Positions 1 through 64,000 of a DNA stretch of 64,000 nt are shown here, piece after piece. Below the pieces are notes generated by a model. It saw nothing but the letters and a program-made list of their open reading frames with translations. It had not been told where the DNA came from and ran no database searches. The position numbers and the translations under genes were made by a program. Where the stretch lies: positions 1 through 64,000 of the forward strand of contig JAAYVF010000029.1 of the NCBI GenBank assembly GCA_012517325.1. The letters run 5' to 3'. Positions within the stretch are counted from its first letter, which is position 1; each line of letters opens with the position of its first letter. Source of the stretch: Myxococcales bacterium. GTDB taxonomy: Bacteria; Lernaellota; Lernaellaia; Lernaellales; Lernaellaceae.

Positions 1-56
1 AAAGCCCGATGCAAAACGGAAAATCGAAAGGGAACAACCAACTGGACGTGGGTCTA

Positions 57-338
57 TCAGGCCTCGGCTCCGAACTCTACGTAACCAAGGGGACATTTTT
101 GCTGCACAGTTAAGGGGACATATTGCCTAAGTATAAACAGTGTTTGACTTTCCAGATCACACTCTTCCAGCATTTGAAGATAACTAGAACAATCCGCCTG
201 ACAGGAAGCGGTTGGAGCAGGATATGACTCGTTCGAATTGGAGGAATGATCATCATTCGACTCCTCATCGCAAGCAGTAGCCCCGATAAAACAAAGAGCG
301 ATGCAGATCGCGAGATATCCGCGTATATTGGTTTCCAC
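57..338 (-). CDS. Truncated Cys-containing lipoprotein
   Basis: A 93-residue ORF starting at a GTG with a good SD (GAGGGG, 7 nt upstream). It has a basic N-terminus, a hydrophobic segment and a lipobox-like ATAC, so the mature protein would be lipid-anchored at Cys 23. A short Ser/Asn/Asp linker follows, then a Cys module (CQADC...EEC) like those in the lipoproteins at 35317 and 54707. The last ~27 residues are translated from the GGGGACA repeat DNA at 87-126 and do not look like native protein, so the 3' end of the original gene was probably replaced. The region is visibly more AT-rich than the rest of the window. Function unknown; best described as a decaying lipoprotein gene. Confidence 0.5.
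   Translation of the reverse strand: METNIRGYLAICIALCFIGATACDEESNDDHSSNSNESYPAPTASCQADCSSYLQMLEECDLESQTLFILRQYVPLTVQQKCPLGYVEFGAEA
87..126. repeat. Paired AAGGGGACA repeats
   Basis: Two near-identical direct copies, AAGGGGACATTTTTGC at 87-102 and AAGGGGACATATTGC at 112-126, start 25 bp apart. A third AGGGGACA core lies at 7761-7768. Such GGGGACA-type repeats commonly flank small transposase genes in deltaproteobacterial genomes (general knowledge, not checked here). No transposase is visible, so this would be a remnant. It overlaps the end of the lipoprotein ORF at 57-338. Confidence 0.45.
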
Positions 339-468
339 TGTTCAACCCCTCTTCATGGATTGATTTCATGGACAAGATTGAGCATTTATGACATTCAGTT
401 TAGCGAATTTTTGTGCGAACAGCTAGAATAGGTCGCGAAAAGATGAAGTATTCACGAAAAGTTGAACC

Positions 469-1176
469 ATGAAAGACACGGCAGAAAAAATCCTGCGGCG
501 AATCGAGCAATGCCGCGACCATTCACCGGTCTTGGTATTCGATTTGGACAGCACGCTGTACGACATCTACGAGCGCGGCCAGGTCATTTTTCGGGAAGCC
601 GTCGCTTCGTTTCCCGCCCTGGGACCGGTTTTGCAAAAACTGGCGAAGCAGCGTATCGGCTGGGATTTCCTCGCCGATTTCCGGCGGGCCGGGCTGACCG
701 ACGAGGCGCAATTGCAGGCGATTCACGCCTTTTGGCAAGAGCGTTTCTTTTCCGACGCTTATCATGTCCACGATCGGCCGATGCCGGGCGCGGTGAATTT
801 CGTCAACCGCTTGCACGATGCCGGGGCAATCGTCTGCTACCTGACCGGGCGCGATTGGCCGAACATGAAGACCGGCACCGTCGCCAGTCTGCGGCGCTTT
901 GGTTTTCCGTTCGGCACCGACCGGGTCCGCCTGCTGATGAAAAATTCGCAAAAACAACCCGACGCCGATCACAAACGCGCGGCGATCGCCGAAATCCGCC
1001 GCCTGGGAGAAGTGATCGCGGCCTTCGACAACGAGCCGGAGTTGGTCAACCTGTTTTTCGATTCGTTTCCCGGCGCGCTGGTGGTCTGGATCGATTCGAT
1101 TCACAGCCCGACCGCCGTCGTTCCCTATCCGGCGATCTTTCGCCTTCATGATTTTGAAATGAATGACGATGATTAA
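469..1176 (+). CDS. HAD-superfamily hydrolase
   Basis: A 235-residue soluble protein of the haloacid dehalogenase superfamily, likely a phosphatase. Motif I is FDLDSTLYD near residue 24, with Asp25 as the probable nucleophile and Asp27 as the acid/base. Motif II is the Thr of YLTGR. A Lys appears before the motif III region and a motif IV-like FDNEPE lies near residue 187. The ~60 residues between motifs I and II are helical, consistent with a C1-type cap. The substrate cannot be told from sequence. It stands alone on the + strand, with a 110-bp gap before the PilZ gene. A TAGAAT hexamer at 424-429 could be a -10 box but has no convincing -35. Confidence 0.8.
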   Translation: MKDTAEKILRRIEQCRDHSPVLVFDLDSTLYDIYERGQVIFREAVASFPALGPVLQKLAKQRIGWDFLADFRRAGLTDEAQLQAIHAFWQERFFSDAYHVHDRPMPGAVNFVNRLHDAGAIVCYLTGRDWPNMKTGTVASLRRFGFPFGTDRVRLLMKNSQKQPDADHKRAAIAEIRRLGEVIAAFDNEPELVNLFFDSFPGALVVWIDSIHSPTAVVPYPAIFRLHDFEMNDDD

Positions 1177-1286
1177 AGCAGACGGATCCTCATCAGCGAC
1201 GGCTCGTTTACAGTCTCGCGGCTCTATGTTAATTTTCCGGATACCAATCCGGTGACACGAAAAGCCAATTGAGAGGGGAGCAAGGT

Positions 1287-2006
1287 ATGGAACAGCGTCG
1301 TCAATTGCGGATCGCCCGCAATTTACTGGCAAAAGTCGCGCAGTCGGGCGGATCGTTCTTCGCTTACGTGCAGGATCTGGCGAAAAACGGCGTCGGCTTC
1401 ACCTGCAACCGCCCCCTGGCGATCGGCGACGCCGTAGACGTGGCGCTCAATATTCCCGGCCAGCCGACCATCGCGCTGAAGGGTAAAATCGTCTGGCAGC
1501 GCAATCTGCCGGTCATTTCCCGGAACAAATACCAATACGGCCTGACCCTGGCCGAGCCCTCGCCCTCATTCGATCGTTATGTCGAAAACCAGCTCAAGCG
1601 CGAGTACGAACACCGGCGGGACGCCCGTTACACCGATATCCTTACGGTCGAAAACGCGGACGTCATGGATCTGCTGGACGCGGCCACCGAGGACATTTCG
1701 GCGGGCGGCCTTTACATCCGAACCGGCGCGCCGCTCGAAATGGGCAAGCAGCTCGAACTCAAGCTCTCGGGGCCGCAACTGGCGGAACCCCTGTTCTGTC
1801 TCGCCGAGGTCGTGGCGGTCTTCGACGCCGATCCCGACGATCTCGACCACCCCTACGGCGCCGGCGTGCGGTTCATTTCGTTTTCCGGGGACGGCGCCGA
1901 CCGCTTCAAAGAATATCTCCGCGGCCTGGAAAGCCTGTTCCACTTCCATTGGCCGCCGCGCCAAGCACCGGCCGCGGCGCCGGAAGTGGAAATCGAAATC
2001 GAATAG
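1287..2006 (+). CDS. Tandem PilZ-domain protein
   Basis: A 239-residue cytoplasmic protein built of two PilZ domains (about 1-100 and 105-215), predicted to bind cyclic di-GMP. The first has RRQLR followed by DLAKNG, in which the usual Ser of D/NxSxxG is Ala. The second has RRDAR and a canonical DISAGG, so the second copy is the better candidate for ligand binding. The ATG at 1287 is preceded by GGGGAG with 6-nt spacing and is preferred to a TTG at 1269. A 6-bp hairpin (CCGGAT/ATCCGG, 1237-1252) lies in the leader. The C-terminal Ala/Pro/Glu tail is acidic. No partner cyclase or flagellar gene is adjacent, so the regulated process is unknown. Confidence 0.85.
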   Translation: MEQRRQLRIARNLLAKVAQSGGSFFAYVQDLAKNGVGFTCNRPLAIGDAVDVALNIPGQPTIALKGKIVWQRNLPVISRNKYQYGLTLAEPSPSFDRYVENQLKREYEHRRDARYTDILTVENADVMDLLDAATEDISAGGLYIRTGAPLEMGKQLELKLSGPQLAEPLFCLAEVVAVFDADPDDLDHPYGAGVRFISFSGDGADRFKEYLRGLESLFHFHWPPRQAPAAAPEVEIEIE

Positions 2007-2009
2007 CGC

Positions 2010-2588
2010 CTACCCCGCGAGTTTTTGCAGCAACCAGGCCAAGTTCTGACCCAGCCGCCGAAAGGTTTGCACACCCTCGTCGTCGTTCAGACAATCGCCC
2101 GGCAACCGGCCGATGCCGACGTTCCAGTAAAGCGAGCCCGGTACGATCATCTGGTTGATCAGAAAAAAGTGGTTGATCGCATCGAAGGTGGGGATACCGC
2201 CCGCCCGCCGCACCGCGACCACCGCCGCGCCGGGTTTGCGTGCCAGCAGATGGTCGTTGGACCGGTTGACGATGCCGACGCGGTCGATGAAGTTTTTCAC
2301 GTGGCCGGTGACGTTGGAAAACCAGGTCGGCGAGCCGATCAGCAAAGCGTCGGCCGCGAAAATATTCGGGAGAATGTCGTTCAGGCCGTCGCCCTTCACG
2401 CCCACGCAGAGCCTGTTTTTCTTTTCGGCGCATTTGAAACAGGCCGTGCAGGGCTGCAGCTTGAGCGGCGCCAGATGAATGATTTCGGATTGAATGCCGT
2501 CCTTTTTCAGTTCGTCACATACCAATTGCAGGCTGATGAAGGTGTTGCCCTTCTTTTTCGGACTGCCGTTGACCGCCACGACTTTCAT
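2010..2588 (-). CDS. Iron-sulfur flavoprotein (flavodoxin-like NAD(P)H oxidoreductase)
   Basis: A 192-residue flavodoxin-fold protein. The N-terminus VVAVNGSPKKKGNT is the FMN phosphate loop of the NADPH-dependent FMN reductase family. Cysteines 47, 50, 53 and 61 form a compact CxxCxxCx7C cluster, the arrangement used for a [4Fe-4S] cluster in archaeal/anaerobe iron-sulfur flavoproteins. GSPTWFSNVTG is the second flavin-binding loop. The likely role is soluble electron transfer or flavin-dependent reduction. The start has a strong SD (AAGGAGG, 5-nt spacing). It is convergent with the PilZ gene (3 bp apart) and divergent from the beta-helix lipoprotein. The physiological partner is unknown. 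Confidence 0.85.
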   Translation of the reverse strand: MKVVAVNGSPKKKGNTFISLQLVCDELKKDGIQSEIIHLAPLKLQPCTACFKCAEKKNRLCVGVKGDGLNDILPNIFAADALLIGSPTWFSNVTGHVKNFIDRVGIVNRSNDHLLARKPGAAVVAVRRAGGIPTFDAINHFFLINQMIVPGSLYWNVGIGRLPGDCLNDDEGVQTFRRLGQNLAWLLQKLAG

Positions 2589-2697
2589 GCATGCCTCCTT
2601 GCCGGCCGGCAGAGACCGCCGTGCCGTCGAAAAATCGTTTCTGGCTTTGTATCATAGATGGAAGAGCGGCTGAATGAAAAATGTTTCGCTTTCACCC

Positions 2698-2727
2698 TTG
2701 ACGAAAAGAACTTATTTGTCGTATTTA
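2698..2727 (+). promoter_or_regulatory. Sigma70-like promoter for the beta-helix lipoprotein
   Basis: TTGACG at 2698-2703, an 18-nt spacer, and TATTTA at 2722-2727. The inferred start is about 60 nt upstream of the ATG at 2793. This is sequence inspection only. Confidence 0.45.
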
Positions 2728-2792
2728 TTTCTGGCAGGAGATTGCGTTCCGAAAAGGCATCAATGGAAATCCCGGGGGCATGGAGGTTGGCC

Positions 2793-4397
2793 ATGTTCGG
2801 GAGAGTAGTCGCTTCTTCATTGTTCCTATCCATGCTGCTGCTGGCCGGTTTTCTTTTTCTTTTCACCGCTTGTTCCGACGACGATGACCCCGGATCAAGT
2901 CCGGGGCAGGCTCAAGATGATGACGATGACGACGACTCCGCCGACGATGATTCGGGCGCTGACGACGACGATGATAACGACGATTCCGCCGACGACGATT
3001 CGGGTGATGACGACGACGATAACGACGACGACGACAATGACGACGAGTACGCGCCGCCGCCCTCCGACGAGGTCGGCATTTTCGTCGCGCCGAACGGCGA
3101 CAACGCCAACCCCGGCACCATGGCCCAACCGAAAAAAACCATCCAGGCCGCGCTGCTCGCGGCCGACGGCACGGAGAAGGTCGTCTTCGTCGCCGCCGGC
3201 CAATACGACGAAGCGCTGCTGATCGGTCGTTCGCTGTTCGGCGGTTACGACGCCGCCGACTGGTCGCGCGACCCGGCGGCCTATCCGACCATCATCAGCT
3301 CCGCGAACGTCAACGGGGTCATCCTCAACAACCTCACCGCCGCGATGATGGTTTTGGAGGGCGTCGTCGTGCAGGCGACCGATCATTCCACCGATTCCGA
3401 AGCCAACGGACTGTCGGTCACCGGCGGCGACACCGTCGTCAGCCGTTGCCGGATCACCGGGCCCGACGCGATCAACACCTACGCCGTGGGCATCCGCGCC
3501 ACCGGCGAAATCGTTCTGGAAAAAAGCGAGATCGTCGGCGGCAACGCGCCCGACAACGGCGAGCTGATGCTGGCGGCCGGGGTCGGCGTTTTCAGCCAGC
3601 TCGGATCGGCCGTGATTCGTGATTGCCAGATCACCGCCGGCGACGCGACCGACAACTACATGACCCAAAATCCCTCGGAATCGACCGGGTTGTACATCGC
3701 CACCGGGCCGGAGATCGAGACGCGGGTCGTCCGGAACACGATCAGCGGCGGGCTTGCCTACGGCGACGCGGCGGCGTTCAGCGACGGCGTGGACCTGCTG
3801 ACCGGCCGGGCGATCGTCGCCAACAACGTCATCCGCGCCGGAACGGCCGAAAGCGGCTGGCTGGACATCACCTACGCGACCGGCGTGCACACGCACATCG
3901 GCGACAACTCGCTGGTCCTGGCCAACAACACGATTTTTTCGGGGACCGCCGCGTTCGGGGTGGCGGTGCAATTGGAAAGATCCGCCGCGGTCGTCAACAA
4001 CATCCTGTACGCCGCGGGGGGCTATTCACAATCCTATCCCCTCTACCTGATGTCGGTGAAACAGCAGTACACGGTGGACAACAACGATTTCTATTGTCAG
4101 GTGGCCGCGAAATGCGCGTTGCTCTGGGTCGATAACATCACGGTGAACGATCTCGGGCAGATCAACGCCGGCGCGTGGGACCAGTGCGCGGAAGCGGACG
4201 GCAATCTCGCGGTTTTACCCGGTTTCGCCGGCGCGGCGGATCCGCATCTGACCGCGGCCAGCCCGTTGATCGACGCCGGTTGTTCGCCGCTCGCTTTTTA
4301 TTTCGGCCCCGATCTGAACGTCGACCTCGACGGCGAATCCCGCCCGCAAGGCGACGGCTGGGACATCGGCGCCGACGAGGTGCCGCCTTCCCGCTAG
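2793..4397 (+). CDS. Beta-helix lipoprotein with poly-Asp linker
   Basis: A 534-residue exported lipoprotein: basic start, ~20-residue hydrophobic stretch, lipobox FTAC with Cys27. The next ~60 residues are an Asp-dominated linker with Ser/Asn/Gly. The rest is DUF1565/right-handed-beta-helix-like, with the opening PNGDNANPGTMAQPKKTIQ and later NNxI/NNTI turns typical of parallel beta-helices, ending in a PQGDGWDIGADE closing motif. A surface-exposed carbohydrate-binding or adhesive role is plausible but unproven. The ATG at 2793 is chosen because GGAGG sits 6 nt upstream; in-frame ATGs further up add cytoplasmic-looking residues. It is paralogous to the gene at 7797-9380 along its whole length, including the closing motif. 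Confidence 0.8.
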   Translation: MFGRVVASSLFLSMLLLAGFLFLFTACSDDDDPGSSPGQAQDDDDDDDSADDDSGADDDDDNDDSADDDSGDDDDDNDDDDNDDEYAPPPSDEVGIFVAPNGDNANPGTMAQPKKTIQAALLAADGTEKVVFVAAGQYDEALLIGRSLFGGYDAADWSRDPAAYPTIISSANVNGVILNNLTAAMMVLEGVVVQATDHSTDSEANGLSVTGGDTVVSRCRITGPDAINTYAVGIRATGEIVLEKSEIVGGNAPDNGELMLAAGVGVFSQLGSAVIRDCQITAGDATDNYMTQNPSESTGLYIATGPEIETRVVRNTISGGLAYGDAAAFSDGVDLLTGRAIVANNVIRAGTAESGWLDITYATGVHTHIGDNSLVLANNTIFSGTAAFGVAVQLERSAAVVNNILYAAGGYSQSYPLYLMSVKQQYTVDNNDFYCQVAAKCALLWVDNITVNDLGQINAGAWDQCAEADGNLAVLPGFAGAADPHLTAASPLIDAGCSPLAFYFGPDLNVDLDGESRPQGDGWDIGADEVPPSR

Positions 4398-4476
4398 GCA
4401 AGTTGCCGTTTTCGCTGCTTGACACTCTCCGGCGGACAATGCGAAGGTAATGATTCACGGCTTAGTTGAGGTTATT

Positions 4477-5646
4477 TTGCGCATTATCCTTTACACCGGC
4501 AAAGGCGGCGTCGGGAAAACCACGGTCAGCGCGGCGACAGCCCTGGCCTGCGCCCGGCGCGGGCAGCGGACGATCGTGCTGTCCACCGATGCCGCGCACA
4601 GCCTGGCCGACCTGTTCAACCGCCCGATCGGTCCCGAGCCGATCCGCGTCGCGAAAAATCTGGATGTCTGCGAAATCGAGGTGCACCACGAACTGGCCAA
4701 GAACTGGGGCACGATCCGCGCCTACATCAAACACTTCCTGGCCAGCCGCGGTTACGGCGAGGTCATCGCCGACGAGCTTTCCGTCCTGCCCGGCATGGAA
4801 GACCTGTTTTCGTTGCTGCGCCTGCTGGAACTGGAGGAAAGCGGCGGGTACGACGTCGCGGTGATCGACTGCGCGCCCACCGGCGCGACCTTGCAGCTCC
4901 TGGGGTTCGCCGACGTTTTCGATTGGTACATGAATCGCTTCTTCGACATCGAGCGCAAGCTGGTGCGGGTCATCCGGCCGATGGCCGAGCGGGTCATCAA
5001 GGCGCCGCTGCCCGGCGACGAGGTGTTCGGGCAGATCGAACAGTTGTACCAGCGTATGATGGCCATCAAGAACCTGCTGACCGATCCGGAGCGCGCCAGC
5101 GTGCGGCTCGTCCTCAATCCCGAAAAAATGGTGATCGCCGAAAGCCGGCGCGCCTTCACCTGCCTGTGCCTGTACGGCTATCCGGTCGACGCGATCGTGG
5201 TCAATCGGCTGCTGCCGCCCGAGGCCGGGGGTTACCTGGACGACTGGTTGAAGGCGCAGAAGGAGCACCTGGATTTCATTCGCGTGGCCTTCGGCTCGCT
5301 GCCGCAATTGCAGTGCCGTTTGTTTCCGCGCGAGATGGTCGGCCTGGAGGCGGTCAAACAGGTGGGCGCCGAGATTTTCGCCGCGCACGAGCCCGGCGCG
5401 GTACTCGCCAACCACCGGCCGTTCGATCTCGAACCCGAGAACGGGTTCTACAAGATGCGGCTGCACCTGCCCGGCGTTTCGAAAAAAGAAGTCGAACTGC
5501 TGGTCAAGGAAAACGAACTGATCATCACCGCGGCCGGCTACCGGCGCCACATCCTGCTGCCGCGCCAACTGGAAGGATATCTGGTCGCCAAGGCGCGCCT
5601 GGACGGCGATCAGTTCCACGTTTTATTTACGAAGGATTCCGCGTGA
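4477..5646 (+). CDS. ArsA/Get3-type ATPase with C-terminal HSP20-like domain
   Basis: A 389-residue ATPase of the anion-transporting/tail-anchored-protein-targeting family. It has a deviant Walker A GKGGVGKTT (near residue 7), STDAAHSL and VIDCAPTGATLQLL switch motifs, and a C-terminal ~75-residue HSP20-like segment (KMRLHLPGVSKKEVELLVKENEL), an arrangement seen in bacterial ArsA-like proteins. The Cys triad of arsenite pumps is not evident and no ars genes are nearby, so arsenite resistance is unlikely. I prefer the TTG at 4477, with GAGG 5 nt upstream, because it gives the family's usual MRIILYTGKGG start; the ATG at 4450 is the alternative. Its stop overlaps the next start (GTGA), so the two products are probably made together. 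Confidence 0.85.
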   Translation: MRIILYTGKGGVGKTTVSAATALACARRGQRTIVLSTDAAHSLADLFNRPIGPEPIRVAKNLDVCEIEVHHELAKNWGTIRAYIKHFLASRGYGEVIADELSVLPGMEDLFSLLRLLELEESGGYDVAVIDCAPTGATLQLLGFADVFDWYMNRFFDIERKLVRVIRPMAERVIKAPLPGDEVFGQIEQLYQRMMAIKNLLTDPERASVRLVLNPEKMVIAESRRAFTCLCLYGYPVDAIVVNRLLPPEAGGYLDDWLKAQKEHLDFIRVAFGSLPQLQCRLFPREMVGLEAVKQVGAEIFAAHEPGAVLANHRPFDLEPENGFYKMRLHLPGVSKKEVELLVKENELIITAAGYRRHILLPRQLEGYLVAKARLDGDQFHVLFTKDSA

Positions 5647-6107
5647 ACACGACCGATCCGGCCAACGAGAACAAGCCGCTGCACCTACCTGAGATCATGG
5701 CGCGGCTGGAAAACGCCAAGGGGCATTTTCTAATCGGCCAGCGCGAGGTGCTGACCGCCCTGCGCGAACTGGTGCAGTTGTTGGCCGACCTGTCGGGCCA
5801 GGCGCCCGAATCGATCGGCGGCATTCCGGTGTCGCTGTTCGCCGCCGCCGCGTCGATCATCGACTACCTGATCAGCTACCTGCCCGGCCCGCCGCCGGAG
5901 GAAATCGAACACGCCCGCAAGGAAGCGTTGGAGCAACTGATCGAGTTGATCGACAAGGAAGCCGAACACACCGGGCGCTTCGCCGCCGGCGAGCGCGACG
6001 TGCTCAAGGTCGAAGCGCTGATGTCGTTGAAGAAATTTCTGGTGCACGAAAAGGATTTCGGTCCGCAGGTTCCCAAACCGCGCATCACCAAGGTCGAGAT
6101 CGAATAG
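5643..6107 (+). CDS. Helical protein coupled to the ArsA-like ATPase
   Basis: A 154-residue protein beginning at a GTG that overlaps the ATPase stop codon (GTGA), which signals translational coupling. It has no signal peptide or clear membrane segment. It is mostly helical, with a Leu-rich block (residues ~30-80), a PGPPPEE break and a charged second helical block (~85-125), ending in KITKVEIE-like charged residues. I do not recognise the family. Strict overlap with the ATPase suggests a dedicated partner or regulator; that is inference. Confidence 0.7.
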   Translation: MNTTDPANENKPLHLPEIMARLENAKGHFLIGQREVLTALRELVQLLADLSGQAPESIGGIPVSLFAAAASIIDYLISYLPGPPPEEIEHARKEALEQLIELIDKEAEHTGRFAAGERDVLKVEALMSLKKFLVHEKDFGPQVPKPRITKVEIE

Positions 6108-6111
6108 CCGC

Positions 6112-6735
6112 TCAGGCGATTTCGGTCTGCCAGGCGCGCTGCCCCTCGCCCACCACCAGCCGCTCGCCCTCGACCGCCAGCCAGGACAAACTGGGTTTCG
6201 GACTGATCAGCGTGCGCTCGATGCCCATGCCGTAAGCGTGCCCGATCATCGCGCGATAGGGATCGACCAGGTAGATCAGATCGCGGCCCAGGCAACGGTG
6301 TACCTCGACGAGCCGATCGCCCGCGGCAGCCAGCAGATAGCCGTTGCCGTGCCGCCACCAGCCGACCATCCCGGCGTCCAGCGTGCCGCCTTGTGCCGCC
6401 CGCTCCGTGTCGATCAGGTAAAGCCGTTTGCGCTTACCTTGATCCAGCAGCGCCAGCAACCGGCGCGAACCGAGTTCGAGCACCGCGTAACCGTGATCGG
6501 GCACCTGTGTTTCCGCGGCGTGGAAGGTGAGCGGCTCGCCGCCGGGAAAGTGGACCGTCAAGCGGCCGTCCGCCTGTTCGAGCCGGACTCCCGGCGACGG
6601 GCGGGCGGCCTCGACCGGCTGCCAGGCGGGCCGGACCAACTCGCGCTCGAGCGGTAGGATGCGCTGGTGGTACACGGCCAGGACGGCGAGCAGCGCGGTT
6701 CCGGCGACCAGCAACAGCCAGTACCAGGCGTTCAT
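6112..6735 (-). CDS. Single-TM anchored protein, second gene of a phospholipid-enzyme operon
   Basis: A 207-residue protein with one N-terminal membrane segment (residues ~4-22), then a soluble domain rich in beta strands with repeated short Gly/Leu turns (e.g. GRRLLALLDQGKRKRLYLIDTE, WWRHGNGYLLAAAG), resembling propeller-like or YxxD-strand folds. Not recognised. Its ATG at 6735 overlaps the stop of the phosphatidyltransferase gene (ATGA), so it is the distal gene of a two-gene operon. An extracytoplasmic accessory to phospholipid synthesis is possible but not shown. Confidence 0.65.
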   Translation of the reverse strand: MNAWYWLLLVAGTALLAVLAVYHQRILPLERELVRPAWQPVEAARPSPGVRLEQADGRLTVHFPGGEPLTFHAAETQVPDHGYAVLELGSRRLLALLDQGKRKRLYLIDTERAAQGGTLDAGMVGWWRHGNGYLLAAAGDRLVEVHRCLGRDLIYLVDPYRAMIGHAYGMGIERTLISPKPSLSWLAVEGERLVVGEGQRAWQTEIA

Positions 6736-7484
6736 GGTTGTTTCCGTAAACCGGCGAGGCGGGACCGCAGAAAGCTGCGCCGGCGGTCGCGCCGGGCCTG
6801 CCGCTGCTCGCGCTTGGCCACCTTGTCCGGGTTCGGCCACGCGCCCTGGGTCGCCGCGCCCAGCACGCCCGGCAGGTAGCGCCGCAGATGAAAGAAGCCG
6901 ATGCCGGTGACGACCGCCTGGTAGACGCTGAGAATCAGCAGGAACGGATTGAGGACATCCACGCCGGTATGCACCTTGATCAGCAAAAACAGAAACAGGT
7001 AGTACTTCGACTTGAAGACGAACTTGAACGGCATGTCCATCACGTTGCGTGCGATGATGAAGACGATCATGTACAGGTAGGACGCCAGGTAGAGCCCGGC
7101 CAGCAGCGGGGTGGCGAAACCGAAATGCATCGCCGTCAGCGCCACCACCACCATCGAGGTGATGTCGTTGACGATGTCGGAAAGCGCGCCCTTGTCCGAG
7201 GCGTAGCGGCCGAGCCGCGCCACCGGGCCGTCCATCCCGTCGAGGAAAATGTGGAACAGCAGCACCGCCCACGCGGCCACGTAATATTTCAGCCCGAAGA
7301 GCGGAAAAAAGAAGAACGGCAACAGCAGAAAGCTGGTCAGCGTCAGGGTATCGGCGCGGATGTTGCGGCGCACGAAAAACATCGCCAGCGGCTTGAAGAG
7401 CTGGGTGCGGCGGTCGGCCACGCGATGGAAGTATTCTTCCTCCGAAGCCCCGAAATAATGCAGCTTGCTGCGGGTGGTGCTCAT
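6732..7484 (-). CDS. CDP-alcohol phosphatidyltransferase family membrane enzyme
   Basis: A 250-residue polytopic membrane protein. It carries the family signature DG-x2-AR-x8-G-x3-D-x3-D, here DGPVARLGRYASDKGALSDIVND (about residues 83-105), which binds Mg2+ and the CDP-alcohol. About five or six hydrophobic helices follow, and the C-terminus is strongly basic. The family transfers a phosphatidyl group from a CDP-linked donor to an alcohol (glycerol-phosphate, inositol, serine and others); the acceptor cannot be assigned here. It overlaps the downstream anchored protein by 4 nt. The gene begins an operon facing a 312-bp non-coding stretch. Confidence 0.85.
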   Translation of the reverse strand: MSTTRSKLHYFGASEEEYFHRVADRRTQLFKPLAMFFVRRNIRADTLTLTSFLLLPFFFFPLFGLKYYVAAWAVLLFHIFLDGMDGPVARLGRYASDKGALSDIVNDITSMVVVALTAMHFGFATPLLAGLYLASYLYMIVFIIARNVMDMPFKFVFKSKYYLFLFLLIKVHTGVDVLNPFLLILSVYQAVVTGIGFFHLRRYLPGVLGAATQGAWPNPDKVAKREQRQARRDRRRSFLRSRLAGLRKQP

Positions 7485-7796
7485 GAAAACCCCGTCCTTT
7501 CAGGCAATCTGCCTGGGGCCGCGCATGCCGTCAAGACCAGCTTCATCTGGACATGGAACCGAATGAGCCCGACCTTTCGACTGGATTGGATCAACCCGGT
7601 TATTCAAAGCGGGTTTTTCCCAAAAGGATCGCTCAGCGGTCGCGACCTTCTTGGTCGGATTCGGATTCCTCGATTTCGGATGGCACTCGCTCGACAGTTG
7701 GGATTTGCCGATGGATTCGGCTCTGTCAGGAAACCTCAATTTGAAAATATGAAGGAATTCAGGGGACACCCATCACCGCATAAAGAGGTGGCAGTT
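7485..7796. other. 312-bp gap: possible decayed repeat with a terminator-like hairpin
   Basis: No convincing gene. It contains AACCCG (7592-7597), an 11-nt loop, CGGGTT (7609-7614) and TTTTT, a terminator-like hairpin readable on the + strand although no + gene lies upstream. It also contains an AGGGGACA core at 7761-7768 matching the repeats at 87-126. The short minus-strand ORF here (7500-7769) lacks coding character. It looks like decayed repeat DNA. Confidence 0.35.
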
Positions 7797-9380
7797 TCAT
7801 TCGACAAACTCGTCGAAACCGATATCCCACCCGGCGCCCTGCGGGCGCGCCTCGCCGTCGAAATCAAAATGGATTTCCGGCCCGGCGTACCAGGGTGACG
7901 GATCGACGCCCGCATCGATGCACGGGCTGGTCGGCGCCAGATGCGCGTCGGCGGATGAAATGAAACCCGGATTGACGATCAGATTGCCCGCGGCTTCCCG
8001 GCAGCCTTCCCAAAGACATTGATTCAATTCATCGAGATCATCGATCGTCCAAAACCAGGCATCAATCAGATTTAAAGTATCGGCATTGCAGAAAAGATCG
8101 TTGTGGATCAGGGAAATCAAGTGCTGACCTTGATCGTTGATAAACAACATCGCCGCTTCGTTACTCGGGCCAAGGCTGAAGATGTTGTTGATCAGGACGA
8201 CCTCGGAGAAGATGCCTATCCCCCAAGGGATATCGGCGGTTTGATTGATCAGCGTGTTGTTGATCAGCGTGGCGGGTCCCGCCGCCCAGACTACCGCCTC
8301 GGCGGTATTCCGATTCGGTTTGATGACCAGCAAATTGTTGACGGCCGTGACCGAACCCGAGTCATCGACCACCAAGGGGATACTGTTCTCCGCGGCCGAT
8401 GGCCCGATTTCGATCTCGTTGCCGACCAGTAGAGCCATGCCGCCGCGAATCTCTACGCCATTCGCGGGGCCCTGGAACAGGTGGGGACCGGGAGTCGGCA
8501 TGGTGCCAATGTGATTTTCCTCGATTCGGGTTTCAACGCTCGATTCGGTGTAAACCAAAATACCATAGGAATACGCTTCCGAGGCGGTGATGATAAACGC
8601 CTGATTGGCGGTCACCACATTGTCCCGGATCAAGGTGCTTCCGGCAAAGTAAACACGGATCCCGGCCGTCTTCGCTTTGGCAATGAAACCGGAGGCAATC
8701 GCCTGACCGCCGGTAATGCGATTGTGTGCAATGATGGCCTCTTCGCCACTCACCTCGACGGCAAATGATTCGTCATAGGCATAATAGCCAATGGCGACCG
8801 CATCGCCCCCGGCAATAGAAAACCCTTCCAGAATTTGCGGAACCTGGGCCGACCCGCCGGTCAGATTCACCTGCGTCCCGTCCGGCGACTGGATGGAGGT
8901 AAGATACGCCTCCGGATCTCGTTGCCAGTCGGACGGCCGGTAACCGCCAAACAGCGAGACGTTGCTGCTGAAACCTTCCGGATAAACGCCTTCCGCGACG
9001 AATACCGCCTTGTTTGCCGCTTCCGCCAATTGAACGCCCTTGGCAATGGTTTTTACTGGCGCCGCCATCGTGCCGGGATTGGCATCATTGCCGATGGTCG
9101 TCGACACAAAAATGCCGAGGTCATTCGTCGGTGGCGGGGCATAAAAATCCTCTTCCTCGCCGCCGGTATCGTCATCGGCGAGGTCGTCGTCGTCCGCCTG
9201 ATCGTCGTCGATGACGTCATCATCCGCCGCCTCGTCGTCAGCCAGATCGTCATCTGTTACGGTGTGATCATCGTCGCCGGTGAGGTTGTTATTGTCATCA
9301 TCATCATCGGAACAGGCGATAAACAAAGGATTTGAACCCAGAACCACCGCAAGCATCACGATCAACCAATATTTCCTCAT
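7797..9380 (-). CDS. Beta-helix lipoprotein with poly-Asp linker (paralogue)
   Basis: A 527-residue paralogue of the protein at 2793. It has a signal peptide with lipobox-like FIAC, an Asp/Asn/Thr linker of ~65 residues, the motif GNDANPGTMAAPVKTIAKG, a LFGGYRPSDWQRDPEAY block corresponding to LFGGYDAADWSRDPAAY in the other copy, beta-helix NN-turn repeats, and the same closing RPQGAGWDIGFDE. The ATG at 9380 is preceded by GGAGGG, 6-nt spacing; the upstream in-frame ATGs add 19 residues without improving the signal peptide. Codon usage is less GC-biased at third positions than in the other copy, hinting at different ages or origins. Likely surface-exposed; role unknown. Confidence 0.8.
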   Translation of the reverse strand: MRKYWLIVMLAVVLGSNPLFIACSDDDDDNNNLTGDDDHTVTDDDLADDEAADDDVIDDDQADDDDLADDDTGGEEEDFYAPPPTNDLGIFVSTTIGNDANPGTMAAPVKTIAKGVQLAEAANKAVFVAEGVYPEGFSSNVSLFGGYRPSDWQRDPEAYLTSIQSPDGTQVNLTGGSAQVPQILEGFSIAGGDAVAIGYYAYDESFAVEVSGEEAIIAHNRITGGQAIASGFIAKAKTAGIRVYFAGSTLIRDNVVTANQAFIITASEAYSYGILVYTESSVETRIEENHIGTMPTPGPHLFQGPANGVEIRGGMALLVGNEIEIGPSAAENSIPLVVDDSGSVTAVNNLLVIKPNRNTAEAVVWAAGPATLINNTLINQTADIPWGIGIFSEVVLINNIFSLGPSNEAAMLFINDQGQHLISLIHNDLFCNADTLNLIDAWFWTIDDLDELNQCLWEGCREAAGNLIVNPGFISSADAHLAPTSPCIDAGVDPSPWYAGPEIHFDFDGEARPQGAGWDIGFDEFVE

Positions 9381-9594
9381 TTTGGACCCTCCATATTGCC
9401 ACGATGTTATCGAATCACTTTTCATCGCCAAATGCAAATTCGGCTCATGAAATCGATGACAGGCGCGAAAAGGAGCTTGGCGCTCCGAAACGGCAAAAGC
9501 ACGGAATGAACGCCGGCGCTTCCAGGTATTGATCCCGGCGTGCGCACGGAAAAACAGCCATCATTTTTTATGATCGCGGCTGCTAAGCCTCTTA

Positions 9595-9657
9595 CATTCC
9601 GCATTCGAGATTCCCCATTCGGCATTCCCCATTTCCCATTCGTCATTCCCCATTGCT
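9595..9657. repeat. Degenerate CATTCC/CCATTC tandem repeat in a 322-bp gap
   Basis: A run of ~63 bp made of variations on CATTCC, CCATTC and CCATTTCC repeated about eight times, immediately upstream of tsaD. The rest of the 9381-9702 gap holds a small GGAGC/GCTCC hairpin near 9471-9489 and no gene or clear promoter. This type of short C/A/T-rich degenerate tandem repeat is usually produced by slippage. Confidence 0.55.
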
Positions 9658-9702
9658 CTTTCCCCGCTTTCCATGCCGCCCGGTTCATTGTAAACAGGAA
9701 TC

Positions 9703-10710
9703 ATGATCGTACTGGGCATCGAAAGCAGTTGTGACGACACTTCCGCCGCGGTGGTGGCGGACGGGCGCGTGGTGCGTTCGTGCGTCGTCAGCAGTCAGAA
9801 TTCGTTTCATGAACGCTTCGGCGGCGTCGTGCCGGAGATCGCCAGCCGCGCGCATTTGGAGGTGATCGACGCCGTCTGCGCCGACGCCCTCGAACGCGCC
9901 GGCTTGTCGGTGCGCGAACTCGACGCCGTCGCGGTCACCAACGGTCCTGGGTTGCTCGGTTCGATTCTGGTGGGCCTGGGTTTCGCCAAGGGGCTGGCCT
10001 ACGCCGCCGGGTTGCCGTTTTTGGGCGTCAACCACCTCGAAGGGCACATCGCGGCCGCGTTTCTTGACGCCCCGCCGCCGGAATTTCCGCTGGTGGCGCT
10101 GGTCGTGTCCGGCGGGCACACCCACATTTACGAGATGAGCGGCTTCTTCGCGCTGCGGCTGCTCGGCCAGACGGTCGACGACGCGGCGGGCGAGGCGTTC
10201 GACAAAGTGGCCAAGCTGCTCGGCCTGGGCTACCCGGGCGGTGTGGTGATCGACCGTTTGGCACAAACGGGCGACCCGCGGGCTTACGACCTGCCGCGGC
10301 CGATGCTCCATTCCGGCGATTCGATGATGAGCTTCAGCGGGCTGAAGACGGCGATCCGTCGCGTGGTCGAAGAAGCGGGCGGTCCCGACAAGATTTCCGT
10401 TCCCGATCTGACCGCTTCGTTCCAGGACGCGGTGGTCGATGTGTTGCTGCACAAGACCTTCGCGGCGATGGAAGCGGCCGGGCACCGGCGCCTGGTCATC
10501 TGCGGCGGGGTTTCGGCCAACAGCCGGCTGCGGGCCCGCGCGGCGGCGGAATGCGGAGCGCGCGGCTACGAACTGACCGTGCCCGTGCTGGCCTATTGCA
10601 CCGACAACGCCGCGATGATCGCCGCCGCGGGCTACTACCGCCTCGCGGCGGGCGAGCGCTCCACCCTCGCCCTCAACAGTTTCGCCAACCTCGCCGAGGC
10701 CGGCCGATGA
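9703..10710 (+). CDS. tsaD: tRNA N6-adenosine threonylcarbamoyltransferase
   Basis: A 335-residue TsaD, the universal enzyme that transfers the threonylcarbamoyl group onto A37 of ANN-decoding tRNAs, with TsaB/TsaE as partners (not in this window). Seen directly: the N-terminal GIESSCDDT, the metal ligands H111 and H115 in HLEGH, VSGGHTH, GEAFDKVAKLLGLGYPGG and the C-terminal CTDNAAMIA. The length is normal for the family. It is the first gene of an operon: its stop overlaps the DUF2062 start (ATGA). Confidence 0.97.
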   Translation: MIVLGIESSCDDTSAAVVADGRVVRSCVVSSQNSFHERFGGVVPEIASRAHLEVIDAVCADALERAGLSVRELDAVAVTNGPGLLGSILVGLGFAKGLAYAAGLPFLGVNHLEGHIAAAFLDAPPPEFPLVALVVSGGHTHIYEMSGFFALRLLGQTVDDAAGEAFDKVAKLLGLGYPGGVVIDRLAQTGDPRAYDLPRPMLHSGDSMMSFSGLKTAIRRVVEEAGGPDKISVPDLTASFQDAVVDVLLHKTFAAMEAAGHRRLVICGGVSANSRLRARAAAECGARGYELTVPVLAYCTDNAAMIAAAGYYRLAAGERSTLALNSFANLAEAGR

Positions 10711-11177
10711 AGTGGCTACGGGCGAAGTGGAAAATTTTCTACGACCGCTTCATCAGCCTGCAGGGCACACCGGAGTCGATCGCGCGCTCGTTCAGCGTCG
10801 GTTTCTGGATCGCCTGGTTTCCGCTGATCGGCACGCACAGCGTGATGTCGTTCCTCGGCGGGCTGCTTTTCCGCGGCAACCTGCCGGCGATCTACCTCGG
10901 CTCCTGGTTGTGCAATCCGGTCACGATCCCGCCGATGCTGCTGGTCGAATACAAATTGGGCGAGTGGCTGCTGGGCGGCGAAATCAGCGCGGTCGAATTT
11001 CATCACCTCACGTTTCACTCGATGCTGGCCCTGGGCTGGGAAATCCTGCTGCCCATGCTGCTGGGCGGCGCCATTCTCGGCACCCTCACCGCGCTGGCCG
11101 GCTATTACCCGGTGAAACGCGCGGTGATCCGGGTGCGCGAACGCCGCGCCGCGGCCCACGCCGAGGACGAGCGATGA
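10707..11177 (+). CDS. DUF2062 membrane protein
   Basis: A 156-residue membrane protein with a basic N-terminus and three or so hydrophobic segments. The pattern GTPESIARSFSVGFWIAWFPLIGTH...LCNPVTIPP is the hallmark of DUF2062, a small inner-membrane family of unknown role. It starts inside the tsaD stop and ends inside the rsmA start (ATGA at both junctions), so all three genes are translationally coupled. Its placement between two RNA-modification genes is probably transcriptional convenience rather than a shared pathway. Confidence 0.85.
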   Translation: MKWLRAKWKIFYDRFISLQGTPESIARSFSVGFWIAWFPLIGTHSVMSFLGGLLFRGNLPAIYLGSWLCNPVTIPPMLLVEYKLGEWLLGGEISAVEFHHLTFHSMLALGWEILLPMLLGGAILGTLTALAGYYPVKRAVIRVRERRAAAHAEDER

Positions 11178-11965
11178 TCGATTCGCCGCTCGCCAAGCAA
11201 AGCCTGGGACAGAATTTCCTGGCCGATCCCAACCTGGCGCGCAAGCTGGTCGAGGCGCTCGATCCGCAACCCGGCGAGACCGTGCTGGAAATCGGCCCGG
11301 GCACCGGCTCACTCACCGCGCCGCTGCTCGAAAGCGCCGATCGCCTGATCGCCGTCGAGATCGACGACCGCCTGGTGGATTACCTGCGCGAACGTTTCGG
11401 CGACCGGCTGGACGTGCGGCACCTCGATATCCTGCAACTCGACCTGACCGCGCTGGCCCGCGAAACCGGCCCGCTGGCCGTGCTGGGCAATCTGCCCTAT
11501 TACGCCTCGAGCCCGATCCTGTTCCATCTGCTGGCGCATCGCCGCGCCCTCTCGCGCGCGGTGGTCACCCTGCAAACCGAACTGGCGGCGCGTTGCCATG
11601 CCAAACCGGGCACCAAGGATTACGGCAGCCTGACGATCCACCTGGCGCTGTACGCCGCCCCGCAGAAGCTGTTCAACCTGCCGGCCCACGTGTTCCGGCC
11701 GCGGCCGAAGGTGACCTCGACGGCGTTGCGGTTCGACTTCCGCCGCCCGGCGCCCGTCGTGCCGCGCAGCGATCTGAGCCTGGAGCGCGTCGTCCGCGGC
11801 GCCTTCGGCCAACGCCGTAAAACCTTGCACAATTCCCTGAGCGCCGCCTTCGGACGGCCGCTCGCCGACGAACTCCTCGCCCGCGCCGCCATCGACGGCC
11901 GCCTTCGCGCCGAGGCGCTGGCCCCGGCCGATTTCGTCCGGCTGGCCGACGCGCTGGAGGAATAA
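11174..11965 (+). CDS. rsmA: 16S rRNA (adenine1518/1519-N6)-dimethyltransferase
   Basis: A 263-residue RsmA (KsgA), which dimethylates two adjacent adenosines in the 3' hairpin of 16S rRNA late in 30S assembly. Seen directly: the N-terminal LGQNFLADPN, the SAM-binding VLEIGPGTGSLT at ~38-49, and the catalytic NLPYY at 106-110, followed by FRPRPKVTSTALRF. Normal length. The ATG overlaps the preceding stop. A structured inverted-end element begins 43 bp downstream. Confidence 0.97.
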   Translation: MIDSPLAKQSLGQNFLADPNLARKLVEALDPQPGETVLEIGPGTGSLTAPLLESADRLIAVEIDDRLVDYLRERFGDRLDVRHLDILQLDLTALARETGPLAVLGNLPYYASSPILFHLLAHRRALSRAVVTLQTELAARCHAKPGTKDYGSLTIHLALYAAPQKLFNLPAHVFRPRPKVTSTALRFDFRRPAPVVPRSDLSLERVVRGAFGQRRKTLHNSLSAAFGRPLADELLARAAIDGRLRAEALAPADFVRLADALEE

Positions 11966-12008
11966 GGCTCCAATTACAAACCAGTAAAATAAAACCGCTC
12001 GTACAACT

Positions 12009-12147
12009 CCAGGGGTTTCCGCCCCTGGCTAGGATCGCGAAGGCGATCGTTCGCCTGTCAGTGACAGGCTTTACCGGAACCCGCAAGGCGGGTGACAGAG
12101 CATCGCCCATGTGGGCGATGGTCGTAGCCGTGGGCGGAAGCCCTCGG
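12009..12147. repeat. MITE-like element with ~23-bp inverted ends and internal hairpins
   Basis: The left end, 12009-12031, and the reverse complement of the right end, 12125-12147, match at 18 of 23 positions (shared core CTTCCGCCC/TTTCCGCCC plus GGCTA). Between them lie AGGCGA/TCGCCT (12041-12056), CCTGTCA/TGACAGG (12054-12068), ACCCGC/GCGGGT (12079-12093) and CATCGCCCA/TGGGCGATG (12101-12120). No protein is encoded. It sits between convergent rsmA and the HRDC gene and could also serve to end transcription. Confidence 0.65.
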
Positions 12148-12200
12148 CATGATCGCGACGACTCCGAGGGCGCCTTTGCATTCGGACTGACGAATCACCC

Positions 12201-12728
12201 TCACCCCGTGCGGTCACCGGACAGTTGCCGTAGCATTTTGAGCAGCATTTCGCCGTGTTGCGTGACCCGCGCCTCGCTCATGCCCTTGATCGCGGCCAGT
12301 TCGCCCGTGGTGCGCGGTTGCCGCAGGATGATTTGCTCGAGTTCGCGGTTCGAGCAAATGACGTACGGCGCCAACCCCATTTCCTTGGAGCGGGCGTACC
12401 GCCACTCGCGCAGCTTCTCGAAAACCTGCATCTGCTCGGGCGACAGCATTTCCGGCTGATAAGTCGGCCGTTCGCCGCCGTTTTTCCCATTTTCCGCCGG
12501 CGCGGTTTTCGCCGGCTCCCCTTGTTTCGGCGCCGGCGAGGCCGTCGGGCGTTGACCGTTGGCCGGGATGGCCTCTTCGTGCAACACGAGCGCGACATAG
12601 ACCTGACCGTTGAGCTCGAAGAGATGATCGGATTGCGTGAAAACCCGATGGGTCTGGAGAAACCGGTCCAACGGCCCGTGATCGAATTCGCCGGCCTGCT
12701 GATTGAACGGCAAGGCTATCACTTTCAT
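12201..12728 (-). CDS. HRDC-domain protein
   Basis: A 175-residue protein. The N-terminal ~60 residues (MKVIALPFN...LNGQVYVALVLHEEA) form a small beta-rich unit, followed by a Pro/Ala/Glu/Lys linker (~65-95) and a C-terminal HRDC domain (~105-170) with the typical LREWRYARSKEMGL...ICSNREL...GMSEARVTQHGEMLL. HRDC domains bind nucleic acid or proteins in RecQ and RNase D; here no helicase or nuclease domain is attached. The ATG at 12728 has GGGGA 5 nt upstream. The frame remains open upstream, but that extension lacks protein-like composition. Confidence 0.8.
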   Translation of the reverse strand: MKVIALPFNQQAGEFDHGPLDRFLQTHRVFTQSDHLFELNGQVYVALVLHEEAIPANGQRPTASPAPKQGEPAKTAPAENGKNGGERPTYQPEMLSPEQMQVFEKLREWRYARSKEMGLAPYVICSNRELEQIILRQPRTTGELAAIKGMSEARVTQHGEMLLKMLRQLSGDRTG

Positions 12729-12915
12729 TTGGGTCCCCTTTTTCGTCATTTCAAATCCGTTTTCGAAAAGGTGCATCGCAAACCCGATGCCAAAACTCTC
12801 TCCGGCGGCTAACTTCAACGGATGACTAACCTTTTCGACCGTTTCGGTGTCAGTGGAGGGTCGGCGGACCGTCCGTGTTTCAGAGGTCGCCATCCGAAAG
12901 CCGGAACGCCGGAAC

Positions 12916-12944
12916 TTGCGGAAGCCGGTCAACCGTGTTAGAAA
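12916..12944 (+). promoter_or_regulatory. Extended -10 promoter for gspN
   Basis: TTGCGG at 12916-12921, a 17-nt spacer ending in TGT, then TAGAAA at 12939-12944. The same TGTTAGAA word recurs at 16405-16412 before the lipoprotein at 16446. Confidence 0.45.
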
Positions 12945-12968
12945 GCGCGGGATTGTACAGGAGGTGGG

Positions 12969-13868
12969 ATGCGCAAGCTGTTCAGCCGGCTCAAGGCACT
13001 GAATTGGCGCCAGGTTTTTCTTTATGGCGGTCTGTTCAGCGTGCTTTTCGTTTTCTTCCTGTACCTGACGTTTCCATTTGAAGTCGTGCGCGATCTCATC
13101 GTCGAAAAATTCGAAAGCCAGGGCAAATTCGAGGTCGCCATTCAGGATATCAGCCCGTTCCGGTTGTCGGGCGTCGAAATCAAAGGGCTCAAGGTCACCG
13201 ATCCGGAAAAGGCCGGCAAGGTTTATTTCAATCTGGACGACGTCCGGGTGCGCGTTCGCCCGACTCAATTATTGCTGGGCCGCCTCTGGCTGGATTTCGA
13301 TCTCTATGCCTACGGCGGCGGCATGGCGGGTTCGTTCTGCAGCCACAGCGGGACCGTCGACCTGGCGGCGAATTTCATCAATCTGACTCTGAGCAAGTAC
13401 AACCTGCGCGATCTGGTCAGCCAATACGGCCAGTTCGACATCGACGGCGTGCTCAACGGGGATTTCAACATCCATTTCAATCGCACGGCGCGACAGGGCA
13501 ACAGCGGCGCGGTCAACCTCAGTTACGACAAGCTGCGTCTGGTCAACGTCACGCTCATCGGCAAGACCATTCCGAACCTGACCTTCGAACCGGGCAAGAT
13601 TTCGCTCGAATTGAAGCACCGCAATTTCAAGATCAACGACTTCAATCTGAAGGGCAACAACCTGGAACTCAGCGCCGGCGGCCAGATTTTCATCAACGAC
13701 ACCAACCCGACCAAGAGCAGCCTGTCGCTCAACCTGAAAATGAAGCCGTCGGCGGAAGTCGAGGACGCCATGGGCCTGCTGGCCTACGGACTCGGCGAAC
13801 CGGACGACAGCGGCTATTATCAGGTCCGGCTGAACGGCCCGCTGGACAAGCTGCGCACCGGTCACTGA
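12969..13868 (+). CDS. gspN: Type II secretion system protein N-like
   Basis: A 299-residue protein with a basic start, one TM segment (~17-37) and a long beta-rich periplasmic domain, matching the GspN family that bridges the inner membrane and the secretin region of type II secretion systems. Supporting features: YLTFPFEVVRDLI right after the TM, repeated VxxxxxxxLxGxxI strands, and family-like length. It stands alone with no gspC-M genes in view, so the rest of the apparatus must be elsewhere. SD AGGAGG precedes the ATG. It is convergent with the ceramidase-like gene, 4 bp apart. Confidence 0.75.
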   Translation: MRKLFSRLKALNWRQVFLYGGLFSVLFVFFLYLTFPFEVVRDLIVEKFESQGKFEVAIQDISPFRLSGVEIKGLKVTDPEKAGKVYFNLDDVRVRVRPTQLLLGRLWLDFDLYAYGGGMAGSFCSHSGTVDLAANFINLTLSKYNLRDLVSQYGQFDIDGVLNGDFNIHFNRTARQGNSGAVNLSYDKLRLVNVTLIGKTIPNLTFEPGKISLELKHRNFKINDFNLKGNNLELSAGGQIFINDTNPTKSSLSLNLKMKPSAEVEDAMGLLAYGLGEPDDSGYYQVRLNGPLDKLRTGH

Positions 13869-13872
13869 TTTT

Positions 13873-15552
13873 TTATTCCGCCAAAAGCGAAACGATTCCC
13901 TCGCGAATGATGTCGTTCGCCTGCCCGCTGATACAGTATTGCTCCTCGTAAAAATCCGGATGGTCCAGCCAGTGTATGTCCGAGCCCGGCACCAGGTAGC
14001 CGTACTCGTTGTTGGCCAGACCCAGATCCATGAGCAGGTGGCCTTCCGGCAACGCGGAACGATAGCCGGTCATCGCCGGGAAAACGGAGACGCCCCACGG
14101 CGCGCCGAAATCGACGGACGTTTCCGCGCGGCCGACCGACATTTCGGCGAACGCCTCGCCCGGCAGGGTCACGAAGTGCAACTGGCCGAGCGCAAGGTGA
14201 ATCAGCGGCTGCACGGCGCAACCGAACAACCCGCAAAACCAGGGCCGGCTGGTGTCCAAATCGTCGTACGGCTCGACCAGGCCCGTCACCATCGCCAGGA
14301 TATGGATCGGATTGAGGACCGGAATTTCGACCACCGTCGATTCGACGGCCAGTTCCGCGTCGATCTCCCGCGGGTCTTCCAGGGCGGCCGTGACCGAATC
14401 GGCGACGTTGTAACCCAGGCTCCACATTTTCTCTTCGCTATTCTCCGAAACCAGCACCGGGTCGTCGCCGCTATACACCGGCTCGCCGTCGACGGTGTAC
14501 AAGGGCACCGGCGCATCGAGCGGCGTCAACAGGCCGCCGACCGTCCCGGAAAAGTACACGCAGACGCCGCCGAAGACCTGTTCCAACTTTTGCCGCGCCC
14601 AGCGCGGAAAATCGGCCGAGTAACGGTTCATCCAGATCAGCACTTCCGGATGGCTTTGCCAGTTCACCACCGTGGCCACGGTTTGGCCGTCGCCGTCGAG
14701 CAGCCGCGCGGCGGTCAGGCGATCGTTGGTCACCACCGGCTGGCGCGAGTCTCTTTGCAGGTGCGGCCAGGTGGGATCGGCGCTGGTCATTTCCGTTTCC
14801 GCCGCCTGCACCGTCACCGGCGTCATTTGGCCGGCCAGTTCCACGACCAGGTCGGTGATCGTGTCCACCAGAAAATGGATGTAGGTCGGGCAGCGGCCGG
14901 TGTGGAAAACATCGGCGCCCCAGATGCCCATGGTGTCGGGCGCCTCGTGCGTGTGGGTGCTGGAAAGAATGACGTGATTCGGATCAACCCCATACCCGGC
15001 GAGCGACCGCGTCACTTTTTGCACGTCGGGCTGGCTGAGGCCCACCAGGTCGAGCGACACCAGCACGGCGTGCACACCGTTGTATTCGAGCACGATCGCG
15101 CGCGCCTCGAGGTCGTCGTGCGTGTCGGTGGCGATGCGATTCAGCGCCGTGCCGCCCATGTACTTGGGACACGGATGATTCAAGTCGTTCAGGGTGATCA
15201 CCGCGTAGCCGGCCGCCGCGTATAGCTTGCCGTCGTGCGGATTCTGGAAAATCGGTTCGACGGTATCGTCGTCGTCATTGTCATCGTTATCGTCGTCATT
15301 GTCATCGTTATCGTCGTCATTGTCATCGTTATCGTTATCGTCGTCGTTGTCATCATCATTATCGTCATTATCATCGTCGTCATCGTCGTCATCGTCATCA
15401 TCATCGTCATCGTCATCGCCGGCATCATCATCGGTTCCGCTGCCGGAATCGTCGTCCGTCGCGACGGTATCCTCCCGGTCGGAATCGCCGCCTCCGGCGC
15501 ATCCGGTCAAGAAAAAACCGAGCAAAACGATCAGCAGAGTAAAATATCTCAA
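13873..15552 (-). CDS. Neutral/alkaline ceramidase-like lipoprotein with Asp/Asn linker
   Basis: About 559 residues starting at TTG 15552 (GGGGA 5 nt upstream). A GTG-initiated extension to 15654 is possible but would overlap the SprT-like region. The lipobox is LTGC. Residues ~25-95 are an almost pure Asp/Asn tract. The remaining ~460 residues resemble the N-terminal domain of neutral ceramidase (PF04734): AAGYAVITL, GTALNRIATDTHDDLEARAI, the metal-ligand region SSTHTHEAPDTMG and WQSHPEVLIW. The expected C-terminal Ig-like ceramidase domain is not obvious. Predicted to hydrolyse an amide-linked lipid at the cell surface, but the substrate is inferred from family only. Confidence 0.75.
   Translation of the reverse strand: MRYFTLLIVLLGFFLTGCAGGGDSDREDTVATDDDSGSGTDDDAGDDDDDDDDDDDDDDDDNDDNDDDNDDDNDNDDNDDDNDDNDDDNDDNDDDDTVEPIFQNPHDGKLYAAAGYAVITLNDLNHPCPKYMGGTALNRIATDTHDDLEARAIVLEYNGVHAVLVSLDLVGLSQPDVQKVTRSLAGYGVDPNHVILSSTHTHEAPDTMGIWGADVFHTGRCPTYIHFLVDTITDLVVELAGQMTPVTVQAAETEMTSADPTWPHLQRDSRQPVVTNDRLTAARLLDGDGQTVATVVNWQSHPEVLIWMNRYSADFPRWARQKLEQVFGGVCVYFSGTVGGLLTPLDAPVPLYTVDGEPVYSGDDPVLVSENSEEKMWSLGYNVADSVTAALEDPREIDAELAVESTVVEIPVLNPIHILAMVTGLVEPYDDLDTSRPWFCGLFGCAVQPLIHLALGQLHFVTLPGEAFAEMSVGRAETSVDFGAPWGVSVFPAMTGYRSALPEGHLLMDLGLANNEYGYLVPGSDIHWLDHPDFYEEQYCISGQANDIIREGIVSLLAE
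15260..15425. repeat. Low-complexity tandem repeat coding the Asp/Asn linker
   Basis: GTC/ATC/ATT/GTT codon runs (Asp/Asn on the minus strand). The core shows a 21-nt period encoding DDD-N-DD-N, repeated about three times nearly exactly, then shorter irregular runs. Slippage-prone; linker length may vary among strains. Confidence 0.7.
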
Positions 15553-15677
15553 ACCTTCCCCGCTTAAAATAAATTGGATAACCGCTAGTGTTCTTGCGAC
15601 CACGGCAAATGTCAAGGCACGGCCCGGCGCGCGGCGGCGGCTTGTTTCAACCAACGAGACATGTCAGGTTAGGCCGC

Positions 15678-16367
15678 ATGAAAAGCGGCCCCGACACCGC
15701 CGGATTGCGCGCCTTTTTACAGGAAGAACTGCGCGTTCCGGTCAAATTGGATATCACGCGGAACCGGCGCACGATGGTGAGTTACCGGTGGACGCCGGAG
15801 GGACTTATCCTGCGCGTTCACGAGATGTTTCTGGTGGAAGACCTCCGACTTTGGCGGACCCTGGCCGCTTTCTGCCGCCAGCCGACCAAAGCCGTCCGCG
15901 AAGCGCTGGACCATCACATTCGCGCTCATTCCGGCGAACTGGACTCCTCCCGGCGGCGCGCCACCCGTTTGCTGCAACTGGAAAGCCAGGGCCAACATCA
16001 CGACCTGGCCGAATTCGTCGCCAAGCTCAACGCCAAATACTTTAAAAGACTCTGCGACGCTAAAATCACCTGGGGTAAGGAGCCGGTGAAAAAGAAGCGG
16101 CGGAACGGGATCCAGCTCGGTTCCTACGATCCGGAAACCAACATCATCCGCATCCACCGTGTGCTCGACGCGCCGTGGGTTCCCCGCTACGTGCTCGAAT
16201 CGTTGATTTTCCACGAGATGTTGCACTGGATGTTCCGACCGCGGCACGACGGGACGCGCCGGGTCATTCACGGCCGCGCTTTCCGCGAAGCCGAGATCGC
16301 TCATCCGGCCTACGAGCGCTCGCGTCTTTGGGTGGCGCGAAATCTGGAAAAATTGCTGAAAGGCTGA
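15678..16367 (+). CDS. SprT-like zinc metalloprotein
   Basis: A 229-residue protein. The catalytic signature FHEMLHW (HExxH) sits near residue 178, with a later HGRAF and conserved aromatic context. The region before it has IIRIHRVLD and WVPRYVLESLI as in SprT-like/WSS1-type zinc peptidases. The N-terminal part is basic and helical. SprT relatives cleave DNA-protein crosslinks in eukaryotes, but bacterial SprT-like proteins are mostly uncharacterised. The ATG at 15678 is chosen over the open frame upstream, because the upstream segment overlaps the divergent ceramidase signal region and has no SD. Confidence 0.7.
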   Translation: MKSGPDTAGLRAFLQEELRVPVKLDITRNRRTMVSYRWTPEGLILRVHEMFLVEDLRLWRTLAAFCRQPTKAVREALDHHIRAHSGELDSSRRRATRLLQLESQGQHHDLAEFVAKLNAKYFKRLCDAKITWGKEPVKKKRRNGIQLGSYDPETNIIRIHRVLDAPWVPRYVLESLIFHEMLHWMFRPRHDGTRRVIHGRAFREAEIAHPAYERSRLWVARNLEKLLKG

Positions 16368-16404
16368 ACCGCCCTCATCGGCTATACCTTCCGGCCCTTG
16401 AGTC

Positions 16405-16413
16405 TGTTAGAAT
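16405..16413 (+). promoter_or_regulatory. Extended -10 element TGTTAGAAT
   Basis: TG plus TAGAAT at 16405-16413, 32 bp upstream of the lipoprotein ATG at 16446. No good -35. Compare the TGTTAGAAA before gspN. Confidence 0.35.
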
Positions 16414-16445
16414 TTCCACGATTCCAACAACTCGGGAGGCGCCGG

Positions 16446-16949
16446 ATGCCTGAACGCTTGGTGCTTGCGTTGCTCGTCGTCTTTTTCGCGATCGGCTGCG
16501 CGACCGCGCCGGTCATCCTGACGCCGGCCGGCGTCGCCTGCCGATCCTACGAAAACCCCGCTTTGAAAATCCGCCTGCCGCTGCCCGCGGATTGGCGCGC
16601 CGACTGGAAAACCGAGCCCACCGCCATGCTGACCGTCCACGCGCCGGACGATTCGGCGTCGCTCGTCGTCACGCTCGATCCCCTGGCCTCCTCGGCCGAA
16701 AAAGTGCTGGAAGACGCCCAAAAGTACGCCGAGGCGCGGCAGAAATCCGCCGCGGCCGAACCGCTCGAAGGAAAATTCAACGGCCACCGCGCCATGGGCT
16801 ATCGCATCCGTGACGCCGCCGGAACCATCACCGTCTTCGCCATCGACCACGACCGCGGCATTTATCTGCTCATTCTGACCAGCCGCTCGACCGCGAACCA
16901 ACAAACCCTGGACTTCATCCTCGAACGGCTGCTTTTTATCGAGGAGTAA
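16446..16949 (+). CDS. Small lipoprotein (first of two)
   Basis: A 167-residue lipoprotein with lipobox AIGC (Cys18) followed by ATAPV, a lipobox context almost identical to that of RlpA at 41944. The mature part resembles the PsbP/DUF-type small alpha-beta domains that bind apolar ligands (IRLPLPADWRADW at the start, alternating strands, a helix SSAEKVLEDAQKYAEARQ and C-terminal strands); no confident family assignment. SD GGGAGG with 6-nt spacing. The next gene starts 4 bp after its stop, so the two form an operon. Confidence 0.75.
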   Translation: MPERLVLALLVVFFAIGCATAPVILTPAGVACRSYENPALKIRLPLPADWRADWKTEPTAMLTVHAPDDSASLVVTLDPLASSAEKVLEDAQKYAEARQKSAAAEPLEGKFNGHRAMGYRIRDAAGTITVFAIDHDRGIYLLILTSRSTANQQTLDFILERLLFIEE

Positions 16950-16953
16950 AACC

Positions 16954-17490
16954 ATGCGTTCTCGTTGGCTGCTAATTCCGCTGTTTCTTTGGTTGGCGGG
17001 CTGCGCCACCCTGCGGCCGACCCCGGTGGAATTTCCGCCGCTGATCAGCCGCAACCTGATCGCCCAGCAATTGTCCGGCCTGCCGCTGCAAGTCTCGCTC
17101 GATCCGTCCTGGGAAATGGTGCACAACCGGTTCGGCGATTACCTCTGGCGCGGCCCGATGCGCGTCACCGGCCGGCCCGAATTGCGTCTGACCGTCAGCC
17201 AGGATAGCCGTCAACCCTTGCCTACCCTGGTCGAAGCCGCCGCCCGGCTGCAAGGCGTCGAAGCGCCGACCCCGGCCAAAACCTACGTCGTCGCCGCACA
17301 CGAAGGCTATTGTTCGTCGGGATTTCAGGGCATGGCCGAACGGAAGATCGTCGCCATCGGCTGGCAGGAAAAGGATTACACCTTCCTGCTGCTAGCCAGT
17401 TGGGTCGATAACGAGGACGGGTCGGCGCTGGCGACCATGATCGACGCCATCAAATCGTCGCCGCCGATATTGGAAGAAAACCGCCGATAA
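16954..17490 (+). CDS. Small lipoprotein (second of two)
   Basis: A 178-residue lipoprotein with signal peptide and lipobox LAGC (Cys17), SD GAGGAG inside the previous gene's last codons. The architecture parallels its upstream neighbour (N-terminal strand LPLQVSLDPSWEMV, middle TLVEAAARLQG helix, C-terminal strand-helix VAIGWQEKDYTFLLLASWVDN...MIDAIKSS), so the pair may be distant duplicates. Function unknown; probably periplasmic, outer- or inner-membrane-anchored. Confidence 0.75.
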   Translation: MRSRWLLIPLFLWLAGCATLRPTPVEFPPLISRNLIAQQLSGLPLQVSLDPSWEMVHNRFGDYLWRGPMRVTGRPELRLTVSQDSRQPLPTLVEAAARLQGVEAPTPAKTYVVAAHEGYCSSGFQGMAERKIVAIGWQEKDYTFLLLASWVDNEDGSALATMIDAIKSSPPILEENRR

Positions 17491-17500
17491 GGCGGCCGGA

Positions 17501-19252
17501 TCAATTCTTCTTCAGCGCCGCGCGACCGACGCAGGCGATCAATCCCAAGGCCACCGACGCCAACAGCAAAACGCGGATGGTCCGGAAAAGCAGCAGCCAC
17601 CACGCGCCGGAATCGTGTCCGGCGGTGGCCGGCGACCGGAACGGCAACCAGCCGGAGACCGTCAGGCGGTCGTTTTCCTGCCGCGCGTCGATCACCAGGC
17701 GGCCGATTCGACTATCCAGGTCGCCGAGCAGTTCGCCGGCCCGCGGATTGACTTTGGTCAGCCACGCGCCGGCATCGATGCTGGCCAGCGCCGCGCGATC
17801 GGCGGCGGGCGGCGCGGCGCGCTCGCCCAGATCCGGCGGGACCGCGCCGGCGAGCAGGCATTGCCGGTAATATTCGGCCGCCTCGGGCGTCGGCCCCAGA
17901 ATCAGAAAATCGCCCGCCAGCCGCCAGTACAGCGACATTTTGTAAAAATACAGCCGCTGCGAATCCTGCAACAATTTTTGGGGATCGAGTTCGCCGCGGC
18001 GGATTTTCTCCAGCAGTTCGGCGGCGGGAGCGCGGTCTTCCGCGGGCAATTTGGCCAGCCACGGCGACGGGTCGACGTCGCCGGCCGCCCGGGTCAGCAG
18101 TTGCGCGACCGATTCGCCGTTCGGCCCGAGCGGCAGCCCGAGCAGCTTGGTCTGGGTTTCGGCGGATTTCGACATCGCGGCCAGCATATCCACCAGCTTG
18201 TTCTGGTTCGCCATTTGAAAAACGAAGACCGGCGATCCCGGCGTCGTCTCGGAGGCGGGCAGCGCCACCGCCATCTCCGGCCCGGAATATTCGAAGAACG
18301 TATTGAACATGAGCAGCGCCATTTTTTTCTGCAACGACTTCATCTCTTCGCCCGCGTCGACGATCCGCAACAGCAGCGGCGACAACCGCGAGGGCCGATC
18401 CACCCGCAAGCCGAGATAGGCCAGGGTTTGGTCGTCGGCCAGCGGGCGCGTCGCGAACGCGCCCGGCGCCGTGGCCAGCAAGGGGCTGACCGACTTGCCG
18501 GCGAAGGGCGCCAGCGTCAGGGTCAGATGCAAGCCGTCTTCCGCCAGCGTGGCCCGGGCGAAAGCGCGCTCCACCGCCCCGTCCTCAAGCAACAGGCGCG
18601 GATCGAAACCCGCCGGCGACACCGGCTGATTGAACAGGCGGCGGTTGAGCAGGTAAAGCCGCCCATCGCCGTCGCCCGCGAGATCCGCGCGATCGCGGCG
18701 CAGGTACTCCCGCAACAGGCGCGCTTTTTCGGGATCGGCGGTCGCGGTCGCCGCCGGCGATCCGACCGGCGACGGCAGGACGATCACCAGCCATTTGTCG
18801 CGCCATTGCAGGGAAACGCCCGCCTTCCCGAAGTCGCGCGCGAGACCGGCGAAGTCGGCGAACCGCCCCAGCACCCGCCCGGCAAAACCCAGATCCAACA
18901 GGATCCGATCTTGCGGATTTTCTTCTCCGCCGTTTGCCGGGGGCGTCGCGCGCAACAGATAGGCCGCGGAGACGAGAAAATCCAGCGCGGCGCGCGCGGC
19001 CGGTTTATGCAGATCCGCAAGCAATCGCGTCGTTTCCGCGCTCGATGCCTGGAATTCCGGCGCCGTCGATAAAAAGTCGAGCCAGCCGGCGCTTTGCAGC
19101 CGCCACAGCAGGCCGACCGGACGGGAAATTTCCATCACCCAATCGGCGTCGGCCGTTAAAAAATCCTCCACCGGGGTATAGCCGGCCGTCGCCGCCAGCA
19201 GCAACGCTGCCAGTAACAGCGCCGCAACCGCGTAAAGCAGGCGGGATTTCAT
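17501..19252 (-). CDS. Large envelope protein, both termini membrane-embedded
   Basis: A 583-residue protein with an N-terminal hydrophobic segment (~5-24) and a C-terminal TM helix (~555-577), leaving a ~520-residue extracytoplasmic region of alternating helices and strands rich in Ala/Leu/Asp. The composition and pattern recall DUF3352-type proteins, but I cannot confirm the family. There are no catalytic motifs. It is convergent with the small lipoprotein pair and divergent from the glycosyltransferase cluster, sharing an intergenic region with back-to-back promoters. Confidence 0.65.
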   Translation of the reverse strand: MKSRLLYAVAALLLAALLLAATAGYTPVEDFLTADADWVMEISRPVGLLWRLQSAGWLDFLSTAPEFQASSAETTRLLADLHKPAARAALDFLVSAAYLLRATPPANGGEENPQDRILLDLGFAGRVLGRFADFAGLARDFGKAGVSLQWRDKWLVIVLPSPVGSPAATATADPEKARLLREYLRRDRADLAGDGDGRLYLLNRRLFNQPVSPAGFDPRLLLEDGAVERAFARATLAEDGLHLTLTLAPFAGKSVSPLLATAPGAFATRPLADDQTLAYLGLRVDRPSRLSPLLLRIVDAGEEMKSLQKKMALLMFNTFFEYSGPEMAVALPASETTPGSPVFVFQMANQNKLVDMLAAMSKSAETQTKLLGLPLGPNGESVAQLLTRAAGDVDPSPWLAKLPAEDRAPAAELLEKIRRGELDPQKLLQDSQRLYFYKMSLYWRLAGDFLILGPTPEAAEYYRQCLLAGAVPPDLGERAAPPAADRAALASIDAGAWLTKVNPRAGELLGDLDSRIGRLVIDARQENDRLTVSGWLPFRSPATAGHDSGAWWLLLFRTIRVLLLASVALGLIACVGRAALKKN

Positions 19253-19299
19253 CTCCGAGCCCCCCGAAACGCCGAACGCGAATGGTTGATTTAGGCGCC

Positions 19300-19328
19300 A
19301 AGCTACGGGATGATGGGGCGACGGTCAA
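19300..19328 (-). promoter_or_regulatory. Minus-strand promoter for the envelope protein
   Basis: On the minus strand TTGACC (19328-19323), 17-nt spacer, TAGCTT (19305-19300), about 50 nt upstream of the ATG at 19252. It is back-to-back with the + promoter at 19336. Confidence 0.45.
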
Positions 19329-19335
19329 CCGCGCC

Positions 19336-19364
19336 TTGTGACCACTCCGACCGTATGCTAAGGT
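19336..19364 (+). promoter_or_regulatory. Plus-strand promoter for the glycosyltransferase cluster
   Basis: TTGTGA (19336-19341), 17-nt spacer, TAAGGT (19359-19364), with an upstream TG at 19356-19357 (extended -10). About 34 bp from the first start codon. Confidence 0.45.
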
Positions 19365-19397
19365 TCGGCACCTTAATTCCGGCGCGCGGGCGGCTTC

Positions 19398-20537
19398 ATG
19401 AACGGCAAGAAATATTCCATCGTTCACGTCATCAATTCAGCCCAAATCGGGGGTGGAATGAAGCACGTGTACGCCCTCTGCCGCCATCTGCCGCGCGACC
19501 GCTTCGACCTGTGCCTCATCGCCGATCAGGGCCGTTTTCTGGTGGACGAACTGCGCGAACTGGACGTGCCGGTGCACTTCGTCCCGCTGATGAAACACCG
19601 CTTCAATCCGTCCGCCGTGTGGCAAATCGCCCGGCTCGTCCACCGCGCCAAGGCCGACCTGTTGCATCTGCACGGCACCCGCGCGGGCTTTTACGGCGCG
19701 TTGGCCAAACCGCTGGCCCGGGTCCGCCGTTCGGTCTACACCGTGCACGGTTTTTCGTTTCACAAGGACATCGGGCCGACGGGGCGGATGTTCTACCTGG
19801 CCGTCGAGCGGCTTTGCGCCCGGGCGCATTCGCGGCTCATCTCGGTTTCGGGCACTGACCGCGACGAGGCCATCCGGCTCGGCATCTGCCCGCCGCAACA
19901 AATCCAGACGATCTACAACGGCATCGATTTCACGGTTTTCGATCCCGGGGCGGTCAACGGCTATTTGCGGCGGACGTTTGGGATCGAGGCGCAGACGCCG
20001 CTCATCGGGACCGCCGCGCGCCTCGTGCCGCAAAAGGGCGTGGAATACTTCCTGGAGATGGCGCGCTTGATCGCCGGCCGGCGCGGGGACGCGCGGTTCG
20101 TGGTGATCGGCGAAGGGGCGCAGGAAGCGCCGCTCCGGCAGCGCGCCCGGCGGCTGGGCCTGGAGGATCGCGTCCTGTTCATCGGCCCGCAACATCGGAT
20201 GCCGGAAGTCTACGCGGGGCTCGACATCTTCGTGCTCAGCAGCCTCTGGGAAGGGCATCCGCTGAGCCTGATCGAATCCCTGGCGATGGAAAAGCCGTCG
20301 GTCGCCTCGCTGACCAGCGGTTCGCCGGAGATCATCGACGACGGCCAGACCGGTTTTCTGGTTTCGCCCAAGGATCCCGTCGCGCTGGCGGACAAGGTGC
20401 TCTGGCTGCTGGATCACCCCGAACGGGGTCGGCAAATGGCGCGGGAAGGCCGGCGGCGGAGCCTGACCCGCTTTGACGAAAGCGCCATGACGGCCCAGAC
20501 TCGGCGCATCTACGACGATTTGTTGGCCACCCGGTAA
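19398..20537 (+). CDS. GT4-family glycosyltransferase
   Basis: A 379-residue GT-B fold glycosyltransferase. The N-terminal domain carries the acceptor-side GGGMKHV (residues ~18-24). The C-terminal domain has GTAARLVPQKGVEYFLE, VVIGEGAQE, the donor-binding EGHPLSLIESLAMEKPSV with the EX7E motif (E287/E295 region), and GFLVSPKD. The family uses nucleotide-sugar donors in cell-surface polysaccharide synthesis. It is the first gene of a four-gene + strand run with a second glycosyltransferase, an amidotransferase and a third glycosyltransferase, so a surface polysaccharide or glycolipid role is likely. Confidence 0.9.
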   Translation: MNGKKYSIVHVINSAQIGGGMKHVYALCRHLPRDRFDLCLIADQGRFLVDELRELDVPVHFVPLMKHRFNPSAVWQIARLVHRAKADLLHLHGTRAGFYGALAKPLARVRRSVYTVHGFSFHKDIGPTGRMFYLAVERLCARAHSRLISVSGTDRDEAIRLGICPPQQIQTIYNGIDFTVFDPGAVNGYLRRTFGIEAQTPLIGTAARLVPQKGVEYFLEMARLIAGRRGDARFVVIGEGAQEAPLRQRARRLGLEDRVLFIGPQHRMPEVYAGLDIFVLSSLWEGHPLSLIESLAMEKPSVASLTSGSPEIIDDGQTGFLVSPKDPVALADKVLWLLDHPERGRQMAREGRRRSLTRFDESAMTAQTRRIYDDLLATR

Positions 20538-20551
20538 GGAGCGGGCAAAGC

Positions 20552-21274
20552 GTGGATTGTTCGATCATCGTCCCTTGCTTCAACGAGGAACAGGCGCTGC
20601 CGCTGCTGGTGCGGCGGATCGCCGATCTGCGCGAACATTGGGACTGGTCGAGCGAACTGGTGCTCGTCGACGACGGCAGCCGCGACGACACCTGGCTGAC
20701 GATCCAGCGCCTGCGCGAAACGCACCCGTTCATCGTGCCGGTGCGCCACGCGGGCAACCGGGGCATCGTCGCCGGGTGGCGTTCCGCCCTCGCCGCCGCG
20801 TCCGGCCGCCACGTCGCGCTGCTCGACGCCGATCTGCAGTACCGGCCCGAGGATCTACCCGCGCTGCGGGAGAAGCTGCGGGAATCGATGGCCGACGTGG
20901 TCCAGGGCGCCCGGGTCAGCGAACCCAACCGCACGCCGCTGCGCCGGCTGATGACGGCCGGCCTGTCGCTGCTGCTCAACCTGCTGTTCGGCATGCATTT
21001 GAAAGACAACAAGAGCGGTTTTCTGCTCTGCCGCCGCGAGGTGCTGGCGGACGTGCTGGAGACGCGCTTCCGTTATCGGAACTTCACACATTTCATCGCC
21101 GTCGCCATCCACGCCCGCGGGTACCGCATCGCGCAGGTGCCCGTGGTGTTCGATCCGCGGGCGGCCGGCGAATCGTTCATTAAAAATCCCTGGCGTTTCG
21201 CCTTGCGTTCGTTGTTGGATTTTCCGCCCGCGTTGTGGGAATTCCGGCTGGCGCCCCGCGGGAGGAAAGACTGA
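20552..21274 (+). CDS. GT2-family glycosyltransferase
   Basis: A 240-residue GT-A enzyme starting at GTG (SD AAGGAG 10 nt upstream). Motifs: SIIVPCFNEEQALPLL, LVLVDDGSRDDT, and the DxD-type LLDADLQYRPED that binds the metal and nucleotide sugar. It resembles polyprenyl-phosphate mannosyl/glucosyltransferases but is shorter and lacks C-terminal TM helices; only a weak hydrophobic patch (SLLLNLLFG) is present. Its stop overlaps the asnB start (TGATG). Confidence 0.85.
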   Translation: MDCSIIVPCFNEEQALPLLVRRIADLREHWDWSSELVLVDDGSRDDTWLTIQRLRETHPFIVPVRHAGNRGIVAGWRSALAAASGRHVALLDADLQYRPEDLPALREKLRESMADVVQGARVSEPNRTPLRRLMTAGLSLLLNLLFGMHLKDNKSGFLLCRREVLADVLETRFRYRNFTHFIAVAIHARGYRIAQVPVVFDPRAAGESFIKNPWRFALRSLLDFPPALWEFRLAPRGRKD

Positions 21275-22983
21275 TGTGCGGTATTGCGGCCATTTGGGGC
21301 AAAGGCGAAATCGAGCCCATGACGCGTATCCTGACGCATCGCGGGCCCGATGAAGAAGGCTTTTTCCGGGACGGCCCGGTCCAACTGGGCAGCCGGCGCC
21401 TCAAGGTGATCGACCTGTTCACCGGTCGCCAGCCGATCCGCAGCGAGGACGGGACCTGCGCGATCGTCTACAACGGCGAGATTTTCAATTACCGCGCCCT
21501 GCGGGCCGAGTTGGAACCGGATTACCGCTTCGCGACCCAGAGCGACACCGAGGTGATTCTGCACGCCTACCGCCAATGGGGCCGCGATTGCCTGTCGCGC
21601 TTCAACGGTCAGTTCGCCTTCGCCATCTACGACGGCGCCCGGATTTTCGCCGCCCGCGACCGCCTCGGCGAAAAGCCGCTGTACTGGGCCCGCAACGCCG
21701 ACGGCTTTTACCTCGCCAGCGAGATCAAGGCCCTGCTCACCCAGGTGCGAAGCGCGCCGCGGATCGACGAATCGTTCTGGGCCTTCGACGCGGCGCTCGC
21801 CCCGGACACGATGTTCGACGGCATTTACGAACTGCCGCCGGCGCATTTGCTGATCTACGACGGCCAGAACGTGCGGATCGAACGCTATTGGGAAATTCCG
21901 AAACCGGACCCCGACGCGCCGGTCGACGAGGACGAACTGGTCGAGGAACTGCAGGCGCTGATCACCGACGCCGTGCGCCTGCGCATGGCGGCCGACGTGC
22001 CGATCGGCCTGTTCCTCTCCGGCGGCCTCGATTCCAGCCTGATGGCTTCCCTGGCCCGGCCGAACGAAACCTTCATCTGCCGGTTCCCGCTGGGGCCGGC
22101 GTTCGACGAATTCGCCTACGCCGAAATGATGGCGGGACGGATCGGCGCGCGCGTGCACGTCGTGACGCCGACGGCCGCCGATCTGCAACGCGACCTCGAA
22201 ACGATCGTCTGGCACCTCGACCAGCCGATCGCCACCGCCTCGACGATCAGCGAATTCAGCCTGGCCCGGCGCGCCAAGGAATACGTCACGGTCGTGCTCG
22301 GCGGCCAGGGCGCCGACGAAATCTTCGGCGGCTACGTGCGCTACCTGCTGATGGACCTCGAGCGCGAAGTGGGCGAATGTCCCGAACTGGCCAACTATCA
22401 TTCACTCGCCCGCTTCTTCTGGCGCCCCGATCTCTTCGCCGATCCGGCCGCCCGCTATTATCACCTGATCCATCGCGCCGAGGTCGCGGACCCGCTACGG
22501 CAGATCGACCGGATTCGCGCCTATTTCCAGGCCGGGCGCAGCCTGATCGATTGCCTGGGCCTCGCCGATATCCATTTGTCGCTGCCCAGCCTGATCACCA
22601 TGAACGACCGGGCCGCCGCCGCTTACGGCCTGGAAAATCGTTGCCCCTTCCTCGACCATCGCCTCGTCGAATTCGCTTTTCGCCTGCCGCCGCATTTGAA
22701 GGTGGCGCGTCTCGGCGCCAAAATCATTCTGCGCCGGGCGGCGCACGGCCGGATCCCGGCCGCGATCATCGACCGCAAGGACAAGAAGGGCCTCGTCGTG
22801 CCGATCCAGCAATGGCTCGACGGACCGCTCGCCGGGTGGGCGAAGGAATTGGAGCAATCGCTGGCCGCCCGCGGCCTGCCGCTGCCGCCGTCCGCCGGCC
22901 GGGGCGAGTTCGATCGCGGCCGCTACTCCCGGATCTGCCTGGAGTTGTGGTTCCGGCGTTTCTTCCCCGGTTGGCATGCCTAG
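21274..22983 (+). CDS. asnB: Asparagine synthase (glutamine-hydrolysing)-like
   Basis: A 569-residue class II glutamine amidotransferase. The N-terminal nucleophile Cys2 (MCGIAAIWG) is followed by the glutaminase domain (THRGPDEEGFF, YNGEIFNY). The synthetase domain has the PP-loop SGGLDSS at 249-255. Within a glycosyltransferase cluster this type often amidates sugar acids or peptide side chains of surface polymers instead of making free asparagine; which applies here is unclear. The start overlaps the preceding stop, SD GGGAGG. It overlaps the next gene by 8 nt. Confidence 0.9.
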   Translation: MCGIAAIWGKGEIEPMTRILTHRGPDEEGFFRDGPVQLGSRRLKVIDLFTGRQPIRSEDGTCAIVYNGEIFNYRALRAELEPDYRFATQSDTEVILHAYRQWGRDCLSRFNGQFAFAIYDGARIFAARDRLGEKPLYWARNADGFYLASEIKALLTQVRSAPRIDESFWAFDAALAPDTMFDGIYELPPAHLLIYDGQNVRIERYWEIPKPDPDAPVDEDELVEELQALITDAVRLRMAADVPIGLFLSGGLDSSLMASLARPNETFICRFPLGPAFDEFAYAEMMAGRIGARVHVVTPTAADLQRDLETIVWHLDQPIATASTISEFSLARRAKEYVTVVLGGQGADEIFGGYVRYLLMDLEREVGECPELANYHSLARFFWRPDLFADPAARYYHLIHRAEVADPLRQIDRIRAYFQAGRSLIDCLGLADIHLSLPSLITMNDRAAAAYGLENRCPFLDHRLVEFAFRLPPHLKVARLGAKIILRRAAHGRIPAAIIDRKDKKGLVVPIQQWLDGPLAGWAKELEQSLAARGLPLPPSAGRGEFDRGRYSRICLELWFRRFFPGWHA

Positions 22984-23824
22984 CGTCACCGCCATCGTCG
23001 CGACGCGCGACCGCCCGGAGATGGCGGCCGAAGCGGTGCGATCGATCCTGGCCCAAACCCGCCCGCCCGAGGAGATCATCGTCGCCGACGACGGCGACGG
23101 CCGGACGGCGGCTGCCCTGGCCGCGCGCTACGGCGTGCAGACCACCCAAAGCTGGAAGCGCGGGCCGGCGGCGGCGCGCAACGCGGCGGCATCGCTGGCC
23201 GGCGGCGACTGGCTGGCCTTCTGCGACGACGACGACACCTGGCTGCCGACGCGGCTCGAAAAACAACTCGCGGTGGCGGACGCGGACACCGTGCTGGTTT
23301 TCGCCGACGCCGACCGCAGCGACGGCCGTCGGGAGTCGGCGGGGCGGAAACCCGCGGCCGGGTCGGTTTTTCGCCGGCTGCTGCTCGACAACTGGATTCC
23401 GACCAGCACCGTGTTGTTGCGCCGTGACGCGTTCGAACGCGCCGGCGGCTTTCATCCGCGTTTTTCTCCGGCCGAGGACTACGATCTCTGGTTGCGCGTC
23501 AGCCGGCTGGGCCAGGTTCGGTTTTTCGCCGAACCGCTGGCGACCTATCGCATTCATGCGGGGCAACTGCAGAACCAGCAGCTCGAGATGATCGGCGCTA
23601 CCGTCGCCACGGTGGAAAACGCCTGGCGGGAAGGACGGCGCGAATACCACCGCCCGGCCGGGCTGTCCGGCCGCTTGCGGCGCCTGCATTTTCTGCACGG
23701 CCGCCTGCTGGCTCATCACGGCTTCCCGGCGGCGGCGCGCCGGGCCTATTTGCGCGCCTGGCGTTACGCCTGGTTCTATCCGCCGGCGCCGCTGTTCTGG
23801 CTCTTGAGTTTTATCGGAATTTAG
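22976..23824 (+). CDS. GT2-family glycosyltransferase with extra C-terminal helical region
   Basis: A 282-residue GT-A family enzyme: TAIVATRDRPEMAAEAV start, ADDGDGRT, an LAFCDDDDTWLP DxD-type motif, and the later SPAEDYDLWLRVS catalytic-loop motif typical of GT2 rhamnosyl/galactosyl transferases. The last ~60 residues are basic and aromatic with an amphipathic tail suggesting membrane association. It overlaps asnB by 8 nt and is convergent with, overlapping by 4 nt, the phosphodiesterase gene. Confidence 0.85.
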   Translation: MPSVTAIVATRDRPEMAAEAVRSILAQTRPPEEIIVADDGDGRTAAALAARYGVQTTQSWKRGPAAARNAAASLAGGDWLAFCDDDDTWLPTRLEKQLAVADADTVLVFADADRSDGRRESAGRKPAAGSVFRRLLLDNWIPTSTVLLRRDAFERAGGFHPRFSPAEDYDLWLRVSRLGQVRFFAEPLATYRIHAGQLQNQQLEMIGATVATVENAWREGRREYHRPAGLSGRLRRLHFLHGRLLAHHGFPAAARRAYLRAWRYAWFYPPAPLFWLLSFIGI

Positions 23825-25899
23825 TCGGCGGCGGCCGCGCTTTCGCGATCGGCGAGCAGCCGTAACGCCGCGCTCTGCCGCGCCGCGGCGAGCAGGGCGG
23901 CGCGCCCTTCCTCATCGCCGTTCGCCTGGGCGATCTCCTGCCAGGTCAACCAGGCGGCGACGAAATCGCGGTCTTCCCGCAAGCAGTTTTCCACGGCGTC
24001 CTCGGCCTCGCTCCAATCCTCGCGCCGCTGATACACCCGGGCGAGTTGCAACCAGGTGGCGGGATCGTCCGGCACCGCGTCCAGCGCCTCGTGCAGGTAG
24101 CCGATCGCCTCGCGCCAACGCTGTCGATCGGCGGCGAGGCGGCCCAACCGGCGATACGCTTCCACCGGCGGCTTGTCCGCCCGGCGAATCGCGGTGCGGT
24201 AGGCTTCGCGGGCGGCGTCCGGATTGCCGCTCCGCTCGTGCGCCTGTCCCAGCATCAACCACAAAGCCGGCTGTTCCGGATCCTTGCGCAGGGCGCGATC
24301 GAGCAACGTCGCGGCGTTCGCGGGATGGTCCAGGGCGAAATGGCTTTGCGCCAGCAGGGCCACGGCCGCGGCGTTGCCGGGATCGAGAGCCAGAACGCGA
24401 TCCAGCTCGGCGGCCGCCGCCGACGCTTGCTTGAGCTGCATTTCCACCGCCGCCGTCGCCAGCCCGACGACGACCCGAATCGCGAGCCCGGGTTCGCCCG
24501 CCGGCCGTTCGCCAAGCCGGCCGGCCGCGGCGACGAACTGCGCCAGGGCCTCGGTCGGCCGGCCATGCACCAGCAAGGTTTCGCCGAGCAGATACTGCCC
24601 GACCGGGTTGTCGGGATGTTCTTGCAGATCGCGCTGGGCCTCCGAACGGCAACCTTGCGGTTTGCCGGTCGCCAGCAGCTCGAGGGCATAGAGGTTGCGG
24701 TCGTCGAACGGGGGCCGCGGCGGATCGGCCGCTTTTTGCAGGAGTTGCAACCGGCGGACGATCCCGTCGTCGTGGAGCGGTCCTTCCTCGGCGTAGGGAC
24801 GTCGGATGAACGCGTCGAGGCTCGCCACTTTGGGGAGCTGCGCCGGCGGCGATTTCCAGACATTCGCGAACGGGCGGCCGGGCATCTGGGCCGACTGCGG
24901 CAAACCCAGAAACGCCAACGCCGTCGGCACGAAATCCGCCGCTCGCGGCGATTCCAACGTCGAGCCGGGAATGATGTTCGGGCCGTACAACGCCGCGATC
25001 CCGTGTCCGGGATGCGCAAAATCGCCCGTCGGCGTGCGGCCCGCGAGGTAGCTCGGATCGTCGGTGGCGATCAGGACCAACGTCCGGCTGTCCGCGAGTT
25101 CCAGCAATCGGCCGAGCGCTTCGTCGACCGCCCGGGCATACCAGCGCGACGGTTTGCCGAAATCCGGCGCCGCCGCCGCTTCGCCCGCGGCCAGCGCCGC
25201 GCCGGCATGGTGCCGGGCGCTGTTCAGGCCGTCGAGATACACCGCCAGCAATTGCAGGCGCGGCCAGACCTTGGCGGCCAGCGCGGGAACCTCTTGCAGC
25301 GAGGCCTGCGCCAGCCGGGAAGAAAAACGCCCACCGCGCGGCACCCGGCCGACGAACGAATCGTAATCGGGCTCGTGCGCGGGCACCGGCAACGCTTCAC
25401 CAGCCAGTTCGGCCAGCAAGCCCATGCCGCGATAAAAGGCGAAATCGTCGTAAGCGACCTTGACGTCCGGCGGCACCGGGGCGCTGCCCGGCCAGCCGAT
25501 CACCCCCGCGGGGAGGCGCCGCCGCGCGGCGATTTCCCACAACGTCGAACTGGCCCGCTCGGGGGCCAGCAACCGGCCCGTCTGTTCGTCCAGGCGAATC
25601 GGACCGGTCACGCGGTGCTCGGCCGGCGGCCGTCCGGTCGCCACCGATACCCAAAAAGCCGCCGGCGGTAACGGTTCGTCGCCGGTCAACGTTCCCGCCG
25701 CGCCTTTTTCGCGGAGTTGATTGAAATGCGGCGCCTCGCCGGCCTTCATCATGGCCTGCAAGAGATCCCAACTGACGCCGTCCAGGCCGATCAGCAAAAC
25801 CCGCGGTTGCTTGGACAGCGTGGGCAGGCAAGCCGACAAGCCCGCCAGGAGCAGCAGAACCAGGAAAAGCGGGGTCATCCGACGCATGGCTGGGGTCAT
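23821..25899 (-). CDS. Type I phosphodiesterase/TPR lipoprotein
   Basis: A 692-residue exported protein: a hydrophobic N-terminal segment ending in LSAC (lipobox, Cys ~24), then an alkaline-phosphatase-superfamily domain (LLIGLDGVSWDLL near 36, GDFAHPGHGIAALYGPN near 290, a nucleotide-pyrophosphatase-like layout), then TPR repeats (~400-690, e.g. LAQSHFALDHPANAATLLDRALRKDPEQ). A similar pairing occurs in large bacterial exoplasmic phosphodiesterase proteins of unknown substrate. One metal-ligand region is atypical, so activity is uncertain. It sits between the glycosyltransferase cluster and the Lon gene, on the minus strand. Confidence 0.8.
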   Translation of the reverse strand: MTPAMRRMTPLFLVLLLLAGLSACLPTLSKQPRVLLIGLDGVSWDLLQAMMKAGEAPHFNQLREKGAAGTLTGDEPLPPAAFWVSVATGRPPAEHRVTGPIRLDEQTGRLLAPERASSTLWEIAARRRLPAGVIGWPGSAPVPPDVKVAYDDFAFYRGMGLLAELAGEALPVPAHEPDYDSFVGRVPRGGRFSSRLAQASLQEVPALAAKVWPRLQLLAVYLDGLNSARHHAGAALAAGEAAAAPDFGKPSRWYARAVDEALGRLLELADSRTLVLIATDDPSYLAGRTPTGDFAHPGHGIAALYGPNIIPGSTLESPRAADFVPTALAFLGLPQSAQMPGRPFANVWKSPPAQLPKVASLDAFIRRPYAEEGPLHDDGIVRRLQLLQKAADPPRPPFDDRNLYALELLATGKPQGCRSEAQRDLQEHPDNPVGQYLLGETLLVHGRPTEALAQFVAAAGRLGERPAGEPGLAIRVVVGLATAAVEMQLKQASAAAAELDRVLALDPGNAAAVALLAQSHFALDHPANAATLLDRALRKDPEQPALWLMLGQAHERSGNPDAAREAYRTAIRRADKPPVEAYRRLGRLAADRQRWREAIGYLHEALDAVPDDPATWLQLARVYQRREDWSEAEDAVENCLREDRDFVAAWLTWQEIAQANGDEEGRAALLAAARQSAALRLLADRESAAAAD

Positions 25900-25928
25900 C
25901 CGGCAATAAAAATTAAAAAGGGGAGCCA

Positions 25929-25962
25929 GGCGAAAAAACCACCGTCAGGTGATTTTTTCGCC
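25929..25962 (-). terminator. Intrinsic terminator for the Lon gene
   Basis: A 15-bp near-perfect stem (25929-25943 with 25948-25962), loop GTCA. Read on the minus strand it is CACC-TGAC-GGTG followed by a T-run, the expected order for terminating the Lon transcript. Symmetry makes it possibly bidirectional. Confidence 0.65.
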
Positions 25963-25997
25963 CGGCGAAAAACTAAGATGTCGATCGATGATGTTGC

Positions 25998-26168
25998 TTA
26001 CTTGGCTTTCTTGGCCGGGGCTTTTTTGGCCGGGGCCTTCTTCGCCACCGCTTTCTTCGCCGGGGCCTTCTTCACGGCCTTTTTGGCCGGGGCCTTCTTG
26101 GCGACTGCCTTCTTCGCGGGGGCTTTCTTCACGGCTTTCTTCGCGGGGGCTTTTTTGGTCGTAGGCAT
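25998..26168 (-). other. Possible internally started histone-H1-like peptide (56 aa)
   Basis: Inside the Lon frame an ATG at 26168 begins MPTTKKAPAKKA..., the start composition of stand-alone H1-like proteins. The codons for the preceding Glu run read GAGGAGGAAGAG, an SD-like purine tract at suitable distance. Independent translation would give a 56-residue, ~50% Lys/Ala peptide able to bind DNA. The fusion to Lon may equally be the only product. Confidence 0.4.
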
Positions 26169-28634
26169 CTCTTCCTCCTCCTCTTCCTTGTCTTTCTTGC
26201 CCTTGCCAAACTTGCGGAGAGCCATTGCCATCTCGCGCAAGCGCTGATCGACCAGACCATTTACCGTCCGGGGCGGATAGGTGCCGTCCGGCCGCCGTTC
26301 ACCGGCGGGAACGCCGGTCAAAAGACTGATGCCTTCATCGACGGTGGCGACGGCCCACAAGTTGAACTTGTGTTTTTTCACCGCGTCGACGATTTCGAGG
26401 GGAAGCATCAGGTCTTCGACGTTTTGCACCGGAATCATCACGCCCTGATTGCCGTTCAGGCCGCGCGTCTTGCAGATTTCGAAGAAGCCTTCGATCTTTT
26501 CGTTGACGCCGCCAATCGGCTGAATTTCGCCCTTTTGGTTCATTGAACCGGTCACGGCAATGCCTTGATCGATCGGCAGGCCGGACAGTTCGGACAACAA
26601 CGCGTACATTTCGGTGGAGCTGGCGCTGTCGCCCTCGATGCCGCTGTAATTTTGTTCGAAGGTGATGGAAGCATTGATGCTCAGCGGTTTGTCGCGCAGA
26701 TATACACCGCGCATGTAACCCGAAAGGATCAACACGCCCTTGTCGTGAATCCGCCCCGACATCTTGCTTTCGCGTTCGATATTGATGATGCCGCTCGTGC
26801 CCAACCCGATCTGCGCGGTGATGCGGGAGGGATGCCCGAAGGCATAGTCGCCGAGCATCGTCACGGCCAGACCGTTGACCTGGCCGACCACGCCGCCAGT
26901 CGAGCTGATGAGGATCAAGCCCTCGTCGATCAGCTCTTGCAGCTTGTCTTCGTAAAGCGACAGGCGTTCGCGCCGCGCCGCGAGTGACTGGGCGACGTGC
27001 TGCTCGGTGATGAGTTTTTTGTTTTCCCGCCGCGCGTAGTAATCGGCCTCGCGCACGATGTCGGCGATGATCGAAAAACGGGTCGACAGTTTTTTTTGCC
27101 GCCCCGCCATCCGCACGCCTTCCTCGGTGATCGCGGCGACCGCCTTGGCCGTGAGGTGCAATAGGTTTTCGTCGGTGATGATTTTGTGCAGGAACGACGA
27201 GTAGCGCACGATCATCTCGGCGTTCTTTTCCATTTCGTAGTCGAAGTCGGCCTTGACCTTGAAGATCTTCCGGAAGTCCTCGTCGTAATGATAGAGCATC
27301 TGGAAGAGCCAGGCGTCGCCGATCGCGACGATCTTCAGGTTGATCGGAATCGGCTCGGGCTTCAGGCTCGAAACGAGCATCCAGTAGTAAGCGTCCCAGC
27401 CTTCGATTTCCAGTTCGCGGGTTTTCAGCGCCCGCTTGAGGTTTTTCCAGACGCCCGCCTCGGAAATCGCGTCGAGCAGGTTGATGACCAGCACGCCGCC
27501 GTCGGCTTGCAGGATGCTGCCGGCGCGGATCTTGGTGTAGTCGGTCGCCCAGTTGCCGAATTTGTTGATCTGCTTTTCGACGAAGCCGAACAGGTTTTTG
27601 TAGGTCGGCGTGTTTTCGATGATCACCGGCAGTTTGTCGGTCTGGGAATTGTCGACGATGACGTTGACCTGGAAATCGAGGAACTCGTCGGGGCCGCTCA
27701 TGTCGGCGAACGGATTGGGCACCGGCTGTTGCGCCGGTTCCTCGTGCTCTTTGAAGCGCGTGATGTCCGACAGCACGGCTTCCTGCACTTCGTCGAGGTA
27801 GCGGAGCACTTTTTCGATCCGGTATTTCTCGCGCAGGTCGGTCAGCAGATCGGAAACGATGTGGTAGCCGTAACTCTGCTCGAGTTCGTTGAGCGCTTCG
27901 CGCATGTTGCGTTCGATCTGGCGCACTTTTTTCATGGTGCTTTCCAGTTCGTTGCGCAGCACGGCGTGCTGTTCCTTGAGGCGCTGCAACGTGTCGGTCG
28001 GGAAGTTGCCGTTGGCGGCCAGATTCTCGAGTTGTTCGAATTGCACCGGCTGACCGTCGATCAGCGGCAGGATCATCGGCCGCGTGAACGGGCCCATCTG
28101 CACCTGCACCATCGAGAAATTTTCGTTCTTGATGGTGCTTTCGAGCTGGCGGAAATTTTCTTTTTGCTGGTTGCGATGCTCTTCGATGATGGCGTCGCGG
28201 CGATCTTTGTATTCGGGGTTGTCGAAGATGTTCGGGACCGTGCGCTTCAGATCCTCGACCAGTTCCGCCATGTCTTTCTTGAATTCGGCGCCCTGCCCCG
28301 CGGGCAGTTTGATCGACCACGGCTTCTGCGCGTCTTTGAAGTTGTTGACGTAGATGATGTCCTGCGGCGGCGTCGCCATGCCGTTCATCTTTTTCAACAA
28401 CGCCTTGATCGTCGCCATCTTGCCGGTGCCGGCGAGGCCGCTGACGTAGATGTTGTAACCGGGAGCCCGAATGTCGAGCCCCAACTCGATGGCCTTCAGC
28501 GCGCGCGCCTGCCCCAGCACGCCGTCCAGCGGCGTCGCGTCTTTCGTCGTCTTGAATTGGAAGCAGGCAGGATCGCAACGCCAGCGAAGTTGGTCGGGCG
28601 ATAAAAGGAAGGACTCGCCGCTGAATCTCGCCAT
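25998..28634 (-). CDS. Lon-family ATP-dependent protease fused to an H1-like Lys/Ala tail
   Basis: An 878-residue protein. The N-terminal part is an AAA-type ATPase of the LonB-like COG1067 class, with Walker A GLAGTGK at 66-72. The protease domain carries the Ser-Lys dyad: Ser670 in GDSASST and Lys713 in GGVNEKIEG, 43 residues apart, the same spacing as Ser679/Lys722 in E. coli Lon. It is predicted to degrade misfolded or regulatory proteins using ATP. Unusually, residues ~810-822 are a run of acidic residues (six consecutive Glu) and 823-878 are a 56-residue PAKKA-type repeat (Lys/Ala/Pro), like histone-H1-like bacterial proteins. I know of no standard Lon with such a tail. A strong terminator follows. 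Confidence 0.9.
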   Translation of the reverse strand: MARFSGESFLLSPDQLRWRCDPACFQFKTTKDATPLDGVLGQARALKAIELGLDIRAPGYNIYVSGLAGTGKMATIKALLKKMNGMATPPQDIIYVNNFKDAQKPWSIKLPAGQGAEFKKDMAELVEDLKRTVPNIFDNPEYKDRRDAIIEEHRNQQKENFRQLESTIKNENFSMVQVQMGPFTRPMILPLIDGQPVQFEQLENLAANGNFPTDTLQRLKEQHAVLRNELESTMKKVRQIERNMREALNELEQSYGYHIVSDLLTDLREKYRIEKVLRYLDEVQEAVLSDITRFKEHEEPAQQPVPNPFADMSGPDEFLDFQVNVIVDNSQTDKLPVIIENTPTYKNLFGFVEKQINKFGNWATDYTKIRAGSILQADGGVLVINLLDAISEAGVWKNLKRALKTRELEIEGWDAYYWMLVSSLKPEPIPINLKIVAIGDAWLFQMLYHYDEDFRKIFKVKADFDYEMEKNAEMIVRYSSFLHKIITDENLLHLTAKAVAAITEEGVRMAGRQKKLSTRFSIIADIVREADYYARRENKKLITEQHVAQSLAARRERLSLYEDKLQELIDEGLILISSTGGVVGQVNGLAVTMLGDYAFGHPSRITAQIGLGTSGIINIERESKMSGRIHDKGVLILSGYMRGVYLRDKPLSINASITFEQNYSGIEGDSASSTEMYALLSELSGLPIDQGIAVTGSMNQKGEIQPIGGVNEKIEGFFEICKTRGLNGNQGVMIPVQNVEDLMLPLEIVDAVKKHKFNLWAVATVDEGISLLTGVPAGERRPDGTYPPRTVNGLVDQRLREMAMALRKFGKGKKDKEEEEEEMPTTKKAPAKKAVKKAPAKKAVAKKAPAKKAVKKAPAKKAVAKKAPAKKAPAKKAK

Positions 28635-28839
28635 CTACTCCCCGAGTAGTTAATTCTTAGTTAGCTTTTTTTATCGCCATCGATTGCATTACGCAAGAAA
28701 AAAATTCACTTCGGCGATTTCTTCGCGGCGATTTTTTCCGGTGCGATTTTTTTGTTTCGTCATTTTCGTCGGGCGCGCGGTCCGGTTAATTTTTTCTCGC
28801 GGTCCGCGGCGCGAGATGGGCGGCGCGCTTTGGGAGCCC

Positions 28840-29451
28840 TTATTTTTCAGCACTGCGCGGCGCACTCGCCGGCGCATTGCCGCGGCCGCGCGCGCGCGGT
28901 GGACCGATGCCGTAAGTTTGTTGAATCATCGCCACCAGATCGGTCGGCAAGCGGTGGGGCGTCGCGTACCAATTTTTCGTGACGTACGTGCACGGCCGCC
29001 CGTCGACATCGCGATAAACCAGGCAGGTGCTGAGGTCGGCGACGGAAACGGATTCGTGCACGTGCAGCAGGCGTTCGCACGGAATGAGGGTGACATTGCG
29101 ATCGTAGCGCTCGACGAAGAATTGCGGATCGAGGCACACGTAATAGCGCGCTTGAAACCAGCGCCGGTAAAGCGCGCGCCAGCCGGGGAAACCCATGAAG
29201 ACGGCGGCGAAGAAACCGCAAGCCAGCAGCAGTTCCGCGAGCGTCGTCGGAAAACGATGCAACGCCAGGCCAGCGGCGCCCAGCACCATCACCGCGAGGC
29301 CGAGCGGCGCGAACGGCGCCGCCGCCAGAATGAACAGCCGGGACGGCCGGCGCAGGGGAATCTTGCGCTCACCGCTCCGGAGATCGATCTCCGCCAGCAA
29401 CGTCCGCCATTCGGCGGGCAACCGACTGATGCGTTCGTGGATGATCGGCAT
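28840..29451 (-). CDS. Two-TM membrane protein of unknown family
   Basis: A 203-residue protein: an N-terminal cytoplasmic region (~1-40), two hydrophobic segments (~40-65 and ~70-92), then a soluble domain (~95-190) of PH-like strand pattern with WFQARYYVCLDPQFFVERYDRNVTLIP, and a basic Ala/Arg tail. Not recognised. The stretch 28635-28839 between it and Lon is a 205-bp AT-biased gap with repeated GCGATTT(T) words and no gene. The next gene upstream is the 28-residue membrane peptide. Confidence 0.65.
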   Translation of the reverse strand: MPIIHERISRLPAEWRTLLAEIDLRSGERKIPLRRPSRLFILAAAPFAPLGLAVMVLGAAGLALHRFPTTLAELLLACGFFAAVFMGFPGWRALYRRWFQARYYVCLDPQFFVERYDRNVTLIPCERLLHVHESVSVADLSTCLVYRDVDGRPCTYVTKNWYATPHRLPTDLVAMIQQTYGIGPPRARGRGNAPASAPRSAEK

Positions 29452-29550
29452 GATTCACCGGCCGCCGCGAGCGGTTCTGATTCTGCTTCGTTCGCCGGAC
29501 ACAACAACCCCCGTCCTGCCGGTAGTTCCGGGGATGGCGAACGTCGCGGC

Positions 29551-29637
29551 TCAGCGTCCGACTTGTTGAAAAACGTAGGCCAGGATGAAAAGCAAAGTCA
29601 CTCCCGACAACAAGACGATGGCGCGCTTGACGTTCAC
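29551..29637 (-). CDS. 28-residue single-TM peptide
   Basis: A GTG start with SD GGGGAGG, 5-nt spacing, encodes 28 residues: MNVKRAIVLL, then a hydrophobic helix (GVTLLFILAYVF) and a short polar end. Too short for routine gene calling. A basic start plus a single TM helix suggests a small inner-membrane peptide. Supported only by SD and composition. Confidence 0.5.
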   Translation of the reverse strand: MNVKRAIVLLSGVTLLFILAYVFQQVGR

Positions 29638-29720
29638 GATGTCCTCCCCGGATGTGTCGCTCGTCACCTACCGCAAAGGAGGTTCGCTGTCAATTGAAAA
29701 CCGGCAGTGGATTCGCGGCG

Positions 29721-30650
29721 TCAAGAAACGTGGATGAATTCGTCGGCCGCGGCGACGGCGGCGGCGCGATCGCGATCGGCGTCGAACCAACGGATATCCC
29801 GGTCGGCGCCGAACCAGGTGCGTTGCCGTTTCGCGAATTGCCGAGTGCTGGCCTTGGTCCGCTCGACGGCCTCCCGCAACGTAAGCCGACCGTCCAGATG
29901 CGCGTGCAATTCGCGATACCCGATGGCGGCCTGGCTCGGCAAGTCCGGTCCGTAACCGAGCGCGCGCAATTGACGCACCTCGCGCAGCCAGCCGTTGGCC
30001 ATCATCTCGTCGACGCGCTCATCGATGGCGACGGCCTGCGCGTCGCGCGGCAACGTCAAGCCGATTTTCACCAGGCGATAGGGCGCGTCGGCGAAGCCGT
30101 GCTCCGCTTGCCAACGGCTGAGGGGCTTGCCGGTCAGATCGAAGACTTCCAGCGCCCGTTCGAGCCGCACGTAATCGGCGGGATGAACTTGCGCGGCGCG
30201 CGGCGGATCGACCTCCTGCAAACGGCGGTGCAAACTGCCCGGCGTCGCGGCTTCCAGTTCTTTGTAACCGCGGCGCAGTTCCCAATTCGCGGGCGGCCCT
30301 TCCCACAAACCCTTGGTCAACGCCTTGATGTAGAGGCCGGTGCCGCCGGCCACGATCGGCACCCGCCCGCGCGCCGCGATCGCGGCGACCGCGCCGCCGG
30401 CCAGTTCGCGAAAGCGCCCGGTGCTGAAAGTGTCGTCCGGATCGGCGACGTCGAGCAGGTGAAACGGCACACGCGCGCGTTCCGCGGGCGGCGGTTTGGC
30501 CGTGCCGATATCCATGTGCCGGTAAACTTGCATCGAATCGGCGTTGATGATCTCGCCGCCCAGCCGGCCGGCGATTTCCAGGGCGAGTGCGGTTTTCCCG
30601 GTGGCCGTCGGGCCGCAGACAACGATCAGCCTGGGCCGCGCGTCCGTCAT
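29721..30650 (-). CDS. miaA: tRNA dimethylallyltransferase
   Basis: A 309-residue MiaA, which adds an isopentenyl group to A37 of UNN-decoding tRNAs, using dimethylallyl diphosphate. P-loop GPTATGKT at 13-20, DSMQVYRHMDIGTAKP (substrate site), VAGGTGLYIKAL, QAAIGYREL and the C-terminal RQRTWF. Normal length. It lies 5 bp downstream of the Kelch gene end, on the same strand. Confidence 0.97.
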   Translation of the reverse strand: MTDARPRLIVVCGPTATGKTALALEIAGRLGGEIINADSMQVYRHMDIGTAKPPPAERARVPFHLLDVADPDDTFSTGRFRELAGGAVAAIAARGRVPIVAGGTGLYIKALTKGLWEGPPANWELRRGYKELEAATPGSLHRRLQEVDPPRAAQVHPADYVRLERALEVFDLTGKPLSRWQAEHGFADAPYRLVKIGLTLPRDAQAVAIDERVDEMMANGWLREVRQLRALGYGPDLPSQAAIGYRELHAHLDGRLTLREAVERTKASTRQFAKRQRTWFGADRDIRWFDADRDRAAAVAAADEFIHVS

Positions 30651-30655
30651 TCGGT

Positions 30656-32236
30656 TTACGGCGCGCCGACGACGGCGAAGGATTGCGTGTCGGGATCGTA
30701 CAGTTCCGCCGTCGCCGCGGGATCGGGGGCGAACAGATCGACGGAGCGATTGCCACCGGTGACGAGCACGCGGCCGTCGGGCAGCCGGCCGATTTCGGGC
30801 ACGGTGCGCGGCGAATTGAGCGCGCCGACGCCGACGAAGATTTCCTGGTCGGGCTGATAAAGCTCGGCGCTGTCGAGCACGACCTGATCGGCGATGCCGC
30901 CGCAGATCAACACCGTACCGTCGGCCAGCGCCGCGGCGCGATGCCCGCTGCGCGCCTGCAGCAGCGAGCCGGTGAAGGCGAAATACGGATCACCGGCCGG
31001 CGCGAACAGCTCGGCGGTGGCGACTTCGGCGCCGCCGGAGAGCGTGCCGGAAAAACCGCCGGCGATCAGCCAGCGGCCGTCGGCCAATTCGGTCAGCGTG
31101 GCGTTCAACCGCCCCGCCTGCATCGGCGTTTCGTGGTCGGGGATGCCTTGCAGGTCGGTGACGCGCAGGTTGTCGAGGCGCACCGCCGCCGCGCCGGGCA
31201 CCGTCTGGAAGCCGTCGAAGCCGCCGAAGATGACCACCCCATCGCCGATCACCGCCGCCGTATGGCCGTAGCGCGGATTCGGCAGCACGTCGGTCAGCAG
31301 CGTGAAGGTCAGCGCCGCGGGATCGAACACCTACAGCGTATCCAGCGCGTTGACGCCGTCGGAACCGCCCGCGATCAGCACGCGCCCGTCGGGCAGCGGC
31401 GTCGCGGTGTGCAGGGCGCGGCCGATCTCCATCCGGTCGTCGACCAGGGTGAAGGTTTGGTCGTCGGGATCGAAAATCTCGGCCGAATTCAACGTCTGGG
31501 CGAAGCCTTCCTCGTAGCCGCCGACGAGCAGCACCCGGCCGTCGTCCAGCAGCGTCGCGGTGTGGCTGAAGCGTTCCTTGTGCATGCGGTTCTGCACCGC
31601 GGTGAAGCGTTCCGTCGCCGGATCGAAAATTTCCGCGCGATCCAGCGGCCCCGCGTGGCCGATTCCACCGGCGAGCAGCACGCGGTCGTCGGCGAGTGTC
31701 GTTTGCGTGTGGGCCAGCCGCGCCCAGACCAGCGAACCCGGCGCCGCCGCCGCGCGCGCCGACTCGGCGTAATTGGGCAATTCGTCGTAAGCGATCGCCT
31801 CGTAGTAGTAGACGCCGCCGATCGTCACATCATCGTCGACGAATTCCTTCACGTGCCGCGACAGGTTGGCGATCACCACGCCAGCGCCCAGCGCGTCGCC
31901 GACCTGGTACCGTTCGCTCCGCACCGGCAGGGCGTCGGGATAATCGTCGGTGGCGCGCACGATCAGTACGCCTTCCAGATCCTCGTTGGCGTCCTGCAAA
32001 TCCTCCTGCAGATCCTCGTCGAGATCCTCGGTATTATCCTCGCCGGCGATGCCCCAGGTTAGCAGCACGTTGCCGGCGCCGGCTTCGGCGTCGAACGTTT
32101 CCACCACCAGGGGCGGATTGATGTCGGGATCCTCTTCCTCGGTGTCGACGATCCGCTCGGGGCAACCCGTCAAAAGCAGCGCCGCCCAGGCCAGCAGTAC
32201 GCCGAACAGCAACCGCCGGCGCCAAACCCGCATCAT
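30656..32236 (-). pseudogene. Kelch-repeat lipoprotein interrupted by an in-frame TAG
   Basis: A lipoprotein (lipobox LTGC, Cys25) with a middle FN3-like region and Kelch-type beta-propeller repeats (blades such as RVLLVGGY and RVLIAGGS with following AEIFDP). An in-frame TAG at 31333-31331 cuts the reading frame: upstream ends ...NALDTL, downstream continues VFDPAALTFTLL with no frameshift. Aligning blades (SAEIFDPDDQTFTL against TL*VFDPAALTFTL) puts the stop at a Glu position, a single GAG->TAG change. The remaining 224 residues continue the propeller. The start at 32236 has GGGAGG 7 nt upstream. A recent nonsense mutation is most likely. Confidence 0.8.
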
Positions 32237-32288
32237 AGCCATGCCTCCCGAACCGCTTCGCCGGTTCGCTCGTTTCATCACCTAACAA

Positions 32289-32436
32289 GCGGTTGAAAAA
32301 GGCCGTCCTGGCCTTTTTCAACCGCGCTCAACAAAAAGCGTGGTTTTTCTTTCGCTTCATTTTCGGCAACTTCGGAAGTTACCGAAAATGGCGATCCATC
32401 CATGGATCGCACGCCGGGTGTTTCTCAACACCCGGC
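32289..32436. repeat. Array of four consecutive perfect or near-perfect hairpins
   Basis: (1) GCGGTTGAAAAAGGCC with loop GTCCT and its exact complement, 32289-32325. (2) CATTTTCGG / CCGAAAATG, 32358-32390, with an inner AACTT/AAGTT. (3) GCGATCCA/TGGATCGC, 32391-32410. (4) GCCGGGTGTT/AACACCCGGC, 32413-32436, ending in the meaB stop codon. It occupies the gap between the Kelch and meaB genes; a REP/BIME-like structured repeat and possible transcription or mRNA-stability barrier. Confidence 0.65.
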
Positions 32437-33407
32437 TAATTGTCCTCGCTTTCCGGGTCGTTGAACAGGTCCCGGAGCCGGCCGGGATCGTGCAAGACCT
32501 GCAACGCGGCGAGATACGGATTGAGTTCTCCCTGCCGCACCTGCCGGATCAACCGCTCCAGGTCGTTCGACGCCCCGCCGCCGCGAATGCGCGTGCCGAT
32601 CTCGTCGACGATCACCTCGACGAACTCGGTCAGATTGGCCGCCGCCCGCTGCCGTTCGAACAGGCCTCGGTCGCGGGCAAATTCGTAATGGCGATCCAGC
32701 GCCTCGGCCACCCGGTCGATGCCCTGCCCGCGAAACGCGGCCGTCAGCAGCACCGGCGGCGACCAATCGGCCCGTTGCGCCAGTTCCACCATCGCCTCGA
32801 GTTCCTTGGCCAGCCGATCGGCGCCGTCGCGGTCGGCCTTGTTGACCACGAACAAGTCGGCGATTTCGGTCAGCCCGGCCTTCATCGTCTGCACGGTGTC
32901 GCCGCTTTCCGGCACCAGCACCACCAGAATGCTGTGGGCCAGTTCCATGATATCCAGTTCGGTCTGGCCGACGCCCACCGTTTCGACCAACACGATCTCG
33001 TAGCCGGCCGCGTCGAACAAATGAACGACCTCGCGCGTGGCGCGCGACAGGCCGCCGTGGCTGCCGCGCGTGCCGACCGCCCGGATGAAAACGCCGGGAT
33101 CCGCCGCGTGGCGCATCATCCGGACCCGGTCGCCGAGCAGCGCGCCACCCGAGAACGGGCTGGAGGGGTCGATGGCCACGATGCCGACCTTAAGGCCGCG
33201 GGCGCGATATTCGCCGGCGAGTTGGTCGACCAGCGTCGATTTACCGGCGCCGGGCGGGCCGGTGATGCCGATGATGCGAGCCTGCCCGGCGCATTCGTAG
33301 ACGCGCTTCATGATTTCGGGCATCGACGGATGCCGGTTTTCGACCAGGGAGATCAAGCGCGCCAGAGCACGCGGATCGCCGGCCAGCATGCGCTCGATCA
33401 GTTCCAC
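32436..33407 (-). CDS. meaB: Methylmalonyl-CoA mutase-associated GTPase (MeaB/ArgK)
   Basis: A 323-residue P-loop GTPase of the G3E family that chaperones adenosylcobalamin-dependent methylmalonyl-CoA mutase. P-loop GPPGAGKST at 50-58, VAIDPSSPFSGGALLGDRVRM, VETVGVGQTE and NKADRDGAD (G4 motif). Normal length. No mutase gene is in the window. Start ATG 33407 is 3 bp after the mutL stop, so the two form an operon. Confidence 0.93.
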   Translation of the reverse strand: MELIERMLAGDPRALARLISLVENRHPSMPEIMKRVYECAGQARIIGITGPPGAGKSTLVDQLAGEYRARGLKVGIVAIDPSSPFSGGALLGDRVRMMRHAADPGVFIRAVGTRGSHGGLSRATREVVHLFDAAGYEIVLVETVGVGQTELDIMELAHSILVVLVPESGDTVQTMKAGLTEIADLFVVNKADRDGADRLAKELEAMVELAQRADWSPPVLLTAAFRGQGIDRVAEALDRHYEFARDRGLFERQRAAANLTEFVEVIVDEIGTRIRGGGASNDLERLIRQVRQGELNPYLAALQVLHDPGRLRDLFNDPESEDN

Positions 33408-33410
33408 GGT

Positions 33411-35201
33411 TTATCTCCGGGCAAAAGCTCGTTCGATTTCATCGATGGGATACTCGCGCACCGTCGGCCTGCCGTGCGGGCAGGTCGTGGGCTGCGCGCA
33501 TTCGTCGAGGCCCCGCAATATCTCCCGCATCTGGGCCAGCGTCAAGGCCTGACCGGCCCGCACGCTGCCGTGACACGCCGCCAGCATCAGGATGGCTTCG
33601 ATCCGCGCGGCGGCATTGCCGGCCGTGCCGGTCTGGCGCGCCTGATCGATGCAATCCAACACCAGTTCGCGCGCCTCGGCGTCGGGCAGAACGGCCGGCA
33701 CGGTTTCGATCCGCCACGAATCGGGGCCGAAGGCGGCGACCACCAGGCCCAACCGCGCCAGATCGTCGACGATCGCCGCCAGCGCCTTGGACTCGACCGG
33801 GCGCAGTTCGAGGACGATCGGAAAAAGCAGGTTCTGCACTTCCAGCGAACCGTTGAGCATCCCCTGGCGCAGCCGTTCGAAATTGACACGCTCGTGCGCC
33901 GCGTGCTGATCGACCAGGAGCAGCGAGCCGCCGCGGGCGCGGCTTTCGCAGACGATGTAGCTGTCGGCGAGCTGGCCGATGATGCCCAGGCTCGCGAACT
34001 GGCCGACCGAGATCTCGGGCGGCGCGCCGGTTTCGATGTCCAGGCGGGTCGGCGTATGCGCCGGCGGCCCGGTGAGCGGTTCGGAAGCCGGAAAGGCAAG
34101 CGTCGGCCGGGCGCTTTCGCCCGGCGCGGCTTCGCGCCTGACGGTCGCGGCGCCGAAGGTCGCGGCCGAGCGCCCGAATTGAGTCAGGAAACCGCCGGCC
34201 GGTTGGGTGAAGCGCGCCTGCAACGCCTGCGACAAGGACCGGCGCACGCCCTCGTAGACGTTCGCCGTTTGCCGAAAGCGCACCTCGGCCTTGGTCGGAT
34301 GCACGTTCACGTCGACCAGCGCCGGATCGATCTCGACGTTGAACACCACCACCGGATAGCGGCCCTTGATGAGGTGGCCGCCGTACGCGCCGTTGATCGC
34401 CCCGAGCAGCAGCTTGTCGCGCACGTGGCGCGCGTTGATGTACGGAAAGCAGTGCTTCAGGCTGCCGCGGCTGTAATCCGGATTGGTGGCGTAACCGCGC
34501 ACGGTGAAGTAGGGAAAGTCGCCCTCGAAGGCGAACAGGTGTTCGAGCACCTCGCGGCCGAGCAGCGCGCCGAGGCGTTCGGTGATTTCCGTTACCGCCG
34601 GCGCGCGCAACACGCTTTTACCGTCATCGAGCAGGTCGAAATACACGCCGGGCCGCCAGAGCGCCAGACGCAGCAGCGCTTCGGCGACGTGCGCCAGTTC
34701 GGTCTTGCCGGCGCGCAGGAACTTGGCGCGGACGGGGGTGTTGAAAAACAGGTCGCGCACCTCGAGTCGCGTGCCTTCGGGCATGCCGGCCTCGGCGACC
34801 TGGCGGATTTCGCCGCCTTCGGCCCGCACGACGGTGCCCGACAGCGCCCCGCGTTCGCGGGAATGCACGGCCAGCCGGGAAACCGAGGCGATGGCCGGCA
34901 GGGCCTCGCCGCGAAACCCGAGCGACCCGATGCGCCAGAGATCGGCCTCGGTGCGGATTTTGCTCGTGGCGTGCCGCTGCAGGCAGAGCGCCGCGTCCTC
35001 GCGGTTCATTCCCGTGCCGTCGTCGGTGACGCGAATCAGCTTGCGCCCGCCGTCCTCGACCTCCACGACGATGCGCGTCGCGCCGGCGTCCAGCGAGTTC
35101 TCCACCAGTTCCTTGACCACCGAGGCGGGCCGTTCGACGACCTCCCCGGCCGCGATCTGGTTGGCGAGCTGGGCGGGCATGACGTGGATGCGCGGTGCCA
35201 A
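33411..35201 (-). CDS. mutL: DNA mismatch repair protein MutL
   Basis: About 596 residues. The GHKL ATPase motifs are clear: IAAGEVVERPASVVKELVENSLDAGA, DDGTGM, RHATSKI and GFRGEAL. In the C-terminal domain DQHAAHERVNFE fits the endonuclease motif DQHA-x2-E-x4-E, and CPHGRP is present, so this MutL is predicted to nick DNA itself, as in organisms without MutH. The frame is open to 35216 (GTG); I prefer TTG 35201 with a GAGGA 8 nt upstream. Confidence 0.93.
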   Translation of the reverse strand: MAPRIHVMPAQLANQIAAGEVVERPASVVKELVENSLDAGATRIVVEVEDGGRKLIRVTDDGTGMNREDAALCLQRHATSKIRTEADLWRIGSLGFRGEALPAIASVSRLAVHSRERGALSGTVVRAEGGEIRQVAEAGMPEGTRLEVRDLFFNTPVRAKFLRAGKTELAHVAEALLRLALWRPGVYFDLLDDGKSVLRAPAVTEITERLGALLGREVLEHLFAFEGDFPYFTVRGYATNPDYSRGSLKHCFPYINARHVRDKLLLGAINGAYGGHLIKGRYPVVVFNVEIDPALVDVNVHPTKAEVRFRQTANVYEGVRRSLSQALQARFTQPAGGFLTQFGRSAATFGAATVRREAAPGESARPTLAFPASEPLTGPPAHTPTRLDIETGAPPEISVGQFASLGIIGQLADSYIVCESRARGGSLLLVDQHAAHERVNFERLRQGMLNGSLEVQNLLFPIVLELRPVESKALAAIVDDLARLGLVVAAFGPDSWRIETVPAVLPDAEARELVLDCIDQARQTGTAGNAAARIEAILMLAACHGSVRAGQALTLAQMREILRGLDECAQPTTCPHGRPTVREYPIDEIERAFARR

Positions 35202-35221
35202 AATCGGATTCCTCACGCGTC

Positions 35222-35259
35222 AAAAGAAAAGCCCCCGCGGGCTGTTCGCCGGGGGGCTT
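35222..35259 (-). terminator. Intrinsic terminator of the Cys-rich lipoprotein gene
   Basis: On the minus strand AAGCCCCC (35259-35252) pairs with GGGGGCTT (35236-35229) across a GC-rich loop and is followed by TTTTCTTTTG. It lies downstream of the gene at 35317 and upstream of mutL, separating the two transcripts. Confidence 0.7.
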
Positions 35260-35316
35260 GGTTCAAGCTCGATCAATCGGCGGGCGTCGGCGTTTGGCGC
35301 CCGGCATCGCCGCGGC

Positions 35317-35736
35317 CTAGAGGCCGAGATAAATCTTGCACTCTTCGAAACAGGTGTCGTCTTTCTCGTTCGCTTCGCAAACGCTGACGCAACCCAGGGT
35401 GCATTCCTTGTAACGGGTATAGTCGGCCTTGGTGGGCTCGTGATCCACTTCGTACTGCTTCATCAGGAGGGCGTCGCACTGGGTGACGCACAGGTTGATG
35501 TTTTCTTCCTGGCCGAAGTAGCAGCAGGAGCAGGCGTCGAAGCAATCCTCGATCACCAGATCGAACAACTCGCAGTTCAACTGATCGTCGTTGCGATCCT
35601 TGGCGTTGTTGTCGTCATCACTCTGTTGAGTCAGGTAATCCTTGTGGCGATATTCATCGTGATCACCGCAAGCCGTCAAGAATAGGCCCATTCCCAGGGA
35701 CGCCAGAATCGCGAACACGAGCAAATAGCGTTTCAT
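35317..35736 (-). CDS. Cys-rich lipoprotein
   Basis: A 139-residue lipoprotein: signal peptide, lipobox LTAC (Cys23), Asp/Asn/Lys linker (~25-50), then a Cys-rich domain with at least eleven cysteines in spaced CxxxC and CC pairs (e.g. CFDACSCCYFG, CVTQC, CTLGCVSVCEA, CFEEC). These probably form disulfide-stapled helical hairpins as in other extracytoplasmic Cys-module lipoproteins. Similar Cys modules occur in the lipoproteins at 57 and 54707. No enzyme motif. Function unknown. Confidence 0.75.
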   Translation of the reverse strand: MKRYLLVFAILASLGMGLFLTACGDHDEYRHKDYLTQQSDDDNNAKDRNDDQLNCELFDLVIEDCFDACSCCYFGQEENINLCVTQCDALLMKQYEVDHEPTKADYTRYKECTLGCVSVCEANEKDDTCFEECKIYLGL

Positions 35737-35978
35737 ACTTGTCTCCGTTGAGTTTCTAACGGCGAATTATGCGCCTCGCTAGCAAGGTCGTATTTATTTA
35801 GCAGGAAGCCCGCGGCAAATCAAGCCGGATTTTCACTCTCCGATCCAGGCCGAAACCGACGCTTTTTCCTTTTCTCAACAAACGCTTTTTAAAGTTATAC
35901 CAGCAAAAAAACGCCACAAATACAGCCAGTTCCGAGTTTTCGCATCGTCCGGCCCTCGTCTCCGGGTTCGAACGGCGC

Positions 35979-36548
35979 TCACGGTAGCGGAGCGCGTTCG
36001 ACCACCGTGTATCGCGCGCCGGAAGGCAGCAGGTCGGAACGATACAAAATCAGCGCCTCCGCGTCGAACTCGCCGAAAGAACGACCTTCGAGTTGATGCA
36101 TCGCCTTGTGCAGGGAACCCAGTTGTTTCGGCAACTTCATTCGTCCGAGGGTGACATGCGGATGAAACGGCCGCTCTTCGCGCGCGAAGCCGATGGTTTC
36201 CATGGCCAGTTCGAGGCGCTGCACCATTTGTTCGAGAACCGCCGTCTCGCCGCGCAGGCCGGCCCAGACAACCCGCGGTTTTTCTACATTGGGAAACACC
36301 CCGATACCTTCGCAGGTCAGGCGGATCTTTTTTTCGACCGTCGCCGCGGTCAGTTTCATCGCGTGCCCGATGTCGGCCACCCGCTCCGCCGGAGTGTCGC
36401 CGAAGAACTTCACCGTCAGGTGCATTCCCGCCAGGCCCACGCCGCGCACGTGCGAATTGGCATGGGTCAAGGCATCTTGCGCCCGCGCCAGCTCCTGCTT
36501 GACCGGCTCGGGAAGCGGGATCGCGATGAACAGCCGCCACGAGTTCAT
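35979..36548 (-). CDS. thpR: RNA 2',3'-cyclic phosphodiesterase
   Basis: A 189-residue 2H-phosphoesterase of the LigT/ThpR family. The two catalytic HxTx motifs are HLTVKFF (~44) and HPHVTLGR (~129). It hydrolyses 2',3'-cyclic phosphates in RNA ends. The start at 36548 overlaps the cinA stop (ATGA), as in many genomes where the two are adjacent. Downstream, 35737-35978 has no gene. Confidence 0.9.
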   Translation of the reverse strand: MNSWRLFIAIPLPEPVKQELARAQDALTHANSHVRGVGLAGMHLTVKFFGDTPAERVADIGHAMKLTAATVEKKIRLTCEGIGVFPNVEKPRVVWAGLRGETAVLEQMVQRLELAMETIGFAREERPFHPHVTLGRMKLPKQLGSLHKAMHQLEGRSFGEFDAEALILYRSDLLPSGARYTVVERAPLP

Positions 36549-37777
36549 GACGACAAGACCCTCCGCAAGCGGTCGAGCGCCTGTTCGGCGGCGACCAACC
36601 GCACCCGCCGGCGATCGCCGGAAAAGACGTCGCGCCACGCCTGGACATCGCTCGGACCGGCCAAAGCCATGTGCACGAGGCCGACGGGCTTCTCGAGCGT
36701 GCCGCCCGACGGCCCGGCGATGCCGGTTACCGCGATGGCGAGATCGGCGCCGGAGCGTTCGCGCAGGCCGGCCGCCATAGCCTCGGCGACCTCGCGACTG
36801 ACGGCGCCGTGGGCGGCGATCAGTTCGGCCGGCACCCCGAGCTGGCGGACTTTCGCCTCGTTGCTGTAGGTCACCGCGCCCTCGCGAAACCAGGCGGAAC
36901 TGCCGGGGACATTGGTGCAGCGGGCGGCGATCAATCCTCCGGTGCAGCTTTCCGCCGTGGCCAGGGTCAGGTTCTTCGCCAGCAACAGCCCGGCCACCAC
37001 TTCTTCCAGCGTGCGGCCGTCGTCGGTGATGACCGCCGGCCCGATGGCCGGTTCGATCAGGGCGCGGGCCGCCGCGAGCTTGGCTTTGGCGGCTTCCGGT
37101 TCGGCGTCGCGCGCCGTCAGGGTCACCATGATTTCCGGCGTCATCGCGGTGAAGGCCAGATCGACGTCGCCCAGTTCGATCAGCGCGAGCCGCTTATCGA
37201 GCGCGCCCTCGGCCCAGCCGAAAGTCCGCAAGCTGACCGACGCCACCGCGTGATGCGATGGCAGGTGTCGCTTTAAATAAGGAACGATCTGTTCACGCGC
37301 CATCATTTCCAGTTCGCGCGGCACGCCCGGGGCGAACAGCGCGTGCCGGCCGCCGGCGGCGAAGGCGAAACCGGCGGCGGTGCCGATCGGGTTGGCGAGA
37401 ATCGTCGCGCCCTGCGGAAACTGGGCCTGCCGGCGGTTGTTGTCCGACAACTCGCGGCCGAAGCGCTTGAAAAACTCGACCAAGAGCGCCAGCGTCGGCG
37501 CGTCCTCGACCAGCGGCACGTCGAAAACCGCCGCCGCCGCGTCGCGCGTGCGGTCGTCCACCGTCGGCCCGAGCCCGCCGGTCACCACCACCACGTCGGC
37601 GCGTTCCCAGGCTTCCCGCAATGCCGCCGCGATGTCGTCAAAGCCGTCGCCGACCACCGTGGCTCGATCGAAGATCAGGCCGATTTCCTTCAGCGCCAGC
37701 GCCAGCAACTGCGTATTGGTGTCGCTCCAGCGCCCGTCGAGCAGTTCCGCGCCGGTGAGAATCAGTTCCAGCCGCAT
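36545..37777 (-). CDS. cinA: Competence/damage-inducible protein CinA (nicotinamide-nucleotide amidohydrolase)
   Basis: A 410-residue two-domain protein: an N-terminal MoCF-like domain (LILTGAELLDG, VVTGGLGPTVDD, LFAPGVPRELE) and a C-terminal PncC-type nicotinamide-nucleotide amidase (ESCTGGLIAARCTNVPGSS, AVTGIAGPSGGT). The family has ADP-ribose pyrophosphatase and NMN deamidase activities. The ATG at 37777 gives the usual MRLELILTG start. It overlaps pgpA by 16 nt and thpR by 4 nt, forming one operon. Confidence 0.93.
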   Translation of the reverse strand: MRLELILTGAELLDGRWSDTNTQLLALALKEIGLIFDRATVVGDGFDDIAAALREAWERADVVVVTGGLGPTVDDRTRDAAAAVFDVPLVEDAPTLALLVEFFKRFGRELSDNNRRQAQFPQGATILANPIGTAAGFAFAAGGRHALFAPGVPRELEMMAREQIVPYLKRHLPSHHAVASVSLRTFGWAEGALDKRLALIELGDVDLAFTAMTPEIMVTLTARDAEPEAAKAKLAAARALIEPAIGPAVITDDGRTLEEVVAGLLLAKNLTLATAESCTGGLIAARCTNVPGSSAWFREGAVTYSNEAKVRQLGVPAELIAAHGAVSREVAEAMAAGLRERSGADLAIAVTGIAGPSGGTLEKPVGLVHMALAGPSDVQAWRDVFSGDRRRVRLVAAEQALDRLRRVLSS

Positions 37778-38232
37778 CCGAGCCACCCCAGCGCGCAGAA
37801 AACGCGCAGCAGAATGTTGGCGTACACGGCGGCCGCCACATCGTCGGCCATCACGCCCAAGCCGCCGGCCTGGGCGCGGTCGATCTGGCGGGCCGGCCAG
37901 AACTTGGCGATGTCGAAAAAGCGGAAAAAGAAAAACGCCCAGAAGAGGTTCCAGAAGCCGACCGGCACCAGGTACATCGTCAGGACGTAACCGACGATTT
38001 CGTCGATGACGATGTTGCTCGAATCGCTTTCGCCGAAATGCCGTTCGGCGAAATCCGCGGCCTTGATGCCGATGAAAAACAGCACGAGCATCGCGAGGAA
38101 ATACGCGAACGGCGAGCCTTGCGCCAAGAGCAGCACCAGCGGAATGCCGACCAGGGTTCCCCAGGTGCCGGAAGCCGGGCGCAGATAACCGGTGCCCAGC
38201 CCAGTGGCGATCGCCAGGTAAATCGTTTTCAC
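37762..38232 (-). CDS. pgpA: Phosphatidylglycerophosphatase A
   Basis: A 156-residue integral membrane phosphatase that converts phosphatidylglycerol-phosphate to phosphatidylglycerol. Motifs: GTGYLRPASGTWGT and IVIDEIVGY, four TM segments. Starts at GTG 38232 (SD AAGGAG, 6-nt spacing); an in-frame extension upstream is not protein-like. It begins the pgpA-cinA-thpR operon. Confidence 0.92.
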   Translation of the reverse strand: MKTIYLAIATGLGTGYLRPASGTWGTLVGIPLVLLLAQGSPFAYFLAMLVLFFIGIKAADFAERHFGESDSSNIVIDEIVGYVLTMYLVPVGFWNLFWAFFFFRFFDIAKFWPARQIDRAQAGGLGVMADDVAAAVYANILLRVFCALGWLGCGWN

Positions 38233-38284
38233 TGTCGTCTCCTTCGTCGATTTACGCTCAGGTTGCCGGAGCGCTACGCGGGCG

Positions 38285-40216
38285 TCAAGGCGTCGCACGG
38301 AACACGGCGGCCTCGCCCACCAGCAGCGTCCGCCCCGCTTCGGGGGCGATGTCCGGTCGCTGATCCTGCCAGATGATCCGGTCGGTCCGCACCGCCAGCT
38401 CCACCGCCGGACGGTCGTTGACGCGCGCGGGCAACGGGCCGGTCAGCCGGTATTGATCGGTGCGATCCGCCGACACCGCCGCCACCGGCTCGCCCTCGAC
38501 CAGCAACCGCACCGTCAGCGCCGCGCCCCGGTACAGGTCGGTGTTGACGAAAACCAGCACGCTCGCCGTATCGGCGTCCGGCGGCTTCCGCAACCAGACG
38601 CCCGCTCCGTTGCTCGTCCATTGCCAGCCCTCCGCCGTGGGCAGCCACCGGCCGCGCAACCAGCGCTCCGGCGTGCGGTCGGCGCGAAAGTCGAGGCGGG
38701 TCGGCGCTTCCGCGGCGAGCCAGGCCGCGTATCGTGCGCGATCGGCGACGTACCGGCGAATCGCCGGTCGGCGCGCCGCAAATTCCGGCGGCGTGGTTTC
38801 GTACAAATGATCGGCCAGCCAAAGCGCCGCGTCGCTCATCACCGGCGTATCCGGAACGGGACTGGGCTCGAACCAAAGCCGATCGTAAGCCGCCGTCGTT
38901 CGCTCCAGTTGAGCCGCCGTGTCCGCCGGATCCTGTTTGAATCCGCGCCGGACGAATTCGCGGGGCGATGTCGCCAGCAACGAATCCTCGGGAAGCGGCC
39001 GAGACGCGTAATGGCGTAACTCGAAGGTCGCGCCCAGCACCACGTCGCCCGGCTCCAGCCGCGCGACCAGATCCCGCGCGACGCCGCGCCAATCGTCGCG
39101 GAAATAACGCGGATCGGCCCGGTGCTGCGCCAACGCCAAAACGGCCAGCGCCAACCAGAACCCCAGGCCGAGCCAGGACAGCGGATGATTGCGCCGGCCG
39201 GTGACGCCCAGGCCGAGCAGCATAGCCGCCGCGGGCAGCGTGACCAACAGGTATTTCGCCTCCGCGACCGGCGCCGCGAGGGACGCGAGGCTCAGCGCGA
39301 CCGGCGGAACGAAAGCCCACCACACCAGGATCCGGCTTCTTTTTTCGCGCCACGCCAGACGCGCGCCGTTCAGCAACAACGCCAGCCCCGGTAAAGCCAG
39401 CGCGAAATACAACCATGGAAAGAGTCCGTCGTGCCGGTCGTAGATCCGGTCCAGAAATCCGGTGAAGGTCGTCTCCCGCCAGGGAATACCGCCGAACGAC
39501 CAGATCGTCAGCCAATTCCAGAGCGGGTCGGCGTCGCCGCCCAGCAGCTTGATGGAAAAATTGCGGTGGACGAGCTGCCAGGCCAGCATCAGAAAACCGG
39601 GGATGAAACACAGCAAAGCCGGCCGGAAAATCCGCCGGTGAAGAACGCGCCGCGCCGCGTGATCCATGTTCCACGTACCGATGATTTGCGCGGCGACCAG
39701 ATGCAGCACGAGGTAATCGGTATACAGGCCGGCCACCGTGACCGCGAGATAGCCGCCCCGAGCCCGCCGATCGCCGCCGGCCGCCGCGGGCAACAGCGCG
39801 AACGACAACAAACCCAGCAACACGGCCAGGGCGTGCGGCCGAAATTCGCCGGAGTAGTACACGTGGGCCGGCCAGAGCGCGCCGAGCCAGACGGCCGCGA
39901 CGGCCGCGCGCGGGCCGAGCAGCCGCCGCGCGATCCGCCAGCCGACGAACAGCGAGGCGACGCCGCACAGCGCGGGCAGCAGCCGCAGCGTCGTTTCGCC
40001 GTGGCCGAGATACTGCCAGCAATGCGCCAGGAGATAAAACAGCGGCGGGTGCAGATCGGTCAGGACGATGGTGGCCAGCACCTTGGGCAGCGGCTTGGCG
40101 GCGACCAGCAGGGTCGCGATCTCGTCGCTCCACAGGCTCTGCCGCGACAGCGCGGTAAACCGGAAAAACGCGCCCGCCGCCAGGGCCAGCCCGACCGCGA
40201 CGCGTTCGCGGTTCAC
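38285..40216 (-). CDS. GT39/ArnT-like membrane glycosyltransferase
   Basis: A 643-residue polytopic protein with ~9-11 hydrophobic helices in the first 430 residues and a ~200-residue C-terminal extracytoplasmic domain. The first loop SLWSDEIATL and the DLHPPLFYLLAH motif are those of the PMT/ArnT/GT39 superfamily, where the Asp binds the lipid-linked sugar donor. It likely transfers a sugar or aminoarabinose-type group onto lipid or protein at the periplasmic face. It overlaps the phosphodiester-glycosidase-domain gene by 4 nt (ATGA). Confidence 0.85.
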   Translation of the reverse strand: MNRERVAVGLALAAGAFFRFTALSRQSLWSDEIATLLVAAKPLPKVLATIVLTDLHPPLFYLLAHCWQYLGHGETTLRLLPALCGVASLFVGWRIARRLLGPRAAVAAVWLGALWPAHVYYSGEFRPHALAVLLGLLSFALLPAAAGGDRRARGGYLAVTVAGLYTDYLVLHLVAAQIIGTWNMDHAARRVLHRRIFRPALLCFIPGFLMLAWQLVHRNFSIKLLGGDADPLWNWLTIWSFGGIPWRETTFTGFLDRIYDRHDGLFPWLYFALALPGLALLLNGARLAWREKRSRILVWWAFVPPVALSLASLAAPVAEAKYLLVTLPAAAMLLGLGVTGRRNHPLSWLGLGFWLALAVLALAQHRADPRYFRDDWRGVARDLVARLEPGDVVLGATFELRHYASRPLPEDSLLATSPREFVRRGFKQDPADTAAQLERTTAAYDRLWFEPSPVPDTPVMSDAALWLADHLYETTPPEFAARRPAIRRYVADRARYAAWLAAEAPTRLDFRADRTPERWLRGRWLPTAEGWQWTSNGAGVWLRKPPDADTASVLVFVNTDLYRGAALTVRLLVEGEPVAAVSADRTDQYRLTGPLPARVNDRPAVELAVRTDRIIWQDQRPDIAPEAGRTLLVGEAAVFRATP

Positions 40217-41889
40217 TTCCGTTCCGTGATCAGGATCACGCTCGGCAGCGCGTAGGGGCAGGTCGCCGCCGGATCACTGAGCGCGAACTGATCCTCGCTG
40301 TTGCGATCCACCAGTTGGCCGTCGACCAGCATCCGCGCCCCTACCGTGCCGTCCAGGTTGACCGCGCGCGTACAGCCCAGTTCGCGCAGCAGCCGCGCCA
40401 GTTCATCGAGGTCCAGGCCGACGCTGTTTTGCGGGCTGTAGCCGTCCACCGCCACCGCGAGCAGCCGGTAATCCGGCGTGATGCCCCAGGCCAACCGCGG
40501 CAGCAGATTTCGCGCGGCGCGCGTCCGCGGCCCGAAAGCCGCCGGCGCGGCGAAACCGTCGAAATGATCCGCATCGAGATCGCCGTCCAGTTGCCCGTCG
40601 GTCAATAACGCCGGCCCGCCGGCGATGGCCGCGTCGAGCCGGTCGAGGCCGCGCATCGCGGGCATCTCGAAATAGACCCACTCGCCCGGTTCGACTTCGC
40701 CCAGCAGGCCCAGACCGGCCGAACCCGGGTGCGCCGCGATGACGATGCCGCCGAGGGGCGGCACGGCGGAGGCGTCGCGCTGCACCAAACCGACCTTGCG
40801 ACCGACGACGGTCAGCACCAACGGCGCGGGCGGAATCGGTTTTTTGAATTGATCGGTGTAGACGCCGATCTCGCCGGGCAACAGGTGTTCGCTGTCGACC
40901 TTGCGCACGACGATGCCGGCCTTGCCCAGACGCAGGCGCAGGCCGATCGGCACGACGCGCCAGATGTCCACCAGGCCCGCCTCGTCCATCAACAGCGCGG
41001 TGCGCGAGGGGAACGGCGGCACGTGCACCTCGCCGTCGGCGATCAACAGGCCCACCGGTTCGCCCAGCCGCCGGATCGCCGCTTCGCCCTCGAGGCTCAT
41101 CGCGAAGCCGCCGCCGGTGCCGTGAACCGCGCCCTGGGCCGCGGCGACCGCCGCCAGGTCGCGCTCCCGTTCGGGCAGCAGCGAGGTATTGACGATCTTC
41201 AGCCGCCACTTCTTCGGCGAGATTTCCAGGATGTTGGCGCGGAGCGGGCCGAAGCGAAACGGGCCGGTGATGACGCCGTGGCGCAATCCGCCCGCGTCCT
41301 TGCTCCACTTCACATCCTTGCTTTCCGGCCGTTTGGGCGCGTAGGGAAACGCGACCCGCGACCGTTCACGCATCATCAGGGAATAAAAATGATCGACGCA
41401 GTCCAGCACGTCGCGCGCCCGCCAGGGGCCCGGCTGGTCGATCCATTCGTCGATCTCGTCGAGAAACGCCGCCTTGAGCACCAGCATGGTTTCGTGGCGC
41501 GTGCTCTCGCGGATCAGCCGGTCGGCCAGATCCAGCAGCGCCAGCGCCCGGCGCTCGCACCAGGCGGCCAGGTTTTCGTGCGTATGCGAAATGAGCGAGG
41601 CGTATAGCTCGACCCGCATCCGCTCGGCGAGATTCTCGACTTCCTCGCGCAGCTTTTCGAAATCGGTGCTCTCGAGCAGCACGCTGATGCGATCGCCGTT
41701 CAGCCGCACCCGCGCTTCCGATTGCAACGTCTCCAGCGCCTGCCGGGCGAGCGGCCGCACGTCCTCACCGCGCAAAACCAGGCCCAACAGCGCGTTGCGC
41801 ACCAGCTTCTCGCCGTGGTGCACCTCCGCGCCGTTGCTGGCCAGCCAGGCGCAGCGGCAAATCAGCCGAGTCAGGTCCGGGCGCTGCAA
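40213..41889 (-). CDS. Phosphodiester glycosidase-domain (NAGPA) protein
   Basis: About 558 residues, starting at TTG 41889 (SD AAGGAG). The N-terminal ~250 residues are helical and charged, without a signal peptide. The C-terminal ~300 residues match the phosphodiester glycosidase (NAGPA/DUF2233) fold: LEISPKKWRLKIV, HGTGGGFAM, LLAVAVDGYSPQNSVGLDLDELARLL and CTRAVNLDGTVGARML. NAGPA domains act on sugar phosphodiesters outside the cytosol, so an export signal is missing or this is a membrane-peripheral variant. Its overlap with a GT39-type gene suggests the two act on a shared lipid-linked sugar. Confidence 0.75.
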   Translation of the reverse strand: MQRPDLTRLICRCAWLASNGAEVHHGEKLVRNALLGLVLRGEDVRPLARQALETLQSEARVRLNGDRISVLLESTDFEKLREEVENLAERMRVELYASLISHTHENLAAWCERRALALLDLADRLIRESTRHETMLVLKAAFLDEIDEWIDQPGPWRARDVLDCVDHFYSLMMRERSRVAFPYAPKRPESKDVKWSKDAGGLRHGVITGPFRFGPLRANILEISPKKWRLKIVNTSLLPERERDLAAVAAAQGAVHGTGGGFAMSLEGEAAIRRLGEPVGLLIADGEVHVPPFPSRTALLMDEAGLVDIWRVVPIGLRLRLGKAGIVVRKVDSEHLLPGEIGVYTDQFKKPIPPAPLVLTVVGRKVGLVQRDASAVPPLGGIVIAAHPGSAGLGLLGEVEPGEWVYFEMPAMRGLDRLDAAIAGGPALLTDGQLDGDLDADHFDGFAAPAAFGPRTRAARNLLPRLAWGITPDYRLLAVAVDGYSPQNSVGLDLDELARLLRELGCTRAVNLDGTVGARMLVDGQLVDRNSEDQFALSDPAATCPYALPSVILITERK

Positions 41890-41943
41890 TTTCGACTCCT
41901 TCTTGTCGGGCAGTGAGGAATATATTAATGGGTGGAGACAATG

Positions 41944-42360
41944 ATGCAATCGGCGCGACGGATTTTTTTCGCGTTGCTGCTGGCGGCCGTGCTGGCCGGT
42001 CTGGCCGGCTGCGCGACCGCGCCGGTCATCCCCCGGCCCGCCGGATGGACCGAAACCGGCGACGCCAGTTGGTACGGCGAGGCGTTTCAAGGCCGCCAGA
42101 CCGCCAGCGGCGAACCGTTCGACCAACGCAAGCTCACCGCGGCCCACCGCACCCTGCCCTTCGGAACCTACGTCGAGGTGACGCGCCTCGACAACGGCAA
42201 GCGGGTCGTGGTGCGCATCAACGATCGCGGCCCGTTCGTCGGCGGCCGGATCATCGACCTGTCCCGCGCCGCCGCCGAACGATTGGAGATGATTCGGGAC
42301 GGCACGGCGAAAGTGCGCCTCCGCGTGCTGGAAAAACCCGGCGGACCGCCGTCGATCTGA
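41944..42360 (+). CDS. rlpA: RlpA-type septal ring lytic transglycosylase
   Basis: A 138-residue lipoprotein with lipobox LAGC and a double-psi beta-barrel domain ([20 protein letters not shown], ...[30 protein letters not shown]), the RlpA catalytic core that cleaves naked peptidoglycan glycan strands. The C-terminal SPOR domain of classic RlpA is absent, so septal targeting must be otherwise provided or lost. The ATG at 41944 has GGAG 6 nt upstream. It is divergent from the NAGPA-domain gene. Confidence 0.92.
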
Positions 42361-43476
42361 TCAATCGGGCCCGGCCGTCGGATCGCCGTCGGCATAGCCG
42401 TAGATCAATCGCGCGCCCTCATGGAACGGTTCGACCAGCGCCACGTTCTCGAAGGCGATGCCGCCCGGCACCGGGTTGGTGGTCTTCCAAAACACGAACC
42501 GGCCGTTGACCAGGCCGCGCAGGTCGGGCCGGACTTCCTCGCGCGGCACCCGGAAATATTGCGTCAGCCGCCGCGGGTGCGGATAGAAGCCGGGCCCTTC
42601 CCACGGTCGATCCTCGTCGGGCCGCGCCGCGAAAATCACATCGCCGGCGCGGTTCCTCGCCAGTTCGCGCAACGGAAAGAAAAACGGCTCGGCGAAACCG
42701 TTGCCCTGGTAATCGGGCCACATTTTTTTCGCGTTCATGATGCGATCGGCCAGGAGCAACTCGCGCAGGCGGGTGAGATTGCCGAAGGTCGAGGACAGCA
42801 CGCACATTTTCAGCGGCGGGCAATCGGGTTCGGTGAAAAATTGGAACTCGATTTCTTGCGGCCGATCCGCGCGGAGGGTGGCTAGCAGATACACTCGCGC
42901 GCCGTTATGAAATTTTTCGTACCGCAATACGACCGCCAGCCGGCCGGCGCCGTTCGGAGTCGCCTGAATCCGGGCCGCCTCGGCCAGCGGCGGCGGCTGC
43001 CTTTTCGCCCATTCGTAAACCCGCTCATGGAAGTCGTGCGGGTAAGGATTAATGAGGATGCCCGGGCGGCCGTCGGTCGGGCTGTCTTCCAACTCGCTCA
43101 TCCCGCGCTTGCCCCGCGGCGTCACCGGGCTGAGCGCGAAAAAATTGATGAAGTGGATGCGGCCGTTTTCCTCGTAGCCCACGCGGAGCAGCCCGCGCGG
43201 ACCGCCCGCCGTCCGCGGCGCGAAGCCGACGATAGCCGGATGGATCCCCAGGACGATGCCGCTCCGAATGCCCCACAGGGGCGGATCGTCCGCGGTTTGC
43301 GGCGCGAAAAACGGCCCCCGTTCAGCCTGGATCGGCGGCGTCGGCTGAATGTATCGGCCACGGGGTGCCGTCGCGCAGCCGCCAAGGAAGACCGCAGGTA
43401 AAAAGATCCCGATTAAAAAGATAAGGAGCCCCCGCCGGTCGCGGCGCGGACTCCCTTGGTTTGTCGCCCGGATCAT
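42361..43476 (-). CDS. Lipoprotein of unknown function
   Basis: A 371-residue protein: basic N-terminus, TM/lipobox FLGGC followed by ATAP, and a mature domain with blocks such as LWGIRSGIVLGIHPAIVGFAPRT, GRIHFINFFALSPVTPRGKRGMSELE and GFYPHPRRLTQYFRVPREEV. Not recognised; the blocks look like a metal- or nucleotide-independent binding domain. The ATG at 43476 avoids overlap with the upstream gene; a start at 43509 is possible. Same strand as, and 16 bp after, the lipoprotein at 43493. Confidence 0.65.
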   Translation of the reverse strand: MIRATNQGSPRRDRRGLLIFLIGIFLPAVFLGGCATAPRGRYIQPTPPIQAERGPFFAPQTADDPPLWGIRSGIVLGIHPAIVGFAPRTAGGPRGLLRVGYEENGRIHFINFFALSPVTPRGKRGMSELEDSPTDGRPGILINPYPHDFHERVYEWAKRQPPPLAEAARIQATPNGAGRLAVVLRYEKFHNGARVYLLATLRADRPQEIEFQFFTEPDCPPLKMCVLSSTFGNLTRLRELLLADRIMNAKKMWPDYQGNGFAEPFFFPLRELARNRAGDVIFAARPDEDRPWEGPGFYPHPRRLTQYFRVPREEVRPDLRGLVNGRFVFWKTTNPVPGGIAFENVALVEPFHEGARLIYGYADGDPTAGPD

Positions 43477-43492
43477 GCGACGCGGTCCCCGC

Positions 43493-44410
43493 TTATTGCG
43501 GGCACGCATCCTTCAGATAGTCCAGGTTGAATTCGTCGGCGAATTCCGTGCAACCCGGAATCTCGGGGATGTTGAAGTCCGACTCGGCCTTGATGACCAG
43601 CTCGAACTTCTTCACCGTCAGGTGCCACTGCAACAGCTCTTCGACGCTCGGGCACTGGCTGGTCGAACCGGTGAGCAGGCCCTCGATCAGACAAAGCCCG
43701 AACTTGTCCAGAATTTCCTTCCAGTTGGCGCCGTTGTCGAAATCGGCCATGCGATACAACGCTTTGTAGCCGATGCCGATCGAATAGGAATTGTTGATGG
43801 CATCGACCAAATTCGGCACGTTCTTGATCGACAGGTCGATCGTCTCGCCCGGTTTCACGATGAATTGGCCGTCCTCGTCGACCCGCGGGTCGGCGAAGGG
43901 GATCATCGCCGAGGCATCCCACGCTTCGGCCTTTTCGCCGTCGCCCAGGAAAAGTTGGAACTCGACCGGCACGCTGACCCAGACGTCGGTGTCGTTGCTG
44001 ACCTTGAAATTCACCCCGACCTGGGTGACTTTCACGTAGTCGCGCACCGAATCGGCGATCTGCTCGTCGACCGCCACCGACAGCACGCCCGGCTGCAGGA
44101 TTTCGATCGAGGCGTTGCGCAGCTTTTTCTCGACATCGTCGAAAAAGTCCTGAATGGCGCCTTCACTCGGTTGCAACCAGTCCGGGATGTCCTGATCGTC
44201 CAGCTCGCTCTGGATCGAATCGACCAGGCCGTCGAGGGTGACGTCGGTGGGGAAGATCGGGATGTCGATCGGCAAGAGCGGCAGGGTCGCCTGGCCCTTG
44301 ATCTCGCCGTCCTCGACGGTGACGCCGTCGCCGCTGCCGCAGGAAATCATCAAGCCGATGAACATGGTCGCGAAAGTTAAAGCAATTAAGCCATAATAAC
44401 TCTTTTTCAT
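43493..44410 (-). CDS. Lipoprotein of unknown function with strong promoter
   Basis: A 305-residue lipoprotein: signal peptide, lipobox MISC (Cys24), then a soluble domain with Asp/Asn-rich loops and strands (VKVTQVGVNFKVSNDTDVWVSV, IDLSIKNVPNLVDAIN, FELVIKAESDFNIPEIPG). Six or so cysteines at the C-terminal half. A well-formed promoter lies 40-66 nt upstream. Function unknown. Confidence 0.75.
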   Translation of the reverse strand: MKKSYYGLIALTFATMFIGLMISCGSGDGVTVEDGEIKGQATLPLLPIDIPIFPTDVTLDGLVDSIQSELDDQDIPDWLQPSEGAIQDFFDDVEKKLRNASIEILQPGVLSVAVDEQIADSVRDYVKVTQVGVNFKVSNDTDVWVSVPVEFQLFLGDGEKAEAWDASAMIPFADPRVDEDGQFIVKPGETIDLSIKNVPNLVDAINNSYSIGIGYKALYRMADFDNGANWKEILDKFGLCLIEGLLTGSTSQCPSVEELLQWHLTVKKFELVIKAESDFNIPEIPGCTEFADEFNLDYLKDACPQ

Positions 44411-44447
44411 CGCCGTCCCTTTCCGGTTGTTTTCCCAACTAAATGGG

Positions 44448-44476
44448 AAAATAGTAGGACCGCTTACTGAAGTCAA
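44448..44476 (-). promoter_or_regulatory. Sigma70-like promoter for the lipoprotein at 43493
   Basis: On the minus strand TTGACT (44476-44471), 17-nt spacer, TATTTT (44453-44448). Confidence 0.6.
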
Positions 44477-44574
44477 ATCGACTACCGCTTCAAAAGCCTA
44501 TCGACGACCGCTTTGTGATGTGTTATAGGAATTACCGAATTGCTGAATGACTAGGGGTTATTATTCTCGACGCG

Positions 44575-44580
44575 TATAAT
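44575..44580 (+). promoter_or_regulatory. -10 box TATAAT upstream of the gene at 44611
   Basis: An exact TATAAT 31 bp before the start codon at 44611. No matching -35 hexamer at 16-18 nt; an activator or alternative factor may be needed. Confidence 0.4.
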
Positions 44581-44610
44581 TAGTATCCCGATAAACCAAA
44601 GGAGAGGACC

Positions 44611-45237
44611 ATGAAGAGAACCCTGTTTGTGCTGTTGGCCTTGTCGATGATCACTATCTTCGCCGTGGGCACCGTCCACGCCTTCAAACTGCCGGGCGGC
44701 CTGCCGGGCGCCAGCAACCTGAAAAAGGAAGTCAAAAGCTTCAAATTGAGCGACCTGGACGCCGACCTAAAGGAATTCGAAGGCACCGATTTTGATCCGG
44801 CCAAAGCCGCTCCGGTCGCCTGCAACGTGTTCGGCGATGCCGACTACGACAAAGTGGCCGTGGGCCTGGCGAAGACCAACCTGTTCATCGGTTTCGCCAA
44901 CAACGTGCTGAAAGACGCCAATGCCAAGATCGACGCCGCGACCAAGGCCGAAGATCTCGACGCGGCGAAAAAAGGCTTGGAAGCCGCGGCGGCCGCCGGC
45001 GGTAAAATGGTTCCGGAAATCTCCGCGATGGTTCCGGCGGCGACCTCGTTGATCACCAACCTGCCCGGCAAAGCCAAATCCGACCCGCTCGGCTACGGCG
45101 CCAACCTGGCGGACATGACCAAAGTCGCCAAGGACCTGCCGACCGCGGCCAAACAGCTGCCGACTACCGTCGACGAGCTGAAAAAGGCTATTGAAAAGCT
45201 GATCGCGAAGAAAAACACCTTCGTTCCGGCCAAATAA
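44611..45237 (+). CDS. Small exported Ala/Lys-rich protein
   Basis: A 208-residue protein with a cleavable signal peptide (MKRTLFVLLALSMITIFAVGTVHA, cleavage after AHA-like) and a mature domain that is almost entirely helical, Ala/Lys/Asp-rich and lacking Trp (KLSDLDADLKEFEG, VGLAKTNLFIGFANNVLKDANAKIDAATKAEDL). It resembles periplasmic helical-bundle proteins of unknown role. SD-like AGGAGAGG lies upstream. It is followed at 17 bp by a strong UUCG-loop terminator, so it is a monocistronic, probably abundant transcript. Confidence 0.75.
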   Translation: MKRTLFVLLALSMITIFAVGTVHAFKLPGGLPGASNLKKEVKSFKLSDLDADLKEFEGTDFDPAKAAPVACNVFGDADYDKVAVGLAKTNLFIGFANNVLKDANAKIDAATKAEDLDAAKKGLEAAAAAGGKMVPEISAMVPAATSLITNLPGKAKSDPLGYGANLADMTKVAKDLPTAAKQLPTTVDELKKAIEKLIAKKNTFVPAK

Positions 45238-45253
45238 GACTGAGTGGCAATAG

Positions 45254-45282
45254 AAAGGGCGGGCTTCGGTCCGCCCTTTTTT
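45254..45282 (+). terminator. Intrinsic terminator with UUCG loop
   Basis: AAAGGGCGG (45254-45262) with CCGCCCTTT (45271-45279), inner G-U and C-G pairs, loop TTCG (45265-45268), then TTTTTT. A classic strong terminator. Confidence 0.85.
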
Positions 45283-45296
45283 ATTGCGACACCCGT

Positions 45297-45324
45297 TTGA
45301 GCTTCACGCGATTTTGTTTATAAT
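45297..45324 (+). promoter_or_regulatory. Promoter for the L,D-transpeptidase gene
   Basis: TTGAGC (45297-45302), 16-nt spacer, TATAAT (45319-45324), ~57 nt before the start at 45381. Confidence 0.6.
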
Positions 45325-45380
45325 TGCGAAAATTTTTGCCGAATAAACGTCACGGAAAGAGACAGCGACAGGTTGACATC

Positions 45381-47180
45381 GTGAAAAAAAATAGACTGCT
45401 TCTAACCATCGCCGCCGCCGCGGTGCTGGGATGTGTTTCTTTTGCTTGCTTGTCCTGCACGGGAATGCGGACATCCTGGGCCGTGAAAAGTTTCGCCAAG
45501 GATGCGGGCGCCAACGTGGTGGAATATTACGATCCGCCGAAATCCGCCGCGGAGCATCTTTCCAACGAATTGAAGGCCGCGCTGGTAAAACAAGGCAGCC
45601 CCGCCGCCGCGCTGCAGAAAATCTACGAATCGCAAAACTATCAGTTCCGTTTCGTGACCAATGAGAAACTGACCGCGGATTATCAGGCCTTGCGGAAGTT
45701 GATCACCGAGGGCATCTGGCTCGAAGGCGTCGATCTGGCGCCCTATCAGATCGAAAAAATGGAGAACGAGGAAAAGAACCTGGGCGAAAGCCTGCAGCTC
45801 CTCGCCTCACTGGACGGTACGGCCTTGGATCAGGTCGAAAGCGCCTCGCTGCTCCAGGGAATCAAACAATCCTCGATCGACGATCTTTCGACCGACGGCA
45901 TCATTAAATTCGCCACCCTTCCCGACAATAAAGGGAAATACCCGCAACTGCAGGAACTGCTGCAGAAAGCCCAAACCGCGGCGGAAAAACGAGACCAGGC
46001 TATCGTCACCCTCGAAGTCATCGCCGCCGACAATTTCGTCCGCCTCGCCGAGGAATACGGCACGTCGGCCGCCAAGCTGCCCGAAACCTGGGAACAGAGC
46101 AAAAACAAGGTGGCGGAAACGTTCAAAAGCCTGGAGCCGGTCACGCCCCATTACGCGCCGCTGGTCAAGGAACTGGCGCGGTTCCGCGAATTGGCGAAAC
46201 AGCCGAAACTGCCGCCGATCAATCCGAAAGCCAGCGCGAAAATCGGCAGCCAAGGCGATCTGGTCAGTGAAATCCAAGCGCACCTGAAGCAGGAAGGCTA
46301 TTGGGACGGCGCCCTGAACGGGAAATACGACGAAGCCTTGGCCGAGGCCGTCAAACGCTACCAGGCGGACCGGCAGGTCACCGAGGACGGCAAAGTCGAG
46401 CGGGTGACCATCGAACGGATGAACGTGCCGATGGCCGAACGCGTCAAACAAATCAAGCTCGCTCTGCATAAATTCCGCACTTCCGCGACCCGGGGCGGCG
46501 ACTATTTCCTGCGCGTCAACGTGGCGGGACAGGAACTGGAAGTCTACGTTGAGGGCGGCAAGAAAATCGCCCGGCATCATCGCCTGGTGGTCGGCAATGT
46601 CGGCGCCAAGAATCATACGCCGCTTTTCTCGGATGAAGTCGAGGAAATCGTTTTCAACCCGCCGTGGATGGTGCCGCCGCGGATCATTCAGGACGAGATG
46701 CTGCCGCTGTTCCAGAAAGACCCCGAGTACTTCAAAAAAGAGGGGTATCTGGCAAAAATCACTTATAATCCGGATGGTTCGCTGAAAAAAATCCAATCCG
46801 TCACCCAACCAGCCGGCCCTTCCGCCGCTCTTGGCCGGGTAAAAATCAACTTCCCCAACAAAGACGATGTCTATCTGCACGACACACCGCTCAAGCACCT
46901 TTTCAAGCGGTCGGTCCGCGCTTTCAGCCATGGCTGCATGCGCCTGGAAAACCCGTTGGACCTGGCAAGATTCCTCTTGGAAAAGGATAAAAACCCGTAT
47001 TTCGAAAAGGTCGACGACATTCTGGCCAAGCGCGCCACCTTCCCGGTGGAGCTGAAAACCAAGGTGCCGATCCACATCGAATACGTGACGGTTTCCACCA
47101 ATGACCAGGGCAAAGCCGTGTTCTTTACCGATCCCTATAATTTGGACGCGGATGCCCTGGAAAAAATGCCCAGCGATTAA
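45381..47180 (+). CDS. L,D-transpeptidase (YkuD) with peptidoglycan-binding domain
   Basis: A 599-residue lipoprotein (signal with LSC-type lipobox). The N-terminal ~270 residues are a helical scaffold domain as in large L,D-transpeptidases. A peptidoglycan-binding-1 module (GSQGDLVSEIQAHLKQEGYW...VTEDG) follows, then the YkuD catalytic domain with the Cys nucleophile C519 in SHGCMRLENP. The enzyme forms 3-3 crosslinks or attaches outer-membrane proteins to murein. GTG start at 45381, SD AGG 8 nt upstream; the upstream in-frame extension is not signal-like. First of a cluster of murein enzymes. Confidence 0.9.
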   Translation: MKKNRLLLTIAAAAVLGCVSFACLSCTGMRTSWAVKSFAKDAGANVVEYYDPPKSAAEHLSNELKAALVKQGSPAAALQKIYESQNYQFRFVTNEKLTADYQALRKLITEGIWLEGVDLAPYQIEKMENEEKNLGESLQLLASLDGTALDQVESASLLQGIKQSSIDDLSTDGIIKFATLPDNKGKYPQLQELLQKAQTAAEKRDQAIVTLEVIAADNFVRLAEEYGTSAAKLPETWEQSKNKVAETFKSLEPVTPHYAPLVKELARFRELAKQPKLPPINPKASAKIGSQGDLVSEIQAHLKQEGYWDGALNGKYDEALAEAVKRYQADRQVTEDGKVERVTIERMNVPMAERVKQIKLALHKFRTSATRGGDYFLRVNVAGQELEVYVEGGKKIARHHRLVVGNVGAKNHTPLFSDEVEEIVFNPPWMVPPRIIQDEMLPLFQKDPEYFKKEGYLAKITYNPDGSLKKIQSVTQPAGPSAALGRVKINFPNKDDVYLHDTPLKHLFKRSVRAFSHGCMRLENPLDLARFLLEKDKNPYFEKVDDILAKRATFPVELKTKVPIHIEYVTVSTNDQGKAVFFTDPYNLDADALEKMPSD

Positions 47181-47214
47181 CATAACCTATTGATATATAA
47201 AGACATATTCCTTC

Positions 47215-47243
47215 TTGACAGCTCCCGCCGGCGCCGCTAAGTT
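47215..47243 (+). promoter_or_regulatory. Promoter for the MepA-LysM gene
   Basis: TTGACA (47215-47220), 17-nt spacer, TAAGTT (47238-47243). A perfect -35 with a weak -10. Confidence 0.5.
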
Positions 47244-47337
47244 GGGTGTCTGGAAAATTCGCTTGCCGGGTTTTTCCTTTTCGGTTTTTGCGTGTCTATA
47301 AAAGCACGTACCCGAATCATGAATGCAGTGGGGTGAA

Positions 47338-48459
47338 ATGCCGGGTAAAAACCTACGTCACTTTTTCTGGTTGACCTTGATCGGCCTGACGCTGATCTGG
47401 TTGGTGCCGATGGCCATCGCCATGGTGCCGGGTCCGATCGAGGAAGACGACGTGCCCCCGCTGCCCGACCCTGAACCGCTCTTCGCCCCCTCTCCCGTCG
47501 AAGTCCGCATGCCAACGCGCGTTCAATTGGGGAATTTCGCCACCTATCCGGAAGAAACTTACGCCCGGTGCATGTCGATCGGCCTGCCGAACCGTGGTGC
47601 CCTGCTCAACGGGGTCCTGTTCCCGCAAGAGACGCCGTTCTACCTCGCCGATCGGCCCCAAAGCCAATGGGCGACCCCGGAAACCGTCGACGGTTTGTTG
47701 TACGCGGCGCGTCAGGTCCAGGAAAAATACGGCCCGGGGCCGCGCTTGCTGTTGGGCGACATCAGCCAACCGCACGGCGGCCGCTTGCGCCACCACAGTT
47801 CGCACCAATCCGGCCGCGATGTCGATGTCAGCTTCTATTTCCGCGATGGTAACACGCGGTTTTTCAAAGATGCGCAAATCGAAAATATCGACATCAAGCG
47901 CACCTGGTCCTATATCGAGGCGCTCGTCGAAACCAACGCCGTGCAGTACATTTTCCTCGACTACAATCTGCAGGCGCTATTTTACAATTACGTCCGCGAA
48001 CGCTTGCACTACCCGCAGGAATATTTGGAAAAGGTTTTCCAATACCCCGGCGGCGCCCGCGAGATGCAGGGCATCATCCGTCACGCCCGCGGTCACCGCA
48101 ATCACCTGCACATCCGGTTCATCAGCCCGATCGCCATCGCCAACGCCCGCAACACCAACTTCGGCGACACGTACCTGACCGACCTGCAAAAGCAACTGCT
48201 GGAAAAGGAATCGATGACCGCCGGCGTGGTGATCGCTTCCTCCACGACGACCATCCAGAATTACAATGCCGCGCCCAAGGGCCGTCAGGCCTACCTCGGC
48301 ACCCAAGGCCAATCCCTCGTCTACACGGTCCGCGACGGCGACACTCTATGGTCGATCGCCAAGCGGCACGGCATCACCGTGAATCAAATCCGGGCCTGGA
48401 ACGGCCTGACTTCGCAAAGCCGACTGCGCATCGGCCAACAATTGACGATCTATCGATAA
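47338..48459 (+). CDS. mepA: MepA-family murein endopeptidase with LysM
   Basis: A 373-residue exported protein: one N-terminal TM/signal, Pro-rich linker, MepA-like metallopeptidase domain (M74) with HHSSHQSGRDVDVSFYF and the later RNHLHIRF, and a C-terminal LysM (residues ~327-371, YTVRDGDTLWSIAKRHGITVNQIRAWNGL). MepA cleaves D,D and L,D crosslinks without inhibition by penicillin. The ATG at 47338 is preceded by GGGGTGAA. The next gene starts 18 bp on, so the pair is probably an operon. Confidence 0.9.
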   Translation: MPGKNLRHFFWLTLIGLTLIWLVPMAIAMVPGPIEEDDVPPLPDPEPLFAPSPVEVRMPTRVQLGNFATYPEETYARCMSIGLPNRGALLNGVLFPQETPFYLADRPQSQWATPETVDGLLYAARQVQEKYGPGPRLLLGDISQPHGGRLRHHSSHQSGRDVDVSFYFRDGNTRFFKDAQIENIDIKRTWSYIEALVETNAVQYIFLDYNLQALFYNYVRERLHYPQEYLEKVFQYPGGAREMQGIIRHARGHRNHLHIRFISPIAIANARNTNFGDTYLTDLQKQLLEKESMTAGVVIASSTTTIQNYNAAPKGRQAYLGTQGQSLVYTVRDGDTLWSIAKRHGITVNQIRAWNGLTSQSRLRIGQQLTIYR

Positions 48460-48477
48460 GCCGCTACGTTTTCCGCA

Positions 48478-50661
48478 ATGAAATCCTATCGTCCGCCAGC
48501 CGTCCTGCTGACCGTCATGGCGTTGTTATGCCTCGCCGCCGCCGCCCGCGCCGAGTTGATCTACCCGTTGGCGGCGCCGCCGGTGATATCCGGAAATTTC
48601 GGCCAATATCGCCACGGGCATCCGCATAGCGGCCTGGACCTCTGGACCGGGTTGCGGATCGGCGTGCCGGTGCTGGCGGTGGACGACGGCGTCGTTTACC
48701 GGATCAAACAATCGTCCGCCGGTTACGGCCGGTCGCTTTATTTGCGGCTGGCCGACGGTCGGCAGGCGGTTTACGGCCACCTGGAAAGTTTCGCTCCGCG
48801 CCTCGCGCAGGTTCTGCCGCTGCCGGCCGCCGGCCTGATCCGCGCGGAAAAAGTGTTGTCGTCCGCCGAGGCCATTGCAGTCAAACGGGGCGAGGTCATC
48901 GGCTACGCGGGTGACGCCGGAACCGACGTACCGCATCTGCATTTCGAACTGCGTGACGCCGCCGGCACGCCGATCAACCCGTTGACCAACGGGTTCCCCT
49001 ATCGCGACACGACGGCGCCGGTTTTCAACGCGCTGCACCTGCGCCCCTTGGAAGCGACCGCCCAGGTCAGCGGCGAACCGCGGGAACGGATTCTAACCTT
49101 CACGTCGGCCGGCGCCGGCGAATACCGCCTGCCGCCGGTCTGGCTTTCCGGACGCGTGGGGCTGGCGGTGGACGCCGCCGATCGGATCGACGGTTCGCCG
49201 CGGCGGCTGGCGCCCTACGAATTGCGGTTGACGATCGACGGCCGCCCGTATTTTCTTCAGCGGTTCGCCCAGACCAGCTACAGCATCCCTTACGCCAACG
49301 AACTCTGCTACGACGCGCGGCTGGTCGCCGAGCAGAAGGGCTACTTCATCCGCCTGTATCGCTGGCTGCAATCCACCTATTTCCAGGGCCCGAACGACAG
49401 CGGCGACTTGTCGGCCCTCGCGCCGGGACGCCACTCGGTCGAACTGACGGCCACCGATGAAAGCGGCAATCGGGCCCGGGCCGCCTTTGATCTGCTCATC
49501 GCGCCGGCCTGCACGATCAATCACCTGGATTGGCTCGGCACGCGCCAGACGCCGCGGCTGGATGTGCAGGCGCCCGGCTGTCGCGAGGTTCAGGTCGCCG
49601 TCGACGCGGCGCCGCTACCCGGCGCGAGTCGCCAGCCGGCCGACATCTTCCGCTTCGCGCTGACGCAATCTCCGGCGCCGGGTTCAACGGTCGAAGTAAC
49701 GGCGCGGGGCGAGACGGGGCCGCCGGTTCAGGCGCGCTATTTCGCCCCGGGTCCGAATCGCGACCCGGTCGGCAAAGCCGACGTTTTATCGGCTCCGGCC
49801 ATCGAGTGGGGCGATTCCTTCGCGCTGATCGGCGCCGACATCACGCGTCCGGACGCCGGCCTACCGCGAGTGGCGGTCACCTTCGAACCCGGTTCGCAAC
49901 TCGTGCCGACCAGCCAATGGCGGCTTTACCGCAACGGCGACCGCTTGACGCTGGTCATCCCCCAGCCGTCGCGATTCAAACAATCCATCCGGGTGCGGTT
50001 TCGCTGGTCCGATCGGCGCGGTGACTGCACGGAACAGGAAATCAGCTTTCCCTTCAATGTGGCGCGCAACTCCGGCTACCTGACCGCCGGCGATCAAGCC
50101 GTCCGGCTGGAAATCCCCGCCGACGCCCTCTTTCGCGAAGTGCCGTTGACGATCGCCGAAGCAAACCCGTCGGCGCCCGACTGGGGACGCCTGGCCGGCA
50201 AGGCTTACTCTTTCTCGGCGGCCTGGGAGCCGCTGAAAAAGGATCTGGTCGCGCATTTCCGCCTGGCGGGAGAAACGCGCGGTCGCAATCTCGGCGCGTA
50301 TTTGTTCGACCGCGGCACGTGGTGGTATCTGGGTTCGCCCGCCCGCGCCAAGCTGCCGATGTTCGGCACCATTGCGTTGCTGCAGGATTTGGAAGCGCCG
50401 CGGATCGAGCAATACGACGTCGGCTCCGGCGAACAACCGGTGATCAAAATCATCGCGACCGATCGCGGCAGCGGCATCGATAACAAGCGGATCGGCGTTT
50501 CCCTGGACGGGCGCGACCAACCTTTCGAATATTGGCCGCTGAAAGATCAGCTCCTCGTCCGCCTGGGCGGACCGCTCGCGCCCGGCGCCCATCGGTTGCA
50601 GGTCGAGCTGCGGGATCGCTCCGGCAATCCGGCGGTTTTTTCCTCGAATTTCACGAAGTGA
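48478..50661 (+). CDS. M23 metallopeptidase with long C-terminal beta-rich region
   Basis: A 727-residue secreted protein. Signal peptide (~1-25). M23/LytM domain (~26-190): HPHSGLDLW (first His/Asp of the Zn site), VYGHLE, and HLHFELRD (catalytic HxH). The remaining ~530 residues are repeated beta-sandwich-like units (e.g. RHSVELTATDESGNRARAAFDLL, a fold seen in FlgD/Ig-like modules). It hydrolyses peptidoglycan peptide bonds or, if degenerate, activates amidases; the Zn ligands are intact. Convergent with mltD, 6 bp apart. Confidence 0.88.
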   Translation: MKSYRPPAVLLTVMALLCLAAAARAELIYPLAAPPVISGNFGQYRHGHPHSGLDLWTGLRIGVPVLAVDDGVVYRIKQSSAGYGRSLYLRLADGRQAVYGHLESFAPRLAQVLPLPAAGLIRAEKVLSSAEAIAVKRGEVIGYAGDAGTDVPHLHFELRDAAGTPINPLTNGFPYRDTTAPVFNALHLRPLEATAQVSGEPRERILTFTSAGAGEYRLPPVWLSGRVGLAVDAADRIDGSPRRLAPYELRLTIDGRPYFLQRFAQTSYSIPYANELCYDARLVAEQKGYFIRLYRWLQSTYFQGPNDSGDLSALAPGRHSVELTATDESGNRARAAFDLLIAPACTINHLDWLGTRQTPRLDVQAPGCREVQVAVDAAPLPGASRQPADIFRFALTQSPAPGSTVEVTARGETGPPVQARYFAPGPNRDPVGKADVLSAPAIEWGDSFALIGADITRPDAGLPRVAVTFEPGSQLVPTSQWRLYRNGDRLTLVIPQPSRFKQSIRVRFRWSDRRGDCTEQEISFPFNVARNSGYLTAGDQAVRLEIPADALFREVPLTIAEANPSAPDWGRLAGKAYSFSAAWEPLKKDLVAHFRLAGETRGRNLGAYLFDRGTWWYLGSPARAKLPMFGTIALLQDLEAPRIEQYDVGSGEQPVIKIIATDRGSGIDNKRIGVSLDGRDQPFEYWPLKDQLLVRLGGPLAPGAHRLQVELRDRSGNPAVFSSNFTK

Positions 50662-50667
50662 CGGCGT

Positions 50668-52074
50668 TTACCGTTTTCGGCCGACGGGAATCTTCAGTTT
50701 CATGCCGACGCGGAGCGCCTTGGCGCTGACGCGATTGTGGCGTTGAATCGCCGCGACCGAGGTGTGATACCGGCGGGCGATGGACCCGAGCGTATCGCCC
50801 TTTTTGACGCGGTAGACGATGAACCCGGCCGAGGTTTCCGGCGACTTCAATTTGGCGAGTTGCTGGGGTTCGACGTAGAGCTGTCCCGGTTGCAAATCGG
50901 CCAGTTTTTTCGCGACTTCCTCGGCTTTTTCATCAGGCACGTTGATTTTGTATTTCGGTTGATCCGGCGGGGTGTGCGTTCCGAGCAGTTCCGGGTTGAT
51001 CCCCTTGAGTTCCTCGTAAGAAATGCCCACGAAATCGGCGAAAGTCTTCAGTTCGACCACGCCCGTCAGTTCGATCTGGGCGATCGCCAACTGCGGTTCG
51101 GGAGTCAGGTAGAGTCCGTAGGTTTCCGGTTCGCGGGCGATGAGCACCGAGGCGAAAAATTTCGGCACGTAAGCCGTGGTTTCCGCCGGCAGGGAAAGGT
51201 TCCAGAAGCTCCGCGAGCCCGAGGCGTTGAGTGCCCGGGCGACGCAATTCTCGCCGCAGTTGTAACCGGCCAGCGCCAGCGCCCAATCGTTGAAATTGTT
51301 ATGCAGGTCTTTCAGATACCGCGCCGCCGCGCGGGTCGATTTGATCGGATCGCGCCGTTCGTCCACCCATTCGTTGATGGTCAATCCGTAATTGCGGCCG
51401 GTCGAACCGATGAACTGCCAGATGCCGCAAGCCGCCGCCGGGCTGTAGGCGTAAGGCGAATAGCCGCTTTCGATGATCGGCAGATAGGCTAGATCCTCCG
51501 GTAGGCCTTCTTCTTTCAGAACCGCCTTGATCATCGGTAAATACCGGTGGGCGCGGGAAAGATACCGTTCCATGCTCGAACGGCCGGTCACCAGATAATA
51601 GGACAGCCAGGTTTCGACCTGGGCGTTGTAGTCGATGCCGATCAGTTTCTGCTCGGGCGGCATCGGCGCGAAACGTCCGGTCAGCCGGCCGATGCGCACC
51701 TGGGAGAGGCAAACCTCGAAAAACAGCGAGTCCAGCCGTTTGGCCGTCGCTTCATCCGCCGCCCGGTCGATCGGCTCCATCAACATGCGGATCAACCGGT
51801 TGTTCAAGGCGAAAGCCTCGGGATATTTTTCCGCTTGGGTCAGTTCGACGCTCTCGATGAACAGCTTGTGGGCTTCTTCGTAAAGAATTGCCGGGTTGAC
51901 CGGCGGTATGGATGTCTGCGTCTGCGCATCATAGCCCGGCTTTTTCTTGGCCTCGGCCGCAGCGGCGTTTTGCTCTTCCCCGCCGGTGTTCGGACGTGCG
52001 CCGAACGTGGCGCAACCGGCGCCGAACCAGAGAAACGACAGTGCCAGCAGCATACAGATGTATCGACGGGTCAA
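50668..52074 (-). CDS. mltD: Membrane-bound lytic transglycosylase D with LysM
   Basis: A 468-residue lipoprotein (lipobox GAGC). A helical lead (~60-150) precedes the GH23 lytic transglycosylase domain with catalytic Glu in LPIIESGYSPYAYSPAAACGIWQF and LAGYNCGE. An amino-terminal LysM-like half and a C-terminal LysM (YRVKKGDTLGSIARRYHTSVAAIQRHN) bind glycan. It cleaves murein between NAM and NAG to form 1,6-anhydro ends. A tRNA-Val gene lies 82 bp upstream on the same strand and may share its transcript. Confidence 0.92.
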   Translation of the reverse strand: MTRRYICMLLALSFLWFGAGCATFGARPNTGGEEQNAAAAEAKKKPGYDAQTQTSIPPVNPAILYEEAHKLFIESVELTQAEKYPEAFALNNRLIRMLMEPIDRAADEATAKRLDSLFFEVCLSQVRIGRLTGRFAPMPPEQKLIGIDYNAQVETWLSYYLVTGRSSMERYLSRAHRYLPMIKAVLKEEGLPEDLAYLPIIESGYSPYAYSPAAACGIWQFIGSTGRNYGLTINEWVDERRDPIKSTRAAARYLKDLHNNFNDWALALAGYNCGENCVARALNASGSRSFWNLSLPAETTAYVPKFFASVLIAREPETYGLYLTPEPQLAIAQIELTGVVELKTFADFVGISYEELKGINPELLGTHTPPDQPKYKINVPDEKAEEVAKKLADLQPGQLYVEPQQLAKLKSPETSAGFIVYRVKKGDTLGSIARRYHTSVAAIQRHNRVSAKALRVGMKLKIPVGRKR

Positions 52075-52155
52075 CCAACTCTCCTTTAAAACGCTAAAAG
52101 GCTTCGCATTTTCTCATAAAAAAGATGAAAAATGAAGCGGATAATCATGGGGTAA

Positions 52156-52227
52156 TGGGCGGTACTGGATTCGAACCAGCGACTTCCACCGTGTGAGGAT
52201 GGCACTCTACCGCTGAGTTAACCGCCC
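52156..52227 (-). tRNA. tRNA-Val (anticodon CAC)
   Basis: A complete cloverleaf. Acceptor stem GGGCGGT (52227-52221) pairs with ACCGCCC (52163-52157), discriminator A. D arm ACTC/GAGT; anticodon stem CCATC/GGTGG with 7-nt loop CTCACAC, anticodon CAC (decodes GUG). T arm CTGG/CCAG around TTCGAAT. 3' CCA is not encoded. Confidence 0.95.
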
Positions 52228-52241
52228 AAAAACAACGGCCT

Positions 52242-52270
52242 TATATACAATAATCGGCCCAGGCCCGCAA
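52242..52270 (-). promoter_or_regulatory. Promoter of tRNA-Val
   Basis: On the minus strand TTGCGG (52270-52265), 17-nt spacer, TATATA (52247-52242), ~8 nt from the predicted start of the tRNA. Confidence 0.65.
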
Positions 52271-52308
52271 GAGAAAAAAATTGCGTGTTTTCGCGGCTCC
52301 CGCGACAT

Positions 52309-54618
52309 TTACCCCGTTCGGCGTCCGGGGTCGGCGACGGTTTTCCGCCAGACTCGCCACCCGCCCAGCGCAACGGCCAGCTTGCACAGGAGCCAAATCG
52401 CGGCGACCGTTTGCAGGCCGAGACGCGGCAATAAAATCATTCCGGCCAGAAACGATCCGGCCAATGCCGCCAGGTGGTCCGTCGCCTCCACCCGCCCGGC
52501 CCGATACCCGGCGGCGGGATGCGTCTCTTCCAAGACCCGCGCCGCCAGGGGAAAGGCCATCCCCGAGGTCGCCCCGGAAAGAAAAACGAGCGACAGCAAG
52601 CCGGCCTGCGCCAGCCGGATCGGATGCAGAACCGCCCAGGGCAGAAATCCGTAAAATGCCAACCCGCAAAGCGCCAACAGGAAATCGCCAGCCAGCATTC
52701 CGGGCAATCGTCGAACCGGCGCCTCGCCGATCCGGTTTCCGACCCATCCGCCCAAAGCCAGGCCCAGCATGTAGACGGCAAACAGCAAGGCCGCCATCCG
52801 ATAGATCTGGCCGAACAACGACTGATAGGCCAAGGAAGCGATGATCACCGCGATGATCGCGCAAAAACCGCTGGAGGCGACACTCAGCAGCGCGTAACCT
52901 CCTGCTCGTTTCGCCGGTTTCACGGCATTCGGCAACCAGGCCGACAACCCCGCCGCGACCAGGATCGCCGCCAACCAGAACCAACGCGGCAGCCGCGCGG
53001 ATAATGCCAGCGCTCCCGCCAATTGGCCGCCGGCGAACCGATCCCACAAGCGCAAAAAAGTCAGGTACGAAACCGGCCGCAGATCCTGATTGATCACCGG
53101 CGGAATCGCCGCCAGGGCTTGCCGCAAACCGGCGATTCGCTCGGGCAAGGCGTATAGATCGAGCACCGCCGGATCCATAGGCGGCTCGCCGGCGAACGCT
53201 CCGCGATAGTTTGCTTTCATCGCTACGGGGTCGTCGGTCAACGGCGCGGTCGCCGCGCCCGCCACGAACCAAACTTGATCGCCCGGCAAGGCCACCACCA
53301 GGGGGAACACGGCGCGAAGCGTCGCGTCGATCGACCCGACATAAGGTCCGACCTCATCACCCAGCACATTTTCCGCGCCGGTCACCGCCAGCATTAAAAC
53401 CCCGTCCGCGCCCAACCGCCCGGCGGCTTCGCGGAAAAACTCGCGCGTATACAACCGGTTCAACAGCGCCGTGGAAGGATCAGGAGACAGCACGACCATC
53501 AGATCGTAAGGCGGACCCGGACGGCGCAAGAAAGCCCGGGCGTCCTCGTGAATCACCCGAAGACGGGAATCGGACAGCCAATCCCGATCCGCGGCGGGAA
53601 TCCGGTCCAAAATGCCGTTCGCCAGGATGTCGTCCAGATAAGCGATGTCCAGTTCCTCGACGCGGTCGCTTTTCAGCAAGGCCTCCGCCAGGCCGGTCAA
53701 TCCGCCGTCCAGCAAGGCGATGCGGCGCGGCCGCGGGGTCTGCCCGAGCAACAAGGCCGCCGTCTGGCGGAACTGATAAGGATCCGGGTAACTGTCGAGG
53801 TAGGTGCCGTTGCCGTAAAGCTGCGCCTGACCGCCGGTGCGGGCAAAAATCACGTTCTGATAGGGCGTCTGCAGCGAGGCCTCGAAATCCGCCCCGGTGG
53901 ATAGCGCCGCAAACCGCTTTTGCTCCAGGCGTTGTTCGCCGCGATCGGCCAGCGGGGAAATCGCCAAAACGACCGCCAGCACCGCTCCGACCGGAAAGAG
54001 ATACTTGAAAAACCGGTTCGGAAAGGCGAAACCGGCGCCGAGCCAAAGAAAGGCGGCCGCGAGCAGCGCCGCGCCCACGGGCGGCACCCACAACGCCAAC
54101 ACCAGGGCAAACAACAATCCCGCCCCGGCGCTCCCGACCGCTTCCCAGACGAACATCCGCCCGATCCCATGAACGTCCTCGTCCGTTAATGAGGCGAACA
54201 AAGGAAACGACAAACCGACCCAGCATCCCAACGGAAAACACAACAGACCGGCCAGCGCGACGGTCAGCCAACCGACCACCTCGCCGGCCGGCAGCCGCAG
54301 CCAGACGGGCATCGTCTTCATCGCGATCAACAGCGCCAGCGGCAGGAAACCGCCCAACGCGAGCGTCGCCCCGGCTACCGTCTGGGTGGCTGGAATACGC
54401 CGGGTCCAGCGGCCGACCATTTCCGCGCCGTCCGCGATGCCCAGGAACCAGGCGCCGAAAAACAATCCCAAGGCCAGTTCGTTGCCGCCGAAAACCACGA
54501 GAAACTGGCGCAACAGAACGGCTTGGGAAATCATGGCATAGCAACCCCAACCGGCGAACAGGATCGCCAGATGGACGGCCGGCGGCGACTGCGGCGCGGT
54601 AGGCGGTGGCATGTCCAT
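52309..54618 (-). CDS. Polytopic membrane protein with a degenerate spermidine-synthase-like domain
   Basis: A 769-residue protein with TM helices before (~15-230) and after (~570-760) a soluble middle of the spermidine-synthase type (about 260-440): ALLDGGLTGLAEALLKSD (cf. the glycine-rich LxGGGxG loop), the ADVE-like pocket now ELDIAYLDD, and YDLMVVLSPDP. In active enzymes the base lies in a D-[ST]-x-DP motif; here it reads LSPDP, so the catalytic Asp is replaced by Leu. The membrane-embedded arrangement matches multi-pass spermidine-synthase-like proteins of unknown function. The product is unlikely to make spermidine. Confidence 0.75.
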   Translation of the reverse strand: MDMPPPTAPQSPPAVHLAILFAGWGCYAMISQAVLLRQFLVVFGGNELALGLFFGAWFLGIADGAEMVGRWTRRIPATQTVAGATLALGGFLPLALLIAMKTMPVWLRLPAGEVVGWLTVALAGLLCFPLGCWVGLSFPLFASLTDEDVHGIGRMFVWEAVGSAGAGLLFALVLALWVPPVGAALLAAAFLWLGAGFAFPNRFFKYLFPVGAVLAVVLAISPLADRGEQRLEQKRFAALSTGADFEASLQTPYQNVIFARTGGQAQLYGNGTYLDSYPDPYQFRQTAALLLGQTPRPRRIALLDGGLTGLAEALLKSDRVEELDIAYLDDILANGILDRIPAADRDWLSDSRLRVIHEDARAFLRRPGPPYDLMVVLSPDPSTALLNRLYTREFFREAAGRLGADGVLMLAVTGAENVLGDEVGPYVGSIDATLRAVFPLVVALPGDQVWFVAGAATAPLTDDPVAMKANYRGAFAGEPPMDPAVLDLYALPERIAGLRQALAAIPPVINQDLRPVSYLTFLRLWDRFAGGQLAGALALSARLPRWFWLAAILVAAGLSAWLPNAVKPAKRAGGYALLSVASSGFCAIIAVIIASLAYQSLFGQIYRMAALLFAVYMLGLALGGWVGNRIGEAPVRRLPGMLAGDFLLALCGLAFYGFLPWAVLHPIRLAQAGLLSLVFLSGATSGMAFPLAARVLEETHPAAGYRAGRVEATDHLAALAGSFLAGMILLPRLGLQTVAAIWLLCKLAVALGGWRVWRKTVADPGRRTG

Positions 54619-54652
54619 TTACTTATGCCAAAACCCGGACGGGTTCCAGATT

Positions 54653-54685
54653 AAAAAAAAGGAGCGGACCGCGGGGCCCGCTCCT
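54653..54685 (-). terminator. Intrinsic terminator of the surface operon
   Basis: On the minus strand AGGAGCGGGCC-CCGC-GGUCCGCUCCU (one G-U pair), stem spanning 54685-54660, then T8. It lies 20 bp beyond the stop of the lipoprotein at 54707, ending the 61.9-54.7 kb operon. Confidence 0.8.
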
Positions 54686-54706
54686 CGTCAAAGCAGATTC
54701 GCGAAA

Positions 54707-57262
54707 TTACGGCTTCAGGTTGTCTTCCTGAATGGCGCGCAAATCGCCGAAGGTCACGTTCGCCACGCTCGTGTAAGGATCGACGAACGAATAGATCGTG
54801 TTTTCGGAGACCACGCCGAGCGCCCAACCTTCCTGAGCCGGATCGACCCAGTTCAGGCTGTAGATCAACAGGTAGAACCACTCGCCGTCCTCGTATACTT
54901 CGCTCGGTTCGTTCCAGTTCGTGGCGAGCACGGACTTGGTTTCCGGATCGTACAAGCCGAAGTACAACTGCGCTTGCCGCGAGCTTTCCGGAGTCGAAAT
55001 CTGGATGAAGCGTTCCGGCACCAACGGCATGTAAGGCAGCGGAATGCTGTATTCGGTGCGATTGATGTTGAAATCGACGCTCGTGCCCGGCATGACTTCC
55101 CAACCGGTGACCGCCTGACCCAACACGCCGACCTTCAACCGTCCGGCTTCCGTCAGCATCGGACCATAGGTTTCGCTGGCCAGGAATTCCGGCGGAATGG
55201 TGACCGTGATGTTCAGCGGGATTTCCTTCGTCACGTCGCTGATCCGCTGACCGCTGCCCGGAGTGCCGACGCCCTTCAGGCACGCATCCAGCGATACGCA
55301 GCCGTTCTGGCCGTCGTCCGTGGTTTTCATGCAGCGCATGAGGGCGAGCCAGTAGTTGGATGCGCTATGGTTTTTGCAATTCTCCAGTGCATCGGCCTTG
55401 GTATCGAAGCCGGGCGCCGCGCCGTTGACTTCCTCGCCGTAGAGCAGGTCGAGGTAATATTCGCAGGCATCGGCGCTGCCCGTGTACTCCGTGCTGACGG
55501 TCGTGAACGGAGCGAACGGAATGTGGACCGTAGTGCTCTCGAAGTCACCGCGCATGAACGGTTGATCTTCGTTGTCGCCGTAAGGACCGACCGGGTAGAT
55601 GTTCCAGCCTTCATCGCCGTAGAAGGTGAACAGACCAGGGGTCATCGGCTGATCGATATAGAAGGCCATGGCCTGAATATCGTCGGTTTCGTCGAATTTC
55701 GTTCCCTTGGTGTCGTGAGTCGTCGTGAAGATCGCGCTGTTGAGGTCGTCCATCGACATCATGCCGAACGAATCCTTGCCGGTCATGCTCCAGATGTAGG
55801 CTTGCACGATCGCCACGTCGAATTCCATCAACTCGTACAGGAACTCGTTGCTGGTGTAGCTCTTGATCGCCGCGGCATCCAGGAAGCCCTTGCCCATGTT
55901 GTATTTGTCGATCGCGATCTGGAAAACTTCGTACTCTTCGAAGTTCAGTGAGCCTTGGATCGCCTCGTTGTCGCCTTTTTTCACGCCGGCCGAGGAAAAC
56001 TTGATGCGGAAGGGCTGTCCTTCGCGACCGCAGGTGCTGTCCTTCAGCCGGAACACCAACTGATAATCGCCTTTCGGCAGCGGCGTCTGAATGGTGACGC
56101 CCACCAAGGCCTTATCTTCGAAGCTGCTGCGGCCGGGGCCGTTGGGCACATCGTACACGACTTTCTTCGCGCCGCCGGTGACGGTGACTTTACCGCCGCC
56201 GAAATCGCCTTCGACATCTTTATAGTCGACGTAGATGGCCATTTTCTCGCCATCCTGCAGGGTGTAACCCGGCGATTCCTTGTAGTACTGGCCGTTGCGT
56301 TCGACGATGAACACCACGTCGTTGGCGTCCGGGCCGTAGCTCGATTCGCAGCCGTACGCGTCGTCGTACTGCTCGTCCCAGCACTTGTTCCGGCATTTCA
56401 TGAACTTGTCGCAGGAAGCATTGGGGCTGCACTCGTTGATGCAGGTCAGATACCGTTGCGAAGGCGCGTATTTGCCGAAGGCAAAGGAGGTCAACCGATC
56501 GGTGCATTCGGCCACCGACCAATCCGCGCCGAAGTGATCGCAGCTTTCCAATTTTTCGCAGTGCTTCTTCCATCCGCCGCAACGCACATCGGCATCGCCG
56601 GTCGCGGCCGGAGTGAAGTTTTCCTCGTCGCCGAACGGCTCTTCGAGCTGTTCGTTCTCGCCGTCGAGCGATTCGTCCTCGTATTGAGCCGCCGAACCGC
56701 CGCTGCCGGCGTTATACACGCCGAGGGACACCAATTGGTAATTGAAGAACTGGTGCCCACCGGTCATCGGCGCTTCCATTTCACTGTCGAAAATCCGGTT
56801 GGTGTAGACCAGCATGTCCTTATCGTCGAGGTACTGTCCCTTGCGATAACCGAGCGCCTGGTCGGCCTTGATCCATTCGGTCAGGCTTTCCAGTGGGATC
56901 TCGTATTCGGTCTGTCCGGGTTTCAGACTGGCCATCGCCACCGGCAGGCCGCCGGAAGCGTAGCCGTCGGCGCCAAAGCTCAGGGCGATGATGCCGGCGC
57001 TGGGCCGTTTGATCTGATAGAACAGATCCGGTTTTTCATCCTGGTTGATATCGAAATAGAATCCCTGACGACCCGTGAATACGCCGCCTTCGTCCGTTTC
57101 CCGGGAGGGGCCGACGTCATCGACGCTCATTTTGAACGTCCCGTAGCCGCGCATCGGCAGCTCGTCGGCTTTGTCATCCTCCTGCAGAATCAGGCAGCCG
57201 CTCAGCCAGAAGCTGGCAACCATCATCAAGGCGATCGTCAGGATTGTCGCCGCGCGTTTCAT
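54707..57262 (-). CDS. Large Cys-rich surface lipoprotein (third gene of operon)
   Basis: An 851-residue lipoprotein: signal peptide, lipobox LSGC (Cys23). Two Cys-rich modules are visible: one near residues 228-312 (CGGWKKHCEKLESCDHFG...CINECSPNASCDKFMKCRNKC) and one near 605-670 (DACEYYL...CMKTTDDGQNGCVSLDAC). Elsewhere there are beta-rich, DUF-like blocks (IALSFGADGYASGG, VYDVPNGPGRSSFED, SIPLPYMPLVPERF). The ATG at 57262 has GGAGG 6 nt upstream. Together with the two upstream genes it makes a three-gene operon; likely anchored to the outer membrane. Function unknown. Confidence 0.75.
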   Translation of the reverse strand: MKRAATILTIALMMVASFWLSGCLILQEDDKADELPMRGYGTFKMSVDDVGPSRETDEGGVFTGRQGFYFDINQDEKPDLFYQIKRPSAGIIALSFGADGYASGGLPVAMASLKPGQTEYEIPLESLTEWIKADQALGYRKGQYLDDKDMLVYTNRIFDSEMEAPMTGGHQFFNYQLVSLGVYNAGSGGSAAQYEDESLDGENEQLEEPFGDEENFTPAATGDADVRCGGWKKHCEKLESCDHFGADWSVAECTDRLTSFAFGKYAPSQRYLTCINECSPNASCDKFMKCRNKCWDEQYDDAYGCESSYGPDANDVVFIVERNGQYYKESPGYTLQDGEKMAIYVDYKDVEGDFGGGKVTVTGGAKKVVYDVPNGPGRSSFEDKALVGVTIQTPLPKGDYQLVFRLKDSTCGREGQPFRIKFSSAGVKKGDNEAIQGSLNFEEYEVFQIAIDKYNMGKGFLDAAAIKSYTSNEFLYELMEFDVAIVQAYIWSMTGKDSFGMMSMDDLNSAIFTTTHDTKGTKFDETDDIQAMAFYIDQPMTPGLFTFYGDEGWNIYPVGPYGDNEDQPFMRGDFESTTVHIPFAPFTTVSTEYTGSADACEYYLDLLYGEEVNGAAPGFDTKADALENCKNHSASNYWLALMRCMKTTDDGQNGCVSLDACLKGVGTPGSGQRISDVTKEIPLNITVTIPPEFLASETYGPMLTEAGRLKVGVLGQAVTGWEVMPGTSVDFNINRTEYSIPLPYMPLVPERFIQISTPESSRQAQLYFGLYDPETKSVLATNWNEPSEVYEDGEWFYLLIYSLNWVDPAQEGWALGVVSENTIYSFVDPYTSVANVTFGDLRAIQEDNLKP

Positions 57263-57301
57263 GTTATTCCTCCGCATTCTCATTGCGACCATCCTTCTTG
57301 C

Positions 57302-60300
57302 TTATTGGTCATCAAAGCCGGTGCCCAGACCGATGTAGATCCGCACCGGATGTTTGTCCTTGTCGTGATCCTGGAATCCGTGGGCCACCTTGATGAAGCT
57401 GTCCCAACCGGATGCGAACAAGAACATGCTCATCCGAACTTCCAAACCGACATCGGTCAGGAGGTCGTCGTTGACGTCGAATTTGCCGTCGTAGTTCTTG
57501 TCGAAAATCTTGTTCATGTTGTACAGGTCGGCCCGACGGGTCGGGTGCGCCCACAGGTTGCCCGCGTCGCCGAAGACGGACATATACAACTTGTCGAAGT
57601 AGAAGGACCACAGGGCAACGTCGATTTCTTTCAGGATCGGGAAGCGATAATCGAAGCCCAGGATGGCCATCGTTTCGCCCTCGAGGCTGTAACGCTCGTA
57701 ACCCAAGAAAGCGCCATTGTCGGAGAAGGCGCCCATGCCGGTGACCCACATGCCGCCGCCATGGAACCGGTCGTAGAAGTTGACGCGGCCGTAGCTGTTG
57801 CCCCAGCCGTAACCTTCCGGAACCGTCGAATGCGTGAAGCCGCCCATCGCTTTGAGAATCAAGGTGTGGCGTTGCCGCTTCCACCGCTCAAAGTTCAGTT
57901 TGCTCCAGTCCGCGCCCTTGATGCCCATCCACGAATCGTTCAGATCCGTCAGATCCCACCAGGGGAACGGGAGATAGTTTTTGTAATTGAACATGATCTG
58001 CCAGTACCCGTAGTCGGGCAGCAGATACTCTTCATCCGGGTATTCCCGGGCGTCGGCTTCGGTGATCACGGCCGGATTGCTGAAGAAATCGGCCAGGTCG
58101 GTGCCCATCGGCGTGCCGGTGAACGGCTCGTGCAGCTTCGGGCTGCCGTAGCTGAACGTGAACTCGGTGGAACTGCCGCCGCGGGGGTTGATGCCGCCGT
58201 CGACGCCGCGCCGGTTGACCGAATCGCGGGACCACTGGAAGTTCATGGCGCGGCCGGTGATCTGCCGGGTCCGCATCGCGGGCTGTTCGACCCGGATGTC
58301 CTGATAGCTGTAGTACAGACTCAGGTTGTTGTTGCCGAACAGCAGATAGCGCAAGCCGATGAAGTAGAAGCTGGCGTCAAAATTGGCTTTGACGTCGAAG
58401 TTGAAGAACTGGAAGTCGGTGGCGATCGCCGGGAAGATCCGGTGCAAGGACAGGAACATCGTCACCGGAGTCATGTAGTTCTCGTAGAACAACGTGTACC
58501 GGCTTTCCTCGCCGACGTAGAACAAGCCCAACACCAAGTTGCGTTCCACGGCGTCGACCATGATGACCTCGGCGCCCATCTGCAGGCGGCTGTCCTCGTA
58601 GTTGACGATCGGGATCCACACCCAGGTGCCGGAGTGGTTGTACATGATCGGGAAGAGGCCCGCGAAGCCGTCGTACACGCTGTAATCCTGGTAATCCAGT
58701 TTCGGCAGCGGATCGATGGTCGTCACGTTCAGCCGGACTTCCTCGTCGGTCACGTTGAATTCGAAGTCTTCCACCGCTCGGTTCATCCATTCCTCGCGCG
58801 GAATTTCGTAAGGCCGGAAGCCGAAGCTGGTGAAGTAGGTGTAGGTGATGGAATTGCCGTCCGGGCTCGGATACGGGAAGAAGGCGCCTGTCTTGACGTT
58901 GGTGACCTGCGTCATCTTGTGGTTGTTGATGTTCACCTTGTAGACGTTGAAGATCCCGGTCCGGTCGCTGGCGAGCAACACGTTTTCGTTGTCCAGCCAG
59001 GACGGGTCGCGATCGTCGTGCTTGTCGTAGGTGAGCGGCCGCAAGCCGGTGCCGTCGGAGTTGATGATCCAGATATCCTGCTGATGCTTGCGGTACATCA
59101 AGAAAGCGAGCTTGGTGCCGTCGGGGCTCCAAGCGGGGTAGCCCATCTGGGTGTCGTCGTCGAAATCGAGCAGCACGTAGTAGCCGCTCTTTTTCGGATA
59201 ACGCATGACCGCCAACTTGCGCTGGCCGCCCGCGTTGGTGATGAAAGCGATCTTGTCGCCGACCGGGCTCCAGGCGGGTTCCATCGCCCGCAGGTCGTCG
59301 GTGATTTTCTCGGTCGATTTCTTTTCGACGTCATAAACGTACAGATCGCTGAAGTAGTAGCCGTTCCACTCGTTGGCGTTCGGCTGGGCGTAAACGACTT
59401 TTTTGCCGTCGGGGGCCCAGGAATAGCCTTCGGTGTAAACCTTCGGGCCTTTTTTGATCTTGGTGTCGTTGATCTTATCGGCCTCGGGTTTCATGTTTTT
59501 GAAATAGAGCGCGGAGCCGCGCCGTTCGGTGCCGTGCGACGAAATCAAGCTGATGTACTTGCCGTCGGGCGAATAACGCGGGAAGTGGTTGGTGATGCCG
59601 ACGAGCCAGCGGTCGTATTTCGACATCTGGGTTTCGGGAATGGCCTGATCGGTTTCAAACAACCGCAGAAAATGGCCTTTGACTTCCTGGCCGCCGGAAA
59701 CCTTCAGCGCGCTATCGATCTGCTTGTTGTACTTATCGGTGATGTAGGCTTTCCACTGGTTGTAGAGTTCCTCGCGATTGAGGCCCAACTCGTGCTTGAT
59801 GGCGCCGTTGTAAGTCGGATACACGCCCAGGCCGTTCTGGTGCCACATCCGCGCCGGCGCATCCAAGCCCCACTGCTCGCCGATCCAGGCGTTCATCGAG
59901 AAGCCTTGGTTGTAAACCATTTCGGCTTGGAGGCTGTTCTTATCGTAGATGATGTCCATCTGGTCCATGGTCAGCAGGTTGTCGTCGATCACGGCGCCGC
60001 GGACCAGCATTTCGCGGTTGGTGTCGTACAAGTCGGCGCCCATCGTCAACGACGAATATTGCGCCGCGCCTTCGACCATCCAGGTCGGCAGCATTTCGGT
60101 GCCGACGAAGGCGCTGATGCCCACGTCGAAGGCGTATTTGCGGCTGCTGTCACTGGCGCCGACCAGCACGCCGATCATGTTTTCACGGAACGTGCTGCCG
60201 GCCTTCAACGAAATGATGTGGCCCAGTTCGTGGCTGAAGCAGTCGGCCAGCCAGTCGGTGCGACCGCGGCTGTCGTAATAGAGGTTGCTCGCCCACATGG

Positions 60301-60646
60301 TGATCCAGTTGAAGTTGTGAGCGGCAAAACCGTTGGAGTAGTCCTCGGTATCGAGCAGGACCACGAAGATTTTGTCTTTCAGTTCGTAGTTCCACAGCTT
60401 GCTGTCGTGTTCGTAGACGTCTTCCGCGATTTTCACGAGAGCGCGGGCCGTGAATTCCTCTTCCGGATACCAGAAGATGGTGAAGTGGTCGGTCTCGGTG
60501 TATTTCCAGTCGATTTCCGAGTGGTTGACGCCGTCGTCCCACAACAGGAACGTCGCCTGCGCCTCACGCGGCGACCCGGCCAGGAAACCGAGAACGAGGG
60601 TGGAGAGGATGAGGGCGAAGACGAATTTGCTCATGGCTTTTTTCAT
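57302..60646 (-). CDS. Surface protein: HELGH protease-like, TolB propeller, C-terminal barrel
   Basis: A 1114-residue exported protein. The signal peptide is ~1-31. A gluzincin-like region follows with H139-E-L-G-H143 and the downstream E192 in WMVEGAAQY, the ligand set of MA-clan zinc peptidases. The middle is a WD40/TolB-like beta-propeller (repeats such as YSPDGKYISLISS, WSPVGDKIAFIT, WSPDGTKLAFLMY). The last ~350 residues are amphipathic strands ending in aromatic residues (DDYGLGT...), consistent with an outer-membrane barrel. A peptidase on the cell surface that handles protein or glycan is the likely role; the substrate is unknown. Confidence 0.75.
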   Translation of the reverse strand: MKKAMSKFVFALILSTLVLGFLAGSPREAQATFLLWDDGVNHSEIDWKYTETDHFTIFWYPEEEFTARALVKIAEDVYEHDSKLWNYELKDKIFVVLLDTEDYSNGFAAHNFNWITMWASNLYYDSRGRTDWLADCFSHELGHIISLKAGSTFRENMIGVLVGASDSSRKYAFDVGISAFVGTEMLPTWMVEGAAQYSSLTMGADLYDTNREMLVRGAVIDDNLLTMDQMDIIYDKNSLQAEMVYNQGFSMNAWIGEQWGLDAPARMWHQNGLGVYPTYNGAIKHELGLNREELYNQWKAYITDKYNKQIDSALKVSGGQEVKGHFLRLFETDQAIPETQMSKYDRWLVGITNHFPRYSPDGKYISLISSHGTERRGSALYFKNMKPEADKINDTKIKKGPKVYTEGYSWAPDGKKVVYAQPNANEWNGYYFSDLYVYDVEKKSTEKITDDLRAMEPAWSPVGDKIAFITNAGGQRKLAVMRYPKKSGYYVLLDFDDDTQMGYPAWSPDGTKLAFLMYRKHQQDIWIINSDGTGLRPLTYDKHDDRDPSWLDNENVLLASDRTGIFNVYKVNINNHKMTQVTNVKTGAFFPYPSPDGNSITYTYFTSFGFRPYEIPREEWMNRAVEDFEFNVTDEEVRLNVTTIDPLPKLDYQDYSVYDGFAGLFPIMYNHSGTWVWIPIVNYEDSRLQMGAEVIMVDAVERNLVLGLFYVGEESRYTLFYENYMTPVTMFLSLHRIFPAIATDFQFFNFDVKANFDASFYFIGLRYLLFGNNNLSLYYSYQDIRVEQPAMRTRQITGRAMNFQWSRDSVNRRGVDGGINPRGGSSTEFTFSYGSPKLHEPFTGTPMGTDLADFFSNPAVITEADAREYPDEEYLLPDYGYWQIMFNYKNYLPFPWWDLTDLNDSWMGIKGADWSKLNFERWKRQRHTLILKAMGGFTHSTVPEGYGWGNSYGRVNFYDRFHGGGMWVTGMGAFSDNGAFLGYERYSLEGETMAILGFDYRFPILKEIDVALWSFYFDKLYMSVFGDAGNLWAHPTRRADLYNMNKIFDKNYDGKFDVNDDLLTDVGLEVRMSMFLFASGWDSFIKVAHGFQDHDKDKHPVRIYIGLGTGFDDQ

Positions 60647-60692
60647 TTCGCTTCCACGAAGAATGATGCTCAACATTTTTGCCACCCCCTTC

Positions 60693-61859
60693 CTACTGCC
60701 AACGCTTCTTGAGGCCGAGAGTGTAGGTAACGCCTACGCCATCGTTGCCCTCAATATCGAAGGGTGGTGTGTAATAAGAGCGCGAATAGACGAGGAACGA
60801 ATTCTGGCCCATCATCGGGATGTTCATGTTGAAGTAGACATCGAGGCTCGGATCCCATTGATAGACGAGTTTCGGTTCGACCGCCAACGCGGACCGCGGG
60901 AAGTCTTCCAACTTCACCTCTTTGTCCAGGTTGTCGATGATCGTCGATTCGGCGATTTGATAGAGGTAATGCGCGGCGCAGGCCAGCGCGAAGGACGAAT
61001 GAATCGGGGAGAGTTTCGGCAACTGGAAGGCGATTTCCGCGTCGCCCAGCACCTGGTCGCCCAGATCTACTTCTCCCGGCGCGTACTTGGTGTTGGCCGG
61101 CATCCGCCACAAATAACCGCCGTGCAATTCGAAGCCGAATTTCCACGCCGATTGTTTGAAGCCCAAACCGTTGTACCAGTTGGTCTGGCCGGAGGTCATG
61201 TCGTTCCGGATTTTGGCGCCCCGGCGCGGGTTGTCGTTGCCGGTCGGCCATTTGATGTTGGATTCGACCGCCAGGCTGGTCGTCGGATCCAAGCGCCGGA
61301 AGAACTGATAGGCCAGGTGCATCTGCACGTCGCCGAGGGACGGCAGGTCGGCCTCCCAGATTTTCCAGGGGTCGGAGTGGTCGACGAAATCGACCGCCGC
61401 TTCTTCCGCAAGGGCGCCGTAAGTGTTCTTGCGGCCCGAGCGGTAGTTTTGGTTACCCTCGTAAATCTGGGTTTTCTTGTAGCTCAACGGCCAATTGATG
61501 GACACCGAGAGATTGTCGGTCAAACCCATCCCGAACAGGAGATTCAAGGTTTCCGTTTTGGACTTGAAGCTCCCCGCGATCAGTTCGCCGTCGTCGTTCC
61601 AGTAGTGATGCGCATACTTGTACTGGAAGTTGGCGCCAAATTCGGTGACGCGTTTGGAGTAAACCAACGGCCGCGCGATGTAGTCTGCGGGGTATTCCCA
61701 CCCGGCGTTCAACTTGTGATCGATCGCGGCATCTCCCCAGGGATTGTCTTTGCCATCGTCGCCGCTTGCCGCCCCATCTTCAGCCATGGCCAAAAGCGGC
61801 ACGGCAAACAGGGCGGAAACGAGAACGAGGCAACCAAGAAGTAGGAACCTTCGCTTCAT
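60693..61859 (-). CDS. Outer-membrane barrel protein (first gene of operon)
   Basis: A 388-residue protein with a signal peptide (~1-26) and then ~360 residues of alternating amphipathic beta strands with aromatic girdles (FQYKYAHHYW, NLLFGMGLTDNLSVSINWP, AVEPKLVYQWDPSLDVYFNMN), ending in an aromatic-terminated strand (LGLKKRWQ), the pattern of 12-16-stranded outer-membrane proteins, possibly related to phenol-degradation-type channels. A promoter lies at 61905-61933. It leads the three-gene operon with the HELGH/TolB protein (46-bp gap) and the Cys lipoprotein (39-bp gap). Confidence 0.75.
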   Translation of the reverse strand: MKRRFLLLGCLVLVSALFAVPLLAMAEDGAASGDDGKDNPWGDAAIDHKLNAGWEYPADYIARPLVYSKRVTEFGANFQYKYAHHYWNDDGELIAGSFKSKTETLNLLFGMGLTDNLSVSINWPLSYKKTQIYEGNQNYRSGRKNTYGALAEEAAVDFVDHSDPWKIWEADLPSLGDVQMHLAYQFFRRLDPTTSLAVESNIKWPTGNDNPRRGAKIRNDMTSGQTNWYNGLGFKQSAWKFGFELHGGYLWRMPANTKYAPGEVDLGDQVLGDAEIAFQLPKLSPIHSSFALACAAHYLYQIAESTIIDNLDKEVKLEDFPRSALAVEPKLVYQWDPSLDVYFNMNIPMMGQNSFLVYSRSYYTPPFDIEGNDGVGVTYTLGLKKRWQ

Positions 61860-61904
61860 TCTCCCTTTCCTTTCGCACTGGTCTAGCGGGGAATCATTCG
61901 GGCC

Positions 61905-61933
61905 TTTTTACTTGCTCCACCACAAGGTGTCAA
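61905..61933 (-). promoter_or_regulatory. Promoter of the three-gene surface operon
   Basis: On the minus strand TTGACA (61933-61928), 17-nt spacer, TAAAAA (61910-61905), about 45 nt before the start at 61859. Confidence 0.7.
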
Positions 61934-61995
61934 GCTTTACGGACACGTTTCAGAACAAAACCACGGACGAACCAAACACCGATCGTTTTTTTCTT

Positions 61996-63012
61996 TCAGG
62001 CCGATATCCCGGCATCGGCCTTTAAGAATGATTCCAGTTGGTTGATGTCCTCCTCGGAACCAATGAAAAGCGGCGTGCGATCATGGAGGGTTTTGGGCAC
62101 CAGTTCGCGAATGGGACGATGACCGTTGTTTGCTTTGCCCCCGGCTTGTTCGACAAGAAATGACAAGGGGGCGGCCTCGTACACAATGCGCAGTTTCCCT
62201 TCCGGTCGCGCCGATTCGCTAGGATACAAGAAAATGCCACCATAGAGCAAGGTGCGGTGAAAATCGGCGACCAGCGACCCGACATAGCGGGCGCTGTAGG
62301 GCCGGTTCGTCGCCGCGTCGGATTCTTTCAAGTAGCTGACATACTTTTGGATTCGCGGATCCCACTTGGCGCAATTGCCCTCGTTGACGCTGTAAATTTT
62401 GCCGCGTTTCGGTATCCGTACGTCGTTGTGCGAGAGTAAAAAATCGCCGACCGACGGGTCGTACGTGAAGCCGTGCACGCCTTCGCCGGTGGTGAACAGC
62501 ATGATCGTCGAGGAGCCGTAGAGAATGTAGCCCGCCGCCACCAGCTCGCGGCCGGGCCGCAACAGGTCTTCCAGGGTTCCCGGGCCGGTCGGGCTGCGCC
62601 GGCGGAAGATCGAGAAGATCGTGCCGATGGAGATGTTGGCGTCGATGTTCGACGAGCCGTCCAGCGGATCGAAGGCGATCGCGTAGTTGCCGAGGCGCTC
62701 GCCCGACGGCAGATGAATGACGTCTTCTTCTTCTTCCGAGGCCAGGATGCAGGTATAGCCGGACTGGCTGAGCACCTTGACCAGGATGTGGTGCGCGTAA
62801 ATGTCGAGCTTCTGCACGGCCTCGCCCTGCACGTTGATCCGCCCGGTCAGGCCGAGGATATCCACCAGCCCCGCTTTGCGGACCTCGCGCTGGATGAGCT
62901 TGCCCGCGAAGGCAATGACGTTGAGCAAAGAAGACAATTCGCCGGTCGCTTCGGGATAACGCTTTTGCGTTTGCGCGATATGGCGTTGAATGGTAACCGT
63001 TTCTCCCAACAT
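61996..63012 (-). CDS. fbp: Class I fructose-1,6-bisphosphatase
   Basis: A 338-residue FBPase, gluconeogenesis/Calvin step converting fructose-1,6-bisphosphate to fructose-6-phosphate with Mg2+. The signature FDPLDGSSNIDANISIGTIFSI is intact, plus the metal-site EEEEDVIHLPSGERL and YVGSLVADFHRTLLYGGIF. Start ATG 63012, with a purine tract GGGGG 7 nt upstream. The stop codon sits in a short GC hairpin; an intrinsic terminator is not evident. Confidence 0.96.
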   Translation of the reverse strand: MLGETVTIQRHIAQTQKRYPEATGELSSLLNVIAFAGKLIQREVRKAGLVDILGLTGRINVQGEAVQKLDIYAHHILVKVLSQSGYTCILASEEEEDVIHLPSGERLGNYAIAFDPLDGSSNIDANISIGTIFSIFRRRSPTGPGTLEDLLRPGRELVAAGYILYGSSTIMLFTTGEGVHGFTYDPSVGDFLLSHNDVRIPKRGKIYSVNEGNCAKWDPRIQKYVSYLKESDAATNRPYSARYVGSLVADFHRTLLYGGIFLYPSESARPEGKLRIVYEAAPLSFLVEQAGGKANNGHRPIRELVPKTLHDRTPLFIGSEEDINQLESFLKADAGISA

Positions 63013-63070
63013 GGAATTACCCCCACGGACAAAAAGGCTGCTTTGAGATCTGTCGCCAAGCAGATGAGTT

Positions 63071-63099
63071 TTTATAAGAAAATCCGGGCCATCTGTCAA
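63071..63099 (-). promoter_or_regulatory. Near-consensus promoter of fbp
   Basis: On the minus strand TTGACA (63099-63094), 17-nt spacer, TATAAA (63076-63071). The best promoter match in the window; ~52-nt leader to the ATG at 63012. Confidence 0.8.
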
Positions 63100-63194
63100 A
63101 GAAGGGGCCGTCGCCCCGCTTCGCCGGACCGTGATTGACACCTTTTGCATTCCATGGTTAGGGTTCGTGAATTGCCGAAATATTCGCAAGGGCC

Positions 63195-63629
63195 ATGGAA
63201 CAGTACACCGACCAACCGGAATCGCTCGCCTGGACCAGTCACCCGGTCGTCGAGGAACCCCGGCGCGCGTGGATCGTTCCGGTTTTCGGTTTGTCGACGG
63301 CGGCGGTGGTCTGGTTGGTCACGCAGAGCCCGGCCTGGTCGGCGGCCGGGTCGCTGGCGGTGGCGGTGGCGTCGCTGGAGTGGTTTCTGCCGACCCGTTA
63401 TCGCCTGGATTCGCGGGGGGCCTATCGCCGTGTCTGCTTTTTTCGCCGGCGCCTGCCCTGGCCCGAAATCCGGCGGATCTGTCCGGATTCGCGCGGCGTG
63501 CTGTTGTCGCCCTATCCGTTCGCCACGCGATGGGAATCGTTTCGCGGCTTGTATCTGCGATTTTCCGGCAACCGGGAAGCCGTCCTCGACTTCCTCGCGC
63601 AAAAAATGGCGCCGGCGGAGCGGAACTGA
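63195..63629 (+). CDS. Two-TM protein of unknown function
   Basis: A 144-residue protein with two adjacent hydrophobic segments (~25-46 and ~48-65), then a short soluble PH-like strand region (YRRVCFFRRRLPWPEIRRICPDSRGVLLSP). It resembles small PH-domain membrane proteins (DUF304-like) and the gene at 28840. Its stop is immediately followed by the next ATG (TGAATG), so the pair is coupled. Confidence 0.6.
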   Translation: MEQYTDQPESLAWTSHPVVEEPRRAWIVPVFGLSTAAVVWLVTQSPAWSAAGSLAVAVASLEWFLPTRYRLDSRGAYRRVCFFRRRLPWPEIRRICPDSRGVLLSPYPFATRWESFRGLYLRFSGNREAVLDFLAQKMAPAERN

Positions 63630-64000
63630 ATGAACTTCTGGAAAAACGCCTTTCAAATGGAGCTCGCGGAGGATTTCCAGGCCAGCCCGCGCGAACAGGA
63701 ACTGCTCGACCGCCTGGCGGACCGCTTGTGCCGCCACGGGCTGAGCCTGCCGGCGATCCTCTTTCTCGAAACCTGCCGCCCGTTGAATTTCGTCGGCAGC
63801 CAATCCCTGGCCTTCCTCGAGCCGATCGTGCTTTCCGTGTTCGATTGGGAAGGTTACACCGATTTCCGGCGCCTGCTCGAACGGCGGGGCAGCATCGAGG
63901 CCCTGATCCGGGCCGTCGAGCAAGCCGAATCCCGCCGGCGCGCCGATCAACAAGCGGCGCATGACGCCCGCCAGGCCGCGAAAAAACGGGCCCGCGACCT
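63630..64000 (+). CDS. Unknown soluble protein, 3' end outside window
   Basis: At least 123 residues, truncated by the window end. Starts MNFWKNAFQMELAEDFQ immediately after the preceding stop (TGAATG). It contains HGLSLPAILFLETCRPLNFVGSQSLAFLEPI and a charged helix ESRRRADQQAAHDARQAAKKRAR that resembles a coiled coil. Not recognised. Confidence 0.55.
   Translation, partial: MNFWKNAFQMELAEDFQASPREQELLDRLADRLCRHGLSLPAILFLETCRPLNFVGSQSLAFLEPIVLSVFDWEGYTDFRRLLERRGSIEALIRAVEQAESRRRADQQAAHDARQAAKKRARD

Follow-up and report, generated by a model that had tools for sequence, protein, structure and literature searches.

Proteases of the LonC type are thought to work without an ATP motor, and how they find their substrates is an open question. 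A lon gene of an uncultured bacterium from the phylum Lernaellota (FEN-1099) raises it anew, as its product continues past the protease domain into an acidic run and a lysine-, alanine- and proline-rich tail reminiscent of histone H1: what would such a tail do on a protease? We analysed the gene in a window of 64,000 nucleotides (contig JAAYVF010000029.1, assembly GCA_012517325.1), in the genome to which this window belongs and in its class, which comprises seven genomes including the window genome and from which six lon genes were aligned. Our leading proposal, to which we give a probability of about 0.5, is that the tail would act as an electrostatic tether holding the protease on a polyanion, with nucleoid DNA as the first candidate.

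Gene, reading frame and natural end

The tail lies in frame with the protease core in a single unbroken ORF of 878 codons on the minus strand (28634..25998). The first-pass annotation had placed the feature without giving a strand, at positions corresponding to the 3' end of this minus-strand gene. The features of the locus used below are:

25998..28634, minus strand: Lon-like (LonC-type) protease gene with C-terminal tail, 878 aa (ORF and translation, Pfam, best PDB relative MtaLonC)
25925..25966, minus strand: intrinsic terminator with a 19-bp stem, just 3' of the lon stop codon
26169..26186, minus strand: six-Glu run, residues 817-822, whose codons contain the Shine-Dalgarno-like GGAGGAGG
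26001..26168, minus strand: H1-like Lys/Ala/Pro tail, residues 823-878, starting at a candidate internal ATG
26100..26156, minus strand: tail repeat copy 1, KKAPAKKAVKKAPAKKAVA
26043..26099, minus strand: tail repeat copy 2, identical in protein to copy 1, with 12 synonymous differences
26001..26042, minus strand: partial tail copy 3, KKAPAKKAPAKKAK

The C-terminal end of the protein reads KKDKEEEEEEMPTTKKAPAKKAVKKAPAKKAVAKKAPAKKAVKKAPAKKAVAKKAPAKKAPAKKAK, followed by the stop codon. The terminator beyond it has a folding energy of -33.9 kcal/mol (z = -6.4), which argues that the lon reading frame ends naturally with the tail. The six-Glu run and the 56-residue PAKKA-rich end (MPTTKKAPAKK...KKAK, two full 19-residue repeats and a partial third) reported in the first-pass annotation are thus borne out by the uninterrupted ORF, the repeats and the terminator after the stop. 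An assembly artefact or a frameshift into low-complexity sequence was rejected, the tail being in frame here and in the relatives, and the repeats differing only synonymously. An antisense ORF over the tail (25717..26247, plus strand) was discarded as a mirror image of the repetitive Lys/Ala codons, and plus-strand terminator-like matches inside the tail as mere consensus matches within repetitive DNA.

Downstream of lon, the gene at 23821-25899 (minus strand) appears to encode a phosphodiesterase/sulfatase domain with TPR repeats after it, and it keeps its position in two other members of the class, G001 and G002 (43-46% identity). Elsewhere in the window, two adjoining minus-strand ORFs (30656-31330 and 31331-32281) resemble a kelch-repeat protein and are perhaps one split or overlapping gene.

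A LonC-type core with degenerate ATPase motifs

Pfam domains identified in the 878-aa protein are AAA_32 (LonB-like AAA), LonB_AAA-LID, LonC_helical and the Lon_C protease domain, and its best solved relative by sequence is MtaLonC of Meiothermus taiwanensis, with archaeal LonB far behind. An AlphaFold model built from 43 homologues (mean pLDDT 84) was compared with the PDB by Foldseek, and the ten best matches were all MtaLonC (E down to 4e-53; TM 0.88 on the target for 8k8v). The residues and motifs on which the assignment of the core relies are:

26625..26627, minus strand: catalytic Ser670 (in GDSAS), invariant in 43 homologues
26496..26498, minus strand: catalytic Lys713, invariant in 43 homologues
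26451..26474, minus strand: LonC-specific insertion 1, CKTRGLNG, fitting CX3GLX(G/E); found in 33 of 43 homologues
26379..26393, minus strand: LonC-specific insertion 2, IVDAV, fitting hydrophobic-X2-A-hydrophobic; found in 42 of 43 homologues
28416..28439, minus strand: Walker A-like motif GLAGTGKM, residues 66-73 (alignment columns), Met replacing Ser/Thr
27471..27500, minus strand: Walker B-like motif GGVLVINLLD, residues 379-388 (alignment with class members and MtaLonC), acidic Asp-Glu pair missing

LonC proteases have been defined by two insertions, CX3GLX(G/E) and hydrophobic-X2-A-hydrophobic (PMC3391209). Its modelled fold, its two insertions and the solved structures closest to it all identify the core as a LonC-type Lon-like protease and not a canonical Lon, which refines the first reading of the protein as a Lon-family protease. 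The Ser-Lys catalytic dyad is present with a B-type site, as in LonC (MEROPS S16.007), and the earlier numbering of Ser670 and Lys713 was right. The protein thus shares with MtaLonC its fold, the dyad, both insertions and the missing Walker B Glu, but it is longer and carries the basic C-terminal tail. With archaeal LonB (TonLonB, 3k1j) it shares the LonB-like AAA_32 and LID domains and the B-type active site, but the match is weaker and the protein here carries the LonC insertions.

The Walker A motif had been described as intact: GxxGTGK is indeed kept, but Met replaces the Ser/Thr after the Lys in every one of the six class members whose alignment row is full-length, and the acidic pair of Walker B is missing as well. 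The same Walker B Glu is absent from MtaLonC (PMC3391209), an enzyme devoid of ATPase activity that reads GPPSLGKHE where GTGK is kept here, whereas archaeal LonB has complete Walker A and Walker B motifs with the catalytic Glu. These substitutions make ATP-driven unfolding and proteolysis doubtful, although still possible given that GTGK(S/T) is present in many homologues of this wide family. On the basis of its degenerate Walker motifs, the protease is probably ATP-independent.

Composition and disorder of the tail

In the model, the last helix of the protease domain ends at about residue 811, and nearly every position from 814 to 878 (the last 65) has a pLDDT below 50, at about 36-39 per block versus about 90 in the core, so that this end of the protein is predicted to be disordered. 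The tail carries a net charge of +22 (residues 807-878), and no hydrophobic anchor was found in it. The HC2 profile (Pfam PF07382) gave 22.9 and 29.1 bits on the tail, below the curated cut-off of 40; at the level of sequence comparison, its likeness to HC2 and histone H1 is compositional.

Tails across the class

A C-terminal extension was found in all seven class genomes and was clearly basic in six of them. In the six aligned members, extensions are 28-82 residues long, with net charges of +22, +21, +7, +2, +5 and +8; that of the seventh genome (G006) contains KKDDAKKSQGGAKKSAAKKK. Among 37 homologues from other lineages, the median net charge was 0 and the median length 14, and in 18 further homologues outside the class the charge ranged from -3 to +7. 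Among distant members, a few likewise carry a basic tail (e.g. L013, net +14 or +15). The ordinary LonA of the window genome has no tail, which makes the tail specific to the LonC-type protease in this genome.

The form of the tail varies within the class. In the nearest relative, G001, it is made of KKTKPAKKTAPVKK repeats and not of PAKKA; in G003 it is NK-rich and weakly charged (+2), and in G002 it is short (+7). A homologue search for KKAPAKK tails, suggested in the first-pass annotation, was therefore successful in part: basic extensions occur across the class, but among the class genomes and homologues compared the long PAKKA form is restricted to the window genome. That annotation would have been overturned by close relatives all devoid of a tail or showing a stop before it; we found instead tails in frame, differing in sequence and length. 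An FG-K-x-K-K-D junction recurs before the tail in several class members, which argues that the tail grew in place. As these seven tails come from one clade, they count as one evolutionary observation and not as seven. From these comparisons, the best explanation of the tail appears to be a lineage-specific elaboration of a C-terminal extension, with no fusion to a separate histone gene.

Two lon homologues in the set, those of G053 (L018, G053:C13) and G006 (L025/L032, G006:C23), are split across frames, probably through assembly frameshifts. The lon sequence of G002 is identical to that of the fen_1099 metagenome-assembled genome, and the agreement of this name with the GTDB phylum designation FEN-1099 (Ca. 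Lernaellota) is what places the class in that phylum by inference.

H1-like stretches on other proteins

Similar stretches occur on other proteins of the class, and in these sequences the lon tail is one of several H1-like tails in the lineage. The window genome encodes a Phasin/BMFP-like protein with a C-terminal PAKKA tail (L129:1465-1866, plus strand, G000:C85), to be compared with PhaF of Pseudomonas, and an M28 peptidase with a Lys/Ala-rich N-terminal extension (L130:293-1765, minus strand, G000:C83). A Lys/Ala-rich N-terminal extension is also borne by a class-III aminotransferase of G001 (L133:1735-3093, plus strand, G001:C10). Long H1-like arrays fused to another domain are encoded in G004, G005 and G006 (L127:2120-3268, plus strand; L126, minus strand, from 2557; L110). 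In G004 and G005 the array lies on the N-terminal side of that domain; the G004 protein includes ISTYPMTIHGKSPDGHVYSGVGSILLS, and a Pfam scan named no family for its domain part. In G003, a free-standing HC2-like protein of about 160 residues has repeats close to those of the window's tail (L128:1988-2470, plus strand, G003:C84). Four HU-family genes were identified in the window genome. The occurrence of H1-like stretches on such unrelated proteins makes the lon tail less surprising, and means that an H1-like tail is no marker of chromosomal function.

A proposed tether on DNA or on another polyanion

The mechanism that we propose starts from a peptidase with a Ser-Lys site that would form rings and whose AAA+ module is degenerate; its probable role would be the degradation of unfolded or exposed polypeptides without ATP hydrolysis. 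Past about residue 811, each subunit would continue as a flexible acidic spacer and then as the Lys/Ala/Pro repeat; at about +22 net charge per subunit, a ring of six or seven subunits would display 130-150 positive charges on flexible arms. Through these tails the protease would stay on a polyanion, in the first place nucleoid DNA, in the manner of the H1-like lysine tails that hold HupB, actinobacterial TopA, PhaF and AlgP on DNA. With these four proteins, the Lernaellota protease shares a disordered C-terminal Lys/Ala/Pro repeat on an otherwise folded protein; their tails hold these proteins on DNA, whereas the present one sits on a protease. Lon itself binds nucleoid DNA in Escherichia coli and Bacillus subtilis. 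The retention on nucleoid DNA or a polyanion proposed here would thus be shared with E. coli Lon, but binding there involves positive residues on the ATPase domain and not a tail. For the protein of the window genome we infer that it forms rings, lacks ATPase activity, binds DNA and is localised in this way. The weak tail of G003 and the short tail of G002 suggest that perhaps only this genome and G001 have a strong tether.

The first-pass annotation had considered the tail as DNA-binding. Its composition, predicted disorder and selection, the class-wide extensions and the known association of Lon with the nucleoid best support a DNA- or polyanion-binding role, but they do not single out DNA. 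Charge-driven binding is unspecific, and RNA, ribosomes, an anionic membrane or substrate proteins are equally possible partners of a basic disordered tail. A lysine-rich patch binds anionic membrane in NmPin; polyphosphate is bound by lysine-rich regions of YihI and RNase R and by E. coli Lon, and AlgP associates with granules of this polymer. It is therefore conceivable, if doubtful, that the tail places the protease on RNA or ribosomes, on anionic membrane or on polyphosphate. The missing hydrophobic anchor speaks against this reading, as does the genome content: neither PPK1 nor PPK2 polyphosphate kinases were found in the window genome (97% complete; control searches positive), which makes polyphosphate a less likely target.

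Selection or slippage

Repetitive DNA, the great differences in length and sequence among the tails of relatives and the presence of similar stretches on unrelated proteins would all fit an expansion of low-complexity sequence through repeat slippage, contributing little other than solubility or charge. Against this stands the divergence between the two full repeat copies: 12 of their 57 bases differ, and all 12 differences are synonymous, so that the copies have had time to diverge in DNA and yet encode the same peptide. With about a quarter of random changes being synonymous under a simple single-change model, the probability of this outcome by chance is about 4e-8 to 3e-7, a test that relies on one pair of repeats and to which codon-level effects (Lys/Ala codon bias) could contribute. 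We consequently regard slippage as an unlikely explanation, although codon bias could account for part of the pattern; as read from these repeats, the tail is real and its peptide is kept by selection.

A candidate internal start

The first-pass annotation had also pointed to a Shine-Dalgarno-like run ahead of an internal ATG, and to a free H1-like peptide that might be initiated there. Both sequence elements are present, the ATG at 26168 being preceded by GAGGAGGAGGAAGAG. The predicted duplex with the anti-Shine-Dalgarno sequence (-12.5 kcal/mol, at good spacing) is the strongest among 197 in-frame internal ATGs of the window's longest ORFs and exceeds about 97% of the best start sites of these ORFs, and the region around the ATG is predicted to be mostly unpaired. 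Moreover, Lys-rich proteins of related genomes have N-termini similar to MPTTKKAPAKK, and the lon tail is the sole match to the HC2 profile in the window genome, weak and below the curated cut-off as it is. One gene could thereby yield two products, the protease with its tail and a free H1-like peptide of 56 residues.

The comparative evidence for such a peptide fails, however: no ATG occurs within the tail in any of the six other class genomes, and the tail GTGs of the nearest relative, G001, have no Shine-Dalgarno match. Furthermore, a six-Glu run yields such a motif easily. Random synonymous encodings of it average -7.6 kcal/mol, with 76% reaching -6 or better and 5% equalling the observed -12.5, suggesting that the match is largely a by-product of the Glu codons. 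A working second start at 26168 seems to us quite improbable, and the fuller reading, in which a DNA-tethered LonC-type protease is produced alongside a free peptide that would be the genome's only HC2-like protein, very unlikely. If it were true, chromatin-like compaction and local proteolysis would be encoded together, and the free peptide would compete with the protease for DNA.

Finally, the fusion of a separate histone-H1-like gene to lon through loss of the lon stop codon, which the Shine-Dalgarno motif and ATG at the start of the tail and the very similar repeat type of the free-standing HC2-like gene of G003 might evoke, is highly improbable. Relatives already carry Lys-rich tails, in frame, beyond the same junction, and in G001 and G002 no H1-like gene was observed immediately after lon, where the next gene corresponds to that of the window.

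Implications for LonC-type proteases

The literature that we searched, with partial coverage, contained no report of a lysine-rich or H1-like tail on a Lon protease. With the protein described here, H1-like lysine tails extend to a further kind of enzyme, new in this respect, and they do so in a phylum that has hardly been studied. If it holds the ring on DNA or on another polyanion, as we propose, this protease would choose its substrates by place and not by unfolding power.
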